DNA from: a virus
DNA: 30,749 bases
IMG/VR virus record: IMGVR_UViG_3300025133_000427
Span: 1-30,749 of that record
Direction: 5' to 3' (one strand)
The stretch's first letter is position 1; every line of letters starts with the position of its first letter. The translations under genes were made by a program, and so were the position numbers. Shown piece after piece: positions 1 through 30,749 of this stretch. The notes under the pieces were generated by a model, which was not told where the DNA came from, did no database searches, and saw only the letters and a program-made list of their open reading frames with translations.

Positions 1-2
1 CT

Positions 3-3000
3 AAAATTAAGTTTAATACATTTGTAACTCCTATGACTACAGAGAGTACATTATATGACCTATCAGATGTTATAGAAAAGTACACTTTATCTCTAACTAA
101 TAGAGGGATACTTGGACCAGATGGTAAGATGTATTATCCTGTTACTCAGTATGACTATGTTACTAGACAGTCTACAGAGATGCAGAATAATGACTTATTC
201 TTTCATGAGCTAGAGGATGTATTTACTCAAAATTCAATGTATAGAAATTATTACATGGATGAAGAGTATGGTGAAGAAAGAAGGAATGACTTAAAAGTTA
301 TGACTTTCCTTAGTAGAAAATATCAAGGGAATGACTCTGGTGTATCCATAAGCGATATTAAATATATAGATGAATACTCTTCTAAGGTTGATATGATAGT
401 AATGGAAAAAACATTACCTTATTTAACATTAGCTGATAAATCTAGATCATATTTAATGAAAGGTTTACCCCACTATAATTTACCTAATGGTAAGGTTACT
501 GACCAAGTGGCTGATATATTTGCTGGATACATTGTAGATGAATTAAATACTATGAATAAAGCTTATGAAGCTATTTATGGTAAAGATAAGATAGACCCTA
601 AGAACTTAGTTGTTAACTACCATTATAAAATGGACAAGGGTGAAAAGAACTTTAAGAAAGGTAATGCCTTTACTTTACAGTCGTTTCCATCTTTATCTCC
701 TGGTACAGAAGCAGCTAAAGAATTAGGACTGTATAATGAAAGTAAAGGTGATAAACCTTTCTCTGTACATGAGACATTTATATCTGATGACGGTGAGAAC
801 TCAACAATTGAGGAAGGTACTAGAAATAAATTAAAACCTTATATTAAAGCTACTTTAAATGCTTATATTGATGCTGAAGCAGCAAAGATGGAAAGTACTT
901 TTGTAACTAAAGAAAAAGGTAAAGTTACTCATATTTCATTGAGTAAGGCTATTAGAGATAAATACCTAAAGGATGGAGACATTTCTAAAGGTATGAAGAA
1001 TATAGCAGCCAATTATGTAACTAATGGTATGATATCTAATATAGAGTATACTAAGTTATTTACTGGTGATGTTAGGTTCTATAAGACAGGTGTGGATTTC
1101 TTAAAAAGAGTTCCAGCAACTACTGCTACAGGAGATTCTCTTAGAATCACTGAAGGAGTTAATGAATACTTTAATATTGCAGTTGCTCCTAATTTTGATT
1201 TTCAATCAGACTTTTTATCTAATGATGAGCATATAGCTAACATTAAAAAGCTTACTAAGGACATTAAGAATCCTGATGAGAAAGCTGCAATGATAGCTTC
1301 TATTGAAGCATCAAGAAATGCTTATTCTAGAGTTAATAGAACTGATGCTCAAGGTTGGATAACAATGCCTAGATTTAAAGAAATAATGATTGGTTTAGGG
1401 TACTGGGAAGCTGGTATGGATGAAGCTTATGATAGAGTTATGACTCCTGGCAAAGCTAAAGCTGAGGATTATGATTTATTTTCTAAAAAAATGACTACTT
1501 TTCAACCTAAGAAAGGTATGCACTTTGAGTTATTTAAAGACCCTAATACTAATTTAATTAGACCTATATATTTAAAATATTCACAAGCTATATTATTTCC
1601 AGATTTTATTGAGAGTAATCCAACTCTTAAGAATATGGAAAAAGCTATGCGTGAAAATAACATCTCCGAGATGATTACTGGAGATGGTGTTAAAGTTGGG
1701 GCTGTAGAACCTACTGACATTCAGGCTGATAATATAGTATTTAATCCTATAAGACTTAGGAATAAGCATTGGAAATTACAACAAGATTTACCATCTAAAG
1801 ATAAAGACACTTTAGTTGGTTCTCAAATACAAGTTAACATTACTGCAGATTTAGATCCTGAAAAGGATTATAATGGTAAGAATGGTAGAGAGTTAGCTGA
1901 AGCTATAACTAATGTGTCTACTACATTATCGGATAGAGGTTTTGAAAAATTAGCTAAAGACTTAGGAATTGGTGAAGATGGAAGAATCAACGATACTGAG
2001 AAATTGTATGATAAGCTATATAATACCTTCAAAAAAGAAGGGGAGTCTAAATATTTATTAGATGCATTAAAGGCTAGAGTACCATTTGATTTAATACATA
2101 GCCATAGAGGTCAGATATATAGTAAGATAAATGGGATGTTTAAATCTGCAGCCACTACAGTTAAACAAGCTGGTGGTTCTGCTATTCAAATGTCAGATTT
2201 TGGATTTGATTCTGATTTAGCAGGTAAGAACTTTAAAACTCCTGCAGAATTAAATAAGTCTGAATTGTCTGGAATTACATGGTTAAAGAATGAAACAGAA
2301 TTAAGACCTCCTAGATACACTCAAGATCCTAACGGTGAGTATAGTACTAAACCTGGAGAAATATTATTACCTTATAATAAGTTAGCTTCATTGTTTGGTG
2401 ACAAGTGGGAAAAAGTCAAAAAGTTGTCTCCAGATAAAATAATGGAGCTTATTGATGAAGATGCTTTAAATGTTATTGGATATAGAATACCTAATCAAAA
2501 GTTAGCGTCTAATGATAGCTTGAAGATTGTGGGTATTTTACCTCCTCATGCTGGAAATACTATTGTAGCTTATGCTGAAATTACTGCAAAGACTGGTAGT
2601 GATTTTGATATTGATAAGATGTATTACATTCAACCACCTCTACATTTCAATAGAAAGACTGGTAAGGTTGAGGCTATTAAATTTTTAGATGACTCTAATT
2701 CTACTGTAGAAGAGAGGTATGAAAATTATGCTAGAGCTGAACGGAATAAAAAAGAAGCTATAAAGATATTATCTGATGAAGGTATTGACTTAAAAGAGAT
2801 TAAAAACTTAAATAAAGAGTTTTTAAATAGTAAGATAGCTAAGAATCAAGATAAGTTATTCTCATTATTAGACTTATCAGAAGCTGAGGATATTGCTGAT
2901 GAGATATTAGTTGAGGTTGGAGAGACAATTTCATTTGAGGAATTTTCAAATCTAGCTATAGAGGAGCAAAATACAACTAATGCTTTAAAGTCTAGAAGGG

Positions 3001-5174
3001 TTGATTTATATAAAGATGTATTAGAAAGTAATCATTCATTTGTTAGACTAATATCTTCAGTTGATGCTGAGTTCTTAGAAGAGCAAATTAAGTATATGTT
3101 ACCTAGTCCTAAATTAGGAGATTTAGAAATTTATCACCCTACTTTCCAAATGGACATTAGAAGAGAAAATTCTACATCTAAAGGTGGAGTTGGGCAATTA
3201 GCTAATCAGCAAACTGATAATGCTATTTCTCAATTTGGATTTAAAAAGATTAATGAGGGAGGAACTAGACTATCTTCTGATGGTATACTAGATTTATCAA
3301 ATCCTTTTATTAAAGAGTTTGAGGTTCTAGCTAAAGATAAAGATGGCAATCTTACAGGTAAGGTTGAAAAGACTTTAAATAATGCAGTATATTTAACTGA
3401 AGTTATTTCAGCTTATATGAATGCATTCGTAGATGCTGCTAAGGATAACTATATAGGTAGAGCCAACTTTAACTTTGCAACTAATAATGCAGCATTCTTA
3501 ATGATGAGAAGTGGTATTAGTTCTCAAAAAGTTACAGCTTTAATGTCTCAACCAGGTATTAAGAGATTTATAGAGCTTACTAATGAGAAAGAAGGTCAAG
3601 CTGTTAAGAGAAACTCTAAATCACCATTAGAATTAGTAATGGCTGAATATGACATAAAGAAAGTTAATAGCTCTTCTTCAATCAATGATTACTCTACTGA
3701 GAAGTTAATGAGTAACGCTAAGGCTGACTCAATGCCTGATGCTCAAGAGCAAATGGACTTATTAGATTTATTCTTATATACTAGGAATTTATCTAAAGTT
3801 TTAAGACAATCTGTACAAGCTTCTAAAGCTCCAGTTAAAGGTCCAGGAACCACATTAATGGAATCTTATGTTATGGTAGATAAGAGAAATAATGTTGGTA
3901 ATACCTACAATAATTTAGGGGAAAGAGTTTTGATCAATTGGGATAAAATGTTTGATGGTACTATGTTAGGTACCTACCATAAGAATGGTCCAGTTGCTGT
4001 AACTAAAGCTGTAGGTCCATTGTCAATGATGGGAAGTAACGGAATGTTAGATTCTGTTAGAAATACATATAAGAAAGTATATGGTACAGAGCTAGAAGAT
4101 GCTAAAAAGGCTAATAAGATATACAACCTTCAGTTTGCAGCTTTAATGGCTAATAGTGAGACATATAAAGTTACAAATGAAAAGTTAAACTCTTTAATGT
4201 ACGGTGAAAATTCTGTAGGTAGGAGAATGTATGAATTGAAAAATTCTGGAACTCATGATAATAACTCATTAGTTCAATCATTATCATTTGTTCCTGGCAC
4301 ATACGGAGCACCTGATTTCTTAAAGGTTAATAAACTTGGTGGTGTGGATGTAATTGATAATGAAGCTTTAACTAGCTATTGGTTAGATTTATTTCACAAA
4401 CCTTCTACTAGAGAGTTGGCTGAAGATTTAGTTAGATATTCTTTCTATACTTCAGGACTTGTCGGAGGTTCTAATACTATATTTGAATTAGTTGACTATA
4501 GAATACTATATGCTATGGGGATGACTGATTCAGAATATAACTCTATAAAGAGTCAAGATAAAGTTCCTTCTGAGTTAATGGATCAAGTATTAAAAAATAG
4601 TTGGGATGACACAGAAATAGTTCCAGTTGTAGGAGCTAAGGGTGCAATTAACCTCAATGATGACAAAAAGGATTATAGAAACCTTTTCTTTGGTGTTAAT
4701 AGAGTTAGTAGTCCTAATTTAATTGTAGGATATGATTCAGATTTTAATCCAGTATATAAACCTTATGTAACTAAGATTCGTAAAGAGAAAGTTCCTGGAG
4801 CATTTGATAGAGTTATTAAGATTAAGGAGTTATTTAAGTATCAAGGTAATAAGGAGGATGGTACTGGTGTGTATATCAGAGTTAATAAGTCTGGATATAG
4901 TAGTCCTAAAGGTAAATTATTTGAATTTTCAGATGAATCTATAATCTCTGGAAATAATGGTGCATTAAATTTGGAAAATTCAGAATTATTTAGTAGTTTT
5001 GTAGACCCTGTATATCCAGGAAATGTAGATAATAAGGTTTTAAGAATAGCTGAAGATATTTATGATCAAGAAGAGTCTGAAGCAATGGAAGCTATAGAAT
5101 TGGAAGAAGCTGAACTTGAGGCTGCCAAGAATGAAAATGAAGAATTAAAGAAACACTGTAAAGGTAAAAAATAA
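3..5174 (+). CDS. Virion RNA polymerase of crAss-like phage, catalytic protein (5'-truncated by window edge)
   Basis: Probable DNA-dependent RNA polymerase that is packaged in the virion and injected to transcribe early phage genes. Counting from the ATG at base 33, residues 857-861 read DFDID inside TGSDFDIDKMYY. This is the metal-binding signature of the crAss-like phage polymerase (phage phi14:2 gp66), related to the DxDGD motif of cellular RNAP beta-prime and eukaryotic RNA-dependent polymerases. A stretch near residues 570-610 with several lysines could be part of the other double-psi barrel, but that is inference. The C-terminal 30 residues are Glu/Lys rich and probably coiled coil. The frame stays open upstream of base 33 to the window edge with no stop, so the ATG is probably internal and the protein longer than 1713 residues; the single-chain relative is about 2180. 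The zincin giant protein starts 5 bases after the stop. Confidence 0.82.
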   Translation, partial: KIKFNTFVTPMTTESTLYDLSDVIEKYTLSLTNRGILGPDGKMYYPVTQYDYVTRQSTEMQNNDLFFHELEDVFTQNSMYRNYYMDEEYGEERRNDLKVMTFLSRKYQGNDSGVSISDIKYIDEYSSKVDMIVMEKTLPYLTLADKSRSYLMKGLPHYNLPNGKVTDQVADIFAGYIVDELNTMNKAYEAIYGKDKIDPKNLVVNYHYKMDKGEKNFKKGNAFTLQSFPSLSPGTEAAKELGLYNESKGDKPFSVHETFISDDGENSTIEEGTRNKLKPYIKATLNAYIDAEAAKMESTFVTKEKGKVTHISLSKAIRDKYLKDGDISKGMKNIAANYVTNGMISNIEYTKLFTGDVRFYKTGVDFLKRVPATTATGDSLRITEGVNEYFNIAVAPNFDFQSDFLSNDEHIANIKKLTKDIKNPDEKAAMIASIEASRNAYSRVNRTDAQGWITMPRFKEIMIGLGYWEAGMDEAYDRVMTPGKAKAEDYDLFSKKMTTFQPKKGMHFELFKDPNTNLIRPIYLKYSQAILFPDFIESNPTLKNMEKAMRENNISEMITGDGVKVGAVEPTDIQADNIVFNPIRLRNKHWKLQQDLPSKDKDTLVGSQIQVNITADLDPEKDYNGKNGRELAEAITNVSTTLSDRGFEKLAKDLGIGEDGRINDTEKLYDKLYNTFKKEGESKYLLDALKARVPFDLIHSHRGQIYSKINGMFKSAATTVKQAGGSAIQMSDFGFDSDLAGKNFKTPAELNKSELSGITWLKNETELRPPRYTQDPNGEYSTKPGEILLPYNKLASLFGDKWEKVKKLSPDKIMELIDEDALNVIGYRIPNQKLASNDSLKIVGILPPHAGNTIVAYAEITAKTGSDFDIDKMYYIQPPLHFNRKTGKVEAIKFLDDSNSTVEERYENYARAERNKKEAIKILSDEGIDLKEIKNLNKEFLNSKIAKNQDKLFSLLDLSEAEDIADEILVEVGETISFEEFSNLAIEEQNTTNALKSRRVDLYKDVLESNHSFVRLISSVDAEFLEEQIKYMLPSPKLGDLEIYHPTFQMDIRRENSTSKGGVGQLANQQTDNAISQFGFKKINEGGTRLSSDGILDLSNPFIKEFEVLAKDKDGNLTGKVEKTLNNAVYLTEVISAYMNAFVDAAKDNYIGRANFNFATNNAAFLMMRSGISSQKVTALMSQPGIKRFIELTNEKEGQAVKRNSKSPLELVMAEYDIKKVNSSSSINDYSTEKLMSNAKADSMPDAQEQMDLLDLFLYTRNLSKVLRQSVQASKAPVKGPGTTLMESYVMVDKRNNVGNTYNNLGERVLINWDKMFDGTMLGTYHKNGPVAVTKAVGPLSMMGSNGMLDSVRNTYKKVYGTELEDAKKANKIYNLQFAALMANSETYKVTNEKLNSLMYGENSVGRRMYELKNSGTHDNNSLVQSLSFVPGTYGAPDFLKVNKLGGVDVIDNEALTSYWLDLFHKPSTRELAEDLVRYSFYTSGLVGGSNTIFELVDYRILYAMGMTDSEYNSIKSQDKVPSELMDQVLKNSWDDTEIVPVVGAKGAINLNDDKKDYRNLFFGVNRVSSPNLIVGYDSDFNPVYKPYVTKIRKEKVPGAFDRVIKIKELFKYQGNKEDGTGVYIRVNKSGYSSPKGKLFEFSDESIISGNNGALNLENSELFSSFVDPVYPGNVDNKVLRIAEDIYDQEESEAMEAIELEEAELEAAKNENEELKKHCKGKK

Positions 5175-5179
5175 ATACT

Positions 5180-8100
5180 ATGAGTATCAAATGTCCAAAT
5201 ACAAACCTTCCTGAATGGCAACAACTAGAAGCAGCTCATCCAGAACTTGCTTACTATTATTGGGATAAGTATGACGGTAAAGTTCCAGTTGAGTTATTAG
5301 ATGATAGTGAAACTTTCTCTTATGGAGGTGATAGAAATTTACCTGTTAAAGAGTCTGATTTTAAGCCCGAATTAGAAACTAGAATGTTAGATTACATTTC
5401 TAAATTGGGCTATACGTCTAAAAATAAGTCTAGTAAGACTGAAGATAAACATCATATATTACACACTTATAGAAATTCTAAGTATAGAGCTGACCAAACT
5501 AAAGAAACTAGGTTAGAAACTACTAAGAAACTTTATAATGCTGCTGTTAAACGTAATGAAAGAGGTGCTATAGGAGACACTCTACCTTTAATTATAGAGA
5601 AGATAGGAACTACTGGAGAAGGTATTCCTAATTATACTGTTGAGGTTAATCCAGAATATTTAACTAAGAGATGGGAATTGGCTAAAGATGAAATGGAAGC
5701 TCAAGCTGAGTTTGATGAATCAATGGTTAAATCTCCTATTTATGCTAGTAGAAAAAACAGATTAGCTGACGCTAAGGGTGTAGATGAAGTATCCTCATTT
5801 GAGGAGAAGTTAAGTTTGATGAAAAAGTCATTTCCAGGTGTTGATATTATTTTTGATACCAATATGCAGGAGAATGGTAGATACTACCCAAATGGCATGT
5901 ATAATGAAGGTAAGCCTCAAATTGCAATTAATACAAACTTATTATCTAAAGATGTAGTAATTCATGAATTTGGTCATTTATTCTTAGACCTTTTGGGAGG
6001 TATGGACAATAGCTTCGTTAAAAGAGGTCGTGATTTATTAAAAGGTAGTAAATTAGAAAGAATAGTATTAGAAGCTTATGCTGATGAAGGTTTAACTCCA
6101 GAAGAAATGGATTTAGAAATACTTACTACAGCTATTGGTTATGAAGGTGCAGCTTTATATGAGCAAAAGAAGCACTCACCATTTAAAACATGGGTTAAAA
6201 TATTCTTGAATAAATTAAGACTTCAGTTAGGACTTAACGGGAATGTTGCTATGGAACTTTCTAGGAGAATGCTTAACAATGAAGTTAACATGGATAAGTT
6301 AACTGGAGAATTGTCATCAAGAGTAATGTTCTCTAAATCAGCTAATAGTGAAAAGCCTACTTCTGAGGAAGATTCTAAAATGGATGAAACTATTAAGAAG
6401 GTAATTAGTAGAGTTTCAGTACTTAAGAAAAAATATAAAGATTCTAACAATTCTGAATTTAAGGATCATATTACTGACCTATTAAAAGAATTAGAGGATA
6501 AGCGTGATGTAAAAGGTTTAATTAGATATGTTGATGAAGTTAACTTTCAAACATCTAAGATTAAATCAGCATTAGCTAAAATGAGAACTTCTGATGAAGA
6601 TATAGATGCTAAGAGATTGAAAGATATAGGTACCTTTATAGGTGCATTTGATTTAATTGAAGAAGTAGAATTACTATTAAATGATGAAATAGAAAAGTAT
6701 GAGAGAACAGGTGATACAGAAACTGTTAAACTTTTACTTAAGAAAAGAAATTTAGATAAGGCTATTGTCAATCTTAAAAATATTAATACCACCTATAAAG
6801 CATTGGAAATTAGAGCTTTAAAGCAAGTTATTGCTCCAATGTCTAATAGAGTTAAACACTCTTACGAGGTTCAATATGAAAGAGATTTCTATGCTTCTCA
6901 CGGAGGTTATAAAAATGCTAAATCTTCTCTAGGAAAAAGTCTAAAAGGGGCTAAGGAGGAATATATTAATGATAAGTTGGCTGAGAATGCTGAAAAGATT
7001 CAATCTGAGGAAGATAAGTATGTTGATAGAATATTAGAAGTTGCCCCAAAGGATATTGGACAAGCTACTTCTTGGGTTGTTGACCCTAAGAATATAGACG
7101 ATGCACTTATTCAATCTACTATTGAGGTATTAGATAAGGCTGATCATAAATCCAGAATGGACTTCTTAAATGAAAGAGATGAGGCTAGGGATATTTGGGA
7201 TGAGCTTATGGAAGCTAAAGGTACAAGTGACCAAAAGAAGCTTTATAAGGACATTATAGAGGTTATTGACGGAAAAGAGACTAACTATATGGTTGGTAAA
7301 TATAAGTCAACTTATAAGGACCGTGAGGCTGCTCAATATAAAGAGTGGAATCAACGTGAAGAAGCTGGTGAAATGATTACAGCTAAGGAGAAAATTATAT
7401 TTTACCAAAAGTTAAAAACTGAAGAGTTAAATCCTCAATGGAATAAGATTCAAAAAATGGATGATTCTAATCCAACTAAGAAGGCTTATTTATATTTAAC
7501 TGACCAATCTAGAAGAAAAGATGCTATAACTCCAGGTAGATATTCTTTAGGTATGAATATTAAGAATTTAAAACCTGAAGAGATAACTTATAAGTTACCA
7601 GCTATAGAAAAGACTGGATTAGAGAGAATTAAAGAGCAAGGATTATGGACTGCTGGAGCAGAAGGATTTAAAGATGCTTTTGTTAAAGATAGTGAAGATA
7701 CTGAGTTTGGTGAGCAGCCTTTAGAAGAAATTGACCCTAATCTTAAAGTTGTAATAGCTGATGAGAAAGGTAAGGAGAATCAAAAAGTACCTATTCATTA
7801 TAGAGGTAACTTAAAAAAGGCTTCTCAACAATCTTATGATTTAATTGGTATATCTTTAATGGATTATAATAATGTAGCTAACTATAAGGCTAAGTCTGAT
7901 GTTGCTCATATTGTAGAATTATTAAATGATAGAGCTGCTTCAAGAGAAGTTGTTAAGAAACAAGCTGGTAAATGGGTTGTTCAGATGCTTAATGGTGAAG
8001 ATTATGAGCCAATTAGAAGTAAAGGTATTAACTCAAATGTATATAAAACATTAAATTCAATTGTTCAAGATAGGTTATACGGTATATCTTCTATAGATCA

Positions 8101-9376
8101 TGGGGATGTGTTAGGAGTTAACATTAATAAATCTGCCAATACTGTAATGGGATGGACTGGTCACACAATGCTTATTGCAAACTATGTGTCAGGAGGTGTC
8201 AATTTACTACAAGGTAAGTTTCAAAACTTTTTAGAGAGCACAGGGAGTAAACACTTTAGTGGTACCAACTTAAGAAAAGCTGAAGCTTTAATAATGAAAG
8301 ATTCTGCTGCCATACTGGGAGATATTAAAAGAGAAGTTCCTCAATCAAAAACTAACTTGCTAGTTGAGAAGTTTAATGCTTTTGGAGATTTTTCTGGAAT
8401 AGTTGATAGATATTCTAACGATAGTAAATTGAAAAGGTCTTTAAGTATGTCAACTGGTCACGCAATTAATCATATGGGTGAGCATTACATACAGTCAAGT
8501 TTAATGTATGCAATATTAGATAATATTAAAGTTGATGACGGTAAAGGTGGTAAAATGGCTTTACATGAAGCTTATGAATTAAAAGGTAAAAAGCTAGAAC
8601 TTAAGGAAGGTGTTACATTCTCAGAAGATGAGGTATTTCAGGTAGAAAGAAAGATTAAAGAAGTTATTAAGCAATTGCATGGTAATTATGATAATACCAA
8701 CAAAGCGATGGCTCAACGATATGTGACTGGGAAATTTGCATTCATGCTAAGAAAGTGGATGGTTGTAGGTGTTCAGAGAAGATGGAGAGGTATTGCTGGT
8801 GCTGGTAAAAGTAAGGAGCATAGAACTGCTGATGATATAGCTTTTAATTCTGTATTAGAAGAGGATGCTGAAGGATACTATACTACAGGTATTAAGTTTA
8901 TAAGAGATATTTCAGGTGATCTTAAAAAGATGCAATTTGCAATGGTATCTGGAGAATGGAATAATCTTACAGATAAAGAAAGGGCTAATATTAGAAAGAC
9001 TGTTGTAGAGATGGGAACTATGGTGTTAGCAGCTACATTGTCTGGAGTATTAGCAGGTTTAGCTGAGGATGCTGATGATGATGATAAAGAATTTTATTAT
9101 ACTATGGCATACTTATCTAGAAGATTCTATTCTGAACTTAGGTTTTATAGTTCTGCAGAAGAACCTTATAAGATATTAACTACTCCAGCAGCATCCCTAT
9201 CGATGGTAGAGAAAACTGGTAAATTTATTGACCAGATGTTTAATCCTTCTGAAGTTTACCAAAAAGGTGCTAACAAAGGTGAGCTGAAACTTGTTAGAAA
9301 AGGTAAGAAATTACTACCTGTATTCAATCAACTGGATAGAAATCTACAGGATGCTTACAAGTGGATTGCTCAATAG
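5180..9376 (+). CDS. Giant virion-associated protein with N-terminal zincin metalloprotease motif
   Basis: A 1398-residue protein, probably packaged and injected with the RNA polymerase encoded just upstream (5-base gap, same unit). Residues 262-266 are HEFGH within VIHEFGHLFLDLL, the zinc-binding HExxH helix of zincins. A later Glu in DLEILTTAIG (about residues 311-320) is the likely third zinc ligand. The middle (about 400-900) is long, charged and helical with probable coiled coils. Near residues 1276-1296 is the only clear hydrophobic segment (MVLAATLSGVLAGLAE), just before a run of Asp; it could touch or cross the host membrane during ejection, as internal virion proteins of other phages do. 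The protease motif is seen. The packaging role comes from crAss-like gene order, and the substrate is unknown: it could act on the host envelope, on virion proteins or on the polymerase. Confidence 0.7.
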   Translation: MSIKCPNTNLPEWQQLEAAHPELAYYYWDKYDGKVPVELLDDSETFSYGGDRNLPVKESDFKPELETRMLDYISKLGYTSKNKSSKTEDKHHILHTYRNSKYRADQTKETRLETTKKLYNAAVKRNERGAIGDTLPLIIEKIGTTGEGIPNYTVEVNPEYLTKRWELAKDEMEAQAEFDESMVKSPIYASRKNRLADAKGVDEVSSFEEKLSLMKKSFPGVDIIFDTNMQENGRYYPNGMYNEGKPQIAINTNLLSKDVVIHEFGHLFLDLLGGMDNSFVKRGRDLLKGSKLERIVLEAYADEGLTPEEMDLEILTTAIGYEGAALYEQKKHSPFKTWVKIFLNKLRLQLGLNGNVAMELSRRMLNNEVNMDKLTGELSSRVMFSKSANSEKPTSEEDSKMDETIKKVISRVSVLKKKYKDSNNSEFKDHITDLLKELEDKRDVKGLIRYVDEVNFQTSKIKSALAKMRTSDEDIDAKRLKDIGTFIGAFDLIEEVELLLNDEIEKYERTGDTETVKLLLKKRNLDKAIVNLKNINTTYKALEIRALKQVIAPMSNRVKHSYEVQYERDFYASHGGYKNAKSSLGKSLKGAKEEYINDKLAENAEKIQSEEDKYVDRILEVAPKDIGQATSWVVDPKNIDDALIQSTIEVLDKADHKSRMDFLNERDEARDIWDELMEAKGTSDQKKLYKDIIEVIDGKETNYMVGKYKSTYKDREAAQYKEWNQREEAGEMITAKEKIIFYQKLKTEELNPQWNKIQKMDDSNPTKKAYLYLTDQSRRKDAITPGRYSLGMNIKNLKPEEITYKLPAIEKTGLERIKEQGLWTAGAEGFKDAFVKDSEDTEFGEQPLEEIDPNLKVVIADEKGKENQKVPIHYRGNLKKASQQSYDLIGISLMDYNNVANYKAKSDVAHIVELLNDRAASREVVKKQAGKWVVQMLNGEDYEPIRSKGINSNVYKTLNSIVQDRLYGISSIDHGDVLGVNINKSANTVMGWTGHTMLIANYVSGGVNLLQGKFQNFLESTGSKHFSGTNLRKAEALIMKDSAAILGDIKREVPQSKTNLLVEKFNAFGDFSGIVDRYSNDSKLKRSLSMSTGHAINHMGEHYIQSSLMYAILDNIKVDDGKGGKMALHEAYELKGKKLELKEGVTFSEDEVFQVERKIKEVIKQLHGNYDNTNKAMAQRYVTGKFAFMLRKWMVVGVQRRWRGIAGAGKSKEHRTADDIAFNSVLEEDAEGYYTTGIKFIRDISGDLKKMQFAMVSGEWNNLTDKERANIRKTVVEMGTMVLAATLSGVLAGLAEDADDDDKEFYYTMAYLSRRFYSELRFYSSAEEPYKILTTPAASLSMVEKTGKFIDQMFNPSEVYQKGANKGELKLVRKGKKLLPVFNQLDRNLQDAYKWIAQ

Positions 9377-9398
9377 TTGAAGAAGTCTAAAAAAAAGC

Positions 9399-9431
9399 AA
9401 AAGTTAAGGGTTAGTACAACCCTTGACTTTT
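9399..9431 (+). terminator. Terminator hairpin of the plus-strand giant-protein unit
   Basis: Two 14-base arms (9399-9412 and 9418-9431) enclose a 5-base loop, 22 bases after the stop of the zincin protein. The upstream arm starts in an A-tract and the downstream arm ends in TTTT. Thirteen pairs are Watson-Crick. The remaining one is U-G in plus-strand RNA but A-C in minus-strand RNA, so the structure fits plus-strand transcripts better. The opposing minus-strand gene ends inside the loop (stop at 9411-9413), so this is the convergence point of the two blocks. Confidence 0.8.
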
Positions 9432-9593
9432 ACCTGCTATCCAGCTACATGCTAGAAAATTAATAATTGTTATAATATAAATTGCATATAACCACTCATT
9501 AGAAATTATACTGTTCATCCAGAATGCAAATGCTGACATTATAACACCTATACACACTAGTGAGTACAGTGTGTAAATTATTGTAAATTTCAT
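9411..9593 (-). CDS. Small two-helix membrane protein of unknown function
   Basis: A 60-residue protein that is mostly hydrophobic. Residues about 4-26 and 36-53 form two candidate transmembrane helices, with a short polar loop (NSIISNE) between and a basic, polar tail (GKSQGLY). Nothing identifies a family. Phage proteins of this size and shape include holins, spanin-like and superinfection proteins, but no diagnostic motif is present and the lysin gene is 9 kb away, so no role is assigned. The ATG is preceded by a pure A/T leader. The stop codon lies in the loop of the convergent terminator, making this the last gene of the minus-strand block. Confidence 0.55.
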   Translation of the reverse strand: MKFTIIYTLYSLVCIGVIMSAFAFWMNSIISNEWLYAIYIITIINFLACSWIAGKSQGLY

Positions 9594-9623
9594 ATTTTAA
9601 AATTTTTTAATTGTTAGTAATAA

Positions 9624-9766
9624 AAGAGTGCAGGTCTTTTTTTTGTTAAGTAATAAAATTCAATTTTTTAAGTCTAATCCATAAGCTCACTCTAAACCCC
9701 TTTAGAAACTAATTTTACTCATGGACGGATTTATATAAATGTTAATTAATTATTGCCTGCACTCTT
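9624..9766 (-). ncRNA. Candidate structured RNA closed by an 11-bp stem
   Basis: The 177-base gap between two minus-strand genes holds a nested structure. The closing stem is perfect: 9624-9634 pairs with 9756-9766 (11 bp). Inside, 9718-9725 pairs with 9678-9685 (8 bp). Within that, 9701-9707 pairs with 9690-9696 around a four-base GGGG loop. In the two inner helices the only non-Watson-Crick pairs are G-U in minus-strand RNA and A-C in plus-strand RNA, so a minus-strand RNA is favoured. It starts just after the stop of the 137-residue gene and ends about 30 bases before the 60-residue membrane protein, so it could be a 3' end, a leader or a processed small RNA. No known RNA family was recognised. 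Confidence 0.5.
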
Positions 9767-9770
9767 ATTT

Positions 9771-10184
9771 TTATTTAATTATCTTTTTTGTTAACTTAAT
9801 CATTTGAGCATTTGCATCATCCCTAATGATTTTTAATTTCTCTAATTTTAAATAGTTCTCATCCTCATTAAATCCAGCTTGTATCATTTTATATTTATGA
9901 TAGTAATCCTTATATCCTATTATACTGTTAATAGCTCCATCTCTTAATTGAAATTTAATAGCACTATTATCTTTATAGTTAAGATATTTTGAAACTGGAG
10001 TTCTAGGATAGCCATTATGAATATGATTATTTGGCTTATTTGTCCTTAATTCTTCATATTTATCAGCTAGTATATTACAAAATATTAACCTTGCTATAGG
10101 ACCTCCCAGCTCACCTTCTAATTTAACTGGATAAAGACTGAAGTTAGCCATAATCTTTTCCAACCTTCTCATGTCTTCTATCAT
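9771..10184 (-). CDS. Hypothetical protein, 137 residues
   Basis: Family not recognised. The protein is soluble, rich in Lys, Asn, Ile and Tyr, and has a C-terminal helical, charged segment (about residues 105-137) that may be coiled coil. No metal-binding cysteines, membrane segments or catalytic motif are visible. The ATG at 10184 follows the stop of the glycosylase-like gene by 2 bases, so the two are almost certainly co-transcribed and probably translationally coupled. Met5 and Met12 are alternative starts. The stop is directly followed by the candidate structured RNA. Confidence 0.6.
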   Translation of the reverse strand: MIEDMRRLEKIMANFSLYPVKLEGELGGPIARLIFCNILADKYEELRTNKPNNHIHNGYPRTPVSKYLNYKDNSAIKFQLRDGAINSIIGYKDYYHKYKMIQAGFNEDENYLKLEKLKIIRDDANAQMIKLTKKIIK

Positions 10185-10186
10185 TC

Positions 10187-10807
10187 TTAATAATCTTTAA
10201 ATTTTATATCTGTTAATTTTTCTATTTCTTTAAATGGTTTATTAGGTACCCCTAATATTTGTTTATTCTTTAATAGAGATTTAGCTACAAGAGCTCTTTC
10301 ATCCCAAAAGAAATACTCAATATCACTATAATATTCGTTCAATTGCATTAATAAGTGTGAGGAAAATCCTTTCCATTTGGAAATATGACTAGATCCTTTT
10401 TCTTTAGTTAATGCCAGATTTAACATTAGTATACCTTTTTCAGCCCAGTGCTCTAATGAGTATTCAAACATTAAATCTAAACCATCCATTACTTCAATTT
10501 CATAAGTTCTATATATGTCACTCAAAGTCCGTGGTAACGGACCAGCCCCATTGTATCCAAAGGCTAGTCCATTATCACATTCCAAACCATACGGTTCGTA
10601 TCCAACAACAACACATTTCAAATTCTCTAACGGACATAATCTAAATGCTTTAAATATGTCCTCTTGAGCTGGGTAAACATCATTGTTAAACCCACCTCTC
10701 CTACTGTTTACAAACCTGCCTAAATCTTTAAATTCTTTAGACATTATATAGCTACTCATTAGATTGAACCAACCTCTTCCTAATTGCTCCTCTAATGTTA
10801 ATTTCAT
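10187..10807 (-). CDS. Uracil-DNA glycosylase family 1-like protein with altered active site
   Basis: A 206-residue protein with the family 1 uracil-DNA glycosylase layout. VYPAQEDIFKAFRL (residues 44-57) matches the conserved segment before the active site. VVVGYEPYGLECDNGLAFG (67-85) is in the place of the usual GQDPYHGPGQAxGLxF. HWAEKGILMLNLALT (120-134) matches WAxQGVLLLN and keeps Asn130 for uracil recognition. Important changes are seen: the catalytic Asp is Glu71, the His of PYHG is Gly74, and no HPSPLS-type loop with the second catalytic His is found. The fold is therefore confident but activity is not. It could be a weak enzyme or a structural DNA-binding or processivity factor like poxvirus D4. 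The ATG at 10807 is preferred to an upstream TTG because it follows the previous stop by 2 bases. Confidence 0.75.
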   Translation of the reverse strand: MKLTLEEQLGRGWFNLMSSYIMSKEFKDLGRFVNSRRGGFNNDVYPAQEDIFKAFRLCPLENLKCVVVGYEPYGLECDNGLAFGYNGAGPLPRTLSDIYRTYEIEVMDGLDLMFEYSLEHWAEKGILMLNLALTKEKGSSHISKWKGFSSHLLMQLNEYYSDIEYFFWDERALVAKSLLKNKQILGVPNKPFKEIEKLTDIKFKDY

Positions 10808-10809
10808 AA

Positions 10810-11019
10810 TTAGCAATCTTTACATACGTGGTTGATATCGTCAAACTCATCAGAAACTTCATCTAATTGTTCATATGTAAATAGTTCTCCACAACCATCA
10901 CAAGGTATTCCATGCTTTTTTAAACTAGCGTATTTATTTTCTTTTTCTTCTTCTTCTGCTAGAGCATTAGCATTCTTTCTTTGAAATTCTTGCTCAACAG
11001 GACTATCTACATGTATCAT
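10810..11019 (-). CDS. Small zinc-finger protein
   Basis: A 69-residue protein with an acidic, helical N-terminal half (about residues 9-30, many Glu) and a C-terminal metal-binding half. CDGCGELF (40-47) and CKDC (66-69) provide two CxxC pairs about 22 residues apart, as in zinc ribbons and treble clefs. The protein ends on the last Cys. Function is unknown; such miniproteins often bind nucleic acid or act as adaptors. Its stop is 2 bases before the glycosylase-like start and it begins 3 bases after the stop of the 279-residue gene, so it lies inside a tight operon. Confidence 0.65.
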   Translation of the reverse strand: MIHVDSPVEQEFQRKNANALAEEEEKENKYASLKKHGIPCDGCGELFTYEQLDEVSDEFDDINHVCKDC

Positions 11020-11022
11020 AAT

Positions 11023-11862
11023 TTATGTTTTTAATGGTTCACAATCTTTTGGTATTTCTATATCTCCAGTATATACTTCATTCTCTTCAGTCGGTATGCT
11101 ATAATATTCAGCATCTGGAGGTAATGTAGCATTACTGCCAACTAATTTTTGTATCTTATCTCTCTGTAAATCAGTCCTATATAAAGTTCCATATGTAATA
11201 GTGGCTTTCCTATCAGCCTCTGTTGGAGCTTCTGCAGGATTAACTACAAAGTTAATAACTTGTTTTTTGTAATTTTCAGGGAAATGTGAATACTTCCCAG
11301 CTTTAAATAACTCAAATACTTTAGATTGTTCCTCAGTCATTTTAAATATATACATTACATGATGCCTATCCAAATCTACCATTTGTTGAAATAGGTCATG
11401 TTCTTTTAACTTATCCTCAAATGCTTTAAAATCTAATGATCCAGACCATCTATATACAAGATATATATTTGGCATATAACCCTCATCTTCGGTACCTACA
11501 TAACAGTTAACTAAATGACTTTTATACTTCATGCTAGTATATGTCTGATGCATATCTCTAATCATTGGCATAATCCATCTAGTAGCACTTGTTAGCTTGG
11601 TAGCTAATAATGAGTATTGAGTATCACTTAATTTTATTATATATTTAACTTTAAATGGCATAGTGTCAGCATTAAATAACTTAATCTGTAATATATCGCC
11701 AATTGAAACTGAATAGTCATCAACTTCTATTTTAGTTATTTTCTTCTTATCTTTCTCTACTTTAATGAAGCTCAGTGAATTATGCTTAAGCACAACTTCT
11801 CTTGAGCTCTTACTAGTAAGATGTAATATCTTACCACTTTTTAATTTAACTTCATTTATCAT
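11023..11862 (-). CDS. Conserved-looking phage protein of unknown function, 279 residues
   Basis: Family not recognised. The N-terminal third (about residues 1-75) is rich in short beta-like segments with a Lys-rich patch (KVEKDKKKITKIEV), suggesting a small beta-barrel. The middle, about 100-200, is mixed alpha/beta with aromatic residues and a segment HFPENYKKQVINFV. The C-terminus is acidic and Pro rich. No membrane segment, signal peptide or cysteine cluster is present. It lies between the 5'-3' exonuclease (10 bases) and the zinc-finger miniprotein (3 bases), so a role in DNA metabolism is possible but rests on position only. Confidence 0.6.
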   Translation of the reverse strand: MINEVKLKSGKILHLTSKSSREVVLKHNSLSFIKVEKDKKKITKIEVDDYSVSIGDILQIKLFNADTMPFKVKYIIKLSDTQYSLLATKLTSATRWIMPMIRDMHQTYTSMKYKSHLVNCYVGTEDEGYMPNIYLVYRWSGSLDFKAFEDKLKEHDLFQQMVDLDRHHVMYIFKMTEEQSKVFELFKAGKYSHFPENYKKQVINFVVNPAEAPTEADRKATITYGTLYRTDLQRDKIQKLVGSNATLPPDAEYYSIPTEENEVYTGDIEIPKDCEPLKT

Positions 11863-11872
11863 TATTAATTAT

Positions 11873-12688
11873 TTAATCCCACTCTGTCGTGGATTTCTCT
11901 TCAACTTCACTTTTCACATAGGTTTGTATCTCAGGTAATTCTGGGATATATCCTACTTCTCTCATGCAATCTTCATCTGTTCTTAGCATATATACTAATC
12001 TAAATGTTTCTGCAAATCTAGTTATACCTTCTGCACATCCATGCATATCAATGTAACATGCCAGTATACCCTCTTCTGGATATTCTGAGCTATCTAAAAT
12101 TTTCTTAGCTTTAGCTGGTCCTACACCTTTTAATCCTGGTATATTATCTCCAGCGTCCCCTGTTAGAGTTTGCTCATCTAATGCATATTTAGCTTCTTCT
12201 TCAGTTACAGTAATTAACCCTTTAGTTACCCATTCTTGTGGTTCTGTGTCTGGTACTTTTACCATACCATAATTATAGTGTGTACCAGGTGTTGATTTAA
12301 TAACATCTTTATCTATTGCACAAATCCTTGAATTAGGTATCTTATTCTGAAAGTATGTTACACAATCATCAGCTTCTAACTTTTTATAGTAAACAGCTTT
12401 ATATTTAGCTACCATGTATTGAGTTATAACTTTTAACCATTGTGGTTTAGGTCTTTCTGTTCTATTACCTTTATAAGGTTTTGATTTAGCTACTTGATAT
12501 CTAAAACAATCTTTACCTGTTAAAAACATAACAAACTTATCAGTTTTATTATCTTCTAACATATAATAGATTTTTTCATCTAATTTCAATATAGCTTCTT
12601 CAACTGTATCTAAATGAGCTACTTGCCATATTAATGAATCTGCATCTATAAGTAATGTCAATTCATCTTTTCTCTCTTCACTTTCCAT
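11873..12688 (-). CDS. 5'-3' exonuclease / flap endonuclease (FEN, PolA N-terminal type)
   Basis: A 271-residue nuclease of the T5 D15 / T4 RNase H / PolA 5'-nuclease family. It removes RNA primers and 5' flaps and resects DNA ends. The conserved acidic clusters are present: LIDAD (Asp15, Asp17), YKGNR (72-76), EADD (105-108), DKD (126-128) and TGDAGDN (176-182). They are followed by the helix-three-turn-helix DNA-binding motif GLKGVGPAKAKKIL (185-198). No polymerase domain is fused, and a separate polymerase gene seems to lie at the right edge of the window. A hairpin ends 18 bases upstream of the ATG, so this gene is the first of a sub-unit running through the unknown 279-residue protein, the zinc finger and the glycosylase-like gene. 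Confidence 0.9.
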   Translation of the reverse strand: MESEERKDELTLLIDADSLIWQVAHLDTVEEAILKLDEKIYYMLEDNKTDKFVMFLTGKDCFRYQVAKSKPYKGNRTERPKPQWLKVITQYMVAKYKAVYYKKLEADDCVTYFQNKIPNSRICAIDKDVIKSTPGTHYNYGMVKVPDTEPQEWVTKGLITVTEEEAKYALDEQTLTGDAGDNIPGLKGVGPAKAKKILDSSEYPEEGILACYIDMHGCAEGITRFAETFRLVYMLRTDEDCMREVGYIPELPEIQTYVKSEVEEKSTTEWD

Positions 12689-12700
12689 TATTTAATTTTT

Positions 12701-12757
12701 AAAAATGATTAAAGTGGAAACTAGGTATATTCACAAACCTAATCCCCACCTTAATCA
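12701..12757 (-). terminator. Terminator-like hairpin after the E1/JAMM operon
   Basis: In minus-strand RNA, 12746-12757 pairs with 12706-12717 (12 bp) with an inner 5-6 bp stem (GGATTAGGT opposite ACCTA). The 3' arm is followed at once by TTTTT (12701-12705). One pair is G-U on the minus strand and would be A-C on the plus strand, which supports a minus-strand RNA. It sits 5 bases after the 74-residue gene and 18 bases before the exonuclease ATG, leaving no room for a classical promoter between hairpin and gene. Confidence 0.75.
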
Positions 12758-12762
12758 TATAA

Positions 12763-12987
12763 TTATTTATTCTTGCCTATATTAGTACCTCCACCTTCAA
12801 ATTTTGAAGGATTTAAACTAGTAATTAAGGATTTACCTAGCTTATATTTAATTTTCGATAAAGTTCCTAAGTCCATATCTAAAGAATTTTCCACATCTCC
12901 ACGTTCAGGTACATAATTAGGTGATTTGCGGCTATCACTCATGCCGTTGTTCAAACATTCTACAAGTTGAACTAATGAATATCTCAT
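12763..12987 (-). CDS. Hypothetical protein, 74 residues, last gene of the E1/JAMM operon
   Basis: Family not recognised. It is basic and polar, with a C-terminus reading PSKFEGGGTNIGKNK, a Gly-Gly-Gly followed by a short basic tail. In a ubiquitin-like system such a tail could be a processing site, but the protein has no visible beta-grasp pattern and this stays speculative. One Cys (residue 11) is present. It starts 10 bases after the stop of the 271-residue gene and is followed by a terminator hairpin, so it closes the operon. The leader is all A/T apart from a single C-type interruption near the previous stop. Confidence 0.55.
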   Translation of the reverse strand: MRYSLVQLVECLNNGMSDSRKSPNYVPERGDVENSLDMDLGTLSKIKYKLGKSLITSLNPSKFEGGGTNIGKNK

Positions 12988-12997
12988 AATATTAAAT

Positions 12998-13813
12998 TTA
13001 AATATTTTCTACACTTGTTCCTGATACTAATCTAAATTCATTAGAAGCTTTAATTATATTTAATGCTTCAGAGGCTATAATTTCCATGTTTTTAGTATTT
13101 TCATCAACACTTCTAGCTTTGGGCATTTTAAACCTTGTAAATAATTCATCAAAGTTAGGCACATTTTCAAATTTAACCCCTAACTCCAACATTTGATATT
13201 TATAAATATTAAACTGATCTAAAAATTCACTATCAATTCCATTTATACAATCAAACTTATCATTTACAAATACTTTAATAGCGTCTGGATGTACAGGCTT
13301 ACCTAGCATCATACACTGTTTAACATATCTAACATGCTCTCTTTTAACACATTCTATATGTAATGGTTCATAGGATGTAGTATTAGAAGTTGGATTAGAT
13401 TCTACATAATTATTTACTACTATGGCTGATCCTGGAAGTTTTATAAAATGTTTACCAGTATGCATACTAATATTTATATAATTCTCTCTAATAGTAGTAA
13501 TATTGCTAAATGCATTATTTGATAATTTGTTTAAATTTACATCTCTGTTAAACCCTCCTACTGATAAGGGCTCTAATGGTTCAGACAATATTTCAAAACT
13601 TCTCTTGAAGTAATCTGTGTGAATTCTCACTCTACTTTGCGTATTACGGATATCACCTACTGCAGTATTTTTTATCAATGAGGCTACAGTTTGACCCTTA
13701 ATGTTAATTCTAAATCTAGGTACATATTCACTACCTAATCTACTCACTAGAGGTGGCTTATTGGAATATATTCGACCAGTATCTGTGTGAAATCTAAGAT
13801 GACTTTGGTTCAT
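12998..13813 (-). CDS. Unknown protein coupled to the ThiF/E1-like gene, 271 residues
   Basis: Family not recognised. It begins with an Arg/Ser/His-rich stretch, has several short predicted beta-strands in the first 150 residues (for example FRINIKGQTVASLI), then a Cys/His patch (HIECVKREHVRYVKQC) and an alpha-helical C-terminus. Its start overlaps the end of the E1-like gene by 20 bases, so translation is very probably coupled. A role as partner, substrate or ligase-like factor of the conjugation module would fit its place, but nothing in the sequence proves it. Confidence 0.6.
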   Translation of the reverse strand: MNQSHLRFHTDTGRIYSNKPPLVSRLGSEYVPRFRINIKGQTVASLIKNTAVGDIRNTQSRVRIHTDYFKRSFEILSEPLEPLSVGGFNRDVNLNKLSNNAFSNITTIRENYINISMHTGKHFIKLPGSAIVVNNYVESNPTSNTTSYEPLHIECVKREHVRYVKQCMMLGKPVHPDAIKVFVNDKFDCINGIDSEFLDQFNIYKYQMLELGVKFENVPNFDELFTRFKMPKARSVDENTKNMEIIASEALNIIKASNEFRLVSGTSVENI

Positions 13814-14576
13814 TTTCTTTAGTGTTAAACATCATTGTAGGGAACTCTAAAGATGTTCTAAACGGAACCTCTCTAACTTGTGCCTTATAATGAACATTAG
13901 TAATATAATTATTAAATATAGCTGTCATAAATCCAGCTATGGTCATACTTGAATGAGTTGTAGACTTGAATGAGCAAGCCACATCTGGGACATCTTTATC
14001 GTCCCATAAGTACTTCCTGTAATTGTCAATATCTTTCCTAGTGACTGCATAAATTTGCATTTCTTCAGCGGTCAATCTACCGTCAATAAATATTGCAGGC
14101 TTACCTTTCATATCCTCACTAGTAACAAATTCAACCCATTTTTCAAACATTAACTTTCTAGCAGCCATGTTGTCAAATGCTGAAAATACAAAATCATTAG
14201 AAAATGAATCTTCCTCATATTTACCCATAGATACGACATCACCATTAGCTGAGAATGCCATGCATTGATCAACCATTACGTCAGCCTTATTCTTACCTAT
14301 ATCTGAGGTACTATACATTTGACCAGCCATATTAACTTCGTCAATCATATCATAATCAAATAATTGAATTTTAGCCTCTTGTCTACTCAAACCTAAGCTT
14401 AACCATGACCCTATTGAACCTGCTCCACCTACAATAACCATTGTTCCAGGTTTATACCAAGGGGCATCAGAAAATCTAACAGTTCTATTGTTAATTGTTG
14501 CGTTATCCTCTACTGTTTCAGTAGAAGAAACATCAGAGACTTCCAAAGTCTCCGATGTAATTGTTGTTTCTTCCAT
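13794..14576 (-). CDS. ThiF/E1-like adenylating enzyme (ubiquitin-activating type)
   Basis: A 260-residue Rossmann-fold protein of the ThiF/MoeB/HesA/E1 superfamily, which adenylates the C-terminal glycine of a ubiquitin-like protein with ATP. After a disordered, acidic N-terminus comes MVIVGGAGSIGSWLSLGLS (46-64), the nucleotide-binding GxGxxG. FDYDMIDEVN (73-82) matches the DxDxVxxxN ATP/Mg motif, GKNKAD (94-99) matches the following GxxKA, and SAFDNMAARK (132-141) and IDGRL (164-168) match later core motifs. Cys201 in DVACSFKSTTHSS sits where many members have a reactive or structural Cys. Odd: the usual NxxRQ reads NMAGQ, so the conserved Arg is Gly85. There is no fused ubiquitin-fold domain. 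The gene follows the JAMM gene by 12 bases and overlaps the next gene by 20. Confidence 0.88.
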   Translation of the reverse strand: MEETTITSETLEVSDVSSTETVEDNATINNRTVRFSDAPWYKPGTMVIVGGAGSIGSWLSLGLSRQEAKIQLFDYDMIDEVNMAGQMYSTSDIGKNKADVMVDQCMAFSANGDVVSMGKYEEDSFSNDFVFSAFDNMAARKLMFEKWVEFVTSEDMKGKPAIFIDGRLTAEEMQIYAVTRKDIDNYRKYLWDDKDVPDVACSFKSTTHSSMTIAGFMTAIFNNYITNVHYKAQVREVPFRTSLEFPTMMFNTKENEPKSS

Positions 14577-14588
14577 TTTATTTTAATT

Positions 14589-16169
14589 TTAATGAATATT
14601 CATTGGAGATGCTACTGCAGTTCCTTGACACGTGGGGCATGAAGCATTTCCAAATCCAAAGTTGACAAAGCCAGTGCTATCACATTCAAAACATCCGACA
14701 TTCATTTCTTCAGTTTCTTCAAGTTCTTCACTTCTTACAGCTTCCTTGTTAATGCCTAATTCTTCAATATCCATCTCCAGCAATCTTTCCTCCTCCTCTA
14801 TAACGGTATTATCTAAAAATTCAACCATTGCTATAATAGGATATTTACTATTATGAGGTGGATAGTCAACTATATCTTTAATAGCATAACATATTAGCAT
14901 TATCTCCAGGCAATGTAAAGGATCATCATCAGTTCCGAAGTATTGTAATACATACTCTTCAAATCTTGAAGACATTTCATCCATTAGCTCATCTATTTGC
15001 TCGTCAGTCTTAGACGATAAAGTATTCATAAAATTATAGAATGGTCTTTTATCATTTAAATTTCCTGCAAACCACTGAACTAAGAATGGTGAAATATTTG
15101 TGAAAGCTGTGTTTACAGTAGTTGACAAACCCCTTTCCTGAAGCCTGGCTAAAGTCTCTCTGATGTCAGAGGTAGTATTAGACAAGCTTTGTCCATTTCT
15201 AACTACCTCTAGAGCTTTTTTAGCTCCTGTAGACTCCATCACTTTACTAACCTTATTGGCTCCTGGAGTAGTGTCAAAACCTAATTTACTCTGAACTGGT
15301 GTTCCAGCAGGTCTAATATTGCCAACTCCGTTGTTAGTATGACTAGTAGGTGTGTAACTTCTCACTGTTGCAGCCTTAGCCTTCTTAGCAGCTTCATTAG
15401 CTTTTAGGCATCTTTGAATTGCATCATACAGCTCTCCTGTAGACTCCCTAACTATTTCTAAATCTATAAAGAATATTACATCTTCAGTTGTAGTTTCCTC
15501 AGCTTTATTTTTAACATTCCTAATTTTATCTAGGAAGTTAAATGAATGCTTAACTTTCTTTTCAACTACATTTTCAATTTGTCCTTTCCAGCATAGTCTA
15601 GCTACATAGTTATTTTTATCTCCGTGATTAACTACTAGTGATAGATATACTTCATAAGCGGGAGTGTTTTCTTTTAATTCAGTTTCATCGGTACCTGAGA
15701 AATAAGCTCTCATGTTATGGTGAGTGTGAATTAACCCGCATCTTAGACCTTTCATTTGTAATTCCATTTGCTCAACTACTTGATCATTTGTTAATTCAAA
15801 TTCAGTAAGTGTTGAGGAGCCTATATCTCTCAATAAAAATTTCTCAGCGGTAATAGTTATTTCTTCCTCCTTTGATGTATCATATAACTCATGAATGCTA
15901 AATTTACTATCATTAAATTTATAAATTAATGTCCCACTCCATTCGTCATTACCTACAACGCTGTGGGCATAATTTATAGAGCTTAACAGTTCTTTACTTA
16001 AGAACAACTTAGGAACTCTTACTTGATTAGTTATATTCTGTAATCTCAATAATGGAGACTTAGGAGTACTTGTTGCCACGTTAACCTTAGTTTTATTCTT
16101 GTGTTTGTTCATACTCTGTTGTTTGTTTTGTTTGTGTTGTTTGTTCTTTTTCTTGTTGAATCTTCCCAT
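14589..16169 (-). CDS. JAMM/JAB metalloprotease with C-terminal DnaJ-type zinc ribbon
   Basis: A 526-residue protein from the ATG at 16169. It has the complete JAMM metalloprotease motif of deubiquitinase-like enzymes: Glu76 in NDEWSGTL, then HTHHNMRAYFSGTD with His148, His150, Ser158 and Asp161 in exact HxHx7SxxD spacing. Such enzymes cut after the terminal glycine of ubiquitin-like proteins. The centre (about 250-400) is low in complexity and helical. The C-terminus has CFECDSTG (Cys493, Cys496) and CPTCQG (Cys511, Cys514), a DnaJ-like zinc ribbon that could bind substrate. The frame is open up to 16250, but the first 18 codons from 16169 are Lys/Gln/Asn repeats lying in the 3' end of the upstream gene. 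The ATG at 16112 (507 residues) is an equally good start, since it follows a CA-rich leader and gives a 20-base overlap like the one at the E1 gene. Confidence 0.85.
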   Translation of the reverse strand: MGRFNKKKNKQHKQNKQQSMNKHKNKTKVNVATSTPKSPLLRLQNITNQVRVPKLFLSKELLSSINYAHSVVGNDEWSGTLIYKFNDSKFSIHELYDTSKEEEITITAEKFLLRDIGSSTLTEFELTNDQVVEQMELQMKGLRCGLIHTHHNMRAYFSGTDETELKENTPAYEVYLSLVVNHGDKNNYVARLCWKGQIENVVEKKVKHSFNFLDKIRNVKNKAEETTTEDVIFFIDLEIVRESTGELYDAIQRCLKANEAAKKAKAATVRSYTPTSHTNNGVGNIRPAGTPVQSKLGFDTTPGANKVSKVMESTGAKKALEVVRNGQSLSNTTSDIRETLARLQERGLSTTVNTAFTNISPFLVQWFAGNLNDKRPFYNFMNTLSSKTDEQIDELMDEMSSRFEEYVLQYFGTDDDPLHCLEIMLICYAIKDIVDYPPHNSKYPIIAMVEFLDNTVIEEEERLLEMDIEELGINKEAVRSEELEETEEMNVGCFECDSTGFVNFGFGNASCPTCQGTAVASPMNIH

Positions 16170-17808
16170 ATTCAGTTGATATTGATTTAAGCTGTGCGTA
16201 TCCGTATAGATAATTATTAATAATTTCACAAATTTTATCATATGACTCACGTAACATAACTTTAATAAACGATGGATCAGTTTTAAAATTATCTACCTCT
16301 TCTTGATTAACAGATTCGGATATAACTTTAATTTTATATTCTTTCCCGTTTATAACCATTAAAGGCGGTCTGTCAGATAATTCTGAATTTGCTCTACCTA
16401 CACTTATGGAATCACTATTATTAGTACTTTCAGGTATAGGGTGGTATACTTTATTTATAATATCCTTGTATACACAATGCTTATTAATTTCACTATTAGG
16501 TAAATTATCTATAAGAATTCTTGATACTGCGTCCTCAAAACTACCATCATTACCATCTACAATTAATGTTTCGTGATGATTACATTTTGTTAATTTTAGA
16601 GGTATCTTGGTAAGTTGTGGGATAAGCATCCTCCTTATTGAGGATTCTGATATAATATTAGAGCTATTTTCTCCTGATGATCTTGAAATTAAGTTAGACA
16701 TTTTATAGTATGGTCCACCATCTAAGCTTTCATGACTTAAATAATTAGGTAACATATACATTATAGATTCAAATAGTAGTGGCTTATGTTCAGACATCAG
16801 TTGAGATATCATCATTGATAAATCAGTACTACCTAGACAGAATTTACTCCATTGATCCCCACGGGTAGTTCTTTTCAAATGACTAAAATGATATCCATGA
16901 GCATACTCTAAGTTTGTTAAAGTGGATCTAGCTCCCAGCATTTCATTACACATTATACCATCTTTGTCAAAATCAAATCTAACATTCATATCTAATATGG
17001 TTCTAGACAATCCTCTTCTATTAGTGACATTTAATGATTCAAAATGTATAACTGCTGAATATTCAGCTTTAGGGTTACTATAACTATTGAAGTTAAAATC
17101 TAAATAATTTCCAAATAGTGCGTTAGGGTATATTGATTTTACAATTTTCTCAATTTTACTCCTAGTTGCAGCTCTTAATGGTGCTTTTTTAGCTTCCTCC
17201 CTTCTTAACCTAGCAGCTTCTTTTTTAGCAGCTTTAATTTCTGCCTCCCTAGCTACAATTTCCTCTTCAAATGCTTGAATTACTCCGTTTAATTCACTCT
17301 CTGTAGGAATGGTGAAACCTCTAATTGCTCCAGATGGAGAAATATAAGCATTCAGATTGTCATATGGACTAACTTTTTTAGCATCTAAACCTATGTCAAA
17401 TGTAATATTTTCGTAATCGGGTAAAAAATAATAGTCATGTCTAGATAGAGTTCTATTAACATGCTTATATTTAATTAGCCCTCCCTGCTGTATATATTTA
17501 TTTAACCTACCTTTATTTAGCATTTCATTTGAAGGTAGGGCATGAGTTACTTTCTGAACCTTATTATTAACACCTATTTTAGATATATTATTACCTCTCT
17601 CAAAGCTATTGAAACTTATATGGTACTTAAGTTTGGTTTTATGAATAACTGTTCCTGTAAGCCACTTATATTTAACTATATCCCCAATTTCAATATTTTC
17701 TCTATTGGGAATTTGGTAATTTCTATATCTTTCTGGAGTAGGGTCAGCTATAGATGTCAGTAGCCCTATAGATCTAGCTACATGTTCATTTAATTGATTA
17801 ATATTCAT
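16093..17808 (-). CDS. Candidate E2/RWD-like conjugating protein, multidomain, 571 residues
   Basis: First gene of the operon with the JAMM and E1 genes. Residues 40-70 look like a small SH3/Tudor-type barrel (EIGDIVKYKWLTGTVI). Residues about 178-212 are a charged coiled coil (Glu/Ala/Lys/Arg). In the middle, GYHFSHLKRTTRGDQWSKFC (305-324) followed by LGSTD resembles the His-containing strand and CLG turn of prokaryotic E2/RWD-like proteins, with Cys324 as candidate active residue. The last 30 residues are Gln/Thr/Glu repeats and overlap the JAMM gene. The E2 assignment rests on this short motif, on strand-rich surroundings (VIHFESL, FDFDKDG) and above all on neighbours; it is an inference. 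If wrong, this is an unknown partner protein. A hairpin ends 17 bases before the ATG. Confidence 0.55.
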   Translation of the reverse strand: MNINQLNEHVARSIGLLTSIADPTPERYRNYQIPNRENIEIGDIVKYKWLTGTVIHKTKLKYHISFNSFERGNNISKIGVNNKVQKVTHALPSNEMLNKGRLNKYIQQGGLIKYKHVNRTLSRHDYYFLPDYENITFDIGLDAKKVSPYDNLNAYISPSGAIRGFTIPTESELNGVIQAFEEEIVAREAEIKAAKKEAARLRREEAKKAPLRAATRSKIEKIVKSIYPNALFGNYLDFNFNSYSNPKAEYSAVIHFESLNVTNRRGLSRTILDMNVRFDFDKDGIMCNEMLGARSTLTNLEYAHGYHFSHLKRTTRGDQWSKFCLGSTDLSMMISQLMSEHKPLLFESIMYMLPNYLSHESLDGGPYYKMSNLISRSSGENSSNIISESSIRRMLIPQLTKIPLKLTKCNHHETLIVDGNDGSFEDAVSRILIDNLPNSEINKHCVYKDIINKVYHPIPESTNNSDSISVGRANSELSDRPPLMVINGKEYKIKVISESVNQEEVDNFKTDPSFIKVMLRESYDKICEIINNYLYGYAQLKSISTEYGKIQQEKEQTTQTKQTTEYEQTQE

Positions 17809-17824
17809 TGGATTAAAATTTAAA

Positions 17825-17854
17825 ATACCCCTATTAAATTAATAATAGGGGTAT
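17825..17854 (-). terminator. Hairpin between the Ubl/56-residue genes and the E2-like operon
   Basis: A perfect 11-bp inverted repeat (17825-17835 and 17844-17854) around an 8-base loop. It has four G-C pairs at its core and is followed on the minus strand by TTTTAAATTTTAA. It lies 22 bases after the stop of the 56-residue gene and ends 17 bases before the ATG of the 571-residue gene. It looks like an intrinsic terminator, but the short distance means read-through, attenuation or mRNA processing is also possible. Confidence 0.7.
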
Positions 17855-17875
17855 GGTTATAGTGTTTAATTATGC

Positions 17876-18046
17876 TTAGAATGGATGATCTTTATCAGAA
17901 GATTCTTTAATGTTAGCTAACTTACCATCCTTTGCTTTTGCCTTATCGTTGGCAATATTTTGGATAGTTGATACCGTATTGTTAAATTCCTCTTCTGTTT
18001 TTTCTATTTCTAAGCTTAATGGTAAAAATTCATAATCTTTAGCCAT
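17876..18046 (-). CDS. Small acidic/basic helical protein, 56 residues
   Basis: A short gene found by reading the gap between the Ubl-like gene and the hairpin. It runs from ATG at 18046 to TAA at 17876-17878. The protein starts MAKDYEFLPLSLEIEKTEEE, is highly charged and mostly helical in its middle (KTEEEFNNTVSTIQNIANDK), and ends DKDHPF. No Cys, membrane segment or known motif is seen. It begins 8 bases after the Ubl-like stop, so the two are co-transcribed. Codon use, A/T leader and close packing are like its neighbours, which supports a real gene. Confidence 0.65.
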   Translation of the reverse strand: MAKDYEFLPLSLEIEKTEEEFNNTVSTIQNIANDKAKAKDGKLANIKESSDKDHPF

Positions 18047-18054
18047 ATTTAATA

Positions 18055-18330
18055 TTATTGATTAATTAATCCTGATTTTGTCTTACGGGCAGATAAAAAT
18101 AATGTGAAATCATATGATTGAATATTGTCATCATCATAACCTAATCCAGTAGGTAATGCATCTCCACCATTGCCAAATTCATGTTGAGTTTCTCTAACTA
18201 CAGCCTTCATATCACCTTCATATAAACCTTTTTGTTTAACCAAGTGTAATAATTCTGACCAGCTAGTAATATCAGCTTCAATTGTTGTTAATCCTGTTCT
18301 TTTTGTTGTAAATACTTTAATTTTTGCCAT
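18055..18330 (-). CDS. Candidate beta-grasp ubiquitin-like (Ubl) modifier protein
   Basis: A 91-residue protein whose pattern fits a beta-grasp fold: strand KIKVFTTK (3-10), strand LTTIEADI, helix SWSELLHLVKQKG (23-35), strand MKAVVRET, an acidic loop, then strand YDFTLFLSARKTKSG near the end. The last strand ends in KTKSG followed by a four-residue tail LINQ. The fold resembles small modifier or sulfur-carrier proteins of the ThiS/MoaD/Ubl group and the small protein C of PRTRC cassettes, which also sit near a ThiF and a JAB gene. If it is the modifier, removal of LINQ by the JAMM protease would expose the C-terminal Gly. There is one Gly, not Gly-Gly. The assignment is from pattern and context, not from a clear signature. 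The gene has a long A-rich leader. Confidence 0.5.
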   Translation of the reverse strand: MAKIKVFTTKRTGLTTIEADITSWSELLHLVKQKGLYEGDMKAVVRETQHEFGNGGDALPTGLGYDDDNIQSYDFTLFLSARKTKSGLINQ

Positions 18331-18370
18331 CTTAATTTTGTTTTTGTTGTTTTTATTTTAATTTTATTCT

Positions 18371-18610
18371 TTAAACTGCCTGAACATCAAGCTCTTCTGT
18401 ATATAATGTCATGAACTCGTCATGAAGATTATTTACATATTTGTAAATTTGCCTTGCATCTTCGTCACATACTTCAGTGTCTAATACTGCATTTTTTGAG
18501 TTAGTTAGTGCCTCTTCTAACTTAGTTCTAATAACTGCTTTGGACCAATTTGAGACATCTTCCTCAAATAGTTCCGTTAAGGAATCTGTTAACCCTTGAT
18601 TATAAATCAT
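18371..18610 (-). CDS. Hypothetical protein, 79 residues
   Basis: Family not recognised. Acidic (many Glu/Asp), almost entirely helical, with one Cys (about residue 48) and no membrane segment. It starts inside the end of the secreted lysin gene (11-base overlap), suggesting translational coupling, and is followed by a 40-base A/T leader before the Ubl-like gene. The location raises the possibility that it regulates or holds the lysin, but no sequence feature supports this. Confidence 0.6.
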   Translation of the reverse strand: MIYNQGLTDSLTELFEEDVSNWSKAVIRTKLEEALTNSKNAVLDTEVCDEDARQIYKYVNNLHDEFMTLYTEELDVQAV

Positions 18611-19046
18611 ATTTGATTTCTCTTAATTTATCTATATAACCCTTGTCTTCAGCATATGGTAAATCTTTAAGGAATTTATAATAGTCTCCTCCTTTGTACT
18701 TATATTGTACTGAATTTTTATAACCCTTGACAGATTCTGTCCAATGCTGGAATATGAAAAAATCATGCTCCCTTGAGTTGTATAGCCCAAATAAATTATT
18801 TCTTTTTCTAAAGCTATATGATTTACCCCAACCTGTTTCTAGTATGAATTGTTTTATTACAATGTCTTTATGTTTGACATTTAATCTATCTAATACGTAG
18901 TCCAGATTTTTCAGTGAAAATGATAACGTGTCTATAACTATTCGTGAGGATGCGTCCTCTATAGCACTATTATTATTTCCATCTGATGTTTCGCTAGGTC
19001 CCAAAAATGGGAAGGTAAACATAATTACTATTAAAAAATACTTCAT
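18600..19046 (-). CDS. Secreted glucosaminidase-type lysin (GH73/FlgJ-like)
   Basis: A 148-residue peptidoglycan hydrolase of the mannosyl-glycoprotein endo-beta-N-acetylglucosaminidase (GH73) family, which cuts glycan strands. Residues 1-18 form a hydrophobic signal sequence (MKYFLIVIMFTFPFLG) followed by a polar Ser/Asn linker, so the protein is probably exported by the host Sec system instead of needing a holin. The catalytic region reads QFILETGWGKSYSF (66-79) with Glu70 as the expected acid. NNLFGLY (about 83-89) and a C-terminal Tyr-rich part (YYKFLKDLPYAEDKGYIDKL) match the family. It is short, with no cell-wall-binding domain. Its place inside the replication block, next to the Ubl genes, is unusual for a late lysis gene. 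Confidence 0.82.
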   Translation of the reverse strand: MKYFLIVIMFTFPFLGPSETSDGNNNSAIEDASSRIVIDTLSFSLKNLDYVLDRLNVKHKDIVIKQFILETGWGKSYSFRKRNNLFGLYNSREHDFFIFQHWTESVKGYKNSVQYKYKGGDYYKFLKDLPYAEDKGYIDKLREIKYDL

Positions 19047-19079
19047 ATAATTAATTTGATTAATACTACTTGATAATTA

Positions 19080-19676
19080 TCAAGATTTAATTTTTTGTAA
19101 CCATTCGTTAATGGTTATGATCTGATACTTTAACTTAGTATCTCCTTTTTTAATCCCTCTTTTAGGTATATTAGTCCTGTACACTTCTTCTTGTATTACC
19201 TTATAAGGCGTGAAGGTCTGGGCAAATAACTTATCTGGGACTATCTTATTCGTATAAATTCCATATTTCTGGTACATCCACTTTTGTTTAAGTGGAAATG
19301 TATATTGTGTACTATTAGTTCTACCTGCAAATACTCCTTTAACATCTATATAACATTTAGGTTCTGGTCCACTCATTTTAAATGTTGAGTTATCCATACC
19401 TTCTAATCTGTTCATAAATCCTAAAATTCTACCAGATATAGACATTTTAATTATAAAATCTGGTGTATAAGTACAAGGTTTAAGTAAAGATTTCTCTTTA
19501 ATCTCTGTTTTAACCTTAGTTTTAAGCTTAGTTACTTTATTATAGGAGTATTTAATATCCTCCGATAACTCAAAAGTTTCCTCTTCATAAGTATAACTTT
19601 CTATAATTCCAGCTTTCTTTAATTCGTCTAAGTAGTATGAGAAATATAATTCTTCTTTGTTTTTATATTTGTTCAT
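19080..19676 (-). CDS. PD-(D/E)XK nuclease (DUF1064 / Holliday-junction-resolvase-like)
   Basis: A 198-residue protein with the order of a PD-(D/E)XK endonuclease. The N-terminal helix has NKEELYFSYYLDELKKAGII (6-25) with Glu8/Glu9. Then comes YTPDFII (70-76) with Asp73, and CYIDVKG (108-114) with Asp111 and Lys113. The layout matches the DUF1064 and T7 endonuclease I-like family, which cleaves branched DNA. A Lys-rich insert lies between the first helix and the catalytic core. It overlaps the phosphoesterase start by 4 bases, so the two are coupled and probably act together in recombination or in processing replication intermediates. Confidence 0.78.
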   Translation of the reverse strand: MNKYKNKEELYFSYYLDELKKAGIIESYTYEEETFELSEDIKYSYNKVTKLKTKVKTEIKEKSLLKPCTYTPDFIIKMSISGRILGFMNRLEGMDNSTFKMSGPEPKCYIDVKGVFAGRTNSTQYTFPLKQKWMYQKYGIYTNKIVPDKLFAQTFTPYKVIQEEVYRTNIPKRGIKKGDTKLKYQIITINEWLQKIKS

Positions 19677-20398
19677 AAATCTATTTCAAATATATTACCA
19701 TTACTTGACAGTAAGCCAAATTCACCGTCTGTAACTACTGAACCATTACTGAATATAGTGCCATATTCACTTAATTTTAATACTCCTGCATTTATAATAC
19801 CCTTATTGTTATGAATATGCCCAGATAAAAATAATTTAGGCTCTATTCTTAACACTCTTTTTTTAAGAGCATTGCATCCGCATCGTTCAATATAACTATT
19901 AAAGTTAAATGAGCTATCCATTATACCCCTTGGGGGTCCGTGAACAACTATTACATCCGTATCATCAGGTATAGTCTTCCATACTTTATCTAATTTTTGC
20001 CTAGCCTTCATAAAAGCCCAATTGCCAAATTGAGGTGTATGAGGACTCCCCCATATTTTAATACCCTCTATTGTAACATCTGAATTTTCTAAGTATATTA
20101 TACCCATTTCTTTCATCTTTTGTTTGACATCAAACAAGTTCTTTTCAAGAGCTGTATCGTGATTACCACCTACAAATATTTTATATTTTATAGGTATTTG
20201 CTTGTACCAATGTAAAAACTCATCAAATTCTGGTTGATTTCTATAGATATCTCTATAATTAGAAGCATCCCCAGAGTGTATAACCATGTCAACTTCTGGA
20301 ATATCTAATAAGTTGTGAAATCCATGAGTATCAGATATGTGCCAAACCTTTAGTAGTTTTGACTCCTTATTGTCAGGTTTTGTAATTTTTATATTCAT
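19673..20398 (-). CDS. Calcineurin-like metallophosphoesterase
   Basis: A 241-residue binuclear metallophosphoesterase with all family motifs: SDTHG (Asp23, His25), HSGDAS (Asp44), GGNHDT (Asn79, His80), VHGPP (His153) and SGHIHN (His194, His196). Candidate activities are DNA exonuclease, as in Mre11/SbcD, nucleotide hydrolysis or RNA processing. The protein is shorter than SbcD and lacks a capping domain, and no SbcC-like ATPase is next to it. The neighbours (primase on one side with a 4-base overlap, PD-(D/E)XK nuclease on the other with a 4-base overlap) favour a DNA role. The substrate cannot be read from the sequence. Confidence 0.88.
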   Translation of the reverse strand: MNIKITKPDNKESKLLKVWHISDTHGFHNLLDIPEVDMVIHSGDASNYRDIYRNQPEFDEFLHWYKQIPIKYKIFVGGNHDTALEKNLFDVKQKMKEMGIIYLENSDVTIEGIKIWGSPHTPQFGNWAFMKARQKLDKVWKTIPDDTDVIVVHGPPRGIMDSSFNFNSYIERCGCNALKKRVLRIEPKLFLSGHIHNNKGIINAGVLKLSEYGTIFSNGSVVTDGEFGLLSSNGNIFEIDL

Positions 20399-21399
20399 AA
20401 TAATCTATTTAATAATTCTTTTGTAGGAATATCTCCATGCTTTTTATAAAAATCCGAAGGATCCTTTGGCTCTCCATCAGGTATAAATACCATTTTAAGC
20501 TTGTATTCTATTGATAATTTCTTAGCTGCAGCTTTACCTTTACCGTTTTTTAAATCTTCTGGGTCAAATTCCCCATCATTATCATATAGTATTATTATCT
20601 GTTTAAATCTCTCTTGTAATTCTGTAATTTTATTAATTGATATACCTGCAGATTCTGCACTTGGAGCAACTGCTGGATATCCATATTTATATAGTAATCC
20701 TACATCCTTTAAGGAGCTTGTTATGACCACTAAATCTCCGCTAGGTGGTAATTGTTCCCAACCTTGCAAAGTGTCCAGAGAAGTGTTTGAAATCCATTTA
20801 TGTTCACTATTAGGTGACAGTATTTTAAACTCATTCTTTGGAAATATATAAGCATAAGATGGATTATTAGGCTTCATAGTTAAATATGTACTATTTATCC
20901 ACAAATGAGATATTGCACATATTTTAAAATGATTAAGCATTTCTCTTGTCCATCCAAATTCACTCCAATATGATTTATCTATACCTTTATTCCACTCTCT
21001 TCTTTTAATCTTTATGATTGTCTCTTTAGGTACTGATTTTTTAGGTACCCCTATTTTACCAGCCATACCCATTGATTTAGGTGTGATAGATTGCTTGTTT
21101 AATCCTAAATTAAAATCATTTGATATGACTCTTAGAGCATCAAAATAATTTAAATTATATTTAGTCTTTACAAAGTTAATCACTGTAAATACTTCTCCAG
21201 TACCAAAATCCTTGTAAAATAATTTACCTTCAATATCTCTTATGCCACAACTAGGTTTACTATCATTTCTTAAAGGACTACAGAACTTCTTATTAAGTGC
21301 TTCAAATTCAGGTATATAATAACTAAATACATCATACTCTGAAGTTTTCTTAAATATGTTTTCTTCTGTTAATTCTATTATACCTCCTCCTGTAAACAT
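20395..21399 (-). CDS. DnaG-type DNA primase with TOPRIM domain
   Basis: A 334-residue primase that makes RNA primers for lagging-strand synthesis. The N-terminal part has KKFCSPLRNDSKPSCGI (37-53), a shortened form of the CHC2-like zinc domain, and FKDFGTG-like sequence (YKDFGTGE, 62-69) typical of phage primases. The TOPRIM domain begins near 222: DLVVITSSLKD (222-232), VAPSAES (244-250) and IILYDNDGEF (269-278). In the first motif the catalytic Glu of the usual EGxxD is Ser (ITSSLKD), while the DxD is present. The end is compact, with no helicase domain; the DnaB-like helicase is a separate gene. A GAAA-loop terminator lies 26 bases upstream of the ATG. It overlaps the phosphoesterase by 4 bases. 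Confidence 0.82.
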   Translation of the reverse strand: MFTGGGIIELTEENIFKKTSEYDVFSYYIPEFEALNKKFCSPLRNDSKPSCGIRDIEGKLFYKDFGTGEVFTVINFVKTKYNLNYFDALRVISNDFNLGLNKQSITPKSMGMAGKIGVPKKSVPKETIIKIKRREWNKGIDKSYWSEFGWTREMLNHFKICAISHLWINSTYLTMKPNNPSYAYIFPKNEFKILSPNSEHKWISNTSLDTLQGWEQLPPSGDLVVITSSLKDVGLLYKYGYPAVAPSAESAGISINKITELQERFKQIIILYDNDGEFDPEDLKNGKGKAAAKKLSIEYKLKMVFIPDGEPKDPSDFYKKHGDIPTKELLNRLL

Positions 21400-21418
21400 A
21401 GTAATATTTATTGGTTAA

Positions 21419-21447
21419 TAAAAAAGGGGTGACATTTCTGCCACCCC
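21419..21447 (-). terminator. Strong terminator with GAAA tetraloop after the SSB-like gene
   Basis: In minus-strand RNA, 21439-21447 pairs with 21426-21434 (9 bp, five G-C at the base) around a GAAA tetraloop (21435-21438), followed by TTTTTTATTA. The one imperfect pair is G-U on the minus strand but A-C on the plus strand. It lies 27 bases after the SSB-like stop and 26 bases before the primase ATG. It is the most typical intrinsic terminator in the window. Confidence 0.88.
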
Positions 21448-21474
21448 ATATATTAAACTAAATTAAATAAATTA

Positions 21475-22125
21475 CTACCAAGGAGCATCTCCACCTTCAT
21501 CTACTGTAGTGTCTCCACCTCCAAATGATGATGGTGCATCAGCTTCAACCATTTTGATGAAGTGATACTCATTATTAGGATCATACTTTAATTCTGTATC
21601 AGCATCTGCCACATCTAAACTCTCAACGAATTTAAATGTTAAAAGCATTGGTTTAACAAACTTAATTGTTTTACCTTCATCATTTTCAAATGATTGCTCT
21701 TCTCCACCTACTGCAAATCTTGCTTTCTTACCTTTAAATAAAGATGCGATTGCATTTACAAATTCTTCTGCAGTATTTCCTTTAGCTGCATCATAACCTT
21801 CTCTTACTCCAACTTTATCAGCTAAAATAGCTAATCTAGCTTTTGTACACCAGTTTTTACCATCAGGATTACCATTGTTATCCCATGCTTTTGGTGACAT
21901 CCACCATGTTTCTACACATTTTTGTCCAATAGTATTACCATTTTCATCTTTTAAACCTTCTACAGGCTGAGTCATCAGCGTAAACTTAATACCAGGCGTT
22001 TCCTTTTGAGTACTTTTAGTAAACTCTACATTAGCAATAGCTAATTTATGTATTCCTGGTTCTACTGATTTTTTAGGACCTCTTTCTTTCTCTGTCGTAT
22101 CTACTCCACTTCCGTTAAAACTCAT
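21475..22125 (-). CDS. Single-stranded DNA-binding-like protein
   Basis: A 216-residue acidic protein probably coating single-stranded DNA at the fork. After a short disordered start, GIHKLAIANVEFTKS begins a beta-rich core (about residues 24-170), as in OB-fold SSB proteins of phages. The tail (about 190-216) is Gly/Asp/Glu rich and ends GGDAPW. It is like the acidic, hydrophobic-ended C-terminal tip of bacterial SSB that recruits partner proteins. No RecA or nuclease motif is present. The gene has its own long A/T leader and a strong terminator behind it, which suits an abundant protein. Its neighbours are primase, Sak4-like ATPase and helicase. The OB fold itself cannot be proven by eye. 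Confidence 0.62.
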   Translation of the reverse strand: MSFNGSGVDTTEKERGPKKSVEPGIHKLAIANVEFTKSTQKETPGIKFTLMTQPVEGLKDENGNTIGQKCVETWWMSPKAWDNNGNPDGKNWCTKARLAILADKVGVREGYDAAKGNTAEEFVNAIASLFKGKKARFAVGGEEQSFENDEGKTIKFVKPMLLTFKFVESLDVADADTELKYDPNNEYHFIKMVEADAPSSFGGGDTTVDEGGDAPW

Positions 22126-22172
22126 ATTCTATTTTTTATTTTAATTGTTTTTTTATTTATATTTATTTATTA

Positions 22173-22487
22173 TTATCCTTCTGGAAATAATTCTTTAGAT
22201 AATTCATTAGCTTGTTCAAGCTTTCTTTCAGTTAACTCTCTATGATTTATAGATTTTAAAATATCGTCTAATTTAAGAGGATGTTCACTTTTAGCTTTAA
22301 CTATTGCTAAGTCTGCTTCAGCTAATTGCTGTTCTAACTTAATTATCTCACCATTTAAATCATTCTTAGCTGCTTTTACCTTAAATGGTAACTTTACAGC
22401 TTCAATTACATCCTTCCCTGCTTGTAGAAAGTCTGCGTATGATTTACATACTGCACTTCCTTCATCCTTCTTCACTTCTTTACTCAT
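22173..22487 (-). CDS. Hypothetical helical protein, 104 residues
   Basis: Family not recognised. It is Lys/Glu/Ala/Leu rich, nearly all helical, with a coiled-coil-like stretch (about residues 43-98, ending NELSKELFPEG). It has one Cys (residue 14). There is no membrane segment or enzyme motif. It lies between the 142-residue gene (13 bases upstream) and the SSB-like gene (47-base gap), inside the replication block, so a role as an accessory replication factor is possible but not shown. Its leader contains the same TTAATTTTTAAATTTT string found before the 88-residue gene. Confidence 0.6.
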   Translation of the reverse strand: MSKEVKKDEGSAVCKSYADFLQAGKDVIEAVKLPFKVKAAKNDLNGEIIKLEQQLAEADLAIVKAKSEHPLKLDDILKSINHRELTERKLEQANELSKELFPEG

Positions 22488-22500
22488 TAATTTTTAAATT

Positions 22501-22929
22501 TTATTTGTTTAATAATAATAATAACTCTTCTTCTTTATACTTTTGATTTTTAGAGTTAAACATCCCAGTATTAACTGAGGTATTAGCCATAGTAGTAATA
22601 CCACTATTAATAGGATGGTTAATCCCAGTAGCCATATGTCTAGCTTGTTCATCATACCTTCCCATTTGTTGTATAGATTTCTGACTATATACATTCCTCC
22701 TTAGAACATTTACAGAGTTTGCTATTGCACTATCTATACTTACCATTCCTGGTGGAATACGAAGTCTTTCTATAGAATTACAGATAGTAGATTTAAATTC
22801 TATATCTACTTCAGAGGTTATATTAGATTCATATAACCTGTATATTATATTACTCCCTCTTATATATCTATCTATGATATTATGTATGGTAGATATTTCT
22901 CTACGTGAATAATAATTAGCCATTTTCAT
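22501..22929 (-). CDS. Hypothetical protein coupled to the Sak4-like gene, 142 residues
   Basis: Family not recognised. The N-terminal half is helical and basic (SRREISTIHNIIDRYIRG). The second half is rich in Asn, Ser, Thr and Met, and the end is EEELLLLLNK. The ATG at 22929 overlaps the end of the Sak4-like gene by 14 bases; an ATG two codons later (22923) is equally possible. Overlap implies translational coupling, so the protein may work with the RecA-like ATPase. No motif supports a specific role. Confidence 0.6.
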   Translation of the reverse strand: MKMANYYSRREISTIHNIIDRYIRGSNIIYRLYESNITSEVDIEFKSTICNSIERLRIPPGMVSIDSAIANSVNVLRRNVYSQKSIQQMGRYDEQARHMATGINHPINSGITTMANTSVNTGMFNSKNQKYKEEELLLLLNK

Positions 22930-23611
22930 ATTTATTAATAGCTTCTATTACTGCTCCCATGTCATTAGGTATCTTTGCTCCACTGAACATTTCAACAGGA
23001 CTCTTAGCCATATTAGTAGTATTATTCTGAGTCATAAAGTAATAATCTACTTGTTCTCCATTCTTTTCCACTAATGTTTCTAAAGTTATCATAAACATTC
23101 CTTCAGGTTTAACTACATCTTTAACAAGTTTTCCTCCTGGAACTCCAAATGAACTACTATCTACACCGTTAAATGTATCAGTATCAGTATGAGCCATAAC
23201 TATTACAGTTAAGTCATCCCTTAATCCATCTATCATCTTTAATGTTTGATAAACATTTGCTCCCATTTCAGTAAATTTCTTAAAACCTGTCATAGCAGCC
23301 TTTTCCATAAACTCTCCAATCATAGCGTATGTAATTGTATCTAATACAATAGTCTTTATATCAGGTCTTTTCTCAGATATAAATCTCATACTTGATTGAA
23401 TAGCATCCCATTTAGTTGTCTTGTAGTAGTTACAAGTTCCTGGATGAAATTTACCTTCCTCATTGAGCATTTTATAATTCTTTCTCCATCCTCTAAAGGG
23501 TGGATTCTTTTCATCTGGGCAAATGATAAATGTAGTCTTAGGGTCTAATGTCCTAAGTGCATACGTTTTACCAGTTCCAGATTTACCTAGCACTAAAATT
23601 TTATTTGCCAT
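22916..23611 (-). CDS. Sak4-like RecA-family ATPase (single-strand annealing/recombination)
   Basis: A 231-residue P-loop ATPase. LVLGKSGTGKTYALRTL (6-22) is the Walker A motif and KTIVLDTITYAM (about 86-97) the Walker B strand. VIVMAHTDTD (about 136-145) matches the sensor strand of the AAA_24/Sak4 group, a short RecA/Rad51-like family in phages that promotes annealing and strand exchange. It has only the RecA core, with no DNA-binding extension. The neighbours (SSB-like protein, nucleases, helicases) fit recombination. It starts 19 bases after the 134-residue gene. An alternative is another small phage P-loop NTPase, but the Sak4 layout fits best. Confidence 0.8.
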   Translation of the reverse strand: MANKILVLGKSGTGKTYALRTLDPKTTFIICPDEKNPPFRGWRKNYKMLNEEGKFHPGTCNYYKTTKWDAIQSSMRFISEKRPDIKTIVLDTITYAMIGEFMEKAAMTGFKKFTEMGANVYQTLKMIDGLRDDLTVIVMAHTDTDTFNGVDSSSFGVPGGKLVKDVVKPEGMFMITLETLVEKNGEQVDYYFMTQNNTTNMAKSPVEMFSGAKIPNDMGAVIEAINKYENG

Positions 23612-23630
23612 CTCTCTCCTCTTTATTTAT

Positions 23631-24035
23631 TTATAATCCTAAATCTTCAGTTAAATTCGTAATAATTTCTTCTAAGTTTCCCGATGAACCAGCAATAATT
23701 ATTTTATTAGTTATTTCAGCCTCATCTAGCACTTTAGCTCCTTTGCTTTTTAATATTGAGTCTTTAACTCTATCTTCGACTGCTCTAACATGTTGATAAA
23801 CATAGGTACCATTTCCATATTCTTCCTTAATCTCTTGACTAAGTTTAATATTCTTATTGTTTAGCTCTCTTACTTTAACTTCATTCTTTCTATACTCTAT
23901 AACTTTAGGGTAATCATTACGTAGTGCAGTGTTAATTTCTGTATCCGATACAGTTATCCCTTCATTATGAGTTTTTATTTTAGTCTTTATAGTATCTACT
24001 ATAGCCTCTATCTCAAACTTTCTAAGTTTTCCCAT
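23631..24035 (-). CDS. Hypothetical helical protein, 134 residues
   Basis: Family not recognised. Lys/Glu rich and helical, with a probable coiled coil around residues 50-75 (NEVKVRELNNKNIKLSQEIK) and a short Ser-Gly turn (IIIAGSSGNLEEII) near the end. No Cys, membrane segment or catalytic motif is present. It lies directly upstream of the Sak4-like gene (19 bases) and 19 bases downstream of the 73-residue gene, in one transcription unit. It may be a partner of the recombinase, by position only. Confidence 0.6.
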   Translation of the reverse strand: MGKLRKFEIEAIVDTIKTKIKTHNEGITVSDTEINTALRNDYPKVIEYRKNEVKVRELNNKNIKLSQEIKEEYGNGTYVYQHVRAVEDRVKDSILKSKGAKVLDEAEITNKIIIAGSSGNLEEIITNLTEDLGL

Positions 24036-24054
24036 CCCTCTATTTCTAATTTTG

Positions 24055-24276
24055 TTAATCTTCTATTTTATTTAATTTATGGTTCGTCCCTATATCCTCT
24101 ATAGATTCCCATATGTGAATCATCACTCCATCAGTCTGTAATGCTTCATCTAAAACTCCATAAGCTTCGTCATCATCACATTTAAATAGTGATTTAACAT
24201 CATCTACTGACCATAAATTTCCTACATAGTATCCTTTTTCTTTTAAGATACTCCTAGCTTCCTCTTCTTTTGTCAT
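24055..24276 (-). CDS. Hypothetical small protein, 73 residues
   Basis: An acidic protein with the segment EKGYYVGNLWSVDDVKSLF (13-31), then a helix with DDDEAYGVLDEAL. The pattern, a short strand with Asn-Leu-Trp followed by a helix, looks like a small conserved phage family of unknown role. It starts inside the end of the DUF3310-like gene (4-base ATGA overlap), so translation is coupled. One Cys (residue 33) and no metal site. Confidence 0.6.
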   Translation of the reverse strand: MTKEEEARSILKEKGYYVGNLWSVDDVKSLFKCDDDEAYGVLDEALQTDGVMIHIWESIEDIGTNHKLNKIED

Positions 24277-24611
24277 ATATGACCTTTTTTTAAAAGTTTT
24301 GAATATTCTTCTCTATAAACTGCAATTTTTAATATGTCCCTTTCTACTGGCGTATCAGGCTTATCTCCAATTCTTAGTTTATATTTTAGAATATTACCTT
24401 TTAGAAATCCAGCATATTCATTAAATGTTAAAGTTGCTTTATGGATAGCAAATGTATCTTTCATACCTTCCCATAACTCATAATGAGTTGGTTTAGCATG
24501 ATTATACTCAACTTCTACTCTTTCAGCTTCTTCTGATGCCTCTGCATGTGCAGGACAACTATTTAATGGATTAACTATGTGTATTTCTTTTTTATCTCTC
24601 TCCTCATTCAT
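24273..24611 (-). CDS. DUF3310-like protein (T7 gp1.7 nucleotide-kinase-related)
   Basis: A 112-residue protein. After an acidic start it has THYELWEGMKDTFAIH (42-57), then GFLKGNILKYKLRIGDK (68-84), then ERDILKIAVYREEY. This is the HY...GNxxKYxxR...DLxKAxxY pattern of DUF3310, the family of phage T7 gp1.7, which has nucleotide kinase activity on dTMP/dGMP. Here a nucleotide-metabolism role is inferred from family only, and matching is by eye. It overlaps the 73-residue gene by 4 bases and is preceded by the 55-residue zinc protein by 3 bases. Confidence 0.6.
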   Translation of the reverse strand: MNEERDKKEIHIVNPLNSCPAHAEASEEAERVEVEYNHAKPTHYELWEGMKDTFAIHKATLTFNEYAGFLKGNILKYKLRIGDKPDTPVERDILKIAVYREEYSKLLKKGHI

Positions 24612-24614
24612 ATT

Positions 24615-24782
24615 TTACTTAGTTCTAATTAATGCATGTTCTTGACAATTTTTACACCATCCATCTTCTAATACATCTGTTGAGGTTTCTCCTCCTAATT
24701 CTTCAGTATTAGGGTTAACCCACATTTTAATTTCAACATCTTCAGAGTTACATTCATCACATTTAAATTTAACATCTTTCAT
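24615..24782 (-). CDS. Small zinc-ribbon protein, 55 residues
   Basis: A short gene found in the gap between the helicase and the DUF3310-like gene: ATG at 24782, TAA at 24615-24617. Residues VKFKCDECNSEDVEIKMW (4-21) give the first CxxC (Cys8, Cys11) and GWCKNCQEH (41-49) gives the second (Cys43, Cys46), a compact zinc ribbon. It begins 3 bases after the helicase stop and ends 3 bases before the next start, exactly filling the space, which strongly supports a real gene. Function is unknown; nucleic-acid or protein binding is likely for such ribbons. Confidence 0.75.
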   Translation of the reverse strand: MKDVKFKCDECNSEDVEIKMWVNPNTEELGGETSTDVLEDGWCKNCQEHALIRTK

Positions 24783-24785
24783 ATT

Positions 24786-25925
24786 TTACTTGTTTCTTCC
24801 TAATAAATTGTTAGCTTCATTATAATACCAACCTAAATTCTCATTAGCTTTAGGTAATTCTGCAAACCTATTGGTTGCTCCATCGAATAAGAAATGATAA
24901 TACTTATTAGGTGGTCCAAATCTGTTCTTTAATACTTTAACAGCTCTGAATGTATCCCTAAATTTAGTTATATCATATCCGTGATATTCTCCATAATCAT
25001 ACCTATCTGGACTATACACTCCTAATATTACTTTAGCGTCTCTTTGAATCTCTTTGTTGTTAGCAAATGCTGCTAATGATGGCTCAGTCTTCTTTTGAAT
25101 ACTTTGACCATTATTTGAGAATTGCTCTTTTTCACTAGATTGCTCTTGCTGTATAATATTAACTACTGCCCAATTCCAATGTTTAGTTAATTGTTTTAGA
25201 CAATAATTTGTACTCCATGTAGCCATTGCATTATGTAAATTACCACCTCCTTCTGGAGTTAGTAAAGACATATGATCCATAACGCATATTACAACTTGGT
25301 TAGGATCATTTGGAGTGTAGTGAGAATATACTTTAGTTGGTACCTTCTTAACTGTACCATCTGATTTCTTTTTGATAAATTCCCTCATTTCAAAGTGATG
25401 AGTTCCATTTCTATCAGCAAAATCTCTACAGTATTTATATATACCTGTTGGATTATATACAGAATCTATTATTTCAATATTTTCTAGCATTCTTTCAACT
25501 TCTGGCATATTTTCCTCTATAAGGGTCATTATAGAATCATTTAAAGCTTCTTCTCTATATCCCTGTAATGTTAATATATCTATTTGTATTTTACATTTAA
25601 CAGATATAAAATTACATATCATAGAGTCAATAAATTCTTGTTTAGATTCCTCCAATGCAAAATATAATATCTTTAAATTAATATCATTAGCCATTGCATA
25701 TTCTAATGGCTCTCTAACAGCTAATGCTTTAGCTAATTGTGTTTTACCAACACCTGAAGCTGCAGTAATCATTGTTACCATACCTGGCACTACGCCTGGT
25801 ACTGATGTCGCTAACTTAGGATAATTTTTAAATGGTATACAAAATATCTTCCCATCTTCTTTAGACTTTTTTATACTCCTAATACCTTTTACTCTCTCCT
25901 CTACCTTCCCTGTCCTATTTTCCAT
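24786..25925 (-). CDS. DnaB-like replicative helicase (RecA-fold core)
   Basis: A 379-residue hexameric-type helicase that would unwind DNA ahead of the fork. It has GMVTMITAASGVGKTQLAKA (48-67) with the Walker A Lys61-Thr62, YFALEESKQEF (88-98) with the catalytic Glu of motif 1a, VVICVMDHMSLL (211-222) with Walker B Asp217, and VVNIIQQEQ (254-262) as motif 3. RFGPPNKYYHFLFD near residues 338-351 fits motif 4. It is shorter than cellular DnaB (about 470) and lacks the N-terminal primase-binding domain. Its ATG overlaps the stop of the winged-helix gene by one base (TAATG), so helicase and probable loader are made together. Confidence 0.85.
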   Translation of the reverse strand: MENRTGKVEERVKGIRSIKKSKEDGKIFCIPFKNYPKLATSVPGVVPGMVTMITAASGVGKTQLAKALAVREPLEYAMANDINLKILYFALEESKQEFIDSMICNFISVKCKIQIDILTLQGYREEALNDSIMTLIEENMPEVERMLENIEIIDSVYNPTGIYKYCRDFADRNGTHHFEMREFIKKKSDGTVKKVPTKVYSHYTPNDPNQVVICVMDHMSLLTPEGGGNLHNAMATWSTNYCLKQLTKHWNWAVVNIIQQEQSSEKEQFSNNGQSIQKKTEPSLAAFANNKEIQRDAKVILGVYSPDRYDYGEYHGYDITKFRDTFRAVKVLKNRFGPPNKYYHFLFDGATNRFAELPKANENLGWYYNEANNLLGRNK

Positions 25926-26521
25926 TACATGTAGTCCTCATTTTTATAATCCGTATTAGATTCTTCTAATAAATATGCATATTTATCATAATCTGCTTGG
26001 TTTAACCAAGTTTCCATATTATGCATATATTGTAATTCATTAGAATTCTTTCTCATCTTTACTTCAGCCTCTAATACTTTTATTATAGTCTGATGTAAAT
26101 CAGGTGAAGATTTAATTAAATCTAAGTACTTCTTTTTTATACGAATATTACCTTTTGAATCTGGATTAGCAACTTTTAATGCTCTACTTCCATTGTTTCT
26201 ACTCGGTACTTTTAATGGGAACTTCCCTAGAAATTCTAACCAATCTTTATTTGCATTTTTAGGTGTAAATAAATCTATGGCTTTTTGACGTAATTCAAAC
26301 TTAGCTTTTCCTGTTATTTTAATAAACCCTAACTTTTCTAAATATTCTAAGTAATGTAAAGTATCATCTTTATCATCTACTAAAGCCTGTATTAGTGAGG
26401 GCATTAAACAATTAGGGTGATGTCTACAAAATAATATTGTATACAAATCAGCACTAAGCTTGTTTTTTTGGAGACAAGAGAAATCTATAGTAACCTGAGT
26501 AGGTCCTATTATTTCTGCCAT
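25925..26521 (-). CDS. Probable replication initiator or helicase loader with winged-helix domain
   Basis: A 198-residue protein. Residues about 20-75 look like a winged helix: LYTILFCRHH, then LIQALVDDKDD and YLEYLEKLGFIKITGKAKF, the last resembling a recognition helix and wing. The C-terminal part is helical and ends LQYMHNMETWLNQADYDKY, a pattern typical of phage replication or loader proteins (helix with Trp-Leu-Asn). The stop overlaps the DnaB-like start by one base, so the products probably work together. The function is inferred from layout and coupling; there is no ATPase motif, so it is not a DnaC-type loader. Confidence 0.6.
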   Translation of the reverse strand: MAEIIGPTQVTIDFSCLQKNKLSADLYTILFCRHHPNCLMPSLIQALVDDKDDTLHYLEYLEKLGFIKITGKAKFELRQKAIDLFTPKNANKDWLEFLGKFPLKVPSRNNGSRALKVANPDSKGNIRIKKKYLDLIKSSPDLHQTIIKVLEAEVKMRKNSNELQYMHNMETWLNQADYDKYAYLLEESNTDYKNEDYM

Positions 26522-26537
26522 CTTTTAATTTTATTGA

Positions 26538-26714
26538 TTAATTGTAATTGATTTCTTTACTTAAAAAGATTTCATTTTCTGCTGCTGTGGCTTCTCCTGT
26601 ACCAGAACAGTGAGGACATGGATTAGCAATATCTTCTATTGCATCATATATTGCTCCTGAGCCTATACAGGCTAGACATACTTCATACCCTTTTTCTTCT
26701 TCTTTCTTATTCAT
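26538..26714 (-). CDS. Small DnaJ-type zinc-finger protein, 58 residues
   Basis: A short gene read from the gap upstream of the winged-helix gene: ATG at 26714, TAA at 26538-26540. Residues CLACIGSG (13-20) and CPHCSGTG (33-40) form the CxxCxGxG pair of DnaJ cysteine-rich zinc fingers, with 16 residues between. The rest is charged, with a short C-terminal helix (ENEIFLSKEI). It starts 40 bases after a large hairpin and ends 17 bases before the winged-helix gene. Role unknown; it may be a chaperone-like or adaptor miniprotein. The same motif type is fused to the JAMM protease. Confidence 0.72.
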   Translation of the reverse strand: MNKKEEEKGYEVCLACIGSGAIYDAIEDIANPCPHCSGTGEATAAENEIFLSKEINYN

Positions 26715-26753
26715 AGTGTAAAACTACTAATAATAATTGAATAATCCAAATTA

Positions 26754-26817
26754 AATTTATAATAAAGGCAGTTACACCAAATCATCATAAAATGTAACCA
26801 CCTTTATATTATAAATT
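26754..26817 (-). terminator. Large hairpin between two minus-strand genes (terminator or processing site)
   Basis: In minus-strand RNA the arm at 26793-26816 pairs with 26752-26776. There is an inner 13-pair helix, a two-base bulge and an outer helix of about 10 A-U pairs, with a 16-base loop at 26777-26792. Two inner positions are adjacent wobbles, U-G and G-U, in minus-strand RNA but would be A-C and C-A on the plus strand. There is no long U-tract, so it may be an attenuator or RNA-processing element instead of a simple terminator. It lies 25 bases after the 88-residue stop. Confidence 0.65.
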
Positions 26818-26841
26818 AATTCTTATTATAGGTTATACCTA

Positions 26842-27108
26842 TTAAAACATTGCAGTTTGCATTGCTTCTAAATCGTCTAAGTCTTGCTGACAGTTAGAAA
26901 CTGATCTTGAAGCTTGTAAAGCCTCTGCTGGACTAAATGGAACTGCTGACATAGCTCTTTTCTCATCTTTTTTAGCTGTACTTAATGCTCTTTTTGCACC
27001 GAATACTGCGTTAACCACTTCATTTTGTGCGTTCTCTACTGCATCATTTTTAGCTTCTGCATTCTTCTTTTTGTCGTCTGGAAATATTACACTTGCGTAT
27101 TTACTCAT
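26842..27108 (-). CDS. Hypothetical helical, Ala-rich protein, 88 residues
   Basis: Family not recognised. Rich in Ala, Lys, Asp and Asn; two long helices are likely (about residues 12-52 and 57-85), giving a coiled-coil hairpin. One Cys (about residue 73). The ATG has an A/T leader with TTAATTTTTAAATTTTT and is preceded by a 94-base region with no gene. A large hairpin follows the stop, so this is probably a single-gene unit. It could be a small structural or DNA-associated protein; no motif decides. Confidence 0.6.
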   Translation of the reverse strand: MSKYASVIFPDDKKKNAEAKNDAVENAQNEVVNAVFGAKRALSTAKKDEKRAMSAVPFSPAEALQASRSVSNCQQDLDDLEAMQTAMF

Positions 27109-27202
27109 ATCTTTAATTTTTAAATTTTTGTTTGTTTTGTTAATTTTTTTGTTAATTGTATTTAATATATATTTGATGATTTGATTTGAATAGTTTAGTA
27201 TT

Positions 27203-27667
27203 CTAATGTCTTCTTAATTTATTATATTCTGGAGAGTTGAATAATAATGGTCTATTAGCATCTCTTTTTAAAGGGAATACTCCGTCATATTTATTGCTAG
27301 TTGCTCCAGACCTGCTAGATAATTGCTGTCTGTCAATATCTGATTCTTTTATTCTAACTCTAGGTGATGTTTTAGTTTTTGATTTTTGGAACATCATTTC
27401 CAATTCTAAGTCTCCTTCATCCATATTTTTAGTTTTAATTATTGTTTTTGGTACTATATTATTTAAGGTATTAATTTCACCCGATGCAACTTCTTCTAAT
27501 GTAGCTTCTCTAATTATTTCATGAAATGCTCCACCAGGTACCAGCCTACCTCTAGAATTAATATAATTACTAGAGCAAATCAAATTATTGTAATTTTCTA
27601 TATATTGTATTAAATAATTTGTACTTCCTGCTCTAGCTACGTACCATTTTCCTTTTTCATATTTCAT
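27203..27667 (-). CDS. Hypothetical protein, 154 residues
   Basis: Family not recognised. The N-terminal 55 residues look like a small beta domain (KWYVARAGSTNYLIQYIE, then a strand with NYINSRGRL). A segment EIIREATLEEVASGEI follows, and the last 80 residues are basic, low in complexity and probably disordered (many Lys, Ser, Arg, Asn). It overlaps the 83-residue gene by 11 bases, so the two are coupled. The mix of a beta domain and a basic tail would suit nucleic-acid or protein binding, but this is only a guess from composition. Confidence 0.6.
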   Translation of the reverse strand: MKYEKGKWYVARAGSTNYLIQYIENYNNLICSSNYINSRGRLVPGGAFHEIIREATLEEVASGEINTLNNIVPKTIIKTKNMDEGDLELEMMFQKSKTKTSPRVRIKESDIDRQQLSSRSGATSNKYDGVFPLKRDANRPLLFNSPEYNKLRRH

Positions 27668-27908
27668 CTTTAAAGTTTTTAAGCGATAAATCTATATTAT
27701 TTTCAAATATTTCATCATCTAAATTGTAAAACCTTGTTAAATCTTCAACTTGGCAATTTACACTATATTCTGAGCTAATTTCATTAGCTAAATCTGTTAA
27801 ACTTGTTATTTTAAGAGGGTTACCTCCTGTAACTCCATTAATAAATACTCCTAATTGAGATTGATTAACTTTTTCTAAGTTTTTTACTTCATTAATTGTT
27901 TCATTCAT
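27657..27908 (-). CDS. Hypothetical acidic protein, 83 residues
   Basis: Family not recognised. Acidic, mixed helix, with LTDLANEISSEYSVNCQVEDLTRFYNL (about 37-63) as the core and a Phe/Asn/Asp-rich C-terminus. One Cys and no membrane segment. It ends inside the next gene's start (11-base overlap) and starts 32 bases after the 91-residue gene. No function can be assigned. Confidence 0.55.
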   Translation of the reverse strand: MNETINEVKNLEKVNQSQLGVFINGVTGGNPLKITSLTDLANEISSEYSVNCQVEDLTRFYNLDDEIFENNIDLSLKNFKDEI

Positions 27909-27940
27909 AGTTTAAATTGTTTTAGTTTATAATTTATTGT

Positions 27941-28216
27941 TTAATCTAGTTCTACTTCTATTGATTCTCCTTCATGACTAATTTCAGTTATTATATATCC
28001 CATTCTATTAACTCTCCAATATCCTGCTGATATAAATAATTCTCCATCATCACCATCAAGTACTGTCCATACTTTATTAGATTCTATCATTGATTGTACA
28101 TATTCAACTTCTTCTCCATATGTTTCATACATTGAGCCATTGAATGATGCATTTTCATCTAAATGATTCTGTCTAGGCATATATATATCTTCAAATCTTT
28201 CTTCAGTAATTGTCAT
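27941..28216 (-). CDS. Hypothetical acidic protein, 91 residues
   Basis: Family not recognised. Strongly acidic, with two strands near the end (WTVLDGDDGELFISAGYWRVN and MGYIITEI) that suggest a small beta domain. There is no Cys. It starts at an ATG that overlaps the stop of the Cys-rich miniprotein by 4 bases (ATGA), so translation is coupled. DNA-mimic or inhibitor roles are possible for so acidic a small phage protein, but no evidence supports this here. Confidence 0.55.
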   Translation of the reverse strand: MTITEERFEDIYMPRQNHLDENASFNGSMYETYGEEVEYVQSMIESNKVWTVLDGDDGELFISAGYWRVNRMGYIITEISHEGESIEVELD

Positions 28217-28401
28217 GACTCTTTGTGTATAGTTACTAATCTATCTCCATTTTGTAATTTTGTGAAATATTCACATTTATCATTCTTATCTGGTTTAAAG
28301 CTACCATAAGATTGTCTAAATTGACTAGGTACAGCTCTATATCTATAACATTTCTCTTTTAAGATACATGTTACATTGCTGCACATACTAATATCTGGCA
28401 T
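28213..28401 (-). CDS. Small Cys-rich, probably metal-binding protein, 62 residues
   Basis: Residues MCSNVTCILKEKCYRYRA (6-23) and DKCEYFTKL (41-49) carry four Cys (7, 12, 18, 43) that could bind one zinc or iron-sulfur cluster. A basic, aromatic stretch (QFRQSYGSFKPDK) lies between. The pattern resembles small conserved phage proteins of unknown role. It starts 4 bases after the SF2 helicase stop and overlaps the next gene by 4 bases, so it is well embedded in the operon. Confidence 0.62.
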   Translation of the reverse strand: MPDISMCSNVTCILKEKCYRYRAVPSQFRQSYGSFKPDKNDKCEYFTKLQNGDRLVTIHKES

Positions 28402-28405
28402 AATT

Positions 28406-29533
28406 TTAATTTATTAATTTACGTAACTGGTTTAAATTTTCTACATTTACAACCTTTAATTTTGACTGAGATGATTCTAGCCAATCTTCTTCTTTGGTAT
28501 TCTTACAGTATATTCTTATAAGAATTGCACTACTTCCATCAGGCTTTAATCTACAGATTCTACCTAATCTTTGAAGCATTTGCCTACCTTTAGATGAATT
28601 GGACATCATAATAGCATATGATAATCTTTTAAGGTTTGCACCTTCATCTAATACTGTTACTGCTGATATTTTATTAATTTTATTTCTACCGTCAGCAAAT
28701 TTCTTGAGTCCTTCTACTCTATCTTTCTTTTTCAATCCAGAATGTTGAGCAACACAAGTGTCCCCTATCTTTTTGCTAACTTTATCAGCATATTTTTTAT
28801 CCATACTAAATATGATACCATAATCAGATTCATCAAATATCTTCAATACTTTTTGAAGCATTTTCATTTTAGCTGAAGCATGATATAATATATTCTTTCT
28901 TTGAGTTATATTTTTCCAATCTTGCCTATTGAAGTTTTCCCATAAATAAGCTATTTTACCTGATAATGTTATATATTTAGCTCTTTCTGGAGCTGTTAAT
29001 TCTACAGGTATATTATATACTGTAAAATCACTTACTATTCCCATCTCTACCGCATCGTAAAGATTTAAACTATAACATATAGGAGCCCATTTATTTAATT
29101 CTTCTAATAGATTGTTTTCAATTGTTCCTGATAATCCTAGTATTTTATCAAACTTATTGTTTCTAAGTAACTTTAAGTTTATCTCTCCTGACAAATATCT
29201 ATGAGTCTCATCAAGTATTAATAAATCAAACTGTACATTGTTAAATGTTCTAGCTGTATTTATACATTCTACTTGAACACATAGATTAAATGTCTTAGAT
29301 TCTTTCCATTTTTTAAATTCAACTTCCCACTCATCTTTAATCACTGTTGTTGGTACCACTATTAATATGGTGTAATCGTATTCAGCCTTTTTAGCTAAAT
29401 ATGATGCTGCCATAATTCCTATTCTCGTCTTCCCACTACCAGTAGCTAACTCAAGCACTCCTCTATAATTAGAAGAGTGCCAAGAGTTTAAAGCTTCTCG
29501 TTGAACTAAATCTTTAGCTTGATTTACGTTCAT
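28406..29533 (-). CDS. SF2 DNA helicase (UvsW/Rad25-like)
   Basis: A 375-residue superfamily 2 helicase. Motif I is ATGSGKTR (30-37), motif Ia follows in IVVPTTVIKDEWE (58-70), motif II is LDETHR (107-112, DExH type), motif III is LSGT (134-137), and motif VI is QRLGRICR (321-328). VLDEGANL before it fits motif V. This compact two-RecA-domain layout is like phage UvsW/Rad25-type helicases, which remodel forks and recombination intermediates. No nuclease or extra domain is fused. It is flanked by very small genes (34 residues upstream, 62 downstream). Confidence 0.88.
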   Translation of the reverse strand: MNVNQAKDLVQREALNSWHSSNYRGVLELATGSGKTRIGIMAASYLAKKAEYDYTILIVVPTTVIKDEWEVEFKKWKESKTFNLCVQVECINTARTFNNVQFDLLILDETHRYLSGEINLKLLRNNKFDKILGLSGTIENNLLEELNKWAPICYSLNLYDAVEMGIVSDFTVYNIPVELTAPERAKYITLSGKIAYLWENFNRQDWKNITQRKNILYHASAKMKMLQKVLKIFDESDYGIIFSMDKKYADKVSKKIGDTCVAQHSGLKKKDRVEGLKKFADGRNKINKISAVTVLDEGANLKRLSYAIMMSNSSKGRQMLQRLGRICRLKPDGSSAILIRIYCKNTKEEDWLESSQSKLKVVNVENLNQLRKLIN

Positions 29534-29537
29534 AATT

Positions 29538-29642
29538 TTATAATTTATTAATGTAATTCCTTATTTCTTTACCTAAGTCTGCATCATTAGGATATTTTTT
29601 ACACATAGCCTTTATGATCATAACTAATATTTTTCTTCCCAT
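29538..29642 (-). CDS. Tiny hypothetical protein, 34 residues
   Basis: A very short gene in the gap before the SF2 helicase: ATG at 29640-29642, TAA at 29538-29540. Its product starts MGRKILVMIIKAMCKKYPND and is basic with a hydrophobic N-terminal helix. The ATG shares its A with the stop of the upstream 52-residue gene (TAATG), and the stop lies 4 bases before the helicase ATG. This exact fit between two genes supports translation, perhaps as a coupling peptide. Function is unknown. Confidence 0.5.
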   Translation of the reverse strand: MGRKILVMIIKAMCKKYPNDADLGKEIRNYINKL

Positions 29643-29800
29643 TATAATGTATCTAATTCTTGTTTTAAACTATAAGCTATATTCATAACTCTATTGGTTA
29701 ATTCCTCTTCTGATTCTAATGCTAATACTTTCATATCATCTACATTTTCAAATTCATCTCCAGATAATTCTAATATAGTTTTTATTAGTTGTTCTCTCAT
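29642..29800 (-). CDS. Hypothetical acidic protein, 52 residues
   Basis: The frame is open further upstream to 29902, but the first 34 codons lie inside the preceding gene. The ATG at 29800, just 10 bases after that gene's stop and after an A/T leader, is the better start. The product (MREQLIKTILELSGDEFENV...) is acidic and helical, with no Cys or membrane segment. Its stop overlaps the 34-residue gene by one base. Family not recognised. Confidence 0.55.
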   Translation of the reverse strand: MREQLIKTILELSGDEFENVDDMKVLALESEEELTNRVMNIAYSLKQELDTL

Positions 29801-29810
29801 AATATTTAAT

Positions 29811-30179
29811 TTAATCCCACCATTTTTGTATATTGTGTTCAAAGAATGCCCAAAGTATCCTATGAGATTTAGCTTCATGATTACAGTAAAGTTTAAAATC
29901 ATTTATACTTTTACTATCTTCATCATAAAAATCTTGAAAATATTCATCTTCATATATCTTATGTTTTAACCTTAAGAATGTTCTTATTCTTGAAGCTTGA
30001 AACTTAGCATCTTTGGTATTAGCTTTATTACTTTCTAAAAATTCAGCTTGTCTTTCTAGTTGATAGCATAGCATATTTAAAGAGTAACTATAGTCAAAAT
30101 CAAAGTTATTCCATATCTTAGGTATCCACCAAATAAGTGTAGCTACCTGATTATATTTTCTTTTTATCCAGTATATCAT
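29811..30179 (-). CDS. Hypothetical protein, 122 residues
   Basis: The N-terminal part is aromatic and basic (WIKRKYNQVATLIWWIPKIW, 4-23), followed by NNFDFDYSYSLNMLCYQLERQAEFLE, a Trp/Asp/Tyr plus long helix pattern that looks like a conserved phage family of unknown role. The rest is helical and ends in Trp-Trp-Asp. The hydrophobic start could suggest membrane contact, but it contains several charged residues. It begins 2 bases after the stop of the polymerase-like gene, so it is in the same unit. Confidence 0.6.
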   Translation of the reverse strand: MIYWIKRKYNQVATLIWWIPKIWNNFDFDYSYSLNMLCYQLERQAEFLESNKANTKDAKFQASRIRTFLRLKHKIYEDEYFQDFYDEDSKSINDFKLYCNHEAKSHRILWAFFEHNIQKWWD

Positions 30180-30181
30180 AT

Positions 30182-30749
30182 TTAAAATAAGTTTAATTGT
30201 TTTGGCTCTAGTTTATCTAGTACCTTTTGAGTTTGCTGAATGTAATAACTATAATTTATATCATAGTTATCTGATTCATAGTAATCATTAAATAATGCTA
30301 CCTGTCTACCTGCTACTAATTCAGCTAAAGAGTTCTCTTTAACTTTTCTTTTAAATAACTTTGCTCCATTATTAACTACAAAATATCTATTAGTCTTTTG
30401 ACAATTATCTATTTGTAATTTATTATCTTTTAAATAGTGTAACTCAACTTTATATTGGGAGCCTATCTTTTGAGCTTTACAGAAGTCATATATATTAGTA
30501 TGATTTCTTATAGTATCCTCAATTGGTACATTATTTACATAGTACTCATATAATGCTACAGATACAATAGGCATATTATAACCTTTATCTAATTGTATAT
30601 CTCTAACAAATATATTCTTTTCTTTAACTTTACCATCTAATGTTTGTATTGAGTATGCATTTACATCTCTAATTACACATTTCTTGTAATCAGCATATTC
30701 TATAGGTATGTTTATTTCTTTAGCATAATCATTTGCTATTTTATAAAAT
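30182..30749 (-). CDS. C-terminal end of a probable family B DNA polymerase (5' part outside window)
   Basis: The frame is open from the stop at 30182 to the window edge, giving 188 residues with no start needed; the ATG at 30572-30574 is internal. The sequence around it reads RDIQLDKGYNMPIVSVALYE, then VPIEDTIRNHTNIYDFCKAQ, then CQKTNRYFVVNNGAKLFK. The pattern (Pro-Ile-Val, a helix, xPIEDTI, a DFC-xxQK segment and a Gln-Lys-Thr-Asn-Arg-Tyr strand) is what I associate with the C-terminal thumb part of phage family B polymerases. The catalytic DTDS and exonuclease motifs would be outside the window, so the call is tentative. Position at the head of the replication genes agrees. Confidence 0.5.
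   Translation of the reverse strand, partial: FYKIANDYAKEINIPIEYADYKKCVIRDVNAYSIQTLDGKVKEKNIFVRDIQLDKGYNMPIVSVALYEYYVNNVPIEDTIRNHTNIYDFCKAQKIGSQYKVELHYLKDNKLQIDNCQKTNRYFVVNNGAKLFKRKVKENSLAELVAGRQVALFNDYYESDNYDINYSYYIQQTQKVLDKLEPKQLNLF

Follow-up and report, generated by a model that had tools for sequence, protein, structure and literature searches.

A predicted ubiquitin-like conjugation cassette among the replication genes of crAss-like phages

Results

Organization of the locus

The record of the source virus (IMG/VR IMGVR_UViG_3300025133_000427, 30.7 kb), analysed over its whole length and referred to here as the window, carries a cassette of four adjacent genes, all on the minus strand. 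Read 5' to 3' on that strand, the region encodes a ubiquitin-like modifier (Ubl) of 91 aa (18055–18330), a 56-aa ORF with no family call (17876–18046), a probable E2-like conjugating enzyme of 571 aa (16093–17808), a JAMM/JAB metalloprotease of about 507 aa with a revised start (14589–16112), an E1/ThiF-type activating enzyme of 260 aa with candidate catalytic residue C201 (13794–14576), and a 271-aa protein (12998–13813). A further ORF of 74 aa (12763–12987) lies within the span of interest. Most of these genes abut or overlap, with intergenic gaps of −20 to 67 bases. An earlier sequence-only reading had described four minus-strand ORFs with their characteristic residues; all of them are present and the four-gene observation itself is confirmed.

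A terminator-like hairpin (17825–17854, minus strand), recognized by a consensus scan only, separates the Ubl genes from the enzyme genes and could lead to the production of more modifier than enzyme. The promoter scan of the source sequence gave matches below shuffle expectation and was uninformative. The 271-aa protein has profile matches at the equivalent position in some closer viral loci (for example, L030, L058, L085, and L092), and no homologue was seen in most of the distant relatives when the viral loci were scanned with its profile.

Upstream of the cassette on the minus strand are genes for a primase, a DnaB-like helicase, Sak4, and other helicases. The product of the gene at 5180–9376 matches a crAss-like RNA-polymerase gene, the best match being from Cellulophaga phage phi14:2, where the counterpart was detected by proteomics and carries a structural annotation. 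The crAss-like affiliation proposed for the source virus is thus borne out by the RNA-polymerase gene.

Conservation of the cassette

An E1 profile matched 187 relatives in IMG/VR, and the best 80 of the 187 loci were retrieved; these were picked by E1 alone, and profiles of the other three proteins were then run on the retrieved loci. The complete set, in the order Ubl-E2-JAMM-E1, was found in 76 of these best 80 loci, or in 68 of 72 once near-duplicates were merged. A contig end truncates the cassette in two of the four remaining loci (L036 and L077), one locus (L039) has no recognized E2, and one (L084) has neither a recognized Ubl nor a recognized E2. Because the order is kept in 76 of 80 loci fetched by E1 alone, the four-gene arrangement is not due to chance. 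The same order occurs in the named phages crAss001 (gp79–76), DAC15, cr111_1, cr126_1, cr128_1, cr85_1, frurule, bajarodcaudo virus 1, Dulem virus 41, and Flavobacterium phage Fpv3. The sequence-only reading had proposed a check for co-occurrence elsewhere among crAss-like genomes, and this co-occurrence is very strong. The cassette lies between the primase and uracil-DNA glycosylase (UDG) genes in most of the named phages; Fpv3 differs in that a gene annotated as UDG precedes the Ubl gene.

E1, E2, Ubl, and JAMM were all missing from the four Crassvirales genomes searched for absence (phi14:2, cr116_1, cr55_1, and crAss002); crAss001 served as positive control for Ubl and JAMM, the E1 controls were separate, and none ran alongside E2. 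Like a single accessory unit, the cassette is retained or lost entire, which argues for an accessory module and not a core replication enzyme.

The interval between primase and UDG in phi14:2 (KC821624 21900–29900, ORFs 126–5770) holds genes of the GGACT, ATP-grasp, COOH-NH2 ligase, class II GATase, and Amidoligase_2 families and no cassette. Peptide or isopeptide bond formation is predicted for these families. This one example hints that the interval is a slot for protein-modifying systems.

Among cellular genomes, a scan with exact peptide patterns, by which distant relatives could be missed, returned only two short MAG contigs (Clostridium and Spirochaetia), and these are probably phage. 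In a search of open-access papers, none on crAss-like phages with ubiquitin or ThiF addressed the cassette. Neither the crAss001 paper nor Yutin 2021 mentions its genes in the main text under the terms searched.

The modifier and its extension

The AlphaFold2 model of the Ubl, built with 60 relatives (pLDDT 78), has a beta-beta-alpha-beta-beta order of elements, corresponding to a beta-grasp fold, and a tail that becomes flexible near residue 82. The first 50 PDB matches listed by Foldseek are mostly DWNN, ubiquitin, SUMO, ISG15, and BfUbb of Bacteroides fragilis, with probability of about 1.00 and E-values of 2e-3 to 2e-2, none of which reaches 1e-3. A structure other than beta-grasp for the 91-residue protein had been named beforehand as a possible refutation of the ubiquitin-type reading; the predicted fold, with its ubiquitin, SUMO, and DWNN matches, does not refute it. 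The family is recognized by no Pfam model, and a PDB sequence search with the Ubl and E2 profiles gave no credible match.

The modifier had been described as ending in KTKSG. That motif is present, but the protein continues with four more residues, LINQ, whose removal would be needed. The glycine, G87, is invariant in 60 of 60 relatives, and K(T/V/I)KSG, a close variant, or an AG motif is found in 75 of the 77 modifiers from cassette loci. None of the 77 ends at the glycine, and at least one residue always follows it: one residue in six loci, three to five in three loci (the source virus included), and about 50–200 residues in the remainder. A conserved C-terminal glycine suitable for activation is present, and it would be exposed by processing.

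In Steigviridae crAss-like phages the extension typically starts with (A)MSRxEAYxxIKxxGLQ. The cassette-less phage cr116_1 retains a free-standing 82-aa ORF (L117:700–948) after the primase region, which starts with MSRKELY and matches the extension profile with an E-value of 5.5e-15. In cr106_1 (L009:3740–4943), an HNH endonuclease gene lies exactly between modifier and extension, which are hence separate genes, the modifier having 92 aa and ending in KIKSGKF and the extension gene encoding 130 aa. On the strength of these two cases we regard the extension as an independent protein and the modifier with its extension as a fusion. The 56-aa ORF of the source virus was considered as a split-off extension and rejected, having no similarity to the extension profile.

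Since the motif is kept in 75 of 77 modifiers, none ends at the glycine, and the extension stands alone in cr116_1, the tag is probably made as a precursor that is cut by the JAMM protein. Cleavage after SG would be the simplest reading. The conserved (K)SG-type motif that is never at the protein end, and its reading as a precursor site, are new here.

The E1 and JAMM enzymes

The 260-aa protein belongs to the ThiF superfamily (Pfam ThiF, E-value of 1e-12), and its profile matches include MccB, UBA5, and ubiquitin E1. It has the Rossmann GxGxxG motif and the Asp, Asn, Lys, and Mg-binding Asp expected of E1/ThiF enzymes, with D76, N82, K97, and D135 present in 84 of 84 relatives; the putative catalytic cysteine, C201, is present in 83 of 84. 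The Pfam match and the conserved residues bear out the original E1/ThiF assignment. One position departs from the ThiF pattern: the Arg of the NxxRQ motif is a Gly (G85) in all 84 phage E1 proteins, whereas PRTRC ThiF proteins keep it. This Arg contacts ATP in MoeB/E1, and its replacement could alter the ATP/adenylation chemistry.

The JAMM protein has the E, HxH, S, D zinc site (E103, H175, H177, S185, and D188, numbered from a GTG at 16250), which at least 80 of 83 relatives keep, and has weak profile matches (Prok-JAB, 9e-4; PRTRC_A, 5e-4). The residues reported previously are thus present and conserved, but the start given then, 16169, is revised: 77 of 83 relatives have their start at the position of the Met encoded by ATG 16112, and the protein therefore probably starts there (507 aa), its gene overlapping the E2 gene by 20 bases. 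The enzyme probably matures the modifier and strips it from targets. A CxxC...CxxC zinc-ribbon-like tail (CFEC...CPTC; 14589–14700) at the JAMM C-terminus is not shown by the other aligned named phages.

The E2-like protein

Mean column identity of the 571-aa family is only about 15% across 60 relatives, yet S309, H310, C324, G326, E360, S361, G364, and P366 are invariant (60 of 60). These residues form two motifs, SH...CxG around C324 and ES..G.P (E360, S361, G364, and P366), the first of which supplies the invariant candidate catalytic Cys and upstream His (or Asn) expected of an E2. The AlphaFold model has a confident core, with residues 250–360 mostly above pLDDT 85. It comprises a long helix (170–226), strands 250–262, 268–280, and 291–298, a loop bearing the SH motif and C324, and helices 329–339 and 343–357; this succession of helix, beta-meander, catalytic-Cys loop, and two helices fits the order of elements in an E2 domain.

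A missing E2/RWD fold in this protein was the second half of the refutation named beforehand, and here the picture is divided. The order of elements fits, but Foldseek with the full model returned no E2 and no PDB match, only crAss homologues in BFVD, and comparison with E2 profiles gave no significant match (Pfam; hhalign E-value of about 0.1). The comparison with PRTRC_B gave its best local alignment at the active-site Cys, although this match is weak, its score being reached by 2 of 100 column shuffles, and a match of weak significance to a jumbo-phage HPH..CLGS protein lands on the same Cys. The E2-like claim of the sequence-only reading is therefore sustained for the invariant Cys324 and the predicted topology, and not by any E2 match in Pfam or Foldseek. 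Might the protein instead be a substrate adaptor, an E3-like protein, or a thioester carrier of another fold, with E1 transferring the modifier more directly? The silence of Pfam and Foldseek, together with a long C-terminal region past the Cys domain that has its own predicted structure, would be explained by such a role. We judge it unlikely, however, as the invariant Cys sits in SH...CxG within an E2-like order of secondary structure, the position of the gene, flanked by Ubl and JAMM, is the one seen in PRTRC operons, and the best local match is on the PRTRC_B Cys at a level reached by 2 of 100 column shuffles. An E2 remains a reasonably probable identity for the 571-aa protein; it is the weakest of the four assignments, one that topology and cysteine motif fit and that database and fold searches do not confirm.

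Discussion

Relation to known systems

Bacterial operons with Ubl, JAB, E1, and E2 components were predicted by Iyer et al. 2006 (PMC1779556). In their classification the PRTRC operons are type 6d, with the Ubl as protein C, the E2-like protein as protein B, the JAB as protein A, and a ThiF protein, and type 6d includes an organism abbreviated Rmet (PMC1779556). Rmet is presumably Ralstonia/Cupriavidus metallidurans, whose pMOL28 operon has a PRTRC annotation and the gene order of the phage cassette. PRTRC plasmid operons share with the phage cassette the order Ubl, other, E2, JAB, E1. The two JAMM proteins have an HSHxxx-FFSGTD block (HSHxxxAFFSGTD) in common, PRTRC ThiF aligns to the phage E1 over 188 columns that include the CS..Q region, and some PRTRC Ubls likewise have residues past the final Gly.

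The differences are also clear. The PRTRC Ubl and E2 have no detectable profile homology to their phage counterparts (profile comparison of the Ubl with PRTRC_C gave no usable match), the phage JAMM does not match the N-terminal DUF2016 domain, and no PRTRC E/F proteins were detected with the phage cassette. PRTRC protein B has a conserved His downstream of the E2 Cys (PMC1779556), whereas the phage protein has its His upstream and no well-conserved His after C324. The phage cassette lies in a replication locus, and PRTRC operons on plasmids. NCBIfam models run against the source proteins gave 5e-4 for PRTRC_A and 6e-9 for PRTRC_ThiF, far below the curated cut-offs, and no match for PRTRC_B or PRTRC_C. 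The PRTRC parallel drawn earlier consequently stands for gene order, and membership is rejected by the family cut-offs and the missing downstream His. Among known systems, PRTRC operons come nearest in layout, and the most fitting description of the cassette is a distinct variant of prokaryotic ubiquitin-like conjugation that is carried by phages.

Phage and defence systems with related parts are also known. In phage tail genes a JAB is predicted to process a Ubl fused to a C-terminal domain, and in the Lambda/T1 tail-assembly pair (Ubl, TAPI; JAB-NlpC, TAPK) the two domains are joined at a conserved Gly, the proposed JAB cut (PMC1779556). Unlike the cassette, TAPI/TAPK lack E1 and E2 and are tail rather than replication genes. 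CBASS type II Cap2/Cap3 and Bil have E1 and JAMM chemistry in common with the cassette but are host-encoded and directed against phages. PADLOC showed weak similarity of the phage E1 to E1-E2 and BilD models and no match for the Ubl, E2-like, or JAMM proteins; a CBASS/Bil defence assignment was rejected, the similarity being in E1 only. Xanthomonas jumbo phage PhiXhv-15 (L014:4664–8543) encodes a ThiF protein related to the phage E1 family (E-value of 3e-24), an 892-aa protein with HPH..CLGS, and, upstream, a 141-aa protein ending in KASGG. No adjacent JAMM gene was recognized there and the sequences are very different, but it is possible that this is a second phage ubiquitin-like set.

Proposed mechanism and alternatives

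The earlier interpretation of the four genes as a ubiquitin-type system is supported. We think it quite likely that they form a self-contained, phage-encoded ubiquitin-like conjugation system with a precursor tag, JAMM, E1, and an E2-like protein, by which targets are tagged reversibly. The modifier would be made as a precursor and cut by the JAMM enzyme after the glycine of the conserved ...(K)SG motif. The piece released would be the four-residue tail in the source virus and, in most relatives, a second protein of about 50–200 residues joined to the modifier, an arrangement comparable to ubiquitin-ribosomal protein fusions. E1 would then adenylate the glycine and hold the modifier as a thioester on C201, from which it would pass to C324 of the E2-like protein and, in the infected cell, be attached to target proteins at lysines or other nucleophiles; the JAMM enzyme may be able to take it off again. 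Because the cassette sits among DNA replication genes, its targets most likely belong to the phage replication machinery or are host factors acting on it. This is the least certain step. The sequences gave no evidence for any target protein of the modifier. A point against conjugation is that the modifier ends in SG and not GG.

Could the Ubl, E1, and JAMM instead work like ThiS/MoaD-ThiF, as a sulfur-carrier pathway supplying a thiocarboxylate for a cofactor or for tRNA/DNA modification, with the JAMM enzyme freeing the carrier? The E1 is indeed of the ThiF superfamily, several records label it a thiamine biosynthesis protein, and phage tail Ubl/JAB pairs exist without E1 and E2 (PMC1779556). 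Yet the annotated neighbourhoods of the named phages showed no gene for a rhodanese or another sulfur-transfer protein, the cassette includes an invariant-Cys protein, the carrier has SG and not GG at its end, and the strict set of Ubl, E2, JAMM, and E1 corresponds to operons predicted to conjugate proteins, all of which makes a sulfur carrier decidedly improbable. Still harder to credit is a scheme without tagging of any target, in which the E1-like and JAMM proteins serve to mature or regulate the Ubl-extension protein and the extension does the work: the extension is at least as long as the Ubl in most relatives and persists in cr116_1 without the cassette, but several phages, the source virus among them, keep the enzymes despite tails of one to five residues, and E1 and the Cys protein would be superfluous for maturation alone.

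Returning to conjugation, a broader proposal is that a major crAss-like lineage runs its own full Ubl conjugation cycle, with precursor processing, during replication, and that the primase–UDG interval is an exchange slot for protein-modifying modules; we see the chances of this as evenly balanced.

Significance

To our knowledge, host anti-phage defence (CBASS and Bil) and predicted operons account for most of what is known of bacterial ubiquitin-like conjugation, and a complete phage-borne set is a reversal of the host-defence picture. The gene set suggests that the virus labels proteins within its bacterial host; if this is true, it would be a bacterial virus with its own reversible protein-tagging pathway. 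The carriers include crAss001 and DAC15, which have cultured Bacteroides hosts, so that the proposal is directly testable in existing phage-host pairs. The cassette suggests functions for gene families of abundant gut viruses now annotated as hypothetical or thiamine biosynthesis proteins, as well as the existence of a new modifier with a KSG end that depends on processing.
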